Assembly (NCBI GenBank): GCA_030831125.1
Contig: JAURLQ010000013.1
Location: forward strand, 1-64,000
Direction of reading: 5' to 3'
DNA from: Gammaproteobacteria bacterium
Lineage (GTDB): Bacteria; Pseudomonadota; Gammaproteobacteria; Pseudomonadales; Pseudohongiellaceae
Length of the DNA: 64,000 nt
Of this stretch, positions 1 to 64,000 are shown in pieces. Position 1 is the stretch's first letter. Every line of letters begins with the position of its first letter. The position numbers were made by a program, and so were the translations under genes. The notes under the pieces are model-generated. The model searched no databases and had not been told where the DNA came from. It saw only the letters and a program-made list of their open reading frames with translations.

Positions 1-82
1 TGACTTGTAGGCTCGATCTGCGACCTTTCAAGTTGCTTTTAAATTTTTGGTTGAGCTTACCGACGGATAGGATCAGATTGCC

Positions 83-2062
83 TTGATCAAGGATCCCGGC
101 AATGAAGGCATGGGCAGGCTCAATCGGGCTGAATACATCAATGTAATCAGGGATCTGCTCGGCTTTGATGCCACTGATATCGTTGAGAAGCTTCTCCCGC
201 CTGATGTTCCTGAAGAAGGTTTTGACAACCTTGCCTCCTCTCTGAGCGTATCACCTACTCTGATCGAAGCCTGGACCAGCGTTGCCATGCGCATAGGCAG
301 GGAAGCGGTTGGTGACCAGAGCATGATACCAACACAGATAAGCTATGCTGCACCTGATGGTGACCAGACTTCACATGTTGAAGGTCTGCCACTGGGCACA
401 AGAGGCGGCATGCTCGTTACCCATAATTTCCCGCTTGATGCGGTTTATGAAATCCGCGCCCTGCTGCCACGTGGTGGCGGCATTTTCAACAATCAGGCTT
501 TCTGTGAGGCGCCAAATGTAGTGTTGACACTCAATGGCCTGCCACTTGAACCTCAAGACCCTTCCCGCTTCCAGATGGCAATACCCGCAGGTCCCCAGAC
601 TATCGGTCTCGCTCTCGTGGACGAACAAAGATGCGAAGGTGTGAATGATTTTTACGATGTCTATTCGCTCGGAGGCAGGGTCCAGGGCCTGGAAATCAAC
701 GGCCCCTTTGAAGTCAGTGGTGCCGGAAATACCCCCAGCAGACAGGCAATTTTCAGCTGCTATCCTGCATCCGCGAGCCAGGAAACCGGCTGTGCCAGAG
801 AGATACTCGGTAGTCTGGCAACATCTGCATACCGGCATCCGGTTGACAGGAATTCGGAAGATGTCGATACACTGATGCAGTTCTTCACCAAGGGCCGGGG
901 CCTTGCCGGTTTCGAAACCGGTATCCAGTATGCCATTTCCCGGATGCTCATAGACCCGCAGTTCCTGTACCAGTCTGAAGTACAACCTGCGAATCTGGCT
1001 CCCGGGGAGATATACAGGATAAGCGATCTGGAACTTGCTTCCCGTCTTTCCTTTTTCCTGTGGAGCAGTATTCCCGACCAGGAACTGTTGTCACTTGCCA
1101 GTGCCGGACAGCTCAGCAATCCTGCTGTTTTTGAACAGCAGGTCCGGCGCATGCTGCGCGATGAAAAATCCTCGGCACTTGTCGACAACTTTGCCTCACA
1201 GTGGCTGAAGCTGCGTGAACTGGATGCTGCCCTGCCCCAGGACCAGGCTTTCAACGACAGTCTCCGACAATCCTTCCGGGAGGAAACAGAATTACTGTTC
1301 AACGATCTCATTCGTGAAGACCGGGGCTTGTTGCATCTGCTCAACCCCGGCTATACATGGCTTAATGCTGAACTGGCTGCTCATTACGGCATAGAAGATG
1401 TACGTGGTGACTACATGCGCAGAGTGCCTCTGGATGCAGACAGCCCGCGTAGCGGTTTGCTCGGCAACGGCAGTATCCTGACAGCCACCTCTGCTGCCAA
1501 TCGCACCTCGCCGGTATTAAGGGGCGCATGGATCATCGAGAACCTTCTGGGAGCACCGGTGCCACTGCCACCTCCGGGTGTTGAAACCGATCTGACCAAT
1601 GACACTGTTCCAGAAGGCAGAGTGGTCAATACCCTGCGCGACCGTATGGAGCTGCATCGGGAAAATCCGGTCTGCTCCTCCTGTCATCAGGTAATGGACC
1701 CTATCGGCTTTGCACTCGAGAATTTCGATCTTGTCGGTCGCTGGCGTGACACAGACAATGGCTATCCGGTTAATGCCTCGTCGAATCTTGCAGATGGCAC
1801 CCCTGTGAGCAGCCCTATGGACATGCGCAGGGCTCTCATGGACCGCAGCGAAACAGTTGCCACCACCTTTATCGAAAAACTGATGACTTACGCACTGGGA
1901 CGTGCCATCGAGGCACATGACATGCCGTCGGTCAGGCAGATCATTCACGACACTGCAGAAAGCGAATACCGATTTTCTGATGTCATTGTTGGTATCACCA
2001 GTAGCCTGCCTTTCCAGTACAGGATTGCGGTTCCTGACAACCCGATTGCCATGGCAAACTGA
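83..2062 (+). CDS. DUF1592/DUF1588/DUF1585-family protein, N-terminally incomplete
   Basis: Multi-DUF protein of the planctomycete-type cytochrome/DUF1592 family, here 659 aa from a TTG. Domain order read from the sequence: DUF1587-like start (GRLNRAEY, IRDLLG, about 10-75), DUF1595-like (AYRHP region, about 230-300), DUF1592 (SRLSFFLWSSIPD through the WLNAELAAHYGI region, about 310-440), DUF1588 with a CSSCH heme motif at 531-535 (about 455-560), and DUF1585 to the end. Family members normally begin with a signal peptide and often an additional N-terminal cytochrome region; neither is present. The frame is closed by a TAG at 68-70 and another stop at 8-10, so the start is uncertain and the gene may be 5'-damaged. 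A DUF1552 gene follows after 9 bp, the usual partner. The biochemical role of the family is not established; a periplasmic redox role is inferred from the heme motif. Confidence 0.8.
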   Translation: MIKDPGNEGMGRLNRAEYINVIRDLLGFDATDIVEKLLPPDVPEEGFDNLASSLSVSPTLIEAWTSVAMRIGREAVGDQSMIPTQISYAAPDGDQTSHVEGLPLGTRGGMLVTHNFPLDAVYEIRALLPRGGGIFNNQAFCEAPNVVLTLNGLPLEPQDPSRFQMAIPAGPQTIGLALVDEQRCEGVNDFYDVYSLGGRVQGLEINGPFEVSGAGNTPSRQAIFSCYPASASQETGCAREILGSLATSAYRHPVDRNSEDVDTLMQFFTKGRGLAGFETGIQYAISRMLIDPQFLYQSEVQPANLAPGEIYRISDLELASRLSFFLWSSIPDQELLSLASAGQLSNPAVFEQQVRRMLRDEKSSALVDNFASQWLKLRELDAALPQDQAFNDSLRQSFREETELLFNDLIREDRGLLHLLNPGYTWLNAELAAHYGIEDVRGDYMRRVPLDADSPRSGLLGNGSILTATSAANRTSPVLRGAWIIENLLGAPVPLPPPGVETDLTNDTVPEGRVVNTLRDRMELHRENPVCSSCHQVMDPIGFALENFDLVGRWRDTDNGYPVNASSNLADGTPVSSPMDMRRALMDRSETVATTFIEKLMTYALGRAIEAHDMPSVRQIIHDTAESEYRFSDVIVGITSSLPFQYRIAVPDNPIAMAN

Positions 2063-2071
2063 GGAGGACCT

Positions 2072-3349
2072 ATGCACTTCCTGACAAAAAAACACATCAA
2101 CAGAAGAGCGATACTGCGCGGTGCAGGGACTGCACTGGCATTGCCACTGCTGGAATCCATGCTCCCGGCCGCATCCCTGGCCGCAGAAATGACGCCAAAA
2201 TCGCGGCTTGCCTGCATCTACATAGCGCATGGTGCCGTCATGAAAAACTGGATGCCTGCAACTGACGGAACCGGTTTCGAATTCACCCCTACCCTGAAGT
2301 CTCTTGAGCCTTTCCGTGATCAGCTCAACATCATCAGTGACATGACGCTGCCCTTCGCCTACGGCACAGATGCCTCAGCCGGAGCCAATCATGCGCGCTC
2401 CTCATCAGTGTGGCTGACCTGTGCCCAGCCAGGTACCGGCCCTTCGCCATTGTCACTCGACCAGGTGGCAGCAGCTGCTATCGGTCAGGACACACCAATG
2501 CCTTCGCTGGAGCTTTCCCTTGAAAGCGGCAGTTCGATTTCCTACCTGACACCTGATTCTCCGCTACCAATGGAGATCAATCCGCAGGTGGTATTCGAAC
2601 GCCTGTTTGGTGATGGCAGTACTGCCGAGGAACGGGCTGCCCGACAGGATCTCAAGAGTTCATTGCTCGATTCAGTTACTGAAAGCATCGGAAAAATGGA
2701 ACGCACCTTGCCTGCAGCGGACCGGATCAGGCTGGAACGCTATCTGGAAGATGTGCGTGAAATCGAAAGGAGACTTGCACTGGTTGCCAGTTCCCCGGTA
2801 TCGGATCTTGAAGTGCCTGACAAACCCGTAGGTGTGCCTGCACGTTTTACTGACCATGCAAAACTGATGTTTGATCTGCTGGTGCTTGCCTGGCAGGCGG
2901 AAATAACCCGCGTTTCTACCTTCATGGTGGCGCGTGAAATCAGCAACACAGTGTATTCGGAAAGTGGCATCAACGATCCCTTCCACAATCTTTCACACCA
3001 TTCAGAAGTACCATCCAATATTGAGAAACTCTCCACACTCAATGCTTTCCACACCCGCAGTACTATCGCCTACTTTCTGGATAAGCTGCGCAACACCCCG
3101 GATGGCAATGGCACACTGCTTGACCACTCAATGGTCCTTTATGGCAGTGGCATGAGCAACTCCAACCAGCATGACCACGATCCTCTGCCACTGCTGCTGG
3201 CGGGCGGTGCATCCGGCAGACTGGCCGGAGGTCGTCATATAAGGGCCGGAGAAGGTACACCAATGTCGAACCTGCTCTACAGCATGCTCGACAAGCTCGA
3301 TGTGCCAGTGGATGGATTCGGTGACAGCACAGCCTTGCTGACCCTGTGA
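2072..3349 (+). CDS. DUF1552 family Tat-exported protein
   Basis: 425-aa protein of the DUF1552 family, the standard partner of DUF1592 proteins. The N-terminus has a twin-arginine signal (NRRAILRG followed by a hydrophobic stretch and AxA-type end near residue 38), so it is probably folded in the cytoplasm and exported by Tat. Family landmarks seen: IYIAHGAVMKNWMP, PMEINPQVVFERLFG, the VREIERRL helix, and a conserved C-terminal block (LLDHSMVLYGSGMSNSNQHDH, then the LLAGG region). The start has a strong GAGGAGG at 2061-2067. It lies 9 bp after the DUF1592 gene and directly before an exported ankyrin gene, which implies one operon. A second DUF1552 gene lies at 62454-63776 in the same gene order. 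No enzymatic function is known to me. Confidence 0.9.
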   Translation: MHFLTKKHINRRAILRGAGTALALPLLESMLPAASLAAEMTPKSRLACIYIAHGAVMKNWMPATDGTGFEFTPTLKSLEPFRDQLNIISDMTLPFAYGTDASAGANHARSSSVWLTCAQPGTGPSPLSLDQVAAAAIGQDTPMPSLELSLESGSSISYLTPDSPLPMEINPQVVFERLFGDGSTAEERAARQDLKSSLLDSVTESIGKMERTLPAADRIRLERYLEDVREIERRLALVASSPVSDLEVPDKPVGVPARFTDHAKLMFDLLVLAWQAEITRVSTFMVAREISNTVYSESGINDPFHNLSHHSEVPSNIEKLSTLNAFHTRSTIAYFLDKLRNTPDGNGTLLDHSMVLYGSGMSNSNQHDHDPLPLLLAGGASGRLAGGRHIRAGEGTPMSNLLYSMLDKLDVPVDGFGDSTALLTL

Positions 3350-3356
3350 GGTGACC

Positions 3357-4916
3357 ATGGGAAAAGTTACAGTCACTACAGCCCTGTTTGCCACTGTATT
3401 AACGCTGTCTGCGCATGCCCAGGATACCCGCCTGCCTCAGGCGGCAATGGACCGGGACATGGCAACTGTCAATGCCCTGATTGCCGAACAGGGAGTGGAC
3501 ATAAATGCGCTCGGTCCCTACGAAACACCTGCCCTGCACTGGGTAGTACGCATTGAAGACCTTGATACTGCTGCCCGTCTTCTTGCAGCCGGCGCCGATC
3601 CTGACCTGCTGAATCACTATCAGCTTTCTGCGCTGCATCTGGCCATTGAGAATGGGGATGTGGACATGGTGGAGCTGCTTCTCAAATCAGGTGCAGATCC
3701 ATCCATCCGCAACAAGGCGGATGAAAGCGCCCTTTTTCTTGCGGCCCGTAGCGGTTCTGCTGCTATTGCCGAATTGCTGATGGATTTCGGCGCAGACGCG
3801 AACGAACGCGAACCAAATTTCCAACAAACGCCGCTGATGCTGGCCGTACGTGCAGCATCACCCGCACTGGTAAAACTATTGCTTGAACATGGCGCCGACC
3901 CGGATGCCCGCAGCCTCATGGGGCCGGAACCAGCTTTCAGAAAACCTGAAGACAACGCTGGATCAAAGGGTGTTGGCATAGTCCGGGGCGGGTGGCCGAC
4001 CAGAGGGGAAAGGGCTCCCATAGCAGGTGCCAAAACGCCTCTGCTTTATGCAACCCGTCAGGGCGATCCTGCACTGACCCGCTTGCTGGTGGAAGCCGGG
4101 GCTGATATTGAGCAGGCCGATGGTAATGGTGTAACGCCTTTGCTCAACGCCATCATCAATGCCAGTGTTGCAAGTCTTGGAGAATCGGGTACGGGCCATC
4201 TCGGGACAGCGTATTACCTCATCGAGCAGGGCGCTAACGTAAATGCCTCCGACTGGTATGGCGAAACTCCACTATGGGCAGCAGTGGTAGTCAGGAATCT
4301 CGATGTTTCAGGTGCTACCCGGGACAACAAGGTGGATCGTGAAGCCATGCTCGGACTGATCTCACATCTGATCAACAAGGGAGCAGATGTGAATGCCAGA
4401 ACCAAAGAGCATCCACCGGAACATCGCTTCATTACACGCATTGGTGATCTGTCGTGGGTGGACTTTACCGGACAGACACCTTTCCTTCGGGCAGCACTGT
4501 CCGGAGACGTCACTGTCATGAAACTGCTGGTGGAGCATGGGGCCGACCCGAACATCACTACCTATGCCGGTACCAATGCTCTGATGGCAGCAGCGGGTAT
4601 GAACTGGGTGGTCAGTCAGACCTGGGATGAAGGCCCCCAGGCGCTGCTTGAAGCTGTCAAGTTTGCTCATGCGCTTGGCAATGACATCAACGCCATCAAT
4701 TCCATGGGGCTCACTGCAGTGCATGCCGCAGCAAATCGTGGCTCTGACGACATCATTCGCTACCTCGCAGAAAATGGGGCCAGACTGGATGTGGAAGACA
4801 AGCAGGGACGCACCCCGACAGTGTGGGCCCATGGGGTGTTTCTTGCCACGCATCCACCTGTTGACCGTCCACAAACAGCCGCACTCATCGAAGCCCTTAT
4901 TGCCGAAAGACAATAA
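3357..4916 (+). CDS. Exported ankyrin-repeat protein
   Basis: About 519 aa beginning with a Sec-type signal peptide (hydrophobic ALFATVLTLSAHA, cleavage near AHA-QD) followed by about ten ankyrin repeats across the whole mature chain (repeated TPLxxA, LLLxxGADP motifs, e.g. GADPDL, GADPSI, GADANE, GADPNI). I place the start at the ATG with GAGG 5 bp upstream; a GTG at 3351 is the alternative. The gene starts a few bases after the DUF1552 stop, so translation is probably coupled. Ankyrin arrays bind proteins; a periplasmic partner, possibly the DUF1592/DUF1552 products, is an inference. The second module at the right of the window has the same third gene. Confidence 0.88.
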   Translation: MGKVTVTTALFATVLTLSAHAQDTRLPQAAMDRDMATVNALIAEQGVDINALGPYETPALHWVVRIEDLDTAARLLAAGADPDLLNHYQLSALHLAIENGDVDMVELLLKSGADPSIRNKADESALFLAARSGSAAIAELLMDFGADANEREPNFQQTPLMLAVRAASPALVKLLLEHGADPDARSLMGPEPAFRKPEDNAGSKGVGIVRGGWPTRGERAPIAGAKTPLLYATRQGDPALTRLLVEAGADIEQADGNGVTPLLNAIINASVASLGESGTGHLGTAYYLIEQGANVNASDWYGETPLWAAVVVRNLDVSGATRDNKVDREAMLGLISHLINKGADVNARTKEHPPEHRFITRIGDLSWVDFTGQTPFLRAALSGDVTVMKLLVEHGADPNITTYAGTNALMAAAGMNWVVSQTWDEGPQALLEAVKFAHALGNDINAINSMGLTAVHAAANRGSDDIIRYLAENGARLDVEDKQGRTPTVWAHGVFLATHPPVDRPQTAALIEALIAERQ

Positions 4917-4938
4917 GCTACCCTGAAGGGATCAACCA

Positions 4939-5850
4939 ATGACTGGCACTATCAAGAACACCAGGTCGACATTCACCCGCAGAAGACTGCTCGCCACAGC
5001 AATGGCAACCGGTGTTTGCCAGTTGCTCCCGGTCACCCGGGCATTGGGGCAGAATGCCTTGCTGCCTCTTGATACGCCGGGACTGGACCATCTGGATGTA
5101 ATAGTGCCCGATGTAGCAGCCACTGCCCGTTTCTACATGGGCGTTTTCAATACAGCGTTGCATGCACAGCCCTTCCGCGGCGGCTTCCGCTATTTCGTGT
5201 TGCTGGGCGAATTGAATGAACAACGCGAAGTGGGTTATCTCGCAATAGGAGATTCAGCCGGCAGAGGCTCCTATATCGGACATTTCTGCACCACAGTTGC
5301 CGACTGGCGCCAGAACGGTCAGGCCATTTTCAGCCAGATGGACGAAGCATTTGCAGATGCCGGCTTTGGCGACTTCCCCGGGAGCACAGGTTTTGGCGGT
5401 ATATTTGCAGACCCCGACGGACTGGAAATCCAGTTTCTGCCTGCCCCTGACACCCTGGTAACAGCGGCAGTGCCTTCCGATCTGGTGCAATGGCATCAGG
5501 GAATGGTCACTCCCCATGGCGTGGATCATGTTGTACTGCAGGTTTCCGACCTGGAACGCGCCATCAGCTATTACAGAATACTTTATGGCCAGGAAACACG
5601 TCGGGGTAATAACAGGGCAGATTTCATCTTTGCCAGCTCATCAACAACACTGCAGCTTGAGCAGTCACGTTATGAATATGGCATGAACCCGAAAATTGCC
5701 CGCTTTGGTATCAAGGTATCTCCGTTTGACCGCAACACAGTTACTAATGGCATTACTGCCCTTGGCGGCAGTGTGCTGGAAAGTGAAATTCCGGGATCAC
5801 TGCGCTTCAGCGACAACGATGGCAATGTGGCTGAACTGGTACCCGTCTGA
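4939..5850 (+). CDS. Tat-exported tandem VOC-fold (glyoxalase/dioxygenase superfamily) protein
   Basis: 303 aa with a twin-arginine signal (TRRRLLATAMATG, end near residue 37) followed by two vicinal-oxygen-chelate modules, about 45-175 (LDHLDVIVPDVAATARFY; FADPDGLEIQFLP) and about 190-303 (VDHVVLQVSDLERAISYY; DNDGNVAELVPV). Each has the beta-alpha-beta-beta-beta layout and the terminal metal-region pattern DxDGxxxEL/QF. VOC proteins include glyoxalases, extradiol dioxygenases and binding proteins; the reaction here is unknown. An exported VOC protein is uncommon. An AAGGGA ribosome-binding site lies 7 bp before the ATG. It follows the ankyrin gene by 22 bp and is likely the last gene of that operon; the right-hand module in the window does not show an equivalent. 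Confidence 0.82.
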   Translation: MTGTIKNTRSTFTRRRLLATAMATGVCQLLPVTRALGQNALLPLDTPGLDHLDVIVPDVAATARFYMGVFNTALHAQPFRGGFRYFVLLGELNEQREVGYLAIGDSAGRGSYIGHFCTTVADWRQNGQAIFSQMDEAFADAGFGDFPGSTGFGGIFADPDGLEIQFLPAPDTLVTAAVPSDLVQWHQGMVTPHGVDHVVLQVSDLERAISYYRILYGQETRRGNNRADFIFASSSTTLQLEQSRYEYGMNPKIARFGIKVSPFDRNTVTNGITALGGSVLESEIPGSLRFSDNDGNVAELVPV

Positions 5851-5867
5851 CCTGACAGGAAGCTGCT

Positions 5868-6668
5868 TCAGAACCACCCGAAACCTGCCACCTTGTGACC
5901 CATGAGGGGGCTGTTGAAAAGCAGCTCTGCCTTTTCATGCCCTGCGGCCCCCAGGCAAACATGCAGTGGCAACAGATGTTCTTCTCTGGGATGCGCGAAC
6001 CTGGCCCAGGGCGCCTGCTCCCATCCTTGCAATGCTGACTTACGTGCTTCCGGAGTCCCTTCACCACAAACGCTATCGGTCAACCAGTAATGGAACTCAT
6101 CACTGGCAGTGGTCAATTGTTTGTGATTGCCGCTGGAAATCGCCCTCAGGTTATGAAAACTCATGCCTGATCCGATAATGAGCACGTTTTCTTCTCGCAA
6201 GGTCTGCAAGGCTTCTCCCAGTTGTAAATGGCTCAGTGGATCCAGACCCTTGACGAGCGAAAGCTGCACACAAGGAATCATTGCATTGGGGTACATCAGC
6301 ATCATTGGCACAAACATGCCATGATCAAAACCCCGGCCGTCTACGCCACTGCAGGGAATACCCGCATCAGATAAAAGTGCCTGCAACTTGTCGGCAAGTC
6401 CCCGGTGGCCCGGTGCAGGATAATTGTATTCATAACTTTCCGGTGGAAAGCCGTAATAATCAAAAAGCATCTGCGGATTTTCATCCCTGCATACTGTGGC
6501 AACAGGCTCTTCCCAATGTGCACTTATCATGATTATCGCTTGTGGCTGTCCCAGACGGGATGGCAGCGACTCCAGAAATCTCACCAGCTCCGCATGTGAA
6601 GGGTCGCGCAGCAAAGGCAGTGGCCCTCCTCCGTGCGGTAAATAGACAACCGGGGCTTTTTGACGCAT
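5868..6668 (-). CDS. DODA-type class III extradiol aromatic ring-opening dioxygenase (YgiD-like)
   Basis: 266 aa, the usual length of the 4,5-DOPA-dioxygenase-like LigB family. The family hallmarks are all visible: PHGGGPLPLL with His12, ISAHWEEP with His51, GFDHGMFVPM with His116, and IGSGMSFHN with His172. These are the expected metal ligands and catalytic histidine. The enzyme would cleave a catechol-type ring in the cytoplasm using Fe(II) or Zn(II). The substrate cannot be read from sequence; E. coli YgiD acts on DOPA in vitro. AGGAG lies 8 bp upstream of the ATG. The gene converges on the VOC gene (17 bp apart) and diverges from the hydrolase at 6935. Confidence 0.88.
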   Translation of the reverse strand: MRQKAPVVYLPHGGGPLPLLRDPSHAELVRFLESLPSRLGQPQAIIMISAHWEEPVATVCRDENPQMLFDYYGFPPESYEYNYPAPGHRGLADKLQALLSDAGIPCSGVDGRGFDHGMFVPMMLMYPNAMIPCVQLSLVKGLDPLSHLQLGEALQTLREENVLIIGSGMSFHNLRAISSGNHKQLTTASDEFHYWLTDSVCGEGTPEARKSALQGWEQAPWARFAHPREEHLLPLHVCLGAAGHEKAELLFNSPLMGHKVAGFGWF

Positions 6669-6934
6669 TTCTCAGGCTCCTGCAGCTCAGTTACTATCCA
6701 AGTGTATTCCCTCTGGAGGTGAATGTCCGGGTCCTTGTGCAGCTGCACTCCATGAAGTTTGCTACTGTTTTCCCGACAAGTGTGCCTGTCTGGAATCCTA
6801 GTGTGCAAGAACTGTGTAAAACAACAGTTGGCCATTTTTTCTTTTTGCAACAGTAGTAAACTTGTCCCATCAGTATTCCAACCAGCCTGTTGTTTCATTT
6901 GCATTACTGTCTGGGATTTAGTCCGGAGCCATTC

Positions 6935-7957
6935 ATGCCAAGACTGCTCAAGTTCATTTTCTGTGGATTATGCTATCTGCAGTCTGTCAGCGTTGTGCTT
7001 GCAGAAGGCGAAGCCGGCATCATCAGTCTGCGTGGTCAGGGCCATTATTATGTAGGTATCGATTCAAGCGAACCTGGTGAAAATGGTTCTGTCAAAATTC
7101 ACAATCAGATGTATGTCGGTTATCAGTTGCCTGCAGAAAAGCAGCACCCCTATCCCCTGATTCTCGTCCATGGTGGTGGTGGCCAGGCTACTGACTGGTT
7201 CAGCACGCCTGATGGCCGCGATGGCTGGCGGGATTATTTTGTATCTGCCGGTTTCGATGTTTACTGGGTAGACAGACCCGGCTTCGGACGTTCGCCCACC
7301 TCACATCATTATGGTGAACTTGGTAACGATGCCAACTCTGCCATCATCACGTTTCTGGCCCGCTCGGAAAACTGGCCGGGCAATGTCATGGACCACAGTG
7401 ATCCGACTATACTTGCCCTGCTTGCCAGCTCTCCGCCTGGTCCTTACGCAGGCAACGAGATTTCAGCACGCAATCTTGCCCAGTTACTGGAAAAAACGGG
7501 TCCGGCAATCATCATTACCCACGGAGCAGGTGGTGTTACGGGCTGGTGGGCTGCAGATACCAGCCCACAAAATGTTGCCGGCATCATTGCCATCGAGGCT
7601 TCGGGCAGTAATCCACTTTCCAAAGTACGCAGCGGTCTTACCTTCGATCCACCTCTTGCAGCAGATTTCACTCCCATGAAGGATGAAGCCATGTGCGACA
7701 TACAGCCGGCAGGCAGTGTCAGCCGGCTGAAGCATCTTGCAGGCAAACCTGCATTCCTGATTGCCTCTGAATTCGGGCTCAAGGCAGGACATGAATGTGC
7801 TTCACGGGCACTACAACAGGCGGGTGTTGATGCCCGTTATGTTTACCTCCCCGATCTGGGTTTCAGGGGCAATGGCCATTTCATGATGGCTGAAACCAAC
7901 AATGGGGAACTGGCCAAAGTCATCATTGATCTGGCTGACAGCGTCATCCCCAAATAA
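6935..7957 (+). CDS. Secreted alpha/beta hydrolase-fold protein lacking the nucleophile serine
   Basis: About 340 aa from the ATG at 6935, preceded by GGAG at 7 bp and opening with a signal peptide (LLKFIFCGLCYLQSVSVVLA). Fold landmarks: HGGGGQATDW (oxyanion-hole loop), VDRPGFGRS after strand 4, GWWAAD after the nucleophile-elbow position, and RGNGHFMM carrying the expected catalytic His. In relatives of this subfamily the elbow reads THSQxG with Ser after His; here it is THGAGG, so the nucleophile position (residue 197, codon GGA) is Gly. The protein may be non-catalytic or use another residue. A start at 6890 is possible but would bury the signal peptide. The DUF3500 gene follows after 17 bp, probably in the same operon. 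Confidence 0.78.
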   Translation: MPRLLKFIFCGLCYLQSVSVVLAEGEAGIISLRGQGHYYVGIDSSEPGENGSVKIHNQMYVGYQLPAEKQHPYPLILVHGGGGQATDWFSTPDGRDGWRDYFVSAGFDVYWVDRPGFGRSPTSHHYGELGNDANSAIITFLARSENWPGNVMDHSDPTILALLASSPPGPYAGNEISARNLAQLLEKTGPAIIITHGAGGVTGWWAADTSPQNVAGIIAIEASGSNPLSKVRSGLTFDPPLAADFTPMKDEAMCDIQPAGSVSRLKHLAGKPAFLIASEFGLKAGHECASRALQQAGVDARYVYLPDLGFRGNGHFMMAETNNGELAKVIIDLADSVIPK

Positions 7958-7974
7958 GCTGCGGTTACTTATAA

Positions 7975-9066
7975 ATGAAAAACAGATTACACAAGCTCCT
8001 GCTGTCAGGCTTCGGAGCACTGCTGTTTGCTGCCACGGCTAATGCCGATCATGCCATCCAGAGCTCGCAGATACGCGAAGTCACTGAAGAGATGACTCGC
8101 ATTGCCAGGGCCTTTCTCGATACAGTTTCCGGCGAACCTTCCAACATCGAAAATGCTGTCGGTTACAACAGACGTGAACTGTTGGCTCTGGGATTCGAAG
8201 ACGAAGCACGCACCAATTATGTCTACTGGCCGTACCTGCGCAAGGGATTGCCTCTGGATTTCATGTCAGCGCAACAACGCATGCTTGTGCACGACATGCT
8301 GAACACTGCTCTGAGTGCCAAGGGCTATCTCGCCACCATTCAGGTCATGCAGATGGAAAAGATTCTTCAGGATACTGAAACCACAGGTTTTCCCCGAGGA
8401 ACTGAAAACTACACGCTCGCTTTCTTCGGTATTCCATCAGACGATGAAACCTGGGGGTGGCGCTTTGAAGGCCATCACCTGTCGCTGAATTTTACGGTTG
8501 GTCCGGGCGAAGTCAGTGTAACGCCCTCCTTCCATGGTGCTTCTCCCGCCCGCATACCCAATGGAACTCTGGCAGGCTTTCGCAATCAGCGTGGTACCCA
8601 TGAAGCTGGCCTGGCGCTGGTCAATGCCCTCACTGAAGAGCAACGTGCACAAGCCATAGAAGACGGTAATCCTCCTTTTGACATCCTGTCGGGCACACTC
8701 AACAGACCCGCCTCAAACTGGGACGACTGGCTGGCGCTCCCGGCTCAGGGCATTGCAGTTGCAACGCTCAATGCTGTCCAGAAAGATCTGGCCCAGCGAA
8801 TTCTGGACGAAGTAGTCACCACTTACCGTCCTGAAATTTCTGCCTCCTATCTGGCCCAGATTGATGTGAACGACCTGCGTTTTGTATGGTTTGGCGGGAC
8901 AAACGAAGGGGAGCCTCACTATTACCGACTTGAAGGGTCAGACTTTTTCTTTGAATATGATCTGGTTCAGGGTGGCGGCAATCATGTCCATGCGGTCTGG
9001 CGCAGCAAGGCCGGTGACTTTGGTGCAGACCTGTTGATGCAGCACCGAATGGAAAACCACGATTAG
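7975..9066 (+). CDS. DUF3500 family exported protein
   Basis: 363 aa with a clear signal peptide (LLLSGFGALLFAATANA, cut near residue 24). The body matches the DUF3500 pattern: an N-terminal helical part, a central WGWRFEGHHLSLNF block and a C-terminal HYYRLEGSDFFFEYD ... NHVHAVWRS ... FGADLL block. The many conserved His and acidic residues suggest metal binding, but no activity is established for the family to my knowledge. It lies 17 bp after the secreted hydrolase-like gene and 112 bp before the TPR/TonB-C gene. No obvious Shine-Dalgarno site precedes the ATG, so translation may be coupled to the upstream gene. Confidence 0.88.
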   Translation: MKNRLHKLLLSGFGALLFAATANADHAIQSSQIREVTEEMTRIARAFLDTVSGEPSNIENAVGYNRRELLALGFEDEARTNYVYWPYLRKGLPLDFMSAQQRMLVHDMLNTALSAKGYLATIQVMQMEKILQDTETTGFPRGTENYTLAFFGIPSDDETWGWRFEGHHLSLNFTVGPGEVSVTPSFHGASPARIPNGTLAGFRNQRGTHEAGLALVNALTEEQRAQAIEDGNPPFDILSGTLNRPASNWDDWLALPAQGIAVATLNAVQKDLAQRILDEVVTTYRPEISASYLAQIDVNDLRFVWFGGTNEGEPHYYRLEGSDFFFEYDLVQGGGNHVHAVWRSKAGDFGADLLMQHRMENHD

Positions 9067-9178
9067 GTCTCACCGCCTTCTGGTTGGATTTTCCCTGCTC
9101 CGGTCATTTTGCATGAATTTCTTCCAGTGCCGGACGCAGTCCTGAAATACGCCGGCAGGATTTCAGGTCATAGCAGCA

Positions 9179-10660
9179 ATGACAATTCAAATGGTAGACG
9201 CCAGATCCCTCCCTGTTCCGGGCATCGCCTGCCTGATGCTTTGTTGCCTGCTTTTTTCAGCATCCACAGTTTCCAATGCCCAGGAAATCGTGAATATTGA
9301 CAGGGTGCTCTTCGAGCCCGATCCCCTGCCCTCCTCTGACAGCCCCCCTGTATTGGCCTCCATCCCTGGGACCAAGGGCAGAATTGTGCTTGCCGCCAAT
9401 ACCGATGAAATGATTGCAACGTCAGACCCTGACAAGGCAGCGCGGGACGTAGAACAGTACCTGCAGGTCATCACCGAAACAGAGGCCCAGGAAGGTCCTT
9501 TTGATACAGGGCTGTTCGAGTATTATCTGGATCTGGGACTTGCCTATCAGGACCAGGGATTGCATGAAGAAGCCATAGAGGCATTTGAAAAGGCAGAATA
9601 TATCAGCCGCATCAATAACGGCCTGTATTCTCCTGATCAATTCCCTGTAGTTGAACGTATGATAGACAGCTACATTGCCACAGGCGATTTGTTGACAGCA
9701 AATTCAAAACAGCAATATCTGCTTTATCTCAACACCCAGTTCTATGGTGAAGACAGCCTTGAAGTAGTCCCTGCACTGGATTATCTGGCCGACTGGAACA
9801 TGGATACTTTCCTGACAGCTCTTACACTCGGCAACAGCGTAGGATTGAATATCAATTTTGGCGGCAGAGGCGTCGGTGGCATCAACGCTACCCCCCGCGC
9901 CCTTGCCATGAGAAATCTCTTTCTGGCGCAGAGCCAGTATTACCAGGCAATTGAAAACCTGATTGACCATCGCAGGTTATTTGATCCGAAACTTCTGGAA
10001 CTGGAACAGAAGCTGGTGGAAGCCATTTTCCTTTCAGCGCTGCGGCGCGGAATTCTTGAAGATCCTCTGTTTTACTTGAACAGGAGAACAGCAAGAACCG
10101 GCTCCCGTATTGTCAGGGATGAACTGAGAGGCAACACCATGAGCTATATCAATGGTCGTAACGCCTGGATGCGCATGCAGATCTACGTGAAAAACAACCC
10201 TGCTGCCACCCCTCTGGATGTTGCCCGAAGCATGCTGGGTCAGGCCGACTGGAACATGATGTTCAATCGTCGTGTAACAGCCCGGGAACAATATGCTGAA
10301 ATTCATGACTACCTGCAGACTAGTGGTCTGGAGGAAGCAGAAATCAATGCCCTGTTGCATCCACCCCTGCCAGTGCAACTACCCGAAATCACTTTTCGCC
10401 CACATACCAGGCAGCACCTCGGCGTACCTGAGGACGCACAGATTGCATGGCAGGGCTATATAGACCTGGGTTTTTCAATTTCCCGATACGGCAATGTCCA
10501 GGGCATCCGTATACTGGGCAAAAGTGACAATGTCACTTCCAGACTGGAAAGGCGTCTACGCAAGGTACTGCACAACTCCCCCTTCCGTCCGCGACTTGCC
10601 GATGGTGAGCCACTGAAGCAAGATGAAGTGCAGTTAAGGTACTATTTCGCTGAAATCTGA
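9179..10660 (+). CDS. Exported TPR protein with TonB-C-like C-terminal domain
   Basis: 493 aa with a Sec signal peptide (CLMLCCLLFSASTVSNA) and mature start near QEIVNIDRVLF. Residues about 110-180 form TPR-like helices (LGLAYQDQGLHEEAIEAFEKAEYIS). A long helical middle section follows. The last about 70 residues (GYIDLGFSISRYGNVQGIRILG ... SPFRPRL ... VQLRYYF) resemble the TonB C-terminal domain. There is no N-terminal anchor, so it is not a classical TonB; I infer a periplasmic protein. A paralogue with the same architecture lies at 12644-14119. The 3' end overlaps the convergent SDR gene by 19 bp. Function unknown. Confidence 0.78.
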   Translation: MTIQMVDARSLPVPGIACLMLCCLLFSASTVSNAQEIVNIDRVLFEPDPLPSSDSPPVLASIPGTKGRIVLAANTDEMIATSDPDKAARDVEQYLQVITETEAQEGPFDTGLFEYYLDLGLAYQDQGLHEEAIEAFEKAEYISRINNGLYSPDQFPVVERMIDSYIATGDLLTANSKQQYLLYLNTQFYGEDSLEVVPALDYLADWNMDTFLTALTLGNSVGLNINFGGRGVGGINATPRALAMRNLFLAQSQYYQAIENLIDHRRLFDPKLLELEQKLVEAIFLSALRRGILEDPLFYLNRRTARTGSRIVRDELRGNTMSYINGRNAWMRMQIYVKNNPAATPLDVARSMLGQADWNMMFNRRVTAREQYAEIHDYLQTSGLEEAEINALLHPPLPVQLPEITFRPHTRQHLGVPEDAQIAWQGYIDLGFSISRYGNVQGIRILGKSDNVTSRLERRLRKVLHNSPFRPRLADGEPLKQDEVQLRYYFAEI

Positions 10661-11526
10661 TCCTCCGCTGCCAGAAATTCATGGACCGACAACGGCCTCC
10701 TTTCGAGCAGTTTACTGAAAGGCTCGCTGTCTGCAGTACTGCCGGCATCAAGCATGACAAGGTTTTCCGTACTCAGGGGGCTCATTGGCAATAAATCTCC
10801 TGCCTTCGCGGCAAGCTTTACCATGAAAGCCGGAACCGGAATATGCAGGGCATGACCATGACCCATTTGCTGTCTGTAGGTGTCCAGCATTTCACGCATG
10901 CTCACTGCATCTGCGCCCACAGCATCCACAATCATTGATCCTGACGCAGAATCAAGCCAGCGCACACAGGCTTCGGCAATGTCATTGATGTGAACGGGTT
11001 GCAGCATCTGGACTCCTCCCATGGGCAGCGTATGTACCGGTAACCGTGCCTGGAATCTGAACATTCGTGCACTCGCACCATCCTTCCCATAGACCACAGA
11101 AGGTCTGAGTATCAGGTAGTCGAGGGCATCACCGCACGCGATCAGCGCCTGCTCTGCCACCAGCTTGCTCCTGAAATAGTGGGTGTTGATATCGGTACCT
11201 ACGCCGAGAGCCGAGACATGAATCACCTTTTTAACACCTGCCATCTTGCAGGCATTGAAAAGTGCCGCTGGCGCGCGGGCATGCAGACTGTCCATGGGCT
11301 GGCTGCGTGTATCACGCAGCACGCCAATTGCATTGATCACCACATCAACGTCCGCCAGGCGCGGCAACCACACATCAGTTCCAAGATCCCGGGCATAATC
11401 AATTGCCATCTGTCCAGACTGGCTGGTTTGCCTTACACCCGCAATACAGTCGTGCCCTGCATCCCGCAGTGCTGCAAACAGATGACGACCTATGAAGCCC
11501 CCAGCACCACAAAGCAGAATTTTCAC
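10642..11526 (-). CDS. NAD(P)-binding SDR/epimerase-like protein (NDUFA9/NmrA-like)
   Basis: 294 aa starting at GTG with GGAG 8 bp upstream. It begins with the dinucleotide-binding motif GAGGFIGRHL, followed by DVVINAIGVL, KKVIHVSALGV and LILRPSVVYG, the signature sequence of extended/atypical SDRs close to the complex I NDUFA9-like and NAD(P)H-binding epimerase families. The usual YxxxK is replaced by YFRSKLVAE, consistent with an atypical SDR. The substrate is unknown. It follows the GbsR/MarR gene by 50 bp on the same strand and is probably in the same transcript, which suggests that it is controlled by that regulator. Confidence 0.82.
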   Translation of the reverse strand: MKILLCGAGGFIGRHLFAALRDAGHDCIAGVRQTSQSGQMAIDYARDLGTDVWLPRLADVDVVINAIGVLRDTRSQPMDSLHARAPAALFNACKMAGVKKVIHVSALGVGTDINTHYFRSKLVAEQALIACGDALDYLILRPSVVYGKDGASARMFRFQARLPVHTLPMGGVQMLQPVHINDIAEACVRWLDSASGSMIVDAVGADAVSMREMLDTYRQQMGHGHALHIPVPAFMVKLAAKAGDLLPMSPLSTENLVMLDAGSTADSEPFSKLLERRPLSVHEFLAAEDQISAK

Positions 11527-11576
11527 TACTTTTTCTCCAGTAATTTCTGTCGAAACAGAAACACAATTAAAAAAAC

Positions 11577-12101
11577 TTACCCGGACTTGAGCAGATTCTT
11601 GATTTTCGAGCCCAGTTTCATCACTTTCATCAAAGTGGACGACTCCAGCCTGAGCATTTCATCCCCCCAGTCTGAAAGGCTTTCCATCAGCATCAGGGTG
11701 TCCTCTATCCGTCGCCTGGCATCAGCACTTTCCAGATTGATATCCCTGCTGCCCAGACACTCTCTCAGTACTGCAACTGTCGGATCGAACTCACGCTCCT
11801 TGCGTTGTTTGACTACGGTTCTGAAAAGCTCCCAGACATCAGTGGAAGTCGCGAAATGATCCCGTCTGTCTCCCATCACATGGGCCACATGGATCAGCTT
11901 CCAGTTCTGGAGTTCCTTTAGGCTGTTACTGACATTGGAACGGGCTACACCGAGAGTTTCTGCTATTTCATCTGCAGCCAGTGGTCGACCTGACATGAAC
12001 AGCAGTGCATGTATCTGGGATACGGTCCGGTTTACTCCCCAGCGGGAGCCCATTTCTCCCCAGTGGAGAACGAAGCGTTCTGTGACAGGATTCAGTTTCA
12101 T
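11577..12101 (-). CDS. GbsR/MarR family transcriptional regulator
   Basis: 174 aa. The N-terminal part shows the GbsR-type winged helix-turn-helix: FVLHWGEMGSRWGVNRTVSQIHALLF, then LAADEIAETLGVARSNVSNSLKELQNWKLI as the HTH, followed by a basic wing (GDRRDHF). The C-terminal helices probably dimerise. There is no Shine-Dalgarno site before the ATG. A 15-bp perfect inverted repeat lies at 12116-12155, just upstream of the start, with TTGACA in its loop on the coding strand, so the protein probably represses its own promoter. The SDR gene follows after 50 bp. Known GbsR proteins control osmoprotectant or transport genes; the effector here is unknown. Confidence 0.88.
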   Translation of the reverse strand: MKLNPVTERFVLHWGEMGSRWGVNRTVSQIHALLFMSGRPLAADEIAETLGVARSNVSNSLKELQNWKLIHVAHVMGDRRDHFATSTDVWELFRTVVKQRKEREFDPTVAVLRECLGSRDINLESADARRRIEDTLMLMESLSDWGDEMLRLESSTLMKVMKLGSKIKNLLKSG

Positions 12102-12115
12102 GATTGCAGCGTAAT

Positions 12116-12155
12116 TATTTCATTTATTTCTGTCAATAAAGAAATAAATGAAATA
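12116..12155 (-). promoter_or_regulatory. Candidate operator/promoter: 15-bp perfect inverted repeat
   Basis: Two 15-bp arms (12116-12130 and 12141-12155; right arm GAAATAAATGAAATA) flank a 10-bp loop. On the minus strand the loop contains TTGACA, and 17 bp downstream of it is TACGCT, a weak -10 that would place the transcription start at or next to the ATG (12101). No Shine-Dalgarno site is present, so a leaderless mRNA is plausible. The position suggests autoregulation by the GbsR/MarR protein. Confidence 0.6.
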
Positions 12156-12643
12156 TATCTGAGAATAAACGCACCTTAATAATGCATTTCTGCTCTATTA
12201 ATGAATTTTGACAGTTGGAGCAGAGTGTAAAAAGCCGCTCCAATGCCGAGAGTCTTGTATAAAACAGTAATGAAATAATGTCTTTCCAGACTTGTACCAG
12301 CATTTGGCACACTAGTTGCTTCATTACAGACAGACGACCAGTTCGTCAGCCAGGCACTAAGGCAGGATCTGGTAACCGGTATACCCGGTTGCAGTACAAC
12401 AAATCAGTTATCGGTGAAGTCTTCCGGCACTTTACCAACAGGGAAGCAATCGCCAGGGCAAGCATGCGATTGAGCTGTGAAAAGGAAATCCTTGCGGACA
12501 CATTTAGTCCGTAGATGAACCACGAACAGATTTTCAGGCATGCAACATGCCAGGGGGAGTATTGCCTGCAGATTCTGCAGGATAACCGAGGCAAAGGGTC
12601 CATCAGACCCGGGCCTGTAACTCCAGACGTAGTGAGGTCTAGT
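12156..12643. other. Intergenic stretch without a supported gene
   Basis: About 490 bp between the GbsR-type regulator and the interrupted TPR gene. Open frames exist on both strands, but none shows a recognisable domain, a ribosome-binding site or a sensible N-terminus. The only clear signal is GAGG at 12634-12637 serving the GTG at 12644. I see no tRNA or terminator. Confidence 0.5.
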
Positions 12644-14119
12644 GTGAAAACAGCGATCCTGAAATCCACCCGCAACAAACTCAATGAACTGGGCTCTGTG
12701 ATGAGCTTTTGCCTGATTCTTGCCACTTCCCAAACTGGTGCGTAGAATCTGGATAATCTATATTTTTCTCCAGCTCCACTTGATGACATCAGACACACGG
12801 ATACAAGAGTTATCGGGTCTGACAATCCTGATGACAATATCCAGTCCAACACAGCCACTCACGACAATTCCGCCAGCCCAACTGACAGCCTGATGCTGAT
12901 GAGCTCAAGGGAGAAATTCCTGGCGAGTGTGAAAGAGACCGAATTGTCAGAAGGGCCATATGCAAGATCACTGACACAGCAATACCTGTCATTGGGGAAC
13001 CTGTTCAGGATAGAGGGAAACACCGACCAGGCACTTGAATATTATGCCAAAGCGGAACATAACAGCCGGGTGAATTTCGGTCTGTATGCGCCAGAACAAT
13101 ACCTGCCGATAAAGGGTTCCATTGATATCTATCTTGCCTTGCATGATTACGAACAGGCACTGGAACGTCAGGAATATCTGGTCTACCTGCACAAGGCAAA
13201 CTACGGGCGTGATGCAGCTGAAGTTGTGCCTGAAATGGTTGTTCTGGGCAACATGTATTTTAATGCCTATGAAAGAAGCATAAATTATCAGGCTTCCCCT
13301 GCAGATGTTCCCCTCGCCTTCGGTCGCGAAACAGATTACAGGAATCCGGAAGACCTCAGCAATTTCGAGAAGAGTTTCCAGTTTCTGAACCTTGCCCGGA
13401 AGCAATATATTGATTCCATCACAACCCTGATAGCACTGGAAGCCTGGCACAACCCTTTACTTGTGCCTCTGGAAAACAGTCTTGTTGCAACCTATTTTCT
13501 GCAGGCCAACAGTACACGGATAGCTATTGATCCCCGCTTTTTCACGAGTGCACGACATACCGGTGCGAGAGATACCTTACGCATGGATGAAAATGTAAAC
13601 AGACTGCCGATGTACCGGCAAGGCGTGGAAGCTTTCAATCGCATGCTGGCCTATCTGCACAACAGCCCTGATACAGAACCACAGCAGATTGCAGAAGCCA
13701 TGCTGGAACTGGGTGACTGGCATACGCTTTTCGGATATGGAAAACGTGCCGAAAAGCAGTATGCAGAGACAAGAGCCTTTCTTGTCGACAGCTCCTGTGA
13801 TCCCGCAATTGTGCTCACTTTACTGGAGCCTGCAGTACCGGTACAACTTCCTTCATTTCTTGACCGGCCGAATTCAGTCAGTGCGCTCACTAAAGCTCCT
13901 GCTACTGACAGTTTTACCGGTTATATCGATATTGCATTCTCACTGGACGATGCAGGCAATGCGGAGAATATTGAAATCATGGACAAGAGCAACAACACCA
14001 GCAGGGATGTCGAAAACAGACTGATCCGGGTGCTGCGCGACGCACCTTTCAGGCCGTCACTGGGTGACGACAGCAAAGCCGGAAAAATCGAACTGCGTTA
14101 CCATTTTGCAATGCTCTGA
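12644..14119 (+). pseudogene. TPR/TonB-C-like exported protein, interrupted by an in-frame TAG at the signal-peptide junction
   Basis: Paralogue of the gene at 9179-10660. From a GTG at 12644 (GAGG 6 bp upstream) the frame encodes a signal-peptide-like start (VMSFCLILATSQTGA), then TAG at 12743-12745, then continues with NLDNLYFSPAPL, which aligns to NIDRVLFEPDPL just after the signal peptide of the paralogue. The total of 491 codons nearly equals the intact copy's 493. The paralogue has Gln (AQEIVNI) at this point, so TAG is one transition from CAG. Downstream coding is intact to 14119, with TPR-like helices (FRIEGNTDQALEYYAKAEH) and a TonB-C-like end (GYIDIAFSLDDAGN ... APFRPSL ... ELRYHF). 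Options are a recent pseudogene, a sequencing error, or cytoplasmic expression by reinitiation at the ATG at 12893. Confidence 0.75.
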
Positions 14120-14132
14120 AATGCCGGACTTT

Positions 14133-14158
14133 ACTGCAGGGCTTCCAGGCTCTGCAGT
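14133..14158. terminator. Hairpin between convergent genes
   Basis: ACTGCAG and CTGCAGT arms enclose a 12-bp interior with further GC pairing, placed between the convergent stop codons at 14119 and 14172. There is no T-tract on either strand, so a terminator role is a guess from position. Confidence 0.35.
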
Positions 14159-14171
14159 CGGGAGCTGCTGT

Positions 14172-16364
14172 TCAGGGCAACATGGTAGTGAACCGCAGTT
14201 CCAGCATTGATCCGGAATAGACAGGACTGGCATTACCCAGTAACAGGATGTTGTTCAGACTGTCCACTGCCACATTGTCCAGAGCAAAATCACTGGAATG
14301 ATAATCATCATAACGATATCTGACGGTAACACCGTTTCCGCCGGTGAATGTGTACTTGATGGCAGTATTGAAAGTGGCAAAACGGGTTTTGAAATCCGGC
14401 AATGCGGTAAAATCAAGGCCCGGGCTGGCTGGACGACTTTGAGTCCCGGCATCCGATATACTGACATCAGACCTGATCTCCCATCTGTCGTTCATTGAGG
14501 TCCAGTTGATTGAGGCGCCACTGCTGTGGACCTTGTCAAGACTACTCATATACCAGTTGTTGTTCTGCAGTCGCTCACTCGCCGGATAGAATGGTGTCCT
14601 GTTGCTGCGTTCATATCCGGCCTGATCATTCCGGTAAGCCTGCCACCCCCTATAGACATTCAGGTTGAGTCGGTCTGCAGGCGAATATCCCAGATTCACG
14701 TCCAGATGCCAGGCATCTGATGACTGCAGGCCAATCAGGGACCCGGGAAATTCATCCCGGGTCAGATTTCCATTGATATTGAGACTGAGCCCTGCAGGAA
14801 AAATAGTATTGAGCATGACAGAAGTCCTGGAACGATTCCTGTCAGCAAGATGGAATCGCCTGAGCAAAGGATCATTTTCAAACAGCTCGTTGCCACTGAG
14901 GGTGGCAATGAAATCCGGATTATGCCCATTGAGGAATCCCTCATTGGACTTGTATGCAGAACCGCGTCTTGCGGCTTCCTGCAGTTCCACGCTGGCAGAA
15001 CCTGCACCAGGCAAGGGAAAACGAAATTTCAGTCCCAGACTCTGTTCATTCACACTATCAACCGCCACGAAATCCCGGTGTTTCAGATCATACTGATAGC
15101 TCAACTGGAGCTGCCTTGCACCGCTCAACCTCAAGACACTATCCAGTGCTATTTGCTGCTTGCCATGACTGTAGGGACGGTTGAGACGGGTATTGCTGCT
15201 GACGAGAGCTGCCTGCGCTGCACTGTCACCGGGGATACGCTGGTACAAGTGGCGCCGGGTATCATTGTCCCGGACATCTGCAGTGTATCGGGCACGAAGA
15301 GACAGGCGCGATGCCAAACGTGTGGCATAGTTCAGGCTTGCATTGAGGGTGCGAACATCACCTTGCAGGCTCAGCGCAGGAAGTGGCGAAGCCGCCGAGA
15401 ATACTGAACTGTAAGGCAGGAACACTTCATCCTGCTGCATACGACCCATTGCCACGGTACCACTTAAACGGGAACCATCACTGAATCCGTAGAGCCCTGA
15501 AAGAGACACATTATGAAACTGGTTATCCGGGCTCAAAGCCATCTGTCCGAAGGCACCATCACTGTAACCTGAGCCGTTGAGCCACTGGCCGTTGTCAAAT
15601 GGATTGCGCCAGCGAAGATCTGCATTTTCATTCTGGAAAAGCGAACCCCGGTAACTGAACTGCAGGGAGCGTGTGTCTGACTGCCATGCAGTTGTGATAA
15701 CAAAATTATCTGTCACATAATCCACTGGTACTGCGAGGATGGCACCGCGAGGATTTCCACCTGTGCTGCCGAAAATGGCACCAAGTGTATCCGTACCATT
15801 CTTGCGCTGCCTCTGATGGCTGCCTTCAAGCGTCCAGACTTCACTGATGCGCATTTCCAGCCGGGTCTGAAGATGCGAACGGTCTGTATATATCGAAACA
15901 GGCCTGGGATTTTCGAACAGTGTGCTGAAGCCAGCTGTAGCTGAAGCAGGTGCCCAGTTTTCAGGCAGGTTCTGCACAGCTGAACCTGCATTGCTGAATG
16001 GACTCAGCACCGGGTTGTCGAACCGATAATGAGGCATGCCCTGATAGCTGATTGAGAGTCTGTATTTGCCAAATGCACCTTTCGTGAAATCCATACTACT
16101 GTTATCCAGCCCGAGTCTGTTTGCAGTGAAATGCCAGTATTGGCCGCTCCGGTCGGTATAGGGAACCTGTACACCTGTATCAATGGAACCTGAGAAATAG
16201 CTTCCACTTTCATTCAATCCGCTATATTCACCAAAGCGAAAAGAATCAGGTTGTACAAGAAGGGTGCCGAATTCCACTACTGATTGGGACCAGGAGTATG
16301 CAGGCAGAACTGCAAGCACCATAACCAGTGAACGCGGAGAAAAATATGTAGCCGGCGATTTCAC
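14172..16364 (-). CDS. MtrB/PioB-family outer-membrane beta-barrel protein
   Basis: 730 aa with a signal peptide (SLVMVLAVLPAYSWSQS). The chain is cysteine-free as I read it, rich in aromatic and alternating hydrophobic segments, and ends in a strand terminated by LRFTTMLP, all typical of a large barrel. The N-terminal motif SGSYFSGSIDTGV and the following repeat pattern match MtrB/PioB decaheme-associated barrels. It starts at a GTG overlapping the TAG of the decaheme gene upstream (TAGTG), so the two are translationally coupled. In the family the barrel sheathes a decaheme cytochrome and conducts electrons across the outer membrane. The CxxC seen near the N-terminus of Shewanella MtrB is absent. 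No MtrC-like surface cytochrome is nearby. Confidence 0.85.
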   Translation of the reverse strand: MKSPATYFSPRSLVMVLAVLPAYSWSQSVVEFGTLLVQPDSFRFGEYSGLNESGSYFSGSIDTGVQVPYTDRSGQYWHFTANRLGLDNSSMDFTKGAFGKYRLSISYQGMPHYRFDNPVLSPFSNAGSAVQNLPENWAPASATAGFSTLFENPRPVSIYTDRSHLQTRLEMRISEVWTLEGSHQRQRKNGTDTLGAIFGSTGGNPRGAILAVPVDYVTDNFVITTAWQSDTRSLQFSYRGSLFQNENADLRWRNPFDNGQWLNGSGYSDGAFGQMALSPDNQFHNVSLSGLYGFSDGSRLSGTVAMGRMQQDEVFLPYSSVFSAASPLPALSLQGDVRTLNASLNYATRLASRLSLRARYTADVRDNDTRRHLYQRIPGDSAAQAALVSSNTRLNRPYSHGKQQIALDSVLRLSGARQLQLSYQYDLKHRDFVAVDSVNEQSLGLKFRFPLPGAGSASVELQEAARRGSAYKSNEGFLNGHNPDFIATLSGNELFENDPLLRRFHLADRNRSRTSVMLNTIFPAGLSLNINGNLTRDEFPGSLIGLQSSDAWHLDVNLGYSPADRLNLNVYRGWQAYRNDQAGYERSNRTPFYPASERLQNNNWYMSSLDKVHSSGASINWTSMNDRWEIRSDVSISDAGTQSRPASPGLDFTALPDFKTRFATFNTAIKYTFTGGNGVTVRYRYDDYHSSDFALDNVAVDSLNNILLLGNASPVYSGSMLELRFTTMLP

Positions 16365-17296
16365 TAGCGTGTGAACCTTGACCCTGAAGGATGGTTGGAG
16401 CCATGAATCTGTGAATGACAGTTCAGGCAGGCCTGACCAAGCAGTTGTTGTGCGGCACCCAAAGGAGGCAAACCATCACCGCTGTAAAGCGAACTCGGAT
16501 GAAACGCATCCTGATGACAGTCCTGACACAGAAATGGCATTCTGGTTGAAAGCAAACGATCCACTACTGAACCGTGTGGATTGTGGCAGGTCGTACAATT
16601 ATCCGTCACAGGTTCATGTTCCCAAAGGAAAGGACCGCGTTTTTCGGCATGACAGCCAAAACATGCCTCAGCCACTGTATTTCCTGCTAGCAGATTCTGA
16701 GTCACGGATCCATGCGGGTTATGACAATCACTGCAGGCAAGCAAACCTTCCAGCACCGGGTGATGAGATCGTTGGCGGAACTGGGACTGTTTTTCCAGAT
16801 GACAGCCTATACAAACTGCAGGTTGGGTAGCACGCGATAACACAGGATCATTGGATTGGTGGATATCGTGACAGGAAATACAGCTCAGTTCGGCAAACTG
16901 GTGTTCACTGTTCATCCAATGCGTACGCTGGCCACTTTCATGGCAACTAAGGCATACAGCATTCTGTTGTTCTGCTGTGGATACCGGAAAAACCACCGAA
17001 CCTTCGAATACAACAGCAGTAGGCATGGATGTTGTGCGTCGGTGTTCTGGACTGGCGCCATGGCAGCTTTCACAGTCGTGATCATTATAGGGCGATCGGG
17101 AATCTGCGCGGCTTGCGTGGTCTGTCTCGAAAAGTGGAGTAACAGCAGGACGGTTATGGCAGCTCAGACAGGCACGCTCTCCGATACGCGCGAAATTTCC
17201 AGTCTGGGCATCTGCTTCAGGCAAGAACATCAAGCAGACAAACACCAATGCCAGAAGCGATACTGAAAAGCGGACTTTTGAATGGATTGCAAACAT
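16364..17296 (-). CDS. MtrA/DmsE/PioA-type periplasmic decaheme c-type cytochrome
   Basis: About 310 aa from the ATG at 17296, which has AGGA 7 bp upstream and begins directly with a signal peptide (VSLLALVFVCLMFLPEADA); an upstream ATG at 17359 would add 21 residues. Ten CxxCH heme motifs are present: CLSCH, CESCH, CLSCH, CISCH, CIGCH, CSDCH, CFGCH, CTTCH, CQDCH and CLNCH. The spacing and the repeated CHNPHGSV motifs match the MtrA/DmsE family. The last codon overlaps the GTG of the barrel gene. Together they form a porin-cytochrome pair that in characterised systems moves electrons between periplasm and exterior, outward for metal or DMSO reduction and inward for iron oxidation. Direction cannot be read here. 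Confidence 0.9.
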   Translation of the reverse strand: MFAIHSKVRFSVSLLALVFVCLMFLPEADAQTGNFARIGERACLSCHNRPAVTPLFETDHASRADSRSPYNDHDCESCHGASPEHRRTTSMPTAVVFEGSVVFPVSTAEQQNAVCLSCHESGQRTHWMNSEHQFAELSCISCHDIHQSNDPVLSRATQPAVCIGCHLEKQSQFRQRSHHPVLEGLLACSDCHNPHGSVTQNLLAGNTVAEACFGCHAEKRGPFLWEHEPVTDNCTTCHNPHGSVVDRLLSTRMPFLCQDCHQDAFHPSSLYSGDGLPPLGAAQQLLGQACLNCHSQIHGSNHPSGSRFTR

Positions 17297-17467
17297 TGGC
17301 ATATCCTGGCTTTTACCAGTAATCATGTCATTGACTCTAGCAGGTATATGGTGGGTCATACTTGTTCTGGATCAGGTTGATCAGATCAGACCGGACAAGG
17401 AAAATATTCCACTTTTTCTGACTATCCATCAGGAGTAGACTCGGACCAGATACTTGGAAACAGTGCA

Positions 17468-17956
17468 ATGGCTTTTCTGGCATGGCTTGAAGGATCAATA
17501 CTCAGTCTATGGGTACGTGAGTCAACATGGGGTTTTCCCATAAGCCTGACTCTGCACTCAATAGGCATGGGTTTTCTGGTGGGTGCGAACTTCATGATCG
17601 CGCTCAGATTGTACGGTTTTGCCCGCCTTGTTCCGCTGTCATCACTCAGGCAGTTTTTCTCGTTGATGTGGTGGTCGGCCTTGCTCTGTCTCGTATCCGG
17701 CCTGTTGCTCCTGATCGGTTATCCAGCCAAGGCGCTGACAAATCCGGTTTTTTATCTGAAGCTCGCACTCGTTGCGGCAGGGTTGGTACTGGTCACCCAA
17801 ATGAAGCACCAGTACATGCATGGTGAGCATGAATCATCCCCGGTCATGCGCAGGAAAGCACTTCTGCTGCTGCTGTTCTGGGCCGGAGGTATCACAGCAG
17901 GCCGGTTCCTCGCCTATACCTATGTAATGCTCAGCACCGGGCAAACCTATTTCTGA
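17468..17956 (+). CDS. Small polytopic membrane protein (DUF6644-like)
   Basis: 162 aa with about four transmembrane helices (LHSIGMGFLVGANFMIALRL; LMWWSALLCLVSGLLLLIG; FYLKLALVAAGLVLVT; LLLLLFWAGGITAGRFLAYT). A conserved His in TLHSIG and the terminal GGITAGRFLAY motif are shared with the next gene. The fold resembles small DUF2214/DUF6644 membrane proteins; heme b binding by conserved His is possible but not demonstrated. It is divergent from the decaheme/barrel pair with a 171-bp gap to the preferred MtrA start, which suggests a shared control region and a role as inner-membrane partner, an inference only. Confidence 0.65.
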   Translation: MAFLAWLEGSILSLWVRESTWGFPISLTLHSIGMGFLVGANFMIALRLYGFARLVPLSSLRQFFSLMWWSALLCLVSGLLLLIGYPAKALTNPVFYLKLALVAAGLVLVTQMKHQYMHGEHESSPVMRRKALLLLLFWAGGITAGRFLAYTYVMLSTGQTYF

Positions 17957-17964
17957 GGCTGAAA

Positions 17965-18471
17965 ATGGAAGCATTGTTCCTGACATTTTCTGAAAAAACC
18001 GGTATCCAGGCCCTGATGTATTCACCCTGGGGCTGGCCTGTTGTTGAATCCCTGCACTTTATCGGCCTGTCTCTCCTGATAGGAGCAGTAGGTATCTTTG
18101 ATCTGAGAATGCTCGGGTTCATGCGCGGCATCCCGATGATGGCCCTGCACCGGCTGGTGCCCTTCGGAGTAGCGGGTTATCTGCTGAATGTACTCACGGG
18201 AATCATGTTCGTGACATCAGTGCCGGATCAGTACATCTACAACCCGGCCTTCCAGAGCAAGATGCTTTTCATGCTGGTTGCAGGACTGAACGTAGCACTG
18301 TTCTACAACACCAGTTTCCGGCAGATTGGCCGGGAGCCAACACCAGGAACCGTGAACATGTCACGTCTGTTTGCCGGTATCTCCCTGGTATGCTGGCTTG
18401 GCGTTATTACCGCAGGCAGGTTGATCACCTTTTATCGACCGCCCTTCTACTGGTGTTTCTGGTGCAGTTGA
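17965..18471 (+). CDS. Small polytopic membrane protein, paralogue of the preceding gene
   Basis: 168 aa, about four transmembrane helices, 8 bp after the previous gene and with GAGG 6 bp before its ATG. It shares SLHFIGLSLLIGA (compare TLHSIGMGFLVGA) and GVITAGRLITFY (compare GGITAGRFLAYT), so the two are tandem duplicates that probably form a heteromeric membrane unit. A second His occurs in ALHRLVPFG. No catalytic domain is visible. Its company next to the decaheme MtrA/MtrB pair hints at a quinone- or heme-linked role, but this is inferred from position. It converges on the metallo-beta-lactamase-fold gene 12 bp away. Confidence 0.65.
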   Translation: MEALFLTFSEKTGIQALMYSPWGWPVVESLHFIGLSLLIGAVGIFDLRMLGFMRGIPMMALHRLVPFGVAGYLLNVLTGIMFVTSVPDQYIYNPAFQSKMLFMLVAGLNVALFYNTSFRQIGREPTPGTVNMSRLFAGISLVCWLGVITAGRLITFYRPPFYWCFWCS

Positions 18472-18483
18472 AAGGTATTGCAA

Positions 18484-19365
18484 CTACTGCTCCTGGGCTG
18501 CAATTCTCTGTTCTTCCAGACGCAGATTCATGGCCTGCTCATTGAGCGCAATTTCGTAGAGATATCCTTCAGGATCGATATAGGGGTTCGGTGACTGTCC
18601 CACGCGCGGGTACTTTTCAGCCATGGCATACATGGTGGGATGTGAACCCAGAGGCACATCAGCGTCAATAGCGCGCAGGCTTGCATAGCTCTGGCGATAC
18701 TGTTCCACAATGCCCGGTCTGTCAGGATTGTTCCATAACTGATAGTTGGGGTTGACACCGACACTGCAGATAATCACAACCTTGTGGGACTGCCCGGCAT
18801 CCATCACATCGAGCTCCCAGCTTGTGCAACCGTCACTGTGGCCAGGCGTCAGATGGGCTGTCAGGATTTCTCCCCCGAGGCTGATGGTGTCGCCATCGTT
18901 GATTATTGCATCCATCGGGTGCTCCTTGCCCCCCGGACGCATTTCGACCAGCCCTGGTACCTGTTCCGCCATCACTATCACTCGCGCGCCGCTCAATTCC
19001 TTCGCCAGCGCATCTCCCTGCATGTGATCAGCATGTTCATGACTGCCAATGATGATTTCAATATCCTCAAAACTGAATCCCAGCTGTTCGACCGAATCCT
19101 TGATGGTAGGGACATTGCGTTCGAAATCCGTATTAACAAGGATATGCCCGTCATCAGTTGTGATGAGAAAAGAAGCCAGCGATTCTGTGCCTACGTAATA
19201 TACATTGTCGATAATCCGGTGCGGTGGAAACTGCGCATCCATTTGTCCTTCCGTGCCGATATTCCGCCTGAAGAGGTCGTCCGGCAAGAGCCTTGGCAAT
19301 TCCTGGGCAAGCAGTGGCGATACAAGCAGAACCAGTCCCGCCGTTGAAAGTATTTTCATCCTCAT
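18484..19365 (-). CDS. Exported metallo-beta-lactamase-fold hydrolase, subclass B3-like
   Basis: 293 aa with a short signal peptide (ILSTAGLVLLVSPLLA-QE). The zinc site is complete: HEHADH (His109, His111, Asp113, His114), His176 in LTPGHSDGCTSW and His242 in GSHPTMY. The TPGHxxGCTxW segment and the C-terminal YRQSYASLRAI ... GSHP pattern follow subclass B3 enzymes rather than B1 or generic glyoxalase II. Periplasmic location also fits. Environmental B3-like proteins may or may not hydrolyse beta-lactams, so resistance should not be assumed. No regulator such as ampR adjoins it. The gene is monocistronic between convergent and divergent neighbours. Confidence 0.85.
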   Translation of the reverse strand: MRMKILSTAGLVLLVSPLLAQELPRLLPDDLFRRNIGTEGQMDAQFPPHRIIDNVYYVGTESLASFLITTDDGHILVNTDFERNVPTIKDSVEQLGFSFEDIEIIIGSHEHADHMQGDALAKELSGARVIVMAEQVPGLVEMRPGGKEHPMDAIINDGDTISLGGEILTAHLTPGHSDGCTSWELDVMDAGQSHKVVIICSVGVNPNYQLWNNPDRPGIVEQYRQSYASLRAIDADVPLGSHPTMYAMAEKYPRVGQSPNPYIDPEGYLYEIALNEQAMNLRLEEQRIAAQEQ

Positions 19366-19473
19366 ATGGAATTACCCCGAATTTGACTGCTGGAAGACTA
19401 GCATTCATGCGATTTGTGAAGCAATGGATGAAAGATGCATCCAGCCAGGCTCCTCAGGGGCTATAATGAACGC

Positions 19474-19809
19474 ATGTACGATATCTATGATCTTGCCCTG
19501 CTAATCCCCCTGATCCTGTTGGTCATCTACTGGTGGCGCAGCAGTGAACGCAAGGGAGTTGCCATTGCAGCTGCCCGTGAATACTGCCGTGAACGCGAGC
19601 TGCAGATGCTGGATGAAACACTGCAGTTCAGACGCTTCAGGGTGGAAAAGGATGCACGTGGGCAAAGCAGGCTCTGCCGGATATACGAGTTTGATTATTC
19701 GGTGGATGGCAAGGACCGTCACACTGGTGAAATCATCCTGTGCGCCTATGTTGTGCTCAGGGTAATTCTGCACAGCGCAACACTGGAAATAACCGAATAC
19801 GGTGGTTGA
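19474..19809 (+). CDS. DUF3301 family membrane-anchored protein
   Basis: About 111 aa from the ATG at 19474; an N-terminal helix (LALLIPLILLVIYWW) anchors a small cytoplasmic domain with the DUF3301 pattern (REYCRERELQMLDETLQFRRFRV ... YEFDYSVDG). Family function is unknown. There is no good ribosome-binding site, but a TATAAT at 19462-19467 ends 6 bp before the ATG, so a leaderless transcript is possible. An in-frame start at 19435 would add 13 residues with no signal character. The gene converges on the GST gene. Confidence 0.75.
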   Translation: MYDIYDLALLIPLILLVIYWWRSSERKGVAIAAAREYCRERELQMLDETLQFRRFRVEKDARGQSRLCRIYEFDYSVDGKDRHTGEIILCAYVVLRVILHSATLEITEYGG

Positions 19810-19820
19810 ACGAGCCGTTT

Positions 19821-20438
19821 TCAGGGCTTTTTCGGCATCAGGGCGTTATCCATTTCTTCTGCCTGCTGCCATGCGGGACGAGTACTGACCCTCTCCCAGT
19901 AATTTCTCAATGCTTCATTTTCCGGCAGAGTTCCGAACATGAGTCCGTAGCCTATCTGGGATCCCACATAGACATCAGCTGCCGTAAATCTTTCACCTGT
20001 AATCCAGGGATATCGATCAACAGCATCCGAAATGGTACGGACAGCCAGATCAAATGAACCGTAACCCACAAAACCCTGTTTATCGGCATGGATTTCAACG
20101 CCAAGCGCGCGATTGATTATTGCCGATTCCAGCGGCCCGGCCGCAAAGAACAACCAACGATAATAATCAGCACGCTCTTCTTCAACAGGTGCCAGCTCGG
20201 CCTGTGGAAAGGTTTCAGCCAGCCAGGCGATGATGGCGGCACATTCCGTAACCACTTTGCCTTTGCAGGCAATCGCAGGCACCTTGCCCATCGGGTTGAT
20301 ATCGGTATAGGGAGCACTTTTCATTTGCGGCCCATACTCGACAACACGCGTTTCGTAAGGCACACCGCATTCCTGCAGCATGCGACGAACAATGCGACCT
20401 CTGGACTGAGGATTGGTATAGAACACGAGTTCAGTCAC
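19821..20438 (-). CDS. Glutathione S-transferase family protein
   Basis: 205 aa. The N-terminal thioredoxin-like half (LVFYTNPQSRGRIVRRML, NPMGKVPAI, VTECAAIIAWLAETFP) carries the cis-Pro (VPAI) and the TE-C GSH-binding positions; the C-terminal all-helical half contains ERFTAADVYVGSQI, the conserved N-capping/Asp motif. The Ser in NPQSRG is the probable catalytic residue. A cytosolic glutathione-dependent role such as detoxification is typical; the substrate is unknown. It lies 30 bp downstream of the AI-2E family permease on the same strand and may be co-transcribed. Confidence 0.88.
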   Translation of the reverse strand: MTELVFYTNPQSRGRIVRRMLQECGVPYETRVVEYGPQMKSAPYTDINPMGKVPAIACKGKVVTECAAIIAWLAETFPQAELAPVEEERADYYRWLFFAAGPLESAIINRALGVEIHADKQGFVGYGSFDLAVRTISDAVDRYPWITGERFTAADVYVGSQIGYGLMFGTLPENEALRNYWERVSTRPAWQQAEEMDNALMPKKP

Positions 20439-20468
20439 AAGTCTCTCCGCTTTCCATTGCCGGGAATT

Positions 20469-21653
20469 TCAATTGTCTCCGGCATTAACGGAAACCTCCT
20501 GCCTGTTATCTTCGTCTTTTCCGGGCAGGTAGTAATCCCTGTAGATCGTGATGAATGCCAACAGCAGTGCAATGAGAATCGGACCAATGATGAATCCGGT
20601 TACCCCGTAGATATTGGCGCCCCCGATCATGGCACAGAATATCAACAAAAAGGGCATGCGGGCCTGGCTGCCGATAAGCAGAGGTTTGAGGAAGTTGTCG
20701 ATCATGCTGACCAGCAGAAATCCCCAGACCATGATGAATATGCCCCAGCCCGGATCCTGAAAAAAAATGAACAGCCCTATGGGCAACCAGACCAGTCCAG
20801 CACCCACAACAGGAATCAGTGCCGCAAAACCGGTAAGCACACCAAAGAGCAAAGCCAGAGGAACTCCGGCAATTAGATATCCAACAAGTGCAATTACACC
20901 CTGCACGCTAGCTGTTACCAGGGCGCTGCCAATAACTGCAGTCACTGTCTGGTAAACACGCAGTGCCACGGTCTGTACATGATCGGTTTCCATGGGCACG
21001 ATATCAAAAAACCAGTTCATGAATTTTTCACCATCGCGGAAAACGAAATACATCAGTGCAAGAATCAGCAACAGGTTCACAAAGCCGAAGATCAGGTTGC
21101 GGGCGGTTGCAGTCCCGAATCCGGCAAGGGACGCACTGATGGTATCGACATTGCCCAGCATGAAATCCCCGAAATCAAAATTGCTGAGCGCAGGCACTGT
21201 GGCAATCCAATCCTCTATTTTCAACAACCAGTCCTGCATGAATTGAGGCAGTACTGAAACAAAACCTGCACTGTCTTCAGCACTGATGACTTCAAGCCAG
21301 CTCTGTACTGTTGGATAAAGCTGGGTGGACTGCGCAATGACTATGGAAAAAATGAAAATTACAGGCACCAGTACCAGCAACAGCACGCCAACTGTACAAA
21401 GTCCTGCCGCAAGGTTCTGCCTGTCGGGAAAACGCTTCTGGACCTTCCGGAACACAGGCCAGAACACTGCAGACATTGAGCAGGCCCAGATAATGACATC
21501 GGCAAACAGGGAGAGAATCAGCAGCAGCTGGTAAAGCAGAAAGGCAAAGAACCCGAAGAAGAACCAGCGGAATATGCGCCGTTGCTCCGGTGCAGCGGGA
21601 ATCAGTATGTGCAGATCAGCACTTTTGGGTGAAGAATCGTCCTGCGCCGACAT
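20469..21653 (-). CDS. AI-2E family permease (PerM/YdiK-like)
   Basis: 394 aa with about eight transmembrane helices, beginning IFRWFFFGFFAFLLYQLLLIL. Family marks include the long periplasmic/soluble section near 120-180, LLILALMYFVFRDGEKF, the VQGVIALVGYLIAGVPLALLFGVLTGFAALIPVVG block and GPILIALLLAFITIYRDYY. The family includes TqsA and Na+/H+ antiporter-like members; most members, like this one, have unknown substrates. The 352 bp upstream contain a pair of 47-bp repeats. The GST gene follows 30 bp downstream. Confidence 0.85.
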   Translation of the reverse strand: MSAQDDSSPKSADLHILIPAAPEQRRIFRWFFFGFFAFLLYQLLLILSLFADVIIWACSMSAVFWPVFRKVQKRFPDRQNLAAGLCTVGVLLLVLVPVIFIFSIVIAQSTQLYPTVQSWLEVISAEDSAGFVSVLPQFMQDWLLKIEDWIATVPALSNFDFGDFMLGNVDTISASLAGFGTATARNLIFGFVNLLLILALMYFVFRDGEKFMNWFFDIVPMETDHVQTVALRVYQTVTAVIGSALVTASVQGVIALVGYLIAGVPLALLFGVLTGFAALIPVVGAGLVWLPIGLFIFFQDPGWGIFIMVWGFLLVSMIDNFLKPLLIGSQARMPFLLIFCAMIGGANIYGVTGFIIGPILIALLLAFITIYRDYYLPGKDEDNRQEVSVNAGDN

Positions 21654-21794
21654 GGTCAGTTACCATCAAATTCCGGAAGCCCAGTATACGGAACTTGTCA
21701 ACAGAGTCCTATTTCAGTTACAGAAAAATCTGAAAGGAAATCCGGTTTGATAAAGTTTTGAAAAAACAACAGTTCCGGATCTGGCTGGCGTTTC

Positions 21795-21841
21795 CGAGGA
21801 CGGTAATGCAAGGCGCCCGCACCTGAAAATGCGGAGTTTAT
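21795..21841 (+). repeat. 47-bp direct repeat, copy a
   Basis: Begins CGAGGACGGTAATGCAAGG and ends GCGGAGTTTAT; 44 of 47 positions match copy b at 21891-21937. Part of it (CCCGCACCTGAAAATG) is also complementary to CATTTTGAAGGTGCGGG at about 21952-21969, so the array can form a long hairpin. It lies in the intergenic region between the AI-2E permease and the efflux operon. Confidence 0.8.
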
Positions 21842-21890
21842 CAAGACAGCCACCTGAAAAGATCACGCTATTTTATTTTCTTACCGTTGG

Positions 21891-21937
21891 CGAGGACGGT
21901 AATGCAAGGCGCCCGTGCCTGAAAAAGCGGAGTTTAT
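21891..21937 (+). repeat. 47-bp direct repeat, copy b
   Basis: Second copy, 96 bp after copy a, followed by ATAAATGAGCATTTTGAAGG and a GC-rich tail to about 21998. The tail supplies the complementary arm for copy a. The structure resembles REP-type dispersed elements; membership in a known family cannot be checked here. No gene is seen in 21654-22006. Confidence 0.8.
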
Positions 21938-22006
21938 GTGCCAATAAATGAGCATTTTGAAGGTGCGGGCAACGCCGCAGTACCTACGCAGCCAGGTAAG
22001 AAATGG

Positions 22007-23392
22007 TTAATAACCGCCGCCGAGGGCCTGGTACAGGCCTATCATGGCATTGAGCTGGAGCAGTTTGTTGTCCAGCCACGCATTCCTGGATGAAAACAGC
22101 GTATTTTGCGACTGCAACACCGTCTGGTATTCAGTTACCCCTTCCTCATACCTGATCTGGGCAATACGAAAGGATTCTTCGGCAGCGCCAAGATTGTCGA
22201 ATGCTACCTGACCCTGGGCTTCCAGCAGCTGGATATTGCTTAGCAACACTTCCACCTCATTGAATGCACCAAGCACTGCCTTGCGATAGTTGGCCAGACT
22301 GTTTTCCATGCTGATTTCTGCCTGGTCGATATTGCGGAAGCGCTGTCCGTTATCCAGCAGAGTCTGGACCAGATTGGCACTGATATTCAGTACAGTATCC
22401 GGATTCGAAAGCAGGGCTGTCAGTGATGTGCTGGCAGCATTGACGTTGCCTGTCAGTGAAATCTGTGGAAACAGGTCCGTGCGAACTATGGCCACATTGG
22501 CATTGGCGCTGCGCAGGGCAGCTTCTGCCTGCAGCAGATCAGGGCGTCTTTGCAGCAGCTCGGAAGGCAAGCCCGGTTGTACCCGGGGAACATCTATATC
22601 CAGCAGTGTAGTCCCTTCAAGCACAAAGCCTTGCACAGTCCTGCCCTGTAGCAGGGCAAGGGATGCCCGGGTGGAAAGATCATTCTGAACCAGACTGCGC
22701 AGGTTGTTGCGTTCCCTTTCAATTGCAATGCGTTGTTGCAGCGCTTCAATGGGCACAGCCACTCCGGCATCGACTCGTGCCTGCGCAATACGACCAATAG
22801 CTTCGGCATTTTCCACGTTCTGGGTTGAAGCCACGATCTTGTCGCGGGTCAACAGCAACTGGAAATAAGTGGACGCTGCAGTTCCCAGAGTGTTCAACGC
22901 AAGATCTGCAGCCTGGGCTACCCTGCCATCGTAGTCGGCTACTGCCCTTTCGTAAGTGGCAGGTTTGCTCAGGATATCGTTGTAGGTGAATCCTGCACCC
23001 AGGGTAAAAGGTACATTGGGACTGTTCGAATTATTTCCCTGATCATTGCTGGTTTCACTGTAGGAAGCACCAGTGCCCAGTGTGATCACAGGTGTAGGCA
23101 ACAGGTTGAAGCCTGCCTCACGCAAGGCTATCTGGGCTGAAGCAAGGTTACGGGCATTGTTGGCCAGATCCAGATTGCTCTGTTGCACCTGTGCAATCAG
23201 CGAGGAGAGCTCTTCATTGCCGAAGCTGTTCCACCAGTCGGGCGCAGGCCAGACCATCGAGGATTCTTGCACCGGACCCTGGAAACTGGCAGGCACATCT
23301 GTCAGTGGCAGCATGGGCACAGTTGAGGCACAGGCATTGAGCAGCAGGACACCGGCAAGGGGCAGGATGCAATGTTGATAAAAGTTTTTCAT
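22007..23392 (-). CDS. RND/MacAB-type efflux outer-membrane factor (NodT/OprM family lipoprotein)
   Basis: 461 aa with a lipoprotein signal (VLLLNAC, lipobox Cys near residue 21). The TolC-fold shows two repeated halves with long helices (SLIAQVQQSNLDLANNARNL; LLQAEAALRSANANVAIVRTDLFPQISLTG; EESFRIAQIRYEEGVTEYQTVL), the NodT-family pattern including RRPDLLQAEA. It would form the outer-membrane duct for the MacA-MacB pump encoded just upstream (2 bp from the macB stop). Order MacA, MacB, OMF on the minus strand indicates one operon. Confidence 0.92.
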   Translation of the reverse strand: MKNFYQHCILPLAGVLLLNACASTVPMLPLTDVPASFQGPVQESSMVWPAPDWWNSFGNEELSSLIAQVQQSNLDLANNARNLASAQIALREAGFNLLPTPVITLGTGASYSETSNDQGNNSNSPNVPFTLGAGFTYNDILSKPATYERAVADYDGRVAQAADLALNTLGTAASTYFQLLLTRDKIVASTQNVENAEAIGRIAQARVDAGVAVPIEALQQRIAIERERNNLRSLVQNDLSTRASLALLQGRTVQGFVLEGTTLLDIDVPRVQPGLPSELLQRRPDLLQAEAALRSANANVAIVRTDLFPQISLTGNVNAASTSLTALLSNPDTVLNISANLVQTLLDNGQRFRNIDQAEISMENSLANYRKAVLGAFNEVEVLLSNIQLLEAQGQVAFDNLGAAEESFRIAQIRYEEGVTEYQTVLQSQNTLFSSRNAWLDNKLLQLNAMIGLYQALGGGY

Positions 23393-23394
23393 GT

Positions 23395-25434
23395 CTATTC
23401 GTTTGCCAGTGCCACTACCGGATCAAGTCTTGCTGCCTTGCGTGCAGGCGCAAAACCGAACACCAGTCCTGTGGCTGTTGCACAGCAGAAGGCGAGAATC
23501 ATGGGTGTCGAGGTAAACCGGATACTGACCTCGAAGGCCTGCAGCAGAAGTCCGACCCCGATACCGGCTGCAATACCGATCATTCCTCCTACGCCTGAAA
23601 CCACAATTGCCTCGGCGAGGAACTGCGAAAGTATGTCACTTTGTCTGGCACCGGTAGCCATGCGTATGCCGATTTCACGTGTTCGCTCAGTAACCGAAAC
23701 AAGCATGATATTCATGACACCAATACCACCTACCAGCAGCGAAATGGCCGCTACAGAGCCGAGCAGCATGGTAAAGGTATCCTGTGAAGCTGTTACGGTT
23801 TCAAGCAGTTCTGCACTGTTGAATATCCTGAAATCCTGCGTACCGTGACGCCCCACCATGAATTCGATGAGATTTCGTTCTGTAGACTCGATCTGGTCCA
23901 CGTCATCAACCGCTACCTGGATATTGCGCGCAAAACGGTCTCCCATGAGTTTCAATGAACCTGTCTTGAAAGGGATAAAAACAACATCATCCTGGTCATT
24001 GCCATTGGCAGAGGCACCCTTTGCAGTTAGCACGCCGATTACCTGGAAAGGAATATTGCCGATCAGCACGTACTCACCCAGCGGATCGATGCCATCGGGA
24101 AACAGCGCATCCCTTACAGTAGCCCCTAGCACTGCAACCGAAGTATAGGTTTCACTGTCTTCGCGATTAAAAAACACCCCTTGTGCCAATGGCCAGTTGC
24201 GGATATCAGGCACCAGGTGTGAAGTTGCAGATACCTGGGATGAGTGGTCCTGGCGCTGGAAACGAATGGTGTAGTTACCCTGCAATTCAGGTGAAGCACC
24301 GATTATGTTGTCCACACTTTCCATGATGGCATCAGCATCTTCAAATGTAAGTGTGGACGGCAGGTTCCTGCGTCCCCCTTCCTGTCGTGCCGGTTGCAGG
24401 TTGAGCATGTTGGTCCCGATTGAACTGATGCGATCCACGATATCCTGTCGTGCACCTTCGCCTATCGCCAGCATGGCCACCACCGAAGCAACGCCGATCA
24501 CGATGCCCAACAAGGTAAGAATTGTGCGGAATACATTGGCCTTGAGTGAGCGCAGCGCCATACGGATCGCTTCACTGACACCTGCAAGTGAGGAAGCCGT
24601 CTTGCGGCTCATGAACAGATCGCGCAGTTGTTTGTTCTGTTTCGGGTTGACCGCCCCTTCTATGTGTCCGGTATCAGACAGAATGCTGCCGTCACGGAAT
24701 TCGATAACGCGGTCGGCATGGGCAGCAACTTCAGAATCATGGGTAATCAGAATGACCGTGTGTCCTTCACGCGCCAGATTTTCCAGCAGCGCCATCACCT
24801 CTACACCACTCTGGGAATCAAGTGCGCCGGTAGGTTCGTCTGCCAGAATGACCTTGCCGCCATTCATCAGGGCACGCGCTATGGAGACCCGCTGTTGCTG
24901 ACCACCTGAAAGCTGACTGGGCCGGTGGTCCATACGCTCACCGAGGCCGAGTGAACTCAACAGGCCCTCTGCACGAAACTTTCTTTCTTCTGCAGACAGG
25001 CCGGCATATACGGCCGGAATTTCAACATTCTCTTCAGCACTGGAACCTGGCAGCAGGTTGTAACTCTGGAACACAAAGCCGAAGGCTTCCCGCCGCAGCC
25101 AGGCAAGACTGTCAGCATCAAAACTGTCAATGTTGCGACCGGCAAACAGGTACGTGCCGGATGTGGGTCGGTCAAGGCATCCCAGCAGATTCATCAGTGT
25201 TGATTTACCCGAACCCGACTGGCCGACAATGGCAACAAATTCACCTGGATAGATCTTCAGATCTATACCACGTAGCGCATTGACTACCACGCCACCACCA
25301 GTAACGAAGGTGCGGCGGATGTTTCTCAGATCAATCAAGGGAATGGCAATTTCGCCACTGGCGGCATTTGTCTGAACACCATCCTGGTCTGCATTGAAAT
25401 TCATACCAGCTGCATTTGCAGTAATGGTGCTCAT
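23395..25434 (-). CDS. macB: MacB-type ABC transporter (ATPase fused to membrane/periplasmic domain)
   Basis: 679 aa. The N-terminal ATPase (about 35-265) has Walker A GQSGSGKST, signature LSGGQQQR and Walker B ILADEPTGALDS. It is followed by a first TM helix (ILTLLGIVIGVASVVAMLAIG), a periplasmic MacB core domain, and three C-terminal TM helices beginning LLGSVAAISLLVGGIGVMNIMLVSVTERTREIGIRMATGAR, the FtsX-like motif. MacB proteins export macrolides, lipopeptides or other substrates from the periplasm through an OMF. The start overlaps the MacA stop. An N-terminal extension of about 30 residues precedes the ATPase core. Substrate is not predictable. Confidence 0.93.
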   Translation of the reverse strand: MSTITANAAGMNFNADQDGVQTNAASGEIAIPLIDLRNIRRTFVTGGGVVVNALRGIDLKIYPGEFVAIVGQSGSGKSTLMNLLGCLDRPTSGTYLFAGRNIDSFDADSLAWLRREAFGFVFQSYNLLPGSSAEENVEIPAVYAGLSAEERKFRAEGLLSSLGLGERMDHRPSQLSGGQQQRVSIARALMNGGKVILADEPTGALDSQSGVEVMALLENLAREGHTVILITHDSEVAAHADRVIEFRDGSILSDTGHIEGAVNPKQNKQLRDLFMSRKTASSLAGVSEAIRMALRSLKANVFRTILTLLGIVIGVASVVAMLAIGEGARQDIVDRISSIGTNMLNLQPARQEGGRRNLPSTLTFEDADAIMESVDNIIGASPELQGNYTIRFQRQDHSSQVSATSHLVPDIRNWPLAQGVFFNREDSETYTSVAVLGATVRDALFPDGIDPLGEYVLIGNIPFQVIGVLTAKGASANGNDQDDVVFIPFKTGSLKLMGDRFARNIQVAVDDVDQIESTERNLIEFMVGRHGTQDFRIFNSAELLETVTASQDTFTMLLGSVAAISLLVGGIGVMNIMLVSVTERTREIGIRMATGARQSDILSQFLAEAIVVSGVGGMIGIAAGIGVGLLLQAFEVSIRFTSTPMILAFCCATATGLVFGFAPARKAARLDPVVALANE

Positions 25435-26855
25435 CAGAATCTCCGGAAGCCGCCGCCACCACCAGGGAAACCTCCGGACGGCCGGAAATCATTCTGCTGG
25501 TTGGCTGCCCCGGTATTGGCCTGAATGATGCCTGCTATGACCTTTTCACCGGTTTGCAGTCCGGAGATTACCTCGGCAGCAACACGGCTGGTCACACCGA
25601 CCATGATCTGGCGCTCTTCTCTTGTTCCGTCATCTTTCACCACTGTGACTACAGCCGGCCTGGGACGGCCAGCGCCACCTCTGGGCCCCTGTCCGCCCTG
25701 CCCGCCTGCAAACTGTCCACGACCCGCACCCTGCGGAGGCGCAAATGAACCACCGGCATTTGTCTGGGGCGCAGCTGTGTCATTTACCGGTCCGTTGGCA
25801 CCGGCCCGGGCGGTAAAACGTGCTGCCAGCTCTGCCTGGTCGGGATATCTGACAGCCCCCAACGGAATGGTAATGACGTTCTGCGCCTGTGAAGTGATGA
25901 AATAAACCTGCGCTGTCATTTCAGGAAGCAGAACCCCATCTTCGTTTTCAATATCAAACAACCCTGTGTAGAGGACAACATTATTGGTTACTGTCGGCGT
26001 AGGCAGAATCTGGCGGAGTGAGCCATACCAGCGTCTGGTCCCGCCACCCAGGGTAGTAAAATAGACATCCATACCACGGCGAATGCTGCTGATATCCGCT
26101 TCGGAGATATCCGCTTCCACTGTCATCAGACCGAGGTCGGCAATGCGCAAAATGGTGGGAGCCTGCTGGGCCGCGTTCAATGTACGCCCTTCGTTCATTT
26201 CAATTGAAACGACAGTACCTGTTGTGGGCGCAAAAATTTTGCTGAATTCGAGTGTGGTTTCATCACTGGTGAGACTGGCGCGGCTCTGGTCTATCTGTTT
26301 TTCCAGCTGTACCAGAGAAGCCTGGGCAGCGGCAAGTGAGTTCATTGCCGTGTCATATTCCTGTTGGCTGGTGGCGTCTCCTTCCATCAGTCGTTCCTGA
26401 CGTGCTGCATTCGCCATGGCAAGATCCAGTGCCGATTTGCGTGCATCCATCTGGGCTTCCAGTGCCTGCAGGTTTGCCCTGCTGGCTTCAACGCGGGCTT
26501 CCTGTACCCTTGCATCAATTTCGGCGAGCAGTTGGCCTGCTTCAACTACATCGCCCACTTCTACATGCAGTTTCTGCAACATGCCACTTACCTGGGCACC
26601 GACATCCACATAATCACTCGGTTTCAGCGAACCGGCAGAGGCAATGGTATTTTCTATATTGCCGATTTCCACAGTAGCGAGGAGCGGCTGGTCTTCAGCC
26701 TGCTCTTCCTGCATGTCATTGAAATACCACCAGGCACCACCACCGGCTACCGCCAGCAATGCCAGTATCGTGAGCATGCGTGAACCACGTTTTTTGCTGC
26801 GTTTTCCTGCAGGCATGTCATTCATACCTGTTTCTGGCTGGTTCTGCTTGTTCAT
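25434..26855 (-). CDS. macA: MacA-type periplasmic adaptor subunit
   Basis: About 473 aa from the ATG at 26855, which follows AGGTAA; a TTG at 26873 is an alternative. One N-terminal TM helix (MLTILALLAVAGGGAWWYF) is followed by a biotinyl-lipoyl half (SLKPSDYVDVGAQVSGMLQKLHVEVGD), a long coiled-coil hairpin (about 115-190), the second lipoyl half and a beta-barrel domain. Unusual are two glycine-rich stretches: one between about 370 and 400 (FAPPQGAGRGQFAGGQGG) inside the C-terminal half and another at the extreme C-terminus (GGFPGGGGGFRRF). It bridges MacB to the outer-membrane factor. First gene of the operon; 223 bp lie between it and grxC. Confidence 0.9.
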   Translation of the reverse strand: MNKQNQPETGMNDMPAGKRSKKRGSRMLTILALLAVAGGGAWWYFNDMQEEQAEDQPLLATVEIGNIENTIASAGSLKPSDYVDVGAQVSGMLQKLHVEVGDVVEAGQLLAEIDARVQEARVEASRANLQALEAQMDARKSALDLAMANAARQERLMEGDATSQQEYDTAMNSLAAAQASLVQLEKQIDQSRASLTSDETTLEFSKIFAPTTGTVVSIEMNEGRTLNAAQQAPTILRIADLGLMTVEADISEADISSIRRGMDVYFTTLGGGTRRWYGSLRQILPTPTVTNNVVLYTGLFDIENEDGVLLPEMTAQVYFITSQAQNVITIPLGAVRYPDQAELAARFTARAGANGPVNDTAAPQTNAGGSFAPPQGAGRGQFAGGQGGQGPRGGAGRPRPAVVTVVKDDGTREERQIMVGVTSRVAAEVISGLQTGEKVIAGIIQANTGAANQQNDFRPSGGFPGGGGGFRRF

Positions 26856-27007
26856 TAACTTACCTGATGACAAAAGGGTATGGCACTGGCCAGACTCTGC
26901 GCTTCTTAACGCACGGATTCGTTGACTGACGACAGGGCTTTACATCTTTCTTGTTTTTTTCTTATTTGGGCGGAATGGTCAATTGAAACCAAAGCTGACT
27001 GAAGGGT

Positions 27008-27027
27008 CATTATGCAGAGGCATAATG
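27008..27027. promoter_or_regulatory. 8-bp perfect inverted repeat upstream of macA
   Basis: CATTATGC and GCATAATG arms with an AGAG loop, between grxC and the MacA gene (about 150 bp before the macA start). There is no T-tract on the minus strand, so an operator for the efflux operon is more likely than a terminator, though neither is proven. Confidence 0.4.
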
Positions 27028-27078
27028 TAAGCAATATGAAAAAAACCAACAAGATAGAGGTTTGAATTTGCCCGGAAT

Positions 27079-27324
27079 CTATTGAGGCAGACGCCCTTCC
27101 CTGGCCAGTTGAACAAGATCAGTATAACCACCTATTCCTGTTCCATCGAAGAATATCTGCGGCACTGTATGACGCCCGTTGGCCCGTTGCAGCATTTGCT
27201 GGTATTGCTGCTCATCACTGGTCACATCAAAATCTGTGAATTCATAGCCCAGTTGTTGCAGTAGTGCCTTTGCAGCGCGGCAGTAGCCGCACCAATCCTT
27301 GGTGTAGATTTCAACTTTGGGCAT
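27079..27324 (-). CDS. grxC: Glutaredoxin (GrxC-like)
   Basis: 81 aa, the normal size of GrxC. Active site CGYC at 12-15 in IYTKDWCGYCRAAKALL, cis-Pro motif HTVPQIFFDG, and GGYTDLVQL for glutathione binding. Most GrxC proteins have CPYC; the Gly variant CGYC also occurs in dithiol glutaredoxins. It reduces protein disulfides or glutathione mixed disulfides in the cytoplasm. It sits 24 bp downstream of trpD on the same strand. Confidence 0.93.
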   Translation of the reverse strand: MPKVEIYTKDWCGYCRAAKALLQQLGYEFTDFDVTSDEQQYQQMLQRANGRHTVPQIFFDGTGIGGYTDLVQLAREGRLPQ

Positions 27325-27348
27325 AGAGGGTATAGTCTCTGTTTGAAT

Positions 27349-28374
27349 TCAGGCATTGGTGATAGCAACCAGCTTGTCGAGTACAGCCCTTGCCCGACCA
27401 TCATCAATGGCATTGGCTGCAAGTGACATTCCCTCTTCAAGTGTTGTGGCTTTTTCGGCTATTACCAGTGCTGCTGCAGCACCGAACTGTACGATGTCAC
27501 GATAGGCATCCTGCTTGCCATCCAGCAGATCCTTCAGTCTCTGTGCATTGTATTCGCTGTCACTGCCGCGCAATTCATCCATGTCTGCACGCTTGATGCC
27601 CAGTTCCTGTGCTGAAATTTCCATCTCCGTGACCTCGCTTCCTTTTACTCGACAAACTGTATTGCTACCCAGAGTACTCAGTTCATCCAATCCACCAGCT
27701 CCATGAACAACCCAGGCTTTGTCACAACCCAGCTGTGCAAGTGTTTCTGCAATTGGCCTGACCCACTCGGGAGCATAGACACCCAACAAATATCGACGCA
27801 CACCGGCAGGGTTACACAATGGCCCGAGAATATTGAACATGGTACGCACACCCAACTCTGCCCTGACTGGACCAACATGTCTGAATGACAAATGGTGTCG
27901 TGGTGCAACCATAAAACAGAGATTGGCTTCCTGCAGACTGCGTTCGAGCAGGGCAAAATCAGCATTGAGATTTATTCCCAGCGAGGCCAGCACATCTGCC
28001 ATGCCGGATCTGGATGACACAGCCCTGTTGCCATGTTTGGCAACCGGCACACCGCAGGCTGCAGTGACAAAGGCCGTCGCTGTGCTGATATTCAGTGTAT
28101 GCGAACCATCGCCACCAGTTCCGACGATATCCATGGCATCCAATGGCGCAGAAATCGGCAGGGCCCGCGCACGTATCACACGGGCTGCCGCACTGATTTC
28201 TGTAACCGACTCGCCACGCATGCGCAAGGCTGTCAGGAACGCGGCTATCTGGGCAGGTGTTGCGCCGCCATCCATGATGCTTGCAAAGGCAGCTTCCGCA
28301 GCCTGTGCATCCAGTACATTGCCAGCCATGACGCTGGCGATGTGGGGTTTCAGTGCAACCAGGGCATCAGTCAT
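27349..28374 (-). CDS. trpD: Anthranilate phosphoribosyltransferase
   Basis: 341 aa, full length. It transfers phosphoribose to anthranilate, the second step of tryptophan synthesis. Signature segments: VGTGGDGSHTLNIS (PRPP binding), KHGNRAVSSRSG, and the HH ... RHVGPVRAELGVRTMFNILGPLCNPA block. No trpE, trpG or trpC is adjacent; instead folD lies upstream (17 bp) and grxC downstream, so the trp genes are probably split in this genome. Confidence 0.96.
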   Translation of the reverse strand: MTDALVALKPHIASVMAGNVLDAQAAEAAFASIMDGGATPAQIAAFLTALRMRGESVTEISAAARVIRARALPISAPLDAMDIVGTGGDGSHTLNISTATAFVTAACGVPVAKHGNRAVSSRSGMADVLASLGINLNADFALLERSLQEANLCFMVAPRHHLSFRHVGPVRAELGVRTMFNILGPLCNPAGVRRYLLGVYAPEWVRPIAETLAQLGCDKAWVVHGAGGLDELSTLGSNTVCRVKGSEVTEMEISAQELGIKRADMDELRGSDSEYNAQRLKDLLDGKQDAYRDIVQFGAAAALVIAEKATTLEEGMSLAANAIDDGRARAVLDKLVAITNA

Positions 28375-28391
28375 TCAGATATCCACCAGAT

Positions 28392-29273
28392 TCAGGCGCG
28401 GTTTTTCTGTTCTATGGCCAGCAGGGTATTCTGCATGAGCGATGCTATGGTCATCGGGCCAACACCACCAGGCACTGGTGTAATGAAACTGCATCTGTCT
28501 TTCACGTTATCAAAATCCACATCACCACGCAGTTTGAAACCTTTCGGATCGCTGGCATCGGGCACACGAGTAGTACCCACATCAATCACCACCGCGCCTT
28601 CCTTCACCATGTCTGCAGTCACGAACATGGGTTTGCCTATGGCCACGATCAGGATATCAGCCGAGGCACAGATTTCTTTCATGTTTTTTGTGCGGCTGTG
28701 TACCAGCGTAACTGTTGCATTGCCAGGATTGGTATTGCGCGACATGAGTACACTCATGGGTGTACCCACAATGTTGCTTCGACCCACCACCACACAGTGT
28801 TTACCGCTGGTGTCGATGTTGTTGCGCTTGAGCAGTTCCATGATGCCGTTGGGCGTGGCACTGATATAAGTGGGCAGGCCCAGCAGCATGCGACCAAGGT
28901 TTTCCGGATGGAAGCCGTCTACATCCTTGCGCGGATCTATGGCCATGGTGACCTTGTCTTCATCAATGTGCTTTGGCAGCGGTACCTGCACGATGAAGCC
29001 ATCGATACTGTCGTCCTTGTTCAGTTTGTCGACCACTGCCAAAAGCTCGGCTTCGGTAATGGTGTCGGGATAGGTAAGCAACGTTGAATCAAATCCACAG
29101 CGCTTGCAGGCAAGCACCTTGTTGTTCACATAGGTCATACTGCCGCCATCACTACCCACCAGCACTGCTGCAAGATGTGGTACCTTGCCGCCGGCTGCCT
29201 TGATTGCTTCTACCTTCTCGGAAATTTCCTGCTTGAGTTGTTCGGATGTGGCTTTGCCATCGAGTAATTGCAT
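28392..29273 (-). CDS. folD: Bifunctional methylene-THF dehydrogenase / methenyl-THF cyclohydrolase
   Basis: 293 aa, full length for FolD. Conserved segments: [14 protein letters not shown] (catalytic Tyr/Lys region), [44 protein letters not shown] (NADP-binding loop) and [21 protein letters not shown]. It interconverts 5,10-methylene-, methenyl- and 10-formyl-THF in the cytoplasm. Together with the formate-THF ligase encoded about 5 kb away it gives a complete route from formate to methylene-THF. Likely co-transcribed with trpD. Confidence 0.96.
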
Positions 29274-29413
29274 GCGGGCCTCTACTGCTGTGGTGTAAGA
29301 AAGGGGGGCATTCTACCGGACTTGGGACGGGTTGTGGACAGTGCTTTACCCCTACGAAGTATTCAGGATAGACCTTCAAGGACAACAAATATCCGGATTA
29401 ATGAACTTGCCAC

Positions 29414-29476
29414 TTCGACACGCCGTAAACCCGTCCCTGGGGGCTCGACTGCGGCATCCCTGCCGCAGACGGTCTC
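29414..29476 (+). repeat. Double-hairpin intergenic element, copy 1 (no insert)
   Basis: 63-bp element running TTCGACACGCCGTAAACC ... TGGGGGCTCGACTGCGGC-ATCCC-TGCCGCAGACGGTCTC. The second hairpin is a perfect CTGCGGCA/TGCCGCAG stem with TCCC loop. It is the minimal form of the family whose other copies carry inserts in the loops (33784-33998, 36078-36219). It lies between folD and the DsbD-like gene. Confidence 0.85.
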
Positions 29477-29538
29477 AGTTTCAATTTCATTTATCCGGAT
29501 TTCAGATCCCGGGAGAATTCCAGGAAAACAGTTATCAA

Positions 29539-31683
29539 TCAGATCCTTTCCAGCGCATCCAGCACGATGTTTTCAGTCAGGATCTGCGGCAGTACTTCTG
29601 CCGGTTTGGAGGGGTCTGCAGGAAACATCAGATAAAGCGGCACGCCGCTGGTCTCGTATTCCCTGAGTACTGCGGTGATGGCCGGATCATTGTTGGTCCA
29701 GTCACCCTTGAGATAGGTTACCCCTTTTTCTGCCAATGCAGCTGTAATCCTGTCTGAACCGAGCGCCACGCTTTCATTGACCAGACAGGTAATGCACCAG
29801 GCCGCTGTCATGTTCACAAAAACCGGTTTGCCGTCTGATCTCAATGCTGCCAGCCGCTCGGTTGAATACGGCTCATAATTTTCCTCACCTGATATTGCTA
29901 CCACACTGCCAGTTGTGGATTGCAACAAGGGAGAAAAGAGCACACTGCCGGCTGCCAACGTGGACACCAGCACCAGCACCATTCGGAGCTGCTGCATGGT
30001 GCCCATGCTGCTGTGCCTGTGCTGCCAGAGCCAGCATGCAAAGGCCAGCAACACACATCCTGCCACAACCATTGCCATGGCGGTTTCACCCCCCTGCTGC
30101 CCCAGCACCCACAGCAACCATACTGCGGTCAGATACAGGGGAAAGGCCAGGAACTGGCGGAAGGTCAGCATCCAGGCGCCCGGCCTTGGCATGACGCGGG
30201 CAAGATTCGGCATGAAGGAAAGGACCAGAAATGGCAGCGCCATTCCGAAGCCCAATGCAAGAAATACTGTCAAGGCAACAGGAGCACTCTGTGTAAAAGC
30301 AAAGCCAAGTGCTGCCCCCATGAATGGGGCTGTGCAGGGGCTGGCAACCACACTGGCGAGTACACCTGTGAAAAATGAACCGCTGTAGCCTTCCTTTTCC
30401 TGCAATCTGGAACCGACGCCCATCAGGGAGGCACCAAATTCCACAACGCCCGACATGGACAGGCCCATGACAAAGAACAGGAACACAAGCGCCCCGACAA
30501 ACCAGGGTTTCTGCAACTGGAAACCCCAGCCGATGGCTGCACCACCTGCCTGTAATGCGAGCAACACTGATGCCAGCGCCAGAAAAGACAGCATCACGCC
30601 TGCGGCATAGGCAACACCATGCAGTCTCTGTTGTTTGATATGGCCCTGACTGGATGATGCAAGGTGGAGTACTTTCAGAGACAGTACCGGAAATACACAG
30701 GGCATGAGATTGAGAATGAGACCACCCAGCAAGGCAAACAGGAACACGCTGCCCAACGAAAGATCAGTCACAAATGAAGTGCCTGCATTGCCATTGTCTG
30801 CTGCAGACAGGAGCCCGCCAAAGACAGCCATATCAACACCGGCATGCTCGGCTTCCACCTGATAGGCAATTTCCCTGCCTTCTGTGGTGACCAGCAGCAG
30901 TCCACCCACCCTTTCAGGCACATCTCTTTCAACGCGTCTGTGCCAGGCTTGGTTCAATTGCAGGGATGACAACTGGGTGGTGATGTTCTGGTCAGCCTTG
31001 TAGTCCAGTATCCGGTGCTGGTCGGGAATAAACGCTATTGAATCGGCGTTCTCGAATATGTTTTCAGTTGCCTGCACAAGCAGCCTGACTTCTCCTTCGG
31101 CAAGGGAGAATGTAGAGGTGAGTTCAATATCGTCTCGGGGCTGGCTGGATCTGGTGTCTGAGAAACCATAGGCCATGGCTTCGTTGAGTGGTGCACTGCC
31201 ATTTTGTACTGGCACTTCTAGTGTGAGACTCGCTCCACTGGGTATGCAGATGTCCTCACACTCGAGCCACTGGACATCTGCACTGATGCCCAATTCACTG
31301 GCGGCAAATTCGGCCGGCATATACAGCGGTGTCAACAGAAAGACTTCACCGGTATAACCGAAATCCACAAGGTCGGCCGGCAAATCAAAACGTTCCGGTG
31401 TGGGCCACACCATCTCACCTGATGTCACTCCTTCGGGGAGTTGCCATGTGATTTCTGTCGGCTTGCCGGCATCACCGGGATTTACCCAGTAGGTGTGCCA
31501 GTGTTCCGCATGATCCAGACGCAGGGCTACCCAGAGTGTTTCACCCGGCACAGCTGAAAGGGTTTCCGGCACCAGCTCTGCATCGACATGCTCCCCTTCC
31601 ACTGTCTGGGCATGCAGGGGCATGGCTGCAAGCCAAGTGACAGCTGCACATTGCAAGATCCTGTTAACCACTGTGTTCATCAA
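29539..31683 (-). CDS. DsbD/ScsB-like membrane thiol:disulfide interchange protein
   Basis: 714 aa. A signal peptide (AAVTWLAAMPLHA) precedes a periplasmic N-terminal domain with a Cys pair in LECEDICIPSG. A CcdA-like membrane domain of about eight helices follows, with the two conserved half-motifs PCVFPVLSLKVL and ASPCTAPFMGAAL. A C-terminal thioredoxin-like domain has CITC at 630-633. This is the three-module DsbD arrangement, closer to the ScsB/'protein-disulfide reductase DsbD family' group than to E. coli DsbD because of the N-terminal domain. It would pass electrons from cytoplasmic thioredoxin to periplasmic thiols, useful for the many c-type cytochromes here. Confidence 0.88.
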   Translation of the reverse strand: MMNTVVNRILQCAAVTWLAAMPLHAQTVEGEHVDAELVPETLSAVPGETLWVALRLDHAEHWHTYWVNPGDAGKPTEITWQLPEGVTSGEMVWPTPERFDLPADLVDFGYTGEVFLLTPLYMPAEFAASELGISADVQWLECEDICIPSGASLTLEVPVQNGSAPLNEAMAYGFSDTRSSQPRDDIELTSTFSLAEGEVRLLVQATENIFENADSIAFIPDQHRILDYKADQNITTQLSSLQLNQAWHRRVERDVPERVGGLLLVTTEGREIAYQVEAEHAGVDMAVFGGLLSAADNGNAGTSFVTDLSLGSVFLFALLGGLILNLMPCVFPVLSLKVLHLASSSQGHIKQQRLHGVAYAAGVMLSFLALASVLLALQAGGAAIGWGFQLQKPWFVGALVFLFFVMGLSMSGVVEFGASLMGVGSRLQEKEGYSGSFFTGVLASVVASPCTAPFMGAALGFAFTQSAPVALTVFLALGFGMALPFLVLSFMPNLARVMPRPGAWMLTFRQFLAFPLYLTAVWLLWVLGQQGGETAMAMVVAGCVLLAFACWLWQHRHSSMGTMQQLRMVLVLVSTLAAGSVLFSPLLQSTTGSVVAISGEENYEPYSTERLAALRSDGKPVFVNMTAAWCITCLVNESVALGSDRITAALAEKGVTYLKGDWTNNDPAITAVLREYETSGVPLYLMFPADPSKPAEVLPQILTENIVLDALERI

Positions 31684-31696
31684 ACGATCCTGTTGT

Positions 31697-32389
31697 CTAT
31701 TCTGTCAGCCAGTCGACCAGCAGTGCTGTCACTGCATCAGGCTGTTCCATTGTGCACATGTGACCTGCATCCGGTATTACTTTGAGTACAGCATTCTTGA
31801 TACCCTGCAGCATTGCCTCATGCTGGCTTACCGGGCTCCAGCTGTCGGCTTCACCACAAAGCAGCCATGCCTTGTGGCTGATCATTGCCATTATCGGTGT
31901 CTGGTCTTCCCTGCCCAGCAATGCTGTCACCTGTCCTTCGTAGTCGGCAACGCTATTGCGCATGATCATCTCACTGATCTTTCTGATCAACGCTGTATTG
32001 CCATGGTTCGCCGGATGCAGCATGGGCAGGATCCATGCGTCTGCAACAGCCTGAAGGCCCCTGCGATGCGCAGCATCCAGCAGGACCTGCCGCTTGGCAG
32101 CCTCCCCCGGCTGCACAGGATGTACACCTGTATCCATGACCGCAAAACGATCAATTCTATTCCCTGCCAGCGCCAACAGTTCAAAGGCAACACGCCCGCC
32201 CATGGAGTGACCCACGACAGAAAAGCGCTCTGGTGCGTCAGCAAGCACAGATTCAGCCATTGCCTTCAGTGAACTGAAGCCCCTGAAAACGGGAATTCGT
32301 ACTTCGGCATGTTCACTCAGTCCAGGCACCTGGGCTTCCCAAACCGCCTCGTCACACATCAGACCAGGCAGCAGATAAAGGACACTCAT
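31697..32389 (-). CDS. Alpha/beta hydrolase
   Basis: 230 aa, cytoplasmic (no signal). Catalytic triad visible: Ser in VVGHSMGGRVA, Asp in LLCGEADSWSPV, His in PDAGHMCTMEQP. The N-terminal LLPGLMCDEAVW supplies the oxyanion region. The sequence resembles small MhpC/BioH-like esterases, but the substrate is unknown. Its first codons overlap the stop of the upstream monoheme protein gene by 4 bp, and the DsbD-like gene follows after 13 bp, so the three may form an operon. Confidence 0.87.
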   Translation of the reverse strand: MSVLYLLPGLMCDEAVWEAQVPGLSEHAEVRIPVFRGFSSLKAMAESVLADAPERFSVVGHSMGGRVAFELLALAGNRIDRFAVMDTGVHPVQPGEAAKRQVLLDAAHRRGLQAVADAWILPMLHPANHGNTALIRKISEMIMRNSVADYEGQVTALLGREDQTPIMAMISHKAWLLCGEADSWSPVSQHEAMLQGIKNAVLKVIPDAGHMCTMEQPDAVTALLVDWLTE

Positions 32390-33642
32390 TGCAGGATTTC
32401 CGGCCTGGTCTCTCGCAGGATGGCCAGGGTAACACTGCGCAGATCACTGTTCAGTGCCGGATAGTTTGTCGTCTCTCCCTGGAGTTCCCTTCTGATCTGG
32501 GTAAACAGGTAATCCTTGACCTGCGGCAGCAGCCCGTCAACCGCTGGAGAATACACCAGATAACTCAAGGGATAGCGGAAAGTGCGGGTCTGCAAATCGA
32601 ATTCACGCAGGGATCTGCCCTGAGAGTCGAATGGCCCAAGCTGTTCAAAATATTCCCTGTATCCTGACGTGCCGCTGACAGGTTCAGCAATTTCGGCTTC
32701 ATGCGCCATGAACATGGAATCCAGAACAGGCCTTGTCAGCGTCTCCAGTTTCTCTTCGTCAAGCTGGTCATTCCCCTGCAGCGCTGTGCGGCTTTCGAAG
32801 TTGAGCCTTGTAAGCCTGTTCTGCAGTTCTACCTGGTGTTCCAGTACCAGCAAGGCAACAATGTCACTGGTGTTAGCCAACCGGGGTCCAGGGGGAACCA
32901 AACCCTGCAGGTCAGGTTTGTTGCCATTGGCCGCAAGGTCCAGATTCTGCAACATGCTGGCACTGCTGATAATGAGATTACCCATGGTTTCCAGATTTCC
33001 GGTGTGACCGGTGACATACCAGCCCCCCCATCGTCTCTTCAATGGTGTGGATGTATCGGTCATTTCACTGATTTCATGTGAAATTATGCTTCCATCCGTA
33101 CCTGCCAGCACCGAGCTGAGCATGAACCGTGGTACGCCTCCACCTGTCATGGAATAGGAATCATGGCAGCGAAGGCAACGTCCCAGTTCCTGTTCTGCCG
33201 ACACTTCGGCATCAGGCTGCTGGGAGAAATCGAAGAAAACCGGACCCAGCTGCGGGTCCATCGCGCCGATTTCAAGCGTTGAACTGCCAGGCACGAAGCC
33301 GACATATACTTCATCGTTGAAAAACAGGGAGCGGGGATTTTCCGGCGTGATGAAGCGCTGTTTCAGGCTGGTTTTGGAAAACACCAGCACCTGACTTGCC
33401 GGATTGATATCCAGCACATCAAGCAGAGCAGCCAGATAACCGGACCCGTCTTCATTGTATTCCAGTGTCAGAGTACCCGTTTCAAGCTGTTCCAGTACCT
33501 CTGTGAACTGGTTGTCGGGAGCTACCTTGCCATAGCCGATTGCAGGATATTCGATCTCGTAACGTAATTGGGCATGCGCCGCCTGAAGCGGCAACAACAT
33601 GACCAGCAAGGCCAGAATCAGCTGCCTTTCGGAATGTCTCAT
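32386..33642 (-). CDS. Exported monoheme c-type protein of unknown family
   Basis: 418 aa with signal peptide (LILALLVMLLPLQAAHA-QL). A single heme motif, CLRCHDS, lies near the middle; the remainder has no domain I recognise. Some conserved-looking segments are PENPRSLFFNDEVYVGFVPGS, RRWGGWYVTGHTG and LVYSPAVDGLL. It is probably periplasmic. A distal Met ligand cannot be assigned. It is the first gene of an apparent operon with the alpha/beta hydrolase (4-bp overlap) and the DsbD-like gene, which would help to keep heme-site cysteines reduced; that link is an inference. Confidence 0.7.
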   Translation of the reverse strand: MRHSERQLILALLVMLLPLQAAHAQLRYEIEYPAIGYGKVAPDNQFTEVLEQLETGTLTLEYNEDGSGYLAALLDVLDINPASQVLVFSKTSLKQRFITPENPRSLFFNDEVYVGFVPGSSTLEIGAMDPQLGPVFFDFSQQPDAEVSAEQELGRCLRCHDSYSMTGGGVPRFMLSSVLAGTDGSIISHEISEMTDTSTPLKRRWGGWYVTGHTGNLETMGNLIISSASMLQNLDLAANGNKPDLQGLVPPGPRLANTSDIVALLVLEHQVELQNRLTRLNFESRTALQGNDQLDEEKLETLTRPVLDSMFMAHEAEIAEPVSGTSGYREYFEQLGPFDSQGRSLREFDLQTRTFRYPLSYLVYSPAVDGLLPQVKDYLFTQIRRELQGETTNYPALNSDLRSVTLAILRETRPEILQ

Positions 33643-33801
33643 CTCTTCTTCCTGTCTGGATTACCTTGAATCTTCATCATGACGGCAATTTTCCCATAAA
33701 TAACCACTTCCTGCCTCCGTTAACGGAAGTGTCCCGGTTTGATTAGATAATTATGGCAATACGCACCTTTCAGTTGGTAGCTGTTCGACACGCCGTAAAC
33801 C

Positions 33802-33879
33802 AGATCCAGCCATCCGGTATAGCCGAATGTCGCTCTGCCTCACGCAAAGCATTGCTTTGCATACGTTCGGCTCCCCCCA
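33802..33879 (+). repeat. Nested insert A
   Basis: 78-bp structured segment in the first loop of copy 2. It shares CCAGCCATCCG ... TATAGC ... TGTCG and a GCAAAGC/GCTTTGC hairpin with inserts B and 3, and has an outer pair AGCCGAA/TTCGGCT. It ends CCCCCA immediately before TG of the host element, as insert 3 ends CCCA. Confidence 0.75.
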
Positions 33880-33897
33880 TGGGGGCTCGACTGCGGC

Positions 33898-33982
33898 CCG
33901 CAAGAGGGCCCAGCCACCCGCAAATTCGGGTGTCGTTCCACAATGCTGCAAGCTACGCTTGCAGTACGCATTGCTCCAACCC
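33898..33982 (+). repeat. Nested insert B
   Basis: 85-bp segment in the second loop of copy 2, aligning end to end with the 85-bp insert of copy 3. Two hairpins are visible: ACCCG/CGGGT, and CAATGC-TGCAAGC/GCTTGCA-GTAC-GCATTG. Confidence 0.8.
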
Positions 33983-34242
33983 TGCCGCAAACGGTCCCGG
34001 ATCCACCAACTAAGACACTTCCTGCCGAACCGGGCGGTTTTCCTCTTACAGCAAATTTGCTAGACTGCCGCGCCTTTGACAGGAACCCACCCGGAATGCA
34101 CTGACAGCAACAGCATACAGTCCTTGCCGCGTTTTCCTCCCCGAATTTGGCTTGTTAACGTAATTGGCTATATAAACCGGTTTTCTGCGGAAAACCTGCC
34201 GTAACCCACAGCATCAAAGAGACCAGAGAGGTAGTGCTTGCC

Positions 34243-35916
34243 ATGACCCAGATGTCAGATATTGAAATTGCCCAGGCTGCAACAGCCCAACCCATCCAGG
34301 ATATCGGCGCCAAGCTGGCTATACCTGCAGATGCCCTGCTGCCTTACGGACCAACCAAAGCCAAGATTGACTACGGCTTTATCCAGAAACAGCAAAGCAA
34401 TCCCAATGGCAAGCTGATCCTCGTTACCGCCATATCTCCAACACCGGCAGGCGAAGGCAAGACCACAACCACTGTCGGCCTTGGCGACGCGCTTGCACGC
34501 ATAGGCAAAAAAACAGCCATCTGTCTGCGCGAACCCAGCCTTGGTCCCTGCTTCGGCATGAAAGGCGGTGCCGCTGGTGGCGGATATGCACAGGTAATTC
34601 CAATGGAGGATATCAACCTGCATTTTACCGGTGACTTCCATGCCATTGGCGCTGCGCACAACCTGTTGTCTGCGATGGTAGACAACCATATTTACTGGTC
34701 AAACAGCCTGGAAATAGACACGCGTCGCATCAGTTGGCGCCGTGTTGTAGACATGAATGACCGTTCACTGCGCGACATAGCACTGGCTCTTGGCGGCCCG
34801 GGTAACGGCTTTCCGCGTCAGGGCGGGTTTGACATTACCGTTGCATCAGAAGTAATGGCAATTTTCTGTCTTGCCACCGACATCAGCGATCTGCGTCGCA
34901 GACTCGCCAATATCGTGATCGGCACAACCCGCGATGGTACCCCGATTACCTGCAAACAGATCAATGCGGACGGTGCAATGACTGCTCTGCTCAAGGATGC
35001 CCTGCTGCCGAACCTGGTACAGACGCTTGAAGGCACCCCGGCATTCATTCATGGCGGACCCTTTGCGAACATCGCACACGGCTGCAACTCGGCCATGGCA
35101 ACAACCACAGCACTCAAACTGGCAGACTATGTGGTAACAGAAGCCGGCTTCGGTGCCGATCTGGGTGCCGAGAAATTCCTCGACATCAAATGTCGAAAAA
35201 CCGGCCTCAAGCCAGATGCTGTCACCATTGTAGCAACTGTCCGAGCCCTGAAAATGCACGGTGGTGTGCCGAAGGACCAGCTCAAGGGTGAAAATGTTGA
35301 TGCCCTGAAAAAAGGCTTCAGGAATCTTGAACGTCACCTGCAGAACATCGCCAAATACGGCGTGCCCTCGATAGTTGCAATCAACCGTTTCATCCAGGAT
35401 ACACCGGCTGAAATCGAAACCCTGCGTGAGCTGTGCTCTGCAATGGGTGTAAAAGTGATTGAATGTACTCACTGGGCTGATGGCAGTGCCGGTACTGAAG
35501 CCCTGGCAAAGGAAGTGGTCAACATCATCGAAAACACTCCCGGCAACTTCAAGTACCTGTACGAAGACAGCGCCACGCTTTGGGAAAAAACCCGGACTAT
35601 CGCCCGCGAAATCTATCGCGCCAGCGACATCACTGCAGACAGCAAGGTGCGCAAGCAATTCGAAGATTTCCAGAAACTCTATGGCAATTTCCCGATCTGC
35701 ATGGCGAAAACCCAGTACAGCTTCTCCACTGATCCATCACTGATGGGCGCACCGGAAAATCATTCCGTTAACATCCGTGAACTGCGCCTCTCTGCAGGTG
35801 CCGAGTTCATCGTGGCAGTTTGCGGTGACATCATGATCATGCCCGGCCTCCCGCGTGTACCGGCAGCCGAAAACATCTTCGTCAATGAAGCGGGCCAGGT
35901 AGAAGGTCTGTTCTGA
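34243..35916 (+). CDS. fhs: Formate-tetrahydrofolate ligase
   Basis: About 557 aa, full length. P-loop [14 protein letters not shown] near residue 65, [23 protein letters not shown], the [16 protein letters not shown] segment and the C-terminal [13 protein letters not shown] block are characteristic of Fhs. It makes 10-formyl-THF from formate, ATP and THF. I prefer the ATG at 34243, 11 bp after GAGAGG; GTG at 34234 and ATG at 34252 are alternatives. The gene stands alone, ends in a strong terminator and is flanked on both sides by inserted copies of the composite repeat in the same orientation. Confidence 0.96.
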
Positions 35917-35938
35917 TCTGACCCTCGCAGTTGCAAAG

Positions 35939-35975
35939 AACTGCAGTACGGGAAACCGCACTGCAGTTTTTTTTT
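35939..35975 (+). terminator. Intrinsic terminator after fhs
   Basis: Nine-bp stem AACTGCAGT/ACTGCAGTT with an inner CGG-GAAA-CCG hairpin, followed by nine T residues (35967-35975). It begins 22 bp after the fhs stop. Confidence 0.92.
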
Positions 35976-36077
35976 GCAGGCTGCAGCTTGTTAGCAAGTT
36001 GCCAGGCATTGAACATGGAGTTGATGTCCTGCAGGACTTGATATCAGTTGGAATCACGAATTCCTGTAGTTGTTACG

Positions 36078-36219
36078 TCGACACGCCGCAAACCCGTCCG
36101 AGGGGGCTCGACTGCGGCCCGCAAGCGGGTCCAGCCACCCGCTATAGCGGGTGTCGTTCCTCAAAGCTGCAAGCTGCGCTTGCAATACGCTTTGCTCCAC
36201 CCATGCCGCAGATGGTCTC
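36078..36219 (+). repeat. Double-hairpin intergenic element, copy 3, with one nested insert
   Basis: Framework TCGACACGCCGCAAACCC ... GGGGGCTCGACTGCGGC / TGCCGCAGATGGTCTC as in copy 1. The first loop is empty; the second loop holds insert 3 (36119-36203). It lies between the fhs terminator and the convergent Na/Pi symporter gene. The rest of 35976-36361 shows nothing else. Confidence 0.85.
36119..36203 (+). repeat. Nested insert 3
   Basis: 85 bp, homologous to insert B at the same loop position. It contains the perfect palindrome CACCCGCTATAGCGGGTG, a CCGC-AA-GCGG hairpin, and CAAAGC-TGCAAGC/GCTTGCA-ATAC-GCTTTG. Compared with insert B the outer stem changes A:T to T:A on both sides, so pairing is kept. 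Confidence 0.8.
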
Positions 36220-36361
36220 CGTTCCATCTACAGAAATTAGCTATTGAGCATCTCTGAATTCCCGAAGGTTATAACAGGTAATACGGGTATAAAGGACACC
36301 CGCATACCGAGATATACAAGGCCGAAGCAGGGGAAATCTGGACAACATCCGGTGTTGCGTT

Positions 36362-38005
36362 TCAATTCCTCAGATTAAGCAGTTCCGATACTGTGCGGGC
36401 CTGTTCTCCCGGCAACATACAGTGTTCCAGAGCGTTGACCAGTGAATGCCCCGCCAGCAGGAACTCCCTGTTGATATTTAGAGCCGATGAAGCCTGTTCT
36501 CTGGCAAAAAAGCGCTGATCTATTGCTTCATAGATATCCGAGTTTGCACTGTCATGGGCAATCCTCACCCGGTCGAGCAATTGCCGCAACTGCTCGGGTG
36601 AAACCTTGTCCTGCCCTTCCAGGATATCCAGCAAAGTGCCATAGACCTCGTCAGAAACAGTGAGCAAACCGCTCAGGAAACGGGCACGGGGCGAACCTTC
36701 TTCCTCCATGAACAGTTTCATGTCCTTCTCCAGATCCTTGATGGCCTTGGTTGAATACAGACTGTCACGAATACAGACCCTCAGCTGCTGCAAGCGGCTC
36801 ACATGCACCTGTTCCATTTCCTTGCGGCCCAGCTCAAGCAGGTAGTCGGTCAGTTCATTTTCAGCGTCCTTGAGCTCGTTGTAGGCTATCTCCACACTCT
36901 CAGCCAGCAAGGTTTCTCTTGCAGCTTTCCTGTCCTGCAACAGACCAAGCCGCCAGGCATTGAGCAGTATGCTGGCAGCCAGCAACATCCGGACATCCTG
37001 TTCAAGAGCAGAAAATGCAGCAGCAGGCACTTCTGTTGTCACTTCCGCAATCAGCAGCTTCCTTTTCTTCGGACCGGGTACCAGTTTTTCTACCAGAGCT
37101 TCAATCCGTGATGCGAATGGCACAATCATGAACAGACCCATGAGGTTGAAAGTGCTGTGAAAGGCAACAAGACTGAACAACTGATCTTCGATAGAGTACA
37201 CATCGGCTATCAGCTTCAGTATCAAAGACATGCTCAGCAACGCGATCAATGCCGTTGCTACATTGAAGACAACATGTACCAGGGCTATCTGACGCTTCGT
37301 AGTAGATCCTCCCAGGGAACCCAGGACCACTGTACTGGTAGTTCCCAGGTCAGCACCAACAATGAGTACTGCTGCAGATTGCAGATCAAGTATCCCTGCG
37401 CTGAGCGCAGAGAGACTGATCATCATGGTTGCCGAACTCGACTGGATAAGGGCGGTAAGCATTACGCCAAAGCAGAAATATACCGGCAGGGACAGCGCTC
37501 GCAGTGATGCCACATCAATGAGCTCTACAACGAAACTGATGCTTTCTTTCATCAGTACCAAACCAAACAGCAGCAGTCCGAATGCAGTCACAAAGCGGCC
37601 TGTGGACTGTAGCCTGCCGCTTTCCTTGCTCATCACTGTCACCAGCGCACCAGCACCTATGCATATGGTATAGAACTCTGCCAGATCCAGCTTGAATCCT
37701 ATCCAGGCAACAAGCCAACCAGTGAAAGTTGTACCAAGATTGCTGCCCATGATCACGCCAATACCGTTGCGCAAAGGCAGAACACCTGCGCCGATGAAGG
37801 CCATGGTCATCAAACCGACTATGGAACTGCTCTGGAGTATTGCTGTCATGAAGATGCCCAGCAAAACTCCCTGGAAGGGAGTGCTGGTACCACGCTGCAG
37901 GGCCTGTCGCAGATGTCCTTCACCAAGCAGGGCGAGAGACTGCTCCAGCATACGCATGGCAAGCAGCAGTATGCCCATACCGGAAATGAAAGCCATGATT
38001 TGCAT
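36362..38005 (-). CDS. Na/Pi-cotransporter family protein with PhoU-like tail
   Basis: 547 aa. The N-terminal half (about 1-310) has the two inverted NptA repeats with the hallmark QSSS motifs (ILQSSSIVGLMTMAFIGAG and LIQSSSATMMISLSAL) and GSNLGTT / GADLGTT substrate-loop motifs, with about eight TM helices. The C-terminal about 200 residues form a PhoU-like helical domain. This is the YjbB/NptA type, which in E. coli exports phosphate. It is monocistronic and convergent with fhs across copy 3 of the repeat. Confidence 0.9.
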   Translation of the reverse strand: MQIMAFISGMGILLLAMRMLEQSLALLGEGHLRQALQRGTSTPFQGVLLGIFMTAILQSSSIVGLMTMAFIGAGVLPLRNGIGVIMGSNLGTTFTGWLVAWIGFKLDLAEFYTICIGAGALVTVMSKESGRLQSTGRFVTAFGLLLFGLVLMKESISFVVELIDVASLRALSLPVYFCFGVMLTALIQSSSATMMISLSALSAGILDLQSAAVLIVGADLGTTSTVVLGSLGGSTTKRQIALVHVVFNVATALIALLSMSLILKLIADVYSIEDQLFSLVAFHSTFNLMGLFMIVPFASRIEALVEKLVPGPKKRKLLIAEVTTEVPAAAFSALEQDVRMLLAASILLNAWRLGLLQDRKAARETLLAESVEIAYNELKDAENELTDYLLELGRKEMEQVHVSRLQQLRVCIRDSLYSTKAIKDLEKDMKLFMEEEGSPRARFLSGLLTVSDEVYGTLLDILEGQDKVSPEQLRQLLDRVRIAHDSANSDIYEAIDQRFFAREQASSALNINREFLLAGHSLVNALEHCMLPGEQARTVSELLNLRN

Positions 38006-38059
38006 GGGTCACCAATGCGTGAGCGCCAGAGGAGCTGCCCGGAATTTCAGCAGATCCCG

Positions 38060-40006
38060 CTACTGGGCCCTTTGCTCTTCTGAGTCCGGCACCTTGGCCG
38101 GACTGTTCCCGCTTGCGGCAACTCTGGCTGCTTCCAGTTCGCGTCTGGATACCCTGATCTGGTAGCTGTCGATACCGAAACGACTGGCATTCTGCGCTTC
38201 CATCAGTGCCATGGTTTCATCCGCGTCACCGAATTGTCCTGCAGCAACCTGATACAACATAAGCTCGGCCAGTGTATCAATCCTTTGGCTGGTTTCATGG
38301 GCCAGCCGATAATAAACAACACCCTGTGCATAAAAACCCTGATGGAAGCGCAGTATGCCGCGCAAACGCTGCAGATTGCTGTAATTGTTGGGGTTCAGTT
38401 GATTTGGCTCGAATTCGAATGCAGTTTCCAACAGCAACTCGATGTCGTCCAGTGAAACTTCAGGGCAACGGTTTTCAGCAACAAGGGTTAACAGGTTCTG
38501 CAGGGCATTCAGCCCATAGACAGATACCGGATACTGTTCCAACAGCATGCGGGAACGCTGAAGCCCCGCATCTTCCCTTATGCCGCTGCTGCACTCGATA
38601 ATCTGGATATGCAGAAAGGCTCCCGGTTCTGTCGGGGTGAGTTCCGTCAACTGACGCAGCTTGATGATGACATCTTCCACATTATCCCTGGCAGCCGGTG
38701 AATTCACATAACTGGTAATGGCCCTGCCAGAAAGGGGATGATCATTGATGGCCATGGTATGGAACAGCACGGGGTCACCCCACTCTGCAGCACGTGTACG
38801 GGTCATGAACAGCATCACAAGCACCACAAGCGGCAGAATCATTGCAACCTGCTTCATGACCGGGAATCTTGCAACAGCGTATACAGGCAGCAGAACAAGA
38901 CCTGCCAGGGCCATATAGTTGCGATGCTCGAAAACCAGTTCCAGAGGAAATATGGTTGATTCCATCAGGTGGCAAATCAGAAACCAGCTCAACCCGAAAG
39001 CCACTACCGGTGCACGTCTCCGCAAGGCCCAGATTGACCAGCAGGCCAGCAGCAGTAGCCCTCCCAGCAGCAGAGTGATGGCATCAATGCCCTGGGTAAC
39101 GGGATAATCATCATGGAACAGACTCATGTCCTTGAGACGGGGCAGAAAAATCAATCTCAGATAGAAGAACATGATGTGGATCTGACTCGACACCCGTTCC
39201 ATGAGTGTGAATGTACGTCCTGTGTAATCAGTCAGATAATCAATTTTCAGGGCAAACACCAGCACACCGAGTAGAAGGGGCAGGTAAATGCTAAGCGCAG
39301 CCAGTACGCCAAGTGGTCTGTCCTGCCGGTAGTACTGCCACCCGGTCCGGAAAACGAGCAATTCCATACCCAGCAGGAAAACCGGGATTAGCGCACCCAG
39401 TTCCTTGGAGAGTAGCGCACAGACACACATCAGGGGGAAGACCAGCCAGCCCCACACATAAAAACGCAAACTTCCGGATTCAAGACTTCTCAGTTTCATC
39501 CATGCCAGCAATGCAAGCAGGATGAAAGTCGAGGAAAGCATGGCCATGCGCTGCACTGCATACATCACCGTGCTGACCTGAAGGGGATGCATGAGCCAGA
39601 GCCCCGCTGTAATCCCTGCAACCATCAGTGCCCCTCTACCTGCCAGTTGCGGATCCAGTCTGGACAGCACCAGATAGAACAGCCTGAAAATCAGCATACC
39701 GTTTAACAGGTGCAAGAGCAGGTTGTGGAATTTGTAGCCCCAGGGATCAAGACCGAACTGCAGGGCAGTAAGCATGAAACTGAGAACAGAAATACTGCGG
39801 CCAAGCATGCCGCTGCCGTTGTGGGTAATGGTGTAGATCACCGCATCAATATTGCGGGGATCCACATAGGGAGCAACTATATTCGGCTGATCATCCAGCA
39901 TGAAATCGCCGGAAAGCCCTGGCCAGTAGACCCAGGCGGTCAAACCCATGCAGACAGCGAGGGCTGTCACCACATAAAGGGCTATCCGGATTCTGTCATT
40001 CATCAT
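38060..40006 (-). CDS. Polytopic membrane glycosyltransferase-like protein with C-terminal TPR region
   Basis: About 648 aa from the ATG at 40006; an upstream start at 40051 is possible. Some ten to eleven TM helices are followed after about residue 440 by a soluble helical region with TPR character. Near the N-terminus FMLDDQPNIV places an acidic pair in the first periplasmic loop, as in GT-C enzymes and TMTC-like proteins. The order YAVQRMAMLSS ... SKELGALIPVFLLGMELL is common to the TfpW/TMTC-like group. It lies 180 bp downstream of pilA on the same strand, so pilin glycosylation is a reasonable but unproven role. Donor and acceptor are unknown. Confidence 0.7.
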   Translation of the reverse strand: MMNDRIRIALYVVTALAVCMGLTAWVYWPGLSGDFMLDDQPNIVAPYVDPRNIDAVIYTITHNGSGMLGRSISVLSFMLTALQFGLDPWGYKFHNLLLHLLNGMLIFRLFYLVLSRLDPQLAGRGALMVAGITAGLWLMHPLQVSTVMYAVQRMAMLSSTFILLALLAWMKLRSLESGSLRFYVWGWLVFPLMCVCALLSKELGALIPVFLLGMELLVFRTGWQYYRQDRPLGVLAALSIYLPLLLGVLVFALKIDYLTDYTGRTFTLMERVSSQIHIMFFYLRLIFLPRLKDMSLFHDDYPVTQGIDAITLLLGGLLLLACWSIWALRRRAPVVAFGLSWFLICHLMESTIFPLELVFEHRNYMALAGLVLLPVYAVARFPVMKQVAMILPLVVLVMLFMTRTRAAEWGDPVLFHTMAINDHPLSGRAITSYVNSPAARDNVEDVIIKLRQLTELTPTEPGAFLHIQIIECSSGIREDAGLQRSRMLLEQYPVSVYGLNALQNLLTLVAENRCPEVSLDDIELLLETAFEFEPNQLNPNNYSNLQRLRGILRFHQGFYAQGVVYYRLAHETSQRIDTLAELMLYQVAAGQFGDADETMALMEAQNASRFGIDSYQIRVSRRELEAARVAASGNSPAKVPDSEEQRAQ

Positions 40007-40124
40007 GCGAAGTAGATCAGTTTCAGTTACACAGTGCCAACCATGCTTCACATCCAGACAGGAAGCAGATGCTGTCTGGTCTGCATGTGTTGTTTGATGT
40101 GTATTGTGCAGTAATGCTGCGGAT

Positions 40125-40155
40125 AAAAAAAAGCCAGCCCTTGTGGGCTGGCTTT
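40125..40155 (-). terminator. Intrinsic terminator after pilA
   Basis: Eleven-bp perfect stem (AAAGCCAGCCC / GGGCTGGCTTT, 40130-40155) with a TTGT loop. On the minus strand it is followed by an eight-residue T tract (A tract 40125-40132 on the plus strand). It separates pilA from the glycosyltransferase-like gene, so the latter needs readthrough or its own promoter. Confidence 0.92.
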
Positions 40156-40186
40156 GTGTACCAGTTTATACCCGAAGGTATGAAAG

Positions 40187-40600
40187 TTACTGGCAGCTGC
40201 TTGGCATGTAGCGGGTGCCAGCATTCGGGGTACACTCCCAGTTTACGCCACCTGCAGTGCTGATGGTCGGGACCATGGTCATGACCACGGTAGCACCAAG
40301 ACCAGTGTTGTTACCGGTTACGATGATTGCAGTGCCGGACCAGCTGACGCTACGAACCATTGTAGAAGTGTTGTTTTCTACACGGACATTACCCTGGGCC
40401 GGAATGGCGCCAGAAGTAATGATGTACTCGGAAATGGTGTTTTTGCTGGAGCTTGCAGCCAGAATCAGTTCAGCTGCTTTCGCACGAACGGTGTAGTCCT
40501 GATAGGCAGGCAGTGCAACTGCAGCCAGAATACCGATAATCGCAATAACAATCATCAATTCAATGAGGGTAAAACCCTTCTGTACTTTCTTGTTTTGCAT
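40187..40600 (-). CDS. pilA: Type IV pilin (PilA-like major pilin)
   Basis: 137 aa from the ATG with AAGGAG 7 bp upstream. Class III signal: [16 protein letters not shown], cut by prepilin peptidase between Gly and Phe, with mature Glu5. The hydrophobic helix [20 protein letters not shown] is the type IVa hallmark. A Cys pair near the C-terminus ([17 protein letters not shown]) forms the D-loop. The mature protein is about 128 aa. Promoter type cannot be fixed; I did not find a sigma-54 -24/-12 match. GTTAAA-GAT-TTTAAC lies at 40627-40641 in the leader. Confidence 0.95.
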
Positions 40601-40920
40601 GGTGTTGCTCCTTGGGAAGCGTGTGGTTAAAATCTTTAACTCGGATGTTTGCATGACGGTCGCCCTGATTACCGCAGGGTTCATCCTGAATTACCTCGCC
40701 GGTCATCATCCCTGGGACCATCGTGCTCACAAATCAACAAGCAGGGAATACAGAGCAAGGCCCATGCCAGATTCACGAAATCCGTCATGCCTTGTAAAAA
40801 CTGTGCGCTGGTTCACAATATCTTGTGTCATACAGCCTGAGTGCGCGAAAATTTTATTCAAAATTCATATACATAGCGCTTTGACATCACGCTGACCAAG
40901 ACGACAAGCGTGTCTGGATG

Positions 40921-40945
40921 TGACATTTTTTGTCACTTTATGACA
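40921..40945. promoter_or_regulatory. Overlapping TGACA/TGTCA dyads
   Basis: TGACA-N5-TGTCA (40921-40935) overlaps TGTCA-N5-TGACA (40931-40945), and GTCACTTTAT recurs at 40932 and near 40965. They lie in the 472-bp region between pilA and the methyltransferase-like gene, about 130 bp before the latter. The spacing suggests a dimeric regulator site. No other gene is visible in 40601-41072. Confidence 0.4.
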
Positions 40946-41072
40946 TTGACTGAAAGCCATTTTGGTCACTTTATTCGTGTTTGACCCTACCCATGACCTG
41001 ACACTACCATCCGGTTCGGCTGCCCCTGAACAGAGCGGGTTTGTCACCATCATAAAAGAACAGGAACAACAG

Positions 41073-42245
41073 ATGGACAACGCACGCAACAGGAAGAAAA
41101 CTGAGCCCGGCCAGTCCTCAGGTAAAAAAGCCAATTTCCGGTTTTATGACAACCGTCAGAACTATCTGTCCTTCATCAACACCTGCAACGAGAAATACAC
41201 AATCGCCAAAAGGGCTGGCAAGGAGTTTCAGTACCTCCACCCCTCTCCTCCTGCCCTGAGGATTTATGATGCCGGCATGGGCGATGCCACCGTTCTATCC
41301 GATTGCATGCGGGATCTTCATCAGCGCTTTCCGAATGTGCCGATGGTGGTAGTTGCCAAGGAAATCAGTATGGAAGATGTGCGCATTGGTCTCGACAAGA
41401 TGGTCGACCGTTTCTGCGAACATCCCTCAACCGTGCTGGTACTGACCAATCTGAACTATGCAGACTGCCGGCTGATGCCTTCAAACATTGCCTCTGCCAA
41501 TGCCATGAACTGGCAGGAAATCAAGCTCGAAGGCACCAACTCCTACGGTTATAAACAGCAGATTGAAAGCCTGCATGATATGTTTGCCCATGGCTGGGAA
41601 ACCCAGACCAGCAAGGTTTCCGGTAATCCGCTGTTCAAGCGTCCTTCGGTGGTGGTGATCTACCGGGAGGATCACCGGATCCTGCTGGACGCCGTTATCC
41701 CACGAGCCGGCCTGCAGAACTGGTATTACGATTTCATCCTGGCGTCCCAACCCTGGCGCGCCCGGACTGCTGCCCGTTTCAAGGCTGAACGTATCGTGGT
41801 GCCACTTGCACGTTCCCTGGCTCCCGGTGGACGGATGCTGGTGATACAGACGTGTGGCGAAGACCCTGCAGAGGAAGTGATCAAACAGTTCTGGCCAAAG
41901 GAAAAGCCGTTCCCTGTAGATCGCCATGCCATCCTGAAGGAAACCAAGGCATTGCTGGGGCGTGATGTACGTCAATTCAATGTCAAGGCCGGCACCGACA
42001 AACAAAGTATATTTCCCTACCGTATGCATGCTCTGCCTTCGGAAATCGAGGGTGCGAGTATCGGTACCTCAACGCTGTTTGCAGCATGGAATGCTGCCGT
42101 ATATGTCAACCAGATCGAGGACCAGCGCCTGGAGGCGGTGATCCAGCAGGGCAGTTATCTGAAGACCACAGCAAAAATCCTGAACAAGTATGGTGGTCTG
42201 TACTTCAACGACGAAAGCTTTGTGATCTCACGAAACCGCAACTGA
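41073..42245 (+). CDS. SAM-dependent methyltransferase-like protein of unknown function
   Basis: 390 aa from the ATG at 41073 with AGGA 7 bp upstream; the frame stays open to a TTG at 40962 but that extension lacks a ribosome site. After a basic, low-complexity start (about 25 aa) comes FRFYDNRQNYLSFINTCNEK, then LRIYDAGMGDATVLSDCMRDL, a class I methyltransferase motif I, and VVVAKEISMEDV as the likely acidic motif II. A later segment, RSLAPGGRMLVIQTCGED, fits motif post-III. The C-terminal 120 residues are unassigned. Target molecule unknown. It stands alone between pilA (divergent) and a repeat-rich region before metG. Confidence 0.65.
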   Translation: MDNARNRKKTEPGQSSGKKANFRFYDNRQNYLSFINTCNEKYTIAKRAGKEFQYLHPSPPALRIYDAGMGDATVLSDCMRDLHQRFPNVPMVVVAKEISMEDVRIGLDKMVDRFCEHPSTVLVLTNLNYADCRLMPSNIASANAMNWQEIKLEGTNSYGYKQQIESLHDMFAHGWETQTSKVSGNPLFKRPSVVVIYREDHRILLDAVIPRAGLQNWYYDFILASQPWRARTAARFKAERIVVPLARSLAPGGRMLVIQTCGEDPAEEVIKQFWPKEKPFPVDRHAILKETKALLGRDVRQFNVKAGTDKQSIFPYRMHALPSEIEGASIGTSTLFAAWNAAVYVNQIEDQRLEAVIQQGSYLKTTAKILNKYGGLYFNDESFVISRNRN

Positions 42246-42284
42246 AGACCGGATCAAGAGTTTCAGCCCCCTGGAATAATCTGG

Positions 42285-42313
42285 AAACGAACACCAGGGT
42301 GTTTCCGTTCGCT
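42285..42313 (+). repeat. 29-bp inverted repeat, left arm
   Basis: AAACGAACACCAGGGTGTTT followed by CCGTTCGCT. The exact reverse complement is at 42455-42483, 141 bp away. Each arm contains its own palindrome AACACCAGGGTGTT. Confidence 0.9.
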
Positions 42314-42332
42314 AACAGTTTCAGTGTTCAGT

Positions 42333-42392
42333 GGACACCCACTTCAGATCAAGTGGCACCCGGCCTTGTATACCCGTTGGTATGGGTATCCC
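42333..42392 (+). repeat. About 60-bp direct repeat, copy 1
   Basis: Runs GGACACCCACTTCAGATCAA ... TGGTATGGGTATCCC. The ends are inverted repeats of each other (GGACACCCA / TGGGTATCC). Copy 2 is at 42518-42576, about 80% alike by eye. Located inside the span of the 29-bp inverted repeats. Confidence 0.85.
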
Positions 42393-42454
42393 ATGAAGAA
42401 CAGGGCCTTGCAATTCACAGAACGACAGGGTGGTTCCGGTGAGGAGCAGGAGCG

Positions 42455-42483
42455 AGCGAACGGAAACACCCTGGTGTTCGTTT
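42455..42483 (-). repeat. 29-bp inverted repeat, right arm
   Basis: Exact reverse complement of 42285-42313, starting AGCGAACGGAAACACCCTGG. The flanks are partly conserved too (TTATCTGG / CCAGATAATT-like sequence), so the duplicated unit may be slightly longer. Confidence 0.9.
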
Positions 42484-42517
42484 TCAAATTATCTGGACAG
42501 TTTTCAGGAATTTTCAG

Positions 42518-42576
42518 GGGACGCCCACTTCAGATCAATTGGCACAGGCCTTATATACCCACTGGTATGGGTGTCC
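42518..42576 (+). repeat. About 60-bp direct repeat, copy 2
   Basis: Runs GGGACGCCCACTTCAGATCA ... TGGTATGGGTGTCCC with 10-bp inverted ends (one mismatch). It lies 106 bp before the metG start, so it will be in or next to the metG leader. No gene is seen in 42246-42681. Confidence 0.85.
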
Positions 42577-42681
42577 CTTGAAAAGCCTTCAGGAGCCCCG
42601 GCAATCAGTGCTTCACCTTTAATCTTGCTGCTCTCTTGGTTACTATGCCTCGCCTCACCAAAGCAGTAACCGGACAGATAC

Positions 42682-46018
<3,337 letters not shown>

Positions 46019-46035
46019 TACCGGCACCTGCAGTT

Positions 46036-47520
46036 TTACTGCCAAATGGGCAGGCGCATCCAGAATTGGGCCCCCTGCCCCGCCTCGCAGTCACAACCCA
46101 CAGATCCTCCGTGCATTTCCGCAATCGATTTCACTATGGAAAGCCCCAGACCGGTTGAGGATTCTCCACCGGTTGGCCTGGCGCTGAGCCTCTGGAATTT
46201 GCCGAAAACCTTTTTCTGGTCTGCATTGGTGAGCCCCGGCCCCTGATCAGCAACCCGGAACTCCAGAGTACCCGGCTCCGTTGGCAACTCTTTAAGGCTG
46301 ATCCTGATGGTTTTGCCTTCAGGTGAATATTTCACGGCATTGCTGATATAGTTTTCGAGCGCTTCTCGCATGCGCGTTCTGTCGCCACGAACATGCAGAT
46401 CCAGCGCAATGTCCAGCTTCATTGTCTGCTGCTTGCGATGCGCAAGATTCCGGTTGAAATCAATGATCTTGAGTAGAAAATCGGAAAGGTCGAAAACTTC
46501 GCTGCTCATGGCGGCCTGCTCAATATTCTCGGTCGACAGAATGCTGTTGACCACTTCCGACATATGACTGGCAGTTTCATGGATACTCTGCACATACCGG
46601 GTTATTTTTTCGGGAGTTGAAACCGCCTCTGATGATCCTTTCAGGATGATCTGTGACAATCCGACAACCCCTGCGATGGGATTTTTAAGATCGTGCGTTG
46701 CAATTGACAGGAATTCGCTCTTGGCCTTGCTTGCTGCTTCGGCCAGTTCCTTTTGCTGCAGGGTTTCCTGCTTTGAAATTTCAAGTGCCTCAATAGTGCT
46801 GTCACTCAGTGATTTCAATCTTACCAGAAGGCGCGAAAGGACCAGACTCAGCAGCAATGTCAGTAGCACTGCTCCTGCGGCTGCAATTCTCAGTTGGTTC
46901 AGTGTGCTGTTGAACTCCCTGACTGAAAAGTCCACACCAAGATAGCCAAGGTAGTTACCTTCAGCATCAAACATCGGCGACTCTCCTGTGATAAATTCTC
47001 CGTATTCATCAGAAAAAGTACCAGGATAGACATAGCGGTTGCCGGCACGCAGCACCCGATTTTCCTCGTCATCTTCGTTCGGCTCGTAATCTTCCATCAG
47101 GGCCGATCCATAAATTTCCATGCCGGTTACGGTCAACATGCTGCTGATACCGGGATCATTGGCAGTATCGAGTACAAAGCGCTCCATGCCATCAGCTACA
47201 CGCATGGTATACAGATACTGGATACGAGGATTACCCTTGTGGAATCTGATCAGGGGCGCAAGGGTATTACGGTATAGATCGGAGTCCATTTGGTCGGCGC
47301 TTGTCAATTGCTCATGCGCCTCGATGTCTACCAGCTCCACCGCCATGCTGCTCAGGTACGAAATGTTTTCCCGCAGAGCTGAATCAAAATCCCGGTAGGC
47401 TGTTATATAGAAATAGTAAACAACAGAACCAATTCCGCCGAAGAGCATCAGGAATGCGACATGGCCCACTGCAGTCGGGCTGAGTCCGGACAACAGTTTT
47501 GTAGGCTTTTCCAGTGGCAT
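46036..47520 (-). CDS. Membrane sensor histidine kinase (orphan)
   Basis: 494 aa. TM1 (VAFLMLFGGIGSVVYYFYI), a periplasmic sensor region of about 170 residues with Cache-like features (VADGMERFVLDTANDPG; ITGESPMFDAEGNYLGYLGVDFSV), TM2 (AAAGAVLLTLLLSLVLSRLL), a short coiled coil, then HisKA (FLSIATHDLKNPIAG) and HATPase_c (NYISNAVKYSPEG; DQGPGL; GLGLSIVKSIAEMHGG). HisKA N- and G-boxes are complete, so it should be active. No response regulator gene adjoins it; the partner must be elsewhere. The PPTase gene lies upstream on the same strand, 54 bp away. Confidence 0.9.
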   Translation of the reverse strand: MPLEKPTKLLSGLSPTAVGHVAFLMLFGGIGSVVYYFYITAYRDFDSALRENISYLSSMAVELVDIEAHEQLTSADQMDSDLYRNTLAPLIRFHKGNPRIQYLYTMRVADGMERFVLDTANDPGISSMLTVTGMEIYGSALMEDYEPNEDDEENRVLRAGNRYVYPGTFSDEYGEFITGESPMFDAEGNYLGYLGVDFSVREFNSTLNQLRIAAAGAVLLTLLLSLVLSRLLVRLKSLSDSTIEALEISKQETLQQKELAEAASKAKSEFLSIATHDLKNPIAGVVGLSQIILKGSSEAVSTPEKITRYVQSIHETASHMSEVVNSILSTENIEQAAMSSEVFDLSDFLLKIIDFNRNLAHRKQQTMKLDIALDLHVRGDRTRMREALENYISNAVKYSPEGKTIRISLKELPTEPGTLEFRVADQGPGLTNADQKKVFGKFQRLSARPTGGESSTGLGLSIVKSIAEMHGGSVGCDCEAGQGAQFWMRLPIWQ

Positions 47521-47574
47521 GCTCAGTCAGTTTTATCCTTGTTCATTATTGTTTTTTCCCATCAACCAGCACGC

Positions 47575-48318
47575 TTACATCAGCTGACTGACAAGGGGAT
47601 TGTCATCAGGTGACCACTCGTTGAAATTAACAATGATTTCCTGCACGGGGTCAACACATGCTACCAGCGCAAGCGAGCAGCGTTCGGCCATGAACCAGTG
47701 CCTGCAGCACACGAACTGATTTCCGGTTTCTGCCCCATGCCGGAAAATAGCAGGGTGTTGCCCGGAAAAGAACACTGAAAAACTGTTCAAAGGAATCCGC
47801 AGGCCCAGGCCAATCGCCTTCAAAAATGCTTCCTTGGCAGTCCAAAGTGCAAAAAATCGCCTGCACCTGTCTGCTGCTTCAAGTTCCATCAGGTCAGTGA
47901 CTTCCTGTACAGAGAAATATCGTCTGGCAAGCCCTTCCATGTCCGGGTTGCGGTCCAGCAATTCGATATCCACACCGACTTCTGCCTGCCTGCACACAGC
48001 AAGTGCCGCCCAACCGCGGGTGTGGCTGAGATTGAAATGTATAAGCTCTTCCTGCTCACCCTGTACCAGCAGGGGTTTACCGAAGGTTGAGGTGCAGATT
48101 TGCAGGGAAACCGGAGAAGTGTCTGTATAACCAGCCAGCACCTGCCTGACAAAACTCCGGTTGAGCAGAAACCGCTGTTTGTCTTCAGTTCGGGCGAAGC
48201 GCCTGTATCGGGCCTTTTCCCTGTCATCCAGCATCGATTCCAGGCTGGCAGTCAGGGAAGCCGCCAATACAGCAGGTTCTTCCAATATCCACAGATCAAC
48301 TGTTACCGGTGCATTCAT
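47575..48318 (-). CDS. 4'-phosphopantetheinyl transferase (Sfp/Gsp family)
   Basis: 247 aa, Sfp-type length. Motifs: FNLSHTRGWAALAV, VGVDIELLDR (Mg-binding Asp-Glu) and FFALWTAKEAFLKAIGLGL. It transfers phosphopantetheine from CoA to carrier proteins. The long Sfp form usually serves polyketide or peptide synthases or special acyl carriers, none of which is in the window; AcpS function as a second activity is possible. The start is ATG, divergent from gloA with 248 bp between. Confidence 0.9.
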   Translation of the reverse strand: MNAPVTVDLWILEEPAVLAASLTASLESMLDDREKARYRRFARTEDKQRFLLNRSFVRQVLAGYTDTSPVSLQICTSTFGKPLLVQGEQEELIHFNLSHTRGWAALAVCRQAEVGVDIELLDRNPDMEGLARRYFSVQEVTDLMELEAADRCRRFFALWTAKEAFLKAIGLGLRIPLNSFSVFFSGQHPAIFRHGAETGNQFVCCRHWFMAERCSLALVACVDPVQEIIVNFNEWSPDDNPLVSQLM

Positions 48319-48566
48319 GTTTGTCAGTTCAGACCCTTGTATCTGCCATTTTGGCGCTGCGCCCCTGCCCGGGCCTATTGTGGCCTAAATTCAACGGGCA
48401 TGCCTGTGTTCAGCAAAACTTGCAAATTCAGCAAGTCGTCATTCAACAATGCTTTCAAGTCTGTTGGCTCCGATCAGCAGCCCGATCAACAGGACTCGCA
48501 CAATACAGGTGCGGGGACAGGCCTCTTTTTGGTTTAATAGCCACCTGTTGTCCAAGGAGTATCACC

Positions 48567-48956
48567 ATGCGCATCATGCATACCATGATCCGGGTCACCG
48601 ACCTGGAAAAATCAATAGACTTCTATACCAATATCTTCGGCATGGACCTGCTGAGCAAACGCGAATACCCTGAAGGCAAATTCACACTCGCCTTTGTCGG
48701 ATATGGCGACATCTCCACCGATCCCATGATCGAACTTACCTACAACTGGGATACCCACAGTTACGAGGCGGGTAATGCCTTTGGTCATATTGCCATTGAA
48801 GTACCGGATGCCTACAAGGCCTGTGACGAGATTGCAGCCAAGGGTGGTAATGTGGTGCGACCCGCAGGCCCCATGAAACACGGTGGCAGTGTCATCGCCT
48901 TCGTGAAAGATCCTGACGGTTACATGATTGAGCTGATCGAATCGAAAAAGGCCTGA
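48567..48956 (+). CDS. gloA: Lactoylglutathione lyase (glyoxalase I)
   Basis: 129 aa from the ATG at 48567 with AAGGAG 7 bp upstream; the frame is open further upstream but this is clearly the start. Single VOC pair typical of small bacterial GloA: MHTMIRVTDLEKSIDFYTNIFGMDLL, ELTYNWDTHSYEAGNAFGHIAIEV, and FVKDPDGYMIELIE. Metal ligands His5, Glu56 (IELTYN), His74 (FGHIA) and Glu in MIELIE fit the Ni-type enzyme. It converts the methylglyoxal-glutathione hemithioacetal. rnfA starts 6 bp later, so it probably heads the rnf operon. Confidence 0.93.
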   Translation: MRIMHTMIRVTDLEKSIDFYTNIFGMDLLSKREYPEGKFTLAFVGYGDISTDPMIELTYNWDTHSYEAGNAFGHIAIEVPDAYKACDEIAAKGGNVVRPAGPMKHGGSVIAFVKDPDGYMIELIESKKA

Positions 48957-48962
48957 TTCCTG

Positions 48963-49538
48963 ATGTCCGACATCCTGCTGCTGCTGTTGGCCGCCATTCT
49001 GGTGAACAACTTCGTACTGACCCAGTTTCTGGGTCTGTGCCCTTTCATGGGTGTCAGCGGCAAACTGGAAACTGCCATCGGCATGTCGGCAGCAACCACT
49101 TTCGTACTTACCCTTTCTTCAGTTTGCAGTTATCTGGTTTACCAGTATCTGCTGTTGCCATTCAATCTGGTTTTCCTGCGCACTATTTCCTTCATCCTGG
49201 TAATTGCAGTGGTTGTCAACTTTACCGAAATGGTCATGCACAAGACCTCACCTTTGCTTTACAAGGTGCTTGGCATTTTTCTGCCCCTGATAACCACAAA
49301 TTGTGCCGTTCTGGGCGTAGCACTGCTCAACAGCAATCGCGCCAACACCTTTGTCGAATCGGTGTTTTTCGGATTCGGTGCCGCAGTGGGCTTTTCCCTG
49401 GTTCTGGTCCTTTTCTCTGCCATGCGTGAACGCCTGGCAGTAGGCGATGTACCGCTCCCTTTCGAGGGAGCAGCTATAGCAATGATTACTGCCGGATTGA
49501 TGTCACTCGCCTTCATGGGCTTTGCCGGACTGGTCTGA
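48963..49538 (+). CDS. rnfA: Rnf complex subunit A
   Basis: 191 aa, six TM helices, with [32 protein letters not shown] and the conserved Cys residues that bind the intramembrane Fe-S cluster in RnfA/RnfE. The Rnf complex couples electron flow between ferredoxin and NAD+ to ion translocation. It starts 6 bp after gloA, and its stop overlaps the rnfB start. Confidence 0.97.
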
Positions 49539-50125
49539 TGGAAATCCTCACACCTGTATTTACCCTGTTGATACTGGCAGTGGTTTTTGGAGCTCTGCTC
49601 GGCTATGCCGCAAAGGCATTCAGGGTTGAAGGAAATCCCATAGTGGATGAGATCAATGCCCTGCTCCCCCAAACACAGTGTGGCCAGTGTGGACATCCCG
49701 GTTGCCGTCCCTATGCAGAATCAATTGCTGCAGGCGGCCCCATAAACAAATGTCCACCGGGTGGAGAGAGCACGATTGCAGCATTGGCCAATCTGCTGGA
49801 TGTGGAACCTGAGCCTCTCGATGCCGAACATGGTGTCGAAGATGTCCGCAAGGTTGCCTATATCCGTGAAGACGAGTGCATAGGTTGCACCAAGTGCATA
49901 CAGGCCTGTCCTGTAGATGCCATTCTTGGTAGCGCCAAACACATGCATACGGTCATCACCAGTGAATGCACCGGATGCGACCTCTGTGTCGAACCCTGCC
50001 CTGTTGACTGCATAGACATGATCCCGGAAAAAAATCCCCTGCAGAACTGGCATTGGCAGCGTCCTGATCCACGTCTGCAGAATGTGCAGTTGATAGTGAC
50101 TGACCAGATGCGAAAGGCAAGCTGA
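49538..50125 (+). CDS. rnfB: Rnf complex subunit B (Fe-S)
   Basis: 195 aa. An N-terminal TM helix ([16 protein letters not shown]) is followed by the [4Fe-4S] domain [16 protein letters not shown] and two ferredoxin motifs, [16 protein letters not shown] and [16 protein letters not shown]. Membrane-attached electron-entry subunit. Overlaps rnfA and rnfC by one base each (TGATG-type junctions). Confidence 0.97.
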
Positions 50126-51756
50126 TGAGCATTCAGGCCAGTCACAGCTTTTACCCGCTGCCCGGTGGTATCCACCCCTCCGAAAACAAGGCGCAGTCAT
50201 TGCAGGGTCCGATCCGCCAGGCAGAACTGCCAGCAAGACTCATTATCCCGCTTACACAACCAGGCTTTGCACAAGCCCACGTGCAAGTGCAGCCAGGTGA
50301 CAAGGTGTACAAGGGGCAATTGCTGGCCAGCGGTAATCCGGTCACCGGACTCAATGCCCATGCTTCCACTTCTGGTACTGTAGTGGAAATTACAGAACAT
50401 GCGGTGCCGAACATGTCAGGTCTGCCAGAGCTCTGCGCTGTCATTGCCAGCGACGGGCAGGATGAATGGCAGAAGCTGCCACCGCTTGATCCTGCAGAAA
50501 CTGATGTCGACACGCTCATTACCCGTATTCATGACTGTGGGATCAGCGGACTGGGTGGCGCCGGATTTCCCTCACATACCAAATTACGTGGTGCCCTAAG
50601 TAAGGTTCATACACTGGTAATCAACGCGGCCGAGTGCGAACCGTTCATTACCGCAGACCATGCCCTGATGCGCGAACATGCTGACGAAATCATCAAAGGT
50701 ATATGGCTGCTGTTACAGATAACCGGAGCCGGCAAATGCCTCATCGGCATTGAAGACAACAAACCCGATGCCCGCGATGCCATGCTCAAAGCCATTGAAG
50801 ACGCATTTGATGACAGGCTCTCGCTGGTGGAAGTACCCACCAAATATCCATCGGGTGCAGAAAAGCAGCTTATCTGGCTGCTTACCGGCACAGAAGTGCC
50901 CAGCGGCAAAATCACCATACAAAGCGGCATCATGTGCCAGAACGTTGGTACTGCCCGAGCCATCGCCCGTGCTGTGCTGCATGGTGAAGCACTGGTTTCC
51001 CGAATAACCACTTTCACAGGTGCAGCCCTGGAGCATCCCTGCAACATGGAAGTGCTCATTGGCACTCCTGTGGCTGAGCTGCTTGCACAGTGCGATCTTG
51101 ATGAAAGCCGTCTTTCCAGGGTTATCAGTGGTGGCCCACTCATGGGTTTTCATCTGCCGCATGCTGATCTGCCCATCGTCAAGATTACCAACTGCATCAT
51201 AGCGACAACAGAATCCGAGCTGCCAACACCAGCGCCTCAACAGGCCTGTATACGCTGTGGATTTTGTACGGATGTCTGCCCTGTGAACCTCTTGCCCCAA
51301 CAGCTTTTCTGGTTTTCAAGAAGCAAGGAGCTCGAAAAAGCAGAGCAACACAATATCATGGACTGCATAGAATGTGGTGCCTGCGCCTATGTGTGTCCCA
51401 GCCATATTCCCCTCGTGCAATACTATCGGGCGACAAAAGCTGAATTGCGGGAAGCGAAGGAAAAGGAACTCAAGGCCGAGTATTCCAAAAAGCGTTTTGA
51501 TTTCCATCAGCAGCGCATGGAAGAACAGAAACGTCAGGATGAACAGCGCCGGGCAGAACGCGCGGCCCTTGCCAAAAAGCGCAAGCAAGAAGCTGCAGCC
51601 GGTGGTGAACAGGCCGGGGGGGAACAGGCCGGGGGGGAACAGAAAGAAGCAAAGGATGCCATCAAGGCAGCACTTGAACGAGTGAATGCCAAAAAAGCGG
51701 CCAGGGCCGCAAAAGCTTCCCAACAAGAACAAAATGACACAGAGCCCGGATCATGA
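50125..51756 (+). CDS. rnfC: Rnf complex subunit C
   Basis: 543 aa. NADH/FMN-binding Nqo1-like core (GGIHPSENK; GISGLGGAGFPSHTKL; INAAECEPFITADH; YPSGAEKQLIW) and two [4Fe-4S] motifs, CIRCGFCTDVCPVNLLP and CIECGACAYVCPSHIPL. The C-terminal tail after about 440 is charged coiled coil with a GGEQAGGEQAGGEQ repeat encoded by three 15-bp tandem units that contain two runs of seven G (51616-51622 and 51631-51637). Long Ala/Lys/Glu tails are normal for gammaproteobacterial RnfC. The stop overlaps rnfD. Confidence 0.96.
   Translation: MSIQASHSFYPLPGGIHPSENKAQSLQGPIRQAELPARLIIPLTQPGFAQAHVQVQPGDKVYKGQLLASGNPVTGLNAHASTSGTVVEITEHAVPNMSGLPELCAVIASDGQDEWQKLPPLDPAETDVDTLITRIHDCGISGLGGAGFPSHTKLRGALSKVHTLVINAAECEPFITADHALMREHADEIIKGIWLLLQITGAGKCLIGIEDNKPDARDAMLKAIEDAFDDRLSLVEVPTKYPSGAEKQLIWLLTGTEVPSGKITIQSGIMCQNVGTARAIARAVLHGEALVSRITTFTGAALEHPCNMEVLIGTPVAELLAQCDLDESRLSRVISGGPLMGFHLPHADLPIVKITNCIIATTESELPTPAPQQACIRCGFCTDVCPVNLLPQQLFWFSRSKELEKAEQHNIMDCIECGACAYVCPSHIPLVQYYRATKAELREAKEKELKAEYSKKRFDFHQQRMEEQKRQDEQRRAERAALAKKRKQEAAAGGEQAGGEQAGGEQKEAKDAIKAALERVNAKKAARAAKASQQEQNDTEPGS
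51601..51645 (+). repeat. 15-bp tandem repeat with G7 tracts in rnfC
   Basis: Three 15-bp units (GGTGGTGAACAGGCC, then two beginning GGGGGGGAACAG) encode GGEQA, GGEQA, GGEQK. Unit gain or loss stays in frame; slippage within a G7 run would shift the frame in the RnfC tail. Confidence 0.85.
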
Positions 51757-52778
51757 GCATGCTCAACAGCTCTCCACATGGACATCAGGGTCACTCCACC
51801 GGACAGGTTATGCAACAGGTTATGTTGGCCTGCGTCCCCGGTCTGACGGCGCTTACCTGGTTTTTCGGCTGGGGTACGGTGATCAACATCATCTGGCTGG
51901 CGCTGCTGGCTTTGGGGATCGAGGCCCTGATACTCCATTTGCGCGGACGTCCAATAGCTTTTTACCTGCGTGACTACAGTGCGCTTGTAACAGCTGTACT
52001 GCTGGGACTTGCCCTGCCTCCCACGGCACCCTGGTGGCTTGGGCTCATTGGTATCACCTTTGCCATCGGCATTGCCAAGCATCTTTATGGCGGCATGGGC
52101 TACAACCCATTCAATCCGGCCATGGTGGGATATGTGGTATTGCTGATTTCCTTTCCGCTGCAAATGACCCGCTGGGTGCTGCCTGTTGGTGCCACAGATG
52201 CACTTCCGGGCTTCGGTGAAAGCCTGGTCATGTTTTTCGGTGCCGAACCCTTTGCCGGCATTGATGCCTATACCGGGGCAACTGCACTGGACTCGTTTCG
52301 CCAGCAACGAGGCGGTATGCTGGTCAGCGAATTCTGGTCGGTAACCGATGTCATGGGCCGGTGGTCGGGTCTTGGCTGGGAATGGGTCAATACCGGTTTT
52401 CTGCTGGGCGGACTCTATCTGCTGTACAAGAAAATCATCGGTTGGCGCATACCTGTGGGTATGCTGGCAGCCATTGCCATCCTTTCTGCTGTTTTCTACG
52501 ATGGAGGCAGTTCAGCCAGTGGTGGTTCTCCACTGATGCATTTGTTCGGTGGTGCTACGATGTTGGGTGCCTTCTTTATAGCCACAGACCCGGTTACAGC
52601 TTCTACCACGCCGAAGGGCCGCCTGATCTATGGCGCCATGATTGGTATCATCGTTTATGTCATCAGGATTTGGGGCAACTACGCAGACGGTGTTGCTTTC
52701 GCCGTATTGCTGGGCAATTTTTCCGCCCCCCTGATTGATGCCTATACACAACCCAGAACCTACGGGCACCGCAAGTGA
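51753..52778 (+). CDS. rnfD: Rnf complex subunit D
   Basis: 341 aa, about ten TM helices. Features: YNPFNPAMVGYVVLLISFPLQMTRW, and TGATALDSFR, the motif whose Thr carries covalent FMN. C-terminal GATMLGAFFIATDPVTAST is conserved in RnfD/NqrB. Start overlaps the rnfC stop by 4 bp, and the end overlaps rnfG by 4 bp. Confidence 0.96.
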   Translation: MSMLNSSPHGHQGHSTGQVMQQVMLACVPGLTALTWFFGWGTVINIIWLALLALGIEALILHLRGRPIAFYLRDYSALVTAVLLGLALPPTAPWWLGLIGITFAIGIAKHLYGGMGYNPFNPAMVGYVVLLISFPLQMTRWVLPVGATDALPGFGESLVMFFGAEPFAGIDAYTGATALDSFRQQRGGMLVSEFWSVTDVMGRWSGLGWEWVNTGFLLGGLYLLYKKIIGWRIPVGMLAAIAILSAVFYDGGSSASGGSPLMHLFGGATMLGAFFIATDPVTASTTPKGRLIYGAMIGIIVYVIRIWGNYADGVAFAVLLGNFSAPLIDAYTQPRTYGHRK

Positions 52779-53458
52779 GTGACACCGAAGAACAAGATAT
52801 CCCGCTCGGCACTTCAATACGCCGGCACAGTTTCCGTCTGGGCCTGTTTGCCTTTGGTGCCGCCCTGCTGTTGGCCCTCATCAGTAACGGGACAGCCCAG
52901 CGTATAGAAGCACAGCGTGCGGCCGCCGAGCTGGAAGCGCTGAATGCTGTACTGCCACCGGCCAGTCACGACAACGACCTGCTCAGTGACAGCTTTATCA
53001 TCTCTCCCGCTGCAGAATCATTCGAACAGGCCGCGCTGCTGGGTCTCAGTACCCCACGTTCAGCTTATGTGGCCAGGATGGCAGGAGAACCCGTTGGTGT
53101 AATACTGCCGCTGGAAGCTCCGGATGGCTACAGCGGAACCATAGTGCTCCTGATCGGGCTGGATGCATCAGGGGAAATCACCGGTGTACGGACCCTGCAG
53201 CACACTGAAACACCGGGCCTGGGTGACAAGATTGAACTGCGCAAATCAGACTGGATACTGACTTTCGACAACCGTTCACTCGCCAATACCGACCCCCTGC
53301 TGTGGCGTGTCAAGAAAGACGGCGGGGAATTCGACCAGTTTGTGGGTGCCACCATCACACCCCGCGCAGTGGTGGGTGCCGTATACAATGCCTTGCTGTT
53401 CTTTGATGCAAACAGGACTGCCCTGTTCAACCATGTGACAGAAGGAAGCAATCCATGA
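52775..53458 (+). CDS. rnfG: Rnf complex subunit G
   Basis: 227 aa from a GTG that overlaps the rnfD stop (GTGA). One TM helix ([18 protein letters not shown]) and a periplasmic FMN-binding domain with [30 protein letters not shown] and the flavinylation motif [14 protein letters not shown]. Periplasmic flavin subunit attached by phosphoester to Thr. Confidence 0.95.
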
Positions 53459-54156
53459 GCACCCAATACCAGGACATAATCAAGAACGGCATGTGGGCCA
53501 ACAATCCGGCACTGGTGCAATTGCTTGGCCTTTGTCCCCTGTTGGCGGTCAGCAACTCGGTAGTCAATGCACTGGGGCTGGGACTGGCTACCATCCTGGT
53601 GCTGGTTGGCTCCAACCTGACCGTTTCGCTGCTGCGCAACCAGGTAATCGATGCCATCAGGCTGCCCGCCTTCGTGCTGATCATTGCCGCGTTCACCACC
53701 TGCGCCGAACTGCTCATGCAGGCCTATGCCTACACCCTTTACCAGACACTTGGCATCTTCATCCCGCTCATTGTGACCAACTGCATCATTCTTGGTCGTG
53801 CAGAAGGATTTGCCAGCAAGAATGTTCCGGTTGCCTCCCTGCTGGACGGCCTGATGATGGGTGCAGGTTTCACGTCTGTGTTGCTTCTACTCGGCATTGT
53901 CAGGGAACTGCTGGGAACCGGAACCCTGTTTGCCAATATGGAACTGCTCTTGCCGTTTGCCGGGGGCTGGGAAATTCAGCTCTGGCAAGCCGAGTCACCC
54001 TTTCTGCTTGCCATCCTGCCACCAGGTGCCTTTCTTGTGATGGGCTTCCTGATTGCAATGAAGAACATCATCGACAGAAAAATGGCAGAACCGGAAACTT
54101 CCGGGGAAACGGCTGTAACCGGCAGCAAACGTGTACGCGTAACCGGCCAGGTCTGA
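53455..54156 (+). CDS. rnfE: Rnf complex subunit E
   Basis: 233 aa, six TM helices, homologous to RnfA in inverted topology. Motifs: [36 protein letters not shown] and [16 protein letters not shown], with the paired Cys for the membrane Fe-S cluster. The C-terminal tail is cytoplasmic and basic. Overlaps rnfG by 4 bp. Confidence 0.96.
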
Positions 54157-54204
54157 CACTTGACTGCCTGCTCTTTTCAATGTTCTGCATCCTGACTGCA
54201 TGGC

Positions 54205-54840
54205 ATGAACAAAGCGAAGCGAACTGAAATTTTCCGCAGGCTGCGTGAAGCCAATCCTGATCCTGTTACGGAACTGGTTTACAACAGTGCTTTCGAGCTA
54301 CTGGTGGCTGTTATGCTTTCAGCCCAGGCCACAGACGTGAGCGTCAACAAGGCTACGGCCAGACTTTTTCCAGTGGCCAACTCTCCCGAAGCCATGCTCG
54401 AACTTGGCGTGAAGAAACTCAAGGGTTACATCAAGACCATCGGGCTGTTCAACACCAAAGCCGAAAATGTCATCAAGACCTGTCGCATACTGGTTGAAGC
54501 ACATGACTCGCAGGTACCTGATACCCGTGAAGCACTTGAAGCCCTGCCGGGTGTTGGCCGGAAAACTGCCAATGTGGTGCTCAATACCTGGTTCAGACAA
54601 AAGGCCATGGCTGTGGACACCCATATATTCCGGTTATCAAACCGTACCGGTATTGCCCCGGGGAAGAATGTCCTGGAAGTGGAAAGGAAACTGCTGAAGT
54701 TTGTACCGGAAGAATTTCTGCTGGATGCCCACCACTGGCTCATCCTGCATGGCCGCTATACCTGCATTGCACGAAAGCCACGTTGTGGCAGTTGTGTGAT
54801 ATCAGACCTGTGTGAATACCGGGACAAGCCTACCGACTGA
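54205..54840 (+). CDS. nth: Endonuclease III
   Basis: 211 aa, full length. Helix-hairpin-helix LPGVGRKTANVVLN with catalytic Lys, catalytic Asp in AVDTHIFRLSNRTG, and the C-x6-C-x2-C-x5-C [4Fe-4S] loop at the C-terminus (CIARKPRCGSCVISDLC). DNA glycosylase/AP lyase for oxidised pyrimidines. It lies 48 bp after rnfE, the common gammaproteobacterial rnf-nth order. Confidence 0.97.
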   Translation: MNKAKRTEIFRRLREANPDPVTELVYNSAFELLVAVMLSAQATDVSVNKATARLFPVANSPEAMLELGVKKLKGYIKTIGLFNTKAENVIKTCRILVEAHDSQVPDTREALEALPGVGRKTANVVLNTWFRQKAMAVDTHIFRLSNRTGIAPGKNVLEVERKLLKFVPEEFLLDAHHWLILHGRYTCIARKPRCGSCVISDLCEYRDKPTD

Positions 54841-54866
54841 AGCAGCCGGGTGGCTCTGACCCCGGG

Positions 54867-55418
54867 TCAGTTGGGCCACTTGGAAAGCAATTCCATGGAT
54901 CCCTGGGTTGCCGAGTTCAGATAGATGGTCGTACAGTCCTTGCCCACCACTATGCCGGTATCCGGCGTTATCAGCCCGTCGGAATTGAACAGCACTTCTG
55001 CTTCAACGCTGTAACCCCTGGCATACAGAAAACTGTTGATATCGGTGAACAGATCGAAGAAATACCTGCCTCTGCAGTACACACGTACACGGTGATTTGC
55101 CGGAATGTTGGCCAGCAGTTTGTCCTTGATCCTTTCATCCATGATCGGGTACTTCGGGGCGCTGAGTGTATCTGCAGGAGCCTCTGAACCTGCCGGCTTG
55201 CCGATGCCGAACAGGGAAACCAGACCGGTGCCGGACGCAGGCGGCCCAAAGCGCTGGCAAAGCTGTTCTACAGCCAACATTGATACGACCAGGATGAGCA
55301 AGCCAAGCACAATGTAGACAGGAAATCCTGCTCCACTGAGTGAAATGAAATATGCAACCAGTAGAGTAAATGGCAGGGTGAGAAACTTCAGCAAATGCCA
55401 GAACCATTTTCCTTTCAT
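54867..55418 (-). CDS. Uncharacterised protein with two N-terminal membrane helices
   Basis: About 183 aa from the ATG at 55418 with GAGG 6 bp upstream. Two TM helices (LLKFLTLPFTLLVAYFISLSG and FPVYIVLGLLILVVSML) precede a cytoplasmic or periplasmic domain with no family I can name (YPIMDERIKDKLLANIPANHRVRVYCRG; GLITPDTGIVVGKDCTTIYLN). Convergent with nth and separated from the upstream TPR gene by 74 bp on the same strand. Function unknown. Confidence 0.65.
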   Translation of the reverse strand: MKGKWFWHLLKFLTLPFTLLVAYFISLSGAGFPVYIVLGLLILVVSMLAVEQLCQRFGPPASGTGLVSLFGIGKPAGSEAPADTLSAPKYPIMDERIKDKLLANIPANHRVRVYCRGRYFFDLFTDINSFLYARGYSVEAEVLFNSDGLITPDTGIVVGKDCTTIYLNSATQGSMELLSKWPN

Positions 55419-55492
55419 GTTAATCCTCTGTTCTACGACCAAATTACAGGCGGGAGTTTACATGTTCAGGAAGCAATTGAATGAAGAACCTG

Positions 55493-56058
55493 TCAAATTA
55501 CACTGTTGTTCAACAATTGCTCCAGCGCGCGCAGATTCTGTCTCACCCCCTCCATGTTGGGATGCACTTCCAGAGCAGAATTGAATGCCGTTCTGGCGCC
55601 AAGCAGATTGTTCTGGGCAAGGTTGACCAGCCCCAGCCCCGACAGCGCACCAAAATGGTAAGGCTCCAGCTTCAGCACCTCTTCTATATCAGCCTTTGAG
55701 GCTTCATGGTTGCCCAGAAGATAATGCAGTGTGGCACGTTTGTTCCAGGCTTCGGCATATTCAGGTGCCAGTTCAATGAGACGGGTGAAGGTGGCTACGG
55801 CACCCCGCAGATTGTTGCTGTTCATCTGGGCGATGCCGGTCATCATCAGGTTGTAGTTCGAGGGATTGTCATGCTCCAGCCAGATTTCCCAGATCTGCTG
55901 CTCAAGTGGCCAGGACTGGACCTCATTGGCAGCTTCATGCAATTTCATGAACAGATCCCCTAGTCGGGGATCATTCTGGTCTGCCATCAGGTCAGAGGCC
56001 AACAATCCGTTTGCCAGCAAAATCAGACTGCAGAGGGTTCTGACCGGATTTTTCATCA

Positions 56059-56059
<1 letters not shown>
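55493..56059 (-). CDS. Exported TPR-repeat protein
   Basis: 188 aa with a signal peptide (TLCSLILLANGLLASDLMA) and three TPR-like repeats: NYNLMMTGIAQMNSNNLRGAV, YAEAWNKRATLHYLLGNHEAS and HFGALSGLGLVNLAQNNLLGA. The start overlaps the argG stop (TGATG) and has AAGGA 6 bp upstream, so translation is coupled to argG. Periplasmic protein-protein interaction role inferred; no partner is evident. Confidence 0.82.
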
Positions 56060-57955
<1,896 letters not shown>

Positions 57956-59311
57956 ATGAACAGTATCGGCGCAAGACTACAAAAATTTTTTTGTTTCTGC
58001 ATGCTGCTGTTACTTCCTGCTGCCGCTCTTCCGCAAGCGGGAATTAACACCGGCTTTGTGCAGGTACTTACGCTTGACGGCGCAATTGGGCCGGCCATCA
58101 GTACCTATATCCAAACCGGTATTACCAGGGCGGCCGACTCCGGTGCTTCTCTCATTGTCATACAGATGGATACGCCAGGCGGTCTTGATACTGCCATGCG
58201 GGACATTATTCAGGGCATTCTTGATTCCGATGTACCTGTTGTGACCTATGTTTCTCCGCAGGGAGCGAGAGCCGCCAGTGCCGGCACTTACATTCTTTAT
58301 GCCAGTCATGTTGCCGCCATGGCACCTGCGACCACCCTTGGTGCTGCCACGCCTGTGCAAATTGGCATGCCATCGTTGCCCACAGCCGGGGATGAAGAGC
58401 AATCAGAAGATCAGGGCAACGCGGGTACTACTGCCATGGAGAGAAAGATGATCAACGATGCCCGCGCATACATTCGGGGTCTGGCTGAAAGAAACGGGCG
58501 CAATGCATTTTGGGCAGAGTCTGCAGTAACCGATGCAGCAGCCCTTTCTGCAGAAGAAGCATTGGCTGAGAATGTGGTCGACATTGTTGCCGAGGACTTG
58601 AATAACCTGCTGGTACAGTTGCATGGGCGAGAGCTTGTAATCAGGGGCAATGCAATTACTCTTGATACTGCTGGCAGTCCTTTGCAGTTCCATGAAATGG
58701 ACTGGCGCATGAAGATGCTGACTGTTCTGACCAATCCGAGCCTGATCCTGATTCTGGGCATGATCGGCCTGTACGGACTGGTTATCGAATTCTACTATCC
58801 CGGATTCGGATTTGGTGGTGTCGTGGGCATTATTTGCCTGCTGCTTGCCGGATACGGTCTGCAGCTGTTACCAGTCAACTATGCAGGTCTGGCGCTTGTT
58901 GTTCTTGGCCTGGTACTCATGGGGGCCGAAGCCTTGATGCCCAGTTTCGGCATCCTTGGCATTGGCGGCATCATTGCATTTCTTGTCGGCGGAGTGATGC
59001 TGATAGATACCCAGACAGAAATATTCCGGATTTCCCTGCCGTTATTGATTGCAGTTGCAACCTTTACTGCGATCCTGTTGGCTATAACCCTGCGCATGTT
59101 CATGCGAATCAAAAAAACAGAAACAGTCTCTGGCATTCAGACCCTTGTCGGCCTGATCGGCACCAGTGCAGACAACTTTGCCACCGAAGGCACAGTAAAA
59201 ATCCAGGGTGAGCTATGGCATGCAAGCACCAACACACCCTTGCAGCATGGCGACAGGGTCAAAGTGACAGCTGTCGATGGCCTGAATCTGCAGGTCACCA
59301 AAATCCAGTAA
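57956..59311 (+). CDS. NfeD family protein (long, ClpP-like protease domain form)
   Basis: About 451 aa from the ATG at 57956. A signal sequence is followed by a ClpP-class serine protease domain (about 35-215) with [14 protein letters not shown], the nucleophile region [10 protein letters not shown] and a downstream Lys in [11 protein letters not shown], the Ser/Lys dyad of 1510-N type proteases. Four to five TM helices come next, then a C-terminal OB-fold NfeD domain ([25 protein letters not shown]). These proteins act with a stomatin/slipin partner in membrane quality control. That partner gene follows after 19 bp. Confidence 0.92.
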
Positions 59312-59330
59312 ATTACAAAGGAGCTCCAAC

Positions 59331-60071
59331 ATGGAAATTTTTTTTGCAGTACTGATCAGCCTCGTGCTTGGCTTGTTGTTTTCTGCATTCCATATACTGA
59401 GAGAATACGAACGCGCCGTGGTTTTTTTCCTGGGCCGGTTTCAACAAGTAAAAGGGCCGGGCTTGATCATAATCATACCGGGCATTCAGCAAATGATGCG
59501 GGTAGGGTTACGCACCCAGGTTTTTGATGTCCCCACCCAGGATGTCATTTCACGGGACAACGTATCGGTGAAAGTAAACGCAGTGCTGTATTTCCGGGTA
59601 ACTGATCCGCAAAAAGCCATCATCAATGTTGAAAACTATTTTGAAGCAACCAGCCAGCTTGCCCAGACCACACTGCGTTCGGTACTGGGTCAGCATGAGC
59701 TGGATGAAATGCTGGCCAGCCGCGAGCAGTTGAATCTCGATATCCAGAAAATCCTGGATGAACAAACAGAAGGCTGGGGCATCAAGGTGTCAAATGTGGA
59801 GCTCAAACACGTTGACCTTGACGAAAGCATGATCCGCGCGATCGCCAGGCAGGCTGAAGCCGAGCGTACCCGTCGTGCCAAGGTGATCCATGCTTCCGGT
59901 GAACTCGAAGCATCGGAATCACTGATTGAAGCGGCAGCAAAACTGGCAACTGTTCCCGAAGCCATGCAATTGCGTTACATGCAGACACTGACAGAAATTT
60001 CCGGAGAAGGCAGAACCACCATAGTATTCCCGCTGCCTGTGGATCTGATATCTGCGTTAACCAGGAAGTAA
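59331..60071 (+). CDS. Slipin (SPFH/stomatin-family) membrane protein
   Basis: 246 aa. N-terminal hydrophobic hairpin ([20 protein letters not shown]), then the stomatin signature [29 protein letters not shown] and [25 protein letters not shown], and a helical C-terminus. AAGGAG precedes the ATG. The gene pairs with nfeD in an operon; the complex forms membrane microdomains. The C-terminal end LPVDLISAL is typical of bacterial slipins. Confidence 0.95.
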
Positions 60072-60170
60072 ACCAGTGATCCGGGGTATCTGGATCATCA
60101 TGCATCGGCAACAGCGGCTGTATGCTCCCACAGCCATATTCTTCCCATAACCTTTGTGTTTTCGTGATTT

Positions 60171-60884
60171 ATGCGCTTGAACAAATACCTAAGTGAAGCC
60201 GGTTTCTGTTCCAGAAGAGAAGCCGATGACCTTATTCATGCAGGGCGCGTCACACTGAATGGCGATGTGGTACAGACAGGTGCCAAATGGCTGGACGGCA
60301 TGGTGGTACTGGTGGATGGCGAAGAGATCAGGTTAAAGGTTGTCACCAAACACAAGCGCCAGCATACCTACATTGCGCTGTTCAAGCCGGTGGGCATTAC
60401 ATGTACTACCGACCAGCACATCAAAGGAAATATTGTTGATTTCGTCGATCACAAGGAACGCCTCTTTCCGATCGGACGCTTGGACAAGGATTCGGAAGGA
60501 CTGATCCTGCTGACCAGCAATGGCAATATCGTCAACGAAATCCTGCGTTCAGAGAACAACCACGAAAAGGAATACCTTGTTGGCGTAAATAAACCAGTCA
60601 CCGAAGAGTTTCTGCGCGCCATGGCCAAAGGCGTGCGTATCCACAACCAGTTGACCAGGCCCTGCAAGGTATCAAGACTGGCAAAATTCGGATTTCGTAT
60701 TACGCTCACGCAAGGCTTGAACAGGCAAATCCGCCTGATGAGTGAAGCGCTCGGCTACAAGGTGGTCCAGTTGCGCCGCATACGCATTGTCAACGTGCGG
60801 GCAGATACCCTCAAAATTGGCCAATGGCGTAATCTCACGGACAAGGAACTGGCGGGCTTGCTGCCGGGATTTGATAGTTGGTAA
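60171..60884 (+). CDS. rluF: 23S rRNA pseudouridine synthase (RluF-type)
   Basis: 237 aa. S4 RNA-binding domain (MRLNKYLSEAGFCSRREADDLI) followed by an RsuA/RluB/E/F catalytic domain with Asp in FPIGRLDKDSEGLILLTSNG and the closing LTQGLNRQIRLMSEALGYKVVQLRRIRI. The KPVGITCTTDQHIKGNIVDF segment points to RluF, which modifies U2604 in E. coli 23S rRNA, rather than RluB/RluE. It lies 99 bp after the slipin gene and converges on the ankyrin gene. Confidence 0.9.
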   Translation: MRLNKYLSEAGFCSRREADDLIHAGRVTLNGDVVQTGAKWLDGMVVLVDGEEIRLKVVTKHKRQHTYIALFKPVGITCTTDQHIKGNIVDFVDHKERLFPIGRLDKDSEGLILLTSNGNIVNEILRSENNHEKEYLVGVNKPVTEEFLRAMAKGVRIHNQLTRPCKVSRLAKFGFRITLTQGLNRQIRLMSEALGYKVVQLRRIRIVNVRADTLKIGQWRNLTDKELAGLLPGFDSW

Positions 60885-60900
60885 AAGTAGCAGTGAAAAC

Positions 60901-62445
60901 TCAGAGATGAGCCTGTATCCAGGCAACCGTGTCTTCCCAATAAATACCATCGGCACCAGTGAAGCCGAATCCGCCAGCCTTGCCCATGGCGGCATCCAGT
61001 GGTGAAAGTCCACGCCGGTCCTGGTAATCCAGTTCCGCGCCCTGCTCAACCAGAAAGGCAACCACGTCTGTAAAGCCGAAGGTCGCTGCACCGAAAACTG
61101 CACTGCGGCCATCAGCTGACATGGCATTCACATCCAGCCCCTGATCAAGGCAGATTTGCAGGGCTGCAATGATCTCCTCTTGCGTCTTGTAGCGGCCGGT
61201 TGTGTCAGATTCGGTAGTCCCCAGATTGGCAGCAGTCATCAGCGGGTTGATACCACGGGAAGTGGCAAGTGTCGGGTCAGCACCATTGGCAAGGAGGAGT
61301 TTCATGACTTCAATGTCGGCTCCCTTGGCCGCCCGCAGGAATGGGGTAGTACCGGCAACCAGCATCGAATCTGCACCACGATCCAGTTTCAGCCGGTACG
61401 GTGCAATTGCGGAAAGCTGGACATTCACATCGGCGCCCTTTGCTATCAACAGTTCAATCAGCTCAATACTCGTCTTTTCATTTACATAGACATCAGGTGA
61501 TGGACGGTTTGATTCAGGCATGGTGTTGAAATGCACAGCGGCATACAGGGGTGAGCGGTTGGTGTCGTCATTGATGTTGACGTCGGCACCAGCCTGTACC
61601 AGTTGCCAGGCAACATCGTAATGCCCATTGATGATCGCGATCAGCAGTGCCGTAATGTTCTTGGGGGTAACGGCATCAATGGCGGCACCAGCTTCAAGCA
61701 ATGGGCGAATGCAATCTGTACACCCTTCCCTGGCAGCAAACAGCAAGGGGGTCATGCCACCGGGCGGTAGCCATTTGTCCCTGGGCTCGTCGGTAACCTG
61801 TCTTTCCCATTCCTCGATACTGGAGATGGCATTGATGTCGGCACCACGGGATACAAGCAGGGGAATCAGGTCAGCATGCTGCTGGGCCACTGCCCACATC
61901 AGAGCAGTCTGCCCATGCCAGTCTTCCCTGGCATCAATCTGCGCACCGGCATCAAGCAACAAGGCAACCGTGTCGCGATCACCAGTCCTGGCGGCAGTCA
62001 TCAGCACGGTTTCGCCTTCACGATAGACTTCGTTGGCACTGGCGCCTGCAGCCAACAGCATGCTTGCGCTTTCAGCGCTGCCATTGAGTGCGGCCAGGTA
62101 GATTGGCGTCACACCGTATCTGCTGCGGGCATTGACATCTGCACCTGCACGCAACAGGGCTTCCACCAACTGGGGCTGATTGTTGAGCACGGCATAATGC
62201 AGCGTACTCATGCCGTCCGCTTCAGTAACATTGACATCGACAGCGCCATCCAGAAGCACACGTGCCTGCACGGCATTGCCTTCCCTGACTGCAGCCAGCA
62301 GGATCTGACCGGAGTCCCGGGCACCTTGGTCCAGCTGGGCGCCAGCCGGCATCGCAATCATGGCAAGCAACATCGCGGCCAGACACAGACTCCGGTGCAG
62401 CCGTTTCCGGTTCGCTGATGTGCTGTTTGCTGAAAATCTCATCAT
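60901..62445 (-). CDS. Exported ankyrin-repeat protein (second module)
   Basis: About 514 aa from the ATG at 62445. A signal peptide (SLCLAAMLLAMIAMPAGAQ) precedes about ten ankyrin repeats (e.g. ADGMSTLHYAVLNNQPQLVEALLRAGADVN, YGVTPIYLAALNGS, GINPLMTAANLG). It has the same architecture and internal insertions as the protein at 3357-4916, including a proline-rich stretch with a TPLLFAAR repeat and a long C-terminal part, so the two are paralogues. It starts 8 bp after the DUF1552 stop; a TTG start 12 bp upstream would overlap that stop. Confidence 0.88.
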   Translation of the reverse strand: MMRFSANSTSANRKRLHRSLCLAAMLLAMIAMPAGAQLDQGARDSGQILLAAVREGNAVQARVLLDGAVDVNVTEADGMSTLHYAVLNNQPQLVEALLRAGADVNARSRYGVTPIYLAALNGSAESASMLLAAGASANEVYREGETVLMTAARTGDRDTVALLLDAGAQIDAREDWHGQTALMWAVAQQHADLIPLLVSRGADINAISSIEEWERQVTDEPRDKWLPPGGMTPLLFAAREGCTDCIRPLLEAGAAIDAVTPKNITALLIAIINGHYDVAWQLVQAGADVNINDDTNRSPLYAAVHFNTMPESNRPSPDVYVNEKTSIELIELLIAKGADVNVQLSAIAPYRLKLDRGADSMLVAGTTPFLRAAKGADIEVMKLLLANGADPTLATSRGINPLMTAANLGTTESDTTGRYKTQEEIIAALQICLDQGLDVNAMSADGRSAVFGAATFGFTDVVAFLVEQGAELDYQDRRGLSPLDAAMGKAGGFGFTGADGIYWEDTVAWIQAHL

Positions 62446-62453
62446 GGCCGCTC

Positions 62454-63776
62454 TCAAATCTGTGCCACCAGCCCTGTGCTGTCGCCGAGGCTGTCCATCT
62501 CCACGCCTGCCTTGTGCAGCATGGTGAGTATGAGGTTGGTCATCGGTGTCCTTTGGTCGTAGCTGATATGCTGCCCGCCCCTGATACGACCGGAGCCTCC
62601 CCCCAGAAGCACGGCAGGCAGCGGGTAATGGTCATGGGCATTGCTGTTGCTCATGTTGCTGCCGAACAGCACGATTGAATTGTCCAGCAGTGTGCCATCG
62701 CCTTCCCTGATGGCAGCCAGTTTGTCTACAAACTCCCTGAATCTGGTGACATGATAGGTCTGGATCAGCGTGTTTTTTGCCATCTTTTCGGGATTGTTCT
62801 GGTGATGCGAAGTAGCGTGATGCCCCTCATTCACCCCGACCTGGGGATAGGTCCGGTTGCTGAGTTCACGGGCCATCATGAACGTGGATACTCTTGTGGT
62901 TTCGGTCTGGAAAGCCAGCGTCATCAACTCGAACATCAGGTCCAGATGCTCCTCGTATTCGAAGGGTATGCCGGCAGGAGCGTCCGGAATTTCCAGATCG
63001 GCATTTCTGGCAATCTGGTTTTCTGCCTGCTGCAGTCGGCGCTCTATTTCGCGCACATTTTCCAGATAGTCACTGATTTTCTGCTGGTCACCGGCACCCA
63101 GTTTCCTGTTCATTGACTCGGCCTGCTGCACAACGGCGTCAAGAATTGAACGATCTTCAGCCTGCCGGGCCAGGCGCTGGTCGACACTGCCCCCCTGACC
63201 AAACAAACGTTCAAATACCTTGCGCGGATTGATCTCCATCGGATTGGGTGTGGTAGGGGTGCGCCAGGACAGCGTGTTCATGTAGATGCAACCATAGTCC
63301 CTGTCGCAGGCACCAATCAGGCCGCTGTGGTCTTCTGTTGCCAGCTCCAACGATGGCAGCGGGGTATCCTGTCCGATTACCTGGGCAGCGAACTGGTCGG
63401 CTGTCACACCGGCAAAGGCATCTGAACCCAGTGTGGCTTTCGGCCGCACACCGCTGAGCCAGGTACAGGGGCTCAGCGAATGCACTGCAGAGGAATCAGC
63501 CGCCTGATGCCCCAGGCCACTGACTATGTTCAGATTGTCCCGGTACTTTTCCAGTGGTTTGAGTATGGTCTTGAAAGCGAACCCGGTGCCGGTGGTATCA
63601 GGCGTGTAGTCAGCCATGATGGCGCCATGCGGCACATAGACAAAGGCAAGACGTGGCTGGATGGCGGTGGTCTGTGCCAGAGCAGGAGTCATGGCATCCA
63701 GCAAAGGCAGGCACATGGCGGCACCGGCACCCTTGAGCAACTGGCGACGATTGATGTGTTTGCGTGAAATGTACAT
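62454..63776 (-). CDS. DUF1552 family Tat-exported protein (second module)
   Basis: 440 aa from the ATG at 63776, which has GGGAGG 6 bp upstream; the frame is open to 63833 but this start gives a proper Tat signal (HINRRQLLKGAGAAMCLPLL, AxA near residue 34). It carries the same landmarks as the first copy: FVYVPHGAIMADY, PMEINPRKVFERLFG, NVREIERRLQQAE and the LDNSIVLFGSNMSNSNAHDHY block. The two copies are clearly diverged paralogues, not recent duplicates. The DUF1592 gene lies upstream on the same strand. Confidence 0.9.
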   Translation of the reverse strand: MYISRKHINRRQLLKGAGAAMCLPLLDAMTPALAQTTAIQPRLAFVYVPHGAIMADYTPDTTGTGFAFKTILKPLEKYRDNLNIVSGLGHQAADSSAVHSLSPCTWLSGVRPKATLGSDAFAGVTADQFAAQVIGQDTPLPSLELATEDHSGLIGACDRDYGCIYMNTLSWRTPTTPNPMEINPRKVFERLFGQGGSVDQRLARQAEDRSILDAVVQQAESMNRKLGAGDQQKISDYLENVREIERRLQQAENQIARNADLEIPDAPAGIPFEYEEHLDLMFELMTLAFQTETTRVSTFMMARELSNRTYPQVGVNEGHHATSHHQNNPEKMAKNTLIQTYHVTRFREFVDKLAAIREGDGTLLDNSIVLFGSNMSNSNAHDHYPLPAVLLGGGSGRIRGGQHISYDQRTPMTNLILTMLHKAGVEMDSLGDSTGLVAQI

Positions 63777-63829
63777 TGCATTCCTCCCGGCAGTCATGGT
63801 GCGCACTGCATCATGGTTTTCTGTAAATC

Positions 63830-64000
63830 TCAATTGCTGGCCAGTGCGGCATCTTCCCCGGCGACTTCCTTCATCCGGAATGGCACGCTGCCCACTATAG
63901 CCTGGATGATTGCCGATACCCGGTAATCATCTGCCTCTGCCTTGCGCGTAATTTCGCGAACCACCGGCATGTCGTAATACTCAAGTCCGCGACCCAGGGC
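63830..64000 (-). CDS. DUF1592/DUF1585-family protein, C-terminal end only
   Basis: The last 56 codons of a gene running out of the window. It reads ALGRGLEYYDMPVVREI ... VGSVPFRMKEV, matching the DUF1585 tail of the protein at 83-2062 (ALGRAIEAHDMPSVRQI ... TSSLPFQYRI). It therefore completes a DUF1592-DUF1552-ankyrin order identical to the left module. The stop is 53 bp before the DUF1552 ATG. Confidence 0.85.
   Translation of the reverse strand, partial: ALGRGLEYYDMPVVREITRKAEADDYRVSAIIQAIVGSVPFRMKEVAGEDAALASN

Follow-up and report, generated by a model that had tools for sequence, protein, structure and literature searches.

The DNA that we analysed, a stretch of 64,000 nucleotides referred to here as the window, belongs to contig C60 of a host genome of 3.16 Mb that is 99.9% complete. 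On its reverse strand, mtrA (positions 16364 to 17359) encodes a periplasmic decahaem cytochrome c of the DmsE/MtrA family, and mtrB (14172 to 16364), which begins with GTG, encodes an outer-membrane beta-barrel protein of the MtrB/PioB family with a signal peptide. An earlier note on this DNA had recognised such a pair, and the profile and structure matches bear it out. MtrA has ten CXXCH motifs, scored 297 bits against TIGR03508 ('DmsE family decaheme', cut-off 192), and in its mature form aligned from end to end with the MtrA chain in the solved structure of the MtrCAB complex from Shewanella baltica (6r2q, E=2e-79). MtrB matched the Pfam family MtrB_PioB (PF11854) with E=1.2e-116 and TIGR03509 with 357.8 bits (cut-off 240), and it is homologous along its whole length to the MtrB chain of 6r2q. 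The two genes are a genuine outer-membrane electron conduit of an already known kind. Read from its first ATG, mtrA has an odd leader, and the signal peptide is cleaner from Met20, which is probably the true start (near 17302). The TAG stop of mtrA and the GTG start of mtrB share one base in the sequence TAGTG (16364 to 16366, reverse strand), an overlap consistent with the coupled translation that had been suggested. MtrB contains no cysteine at all, so that it lacks the N-terminal CxxC, as had been noted; this absence is ordinary, being found in 61 of the 71 MtrB homologues scanned, and eight of the ten barrels with the motif belong to loci that also encode a large multihaem cytochrome or DmsEFAB. 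Promoter and terminator scans gave matches at chance level only.

Divergent from mtrA, and beginning 108 bases upstream of its first ATG, lie two forward-strand genes for four-helix membrane proteins of the DUF6644 type, one of 162 residues (17468 to 17956) and one of 168 residues (17965 to 18471); they are neighbours of the conduit and not demonstrated members of it. The earlier description of two divergent membrane proteins with a conserved histidine was correct. The two share about 25% identity, and in an alignment of 78 DUF6644 members the residues H31, K99, W144, G151 and R152 (numbering of the second protein) are invariant, giving one invariant histidine per protein. The second protein matched DUF6644 (PF20349) with E=3.6e-7 and 30.9 bits (cut-off 27); the first was a weak Pfam match below this cut-off and was clear with a DUF6644 family HMM. 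Some members of the family weakly match DUF2214, UPF0093/HemJ and CopD. The predicted model of the second protein is a four-helix bundle with a pLDDT of 93.6. With this model Foldseek returned nothing better than E=1, while VIA-align matched designed haem bundles, cytochrome b561, bd oxidases and NOX with Z scores usual for helical bundles; HemJ and CopD structures did not appear in the VIA-align listing, which excludes nothing. In some genomes both proteins are fused in a single frame of about 345 residues (for example L080:7641-8687 and L088:7773-8807), which suggests that the two tandem products act together as a heterodimer. A model of the naturally fused pair, built from two sequences, reached a pLDDT of 38.8. 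The pair may plausibly bind haem or a metal. We found no papers on DUF6644.

The earlier note had suggested that this membrane pair could be a new inner-membrane module linked to MtrAB and had proposed a survey of their co-occurrence. We ran this survey and found no co-occurrence of the two in other genomes, an outcome that the note had named as refuting its proposal. The family HMM detected no DUF6644 protein in 80 named MtrA loci of other GTDB genomes (0/80, up to 8 kb on each side). DUF6644 is present in 73 of 115 relatives, nearly all of them from the window's own family, and the genes are mostly in tandem among the loci read. No relative examined has one beside an intact MtrAB, although the MtrAB contigs of relatives L038, L039, L040 and L044 are short and show their flanks for a few kb. 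The sole near case is G037, where about 7 kb separate a broken MtrB fragment from a DUF6644 gene, which belongs to a different subgroup. Besides the window pair, the host genome itself has two other tandem pairs plus a single additional copy, with no multihaem genes near these other loci.

Orthologues of the second membrane protein (56-68% identity) occur in some three dozen relatives and stand apart from other DUF6644 copies (at most 46% identity), with one intermediate at 50%; the first protein is kept beside them in nearly all loci read. The orthologous pair adjoins radC and coaBC in G009 and G010 and mraZ/rsmI-type genes in G012, G019 and G023, and it is also found in many genomes without MtrAB. 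Five relatives (G003, G009, G035, G051 and G070) carry both the orthologous pair and MtrAB, at separate places. Since the pair lies away from MtrAB in all of these relatives, its adjacency in the window is specific to the host genome and is a one-off. In G003, of the same genus, the pair belongs to an operon that also includes genes of the DUF1552, ankyrin, VOC and DUF6152-like types (L200:3902-9901), and the genes that directly precede it there are orthologues (65-76% identity) of the DUF1552, ankyrin and VOC genes at 2072 to 5850 of the window (forward strand). This suggests that the older association of the pair in the host was with the operon of these genes. We rejected a link between DUF6644 and MtrAB on synteny and co-occurrence. 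Apart from their adjacency to MtrAB, the proteins encoded at 17468 to 18471 are ordinary members of the tandem or fused DUF6644 (PF20349) membrane proteins, and such pairs should not be read as parts of extracellular electron transfer systems, which removes a tempting false link.

Possible redox partners of the conduit were sought across the whole host genome. The NapC/NirT/CymA family (PF03264) has no member in it, and MtrA is its only PF09699 protein. We also scanned for other multihaem proteins with a DNA-level pattern of two CXXCH motifs spaced by a gap of 45-75, using MtrA itself as the positive control. The pattern matched six times inside MtrA and at five other places in the genome, none of which fell within an open frame bearing at least two CXXCH motifs, and by this pattern the genome has no other multihaem open reading frame. 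The absence of an MtrC-like surface cytochrome and of CymA, which had been noted for the window, thus holds genome-wide, and an MtrC-type surface decahaem is missing both beside mtrAB and elsewhere. The genome encodes only two molybdopterin enzymes (read from the translations), one of the formate dehydrogenase type beside NuoE/NuoF-like genes and an fdhD-like gene, and the other NuoG in the complex I cluster; it encodes no DmsA, no RuBisCO and no high-potential iron-sulfur protein (HiPIP) such as PioC. Hence, the CymA-MtrC chain of Shewanella, DMSO respiration, PioC-type transfer and RuBisCO-based lithoautotrophy are not encoded. Partner genes of mtrAB could belong to unrecognised families or lie in the small fraction of the genome that the assembly lacks.

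We built a maximum-likelihood tree from 82 MtrA proteins, in which that of the window grouped with two loci from the same genus (support 98); this set of three was nested in a clade of seven that includes a locus from a MAG labelled Pseudohongiella. By this placement, the family of the window is probably Pseudohongiellaceae. In none of the seven loci is a gene for a large cytochrome, NapC or EB_dh visible, and mtrA and mtrB alone are common to nearly all of their gene neighbourhoods. The nearest other rows include clusters of NapC, EB_dh and MtrAB, whereas loci of the MtrCAB type and the DmsEFAB locus of Ferrimonas, a long-branched row, fall mostly in another main branch. A recurrent arrangement of a NapC-type tetrahaem protein, EB_dh (PF09459), MtrA and MtrB was seen in L091 (6345-8966), L094, L095, L105 and L113, from gammaproteobacteria, methanotrophs and one Sphingomonadales MAG. 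A second group (L118, L120, L125, L137, L158 and L167) has EB_dh and MtrAB followed by DUF1800-like and DUF1501-like proteins. Several MAGs titled Marinimicrobia have an MtrA that clusters with Rhodospirillaceae, and the title Klebsiella pneumoniae of MAG contig L090 (CAMDML010000041.1), which is the G003 contig, is evidently wrong. We found no literature joining Pseudohongiella and extracellular electron transfer.

The distribution of mtrAB among relatives is patchy. MtrB is full-length or nearly so in 8 of the 115 relatives, and within the genus intact MtrAB occurs in the window genome, G003 and G009. In G010, of the same genus, a remnant of mtrAB with several internal deletions is left (L046:8477-9236), and in G037, of a sister genus, only a C-terminal stretch of MtrB (L045:7652-8065). 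These broken copies show that loss has happened repeatedly. The remnants and the patchiness fit a cassette that is easily gained and lost. Among the carriers, G051 and G070 have a Na+-NQR-like cluster (NqrF to NqrA) convergent with mtrAB (L042:11172-17011 and L043:12444-18000), and G035 has genes for a ferric-reductase-like flavoprotein and a cytochrome b5-like protein immediately 3' of mtrB (L041:5374-7049, the same as L097:11099-12774).

Several known systems resemble the window locus. MtoAB of the Fe(II) oxidisers Sideroxydans and Gallionella likewise consists of a decahaem cytochrome and a barrel without a surface cytochrome, but no partner of the CymA, MtoC or MtoD type was found in the window genome, which also has no RuBisCO, and its MtrA lies outside the branch with the Gallionella locus L111. 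The likeness to PioAB proposed in the earlier note stands for the anatomy, as PioAB(C) of Rhodopseudomonas is also a two-part outer-membrane conduit without MtrC; it does not extend to the redox partner, because the genome lacks a PioC-type HiPIP, and the window MtrA lacks the long N-terminal extension. MtoAB and PioAB do not make up a clade of their own (PMC8805035), and Thiomonas strains with mtoABD likewise have no obvious inner-membrane redox gene nearby (PMC5566968). MtrA and MtrB are homologous over their whole length to those of Shewanella MtrCAB, from which the locus differs by the lack of MtrC, CymA and the CxxC of MtrB and by the placement of its MtrA in a separate part of the tree. 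The clusters of NapC, EB_dh and MtrAB (L091, L105 of Methyloprofundus, L113) share with the window the lack of a large surface cytochrome and, outside the family, are some of its closest neighbours in the MtrA tree, but the window locus has neither their tetrahaem quinol dehydrogenase nor their EB_dh protein. The earlier note's reading of MtrAB as a conduit of two parts that has no surface cytochrome is supported.

In conduits of this family, as in the solved complex 6r2q, MtrA sits inside the MtrB barrel with its ten haems and carries electrons across the outer membrane. We consider it likely, from the gene content of the genome and its relatives, that MtrAB of the window works as a stand-alone conduit, exchanging electrons with ordinary soluble cytochromes of the c type, and that the DUF6644 pair is an unrelated neighbour. 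mtrAB would thus be a porin-cytochrome conduit of the MtrAB/MtoAB/PioAB kind that stands alone, with the DUF6644 pair presumably brought beside it by rearrangement. Because the genome searches yielded neither a dedicated quinol dehydrogenase nor a periplasmic multihaem carrier nor a surface cytochrome, the partners of MtrA are probably ordinary periplasmic mono- or dihaem cytochromes c, with which it would exchange electrons. Without MtrC, the tip haem A10 of MtrA is exposed, and Shewanella mtrC mutants reduce Fe(III) chelates (PMC7198977); the exposed haem would also trade electrons directly with soluble extracellular partners. The direction of electron flow is not inferable from MtrAB-type genes (PMC8805035). 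Net inward flow seems slightly more likely here, since no CymA-like step from a low-potential quinol to MtrA appears to be encoded; Fe(II) or a reduced organic compound, for instance, might serve a heterotroph as an accessory donor, with its electrons passing to cytochrome c and on to a terminal oxidase. More tentatively, this MtrAB may represent an orphan lineage, found in Pseudohongiellaceae-like heterotrophs and working without any multihaem partner, in which MtrA exchanges electrons directly with ordinary soluble cytochromes c and serves as a minimal port that is easily gained and lost. The locus adds a family of gammaproteobacteria that appear to be heterotrophs to the carriers of MtrAB, and it shows that such a conduit can persist in a genome with no recognised quinol dehydrogenase or surface cytochrome.

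The reading closest to a stand-alone, inward-leaning conduit differs from it in direction only: electrons would leave the respiratory chain through MtrAB for soluble oxidants such as Fe(III) chelates, humics, hydrogen peroxide or iodate. In Shewanella, MtrAB alone suffices for soluble acceptors (PMC7198977), and the nearby tree branches with a NapC-type quinol dehydrogenase, EB_dh and MtrAB would be in keeping with an outward flow across the wider group; the host genome, however, has no CymA or NapC and hence no known route from a low-potential quinol, and we regard this reading as possible rather than probable. That the cassette is a relic with little present function in this host is unlikely. 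The broken copies in G010 and G037 could mean that MtrAB does little, and together with its patchy occurrence they lend modest weight to this view, but mtrAB of the window is intact, retaining all ten haem motifs and an uninterrupted frame for the barrel, and its base composition is close to that of the surroundings.

The other two alternatives, both of which bear on claims of the earlier note, fare worse. A role of the membrane pair as a b-haem inner-membrane module shuttling electrons between quinones and MtrA would suit the divergent arrangement 108 bases from mtrA, and one invariant histidine per protein in tandem or fused pairs would suit an inter-subunit haem; the confident four-helix model, the haem b membrane proteins among its structural matches, and the weak matches of single members to CopD and UPF0093/HemJ point the same way. 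Yet these structural matches are within the range for any helical bundle, and the absence of DUF6644 from all 80 MtrA loci and from the vicinity of intact MtrAB in relatives, together with the presence of the orthologous pair in many MtrAB-less genomes and its location beside housekeeping genes, makes such a module very improbable. An assignment of MtrAB as the DmsEF part of an extracellular DMSO or iodate reductase, which had been named as an alternative, is barely credible: TIGR03508 calls MtrA DmsE-family, though that name spans MtrA-type proteins widely, whereas the genome has no DmsA-like enzyme and MtrA lies far from the Ferrimonas DmsEFAB locus in the tree, albeit with that row long-branched.

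Two further features of the window were observed. A subclass B3 metallo-beta-lactamase-like protein, with a score of 235 bits where the curated cut-off is 240, is encoded on the reverse strand at 18484 to 19365, and two TPR-repeat proteins of similar layout with a weak TonB C-terminal-like domain are encoded on the forward strand at 9179 to 10660 and 12893 to 14119.
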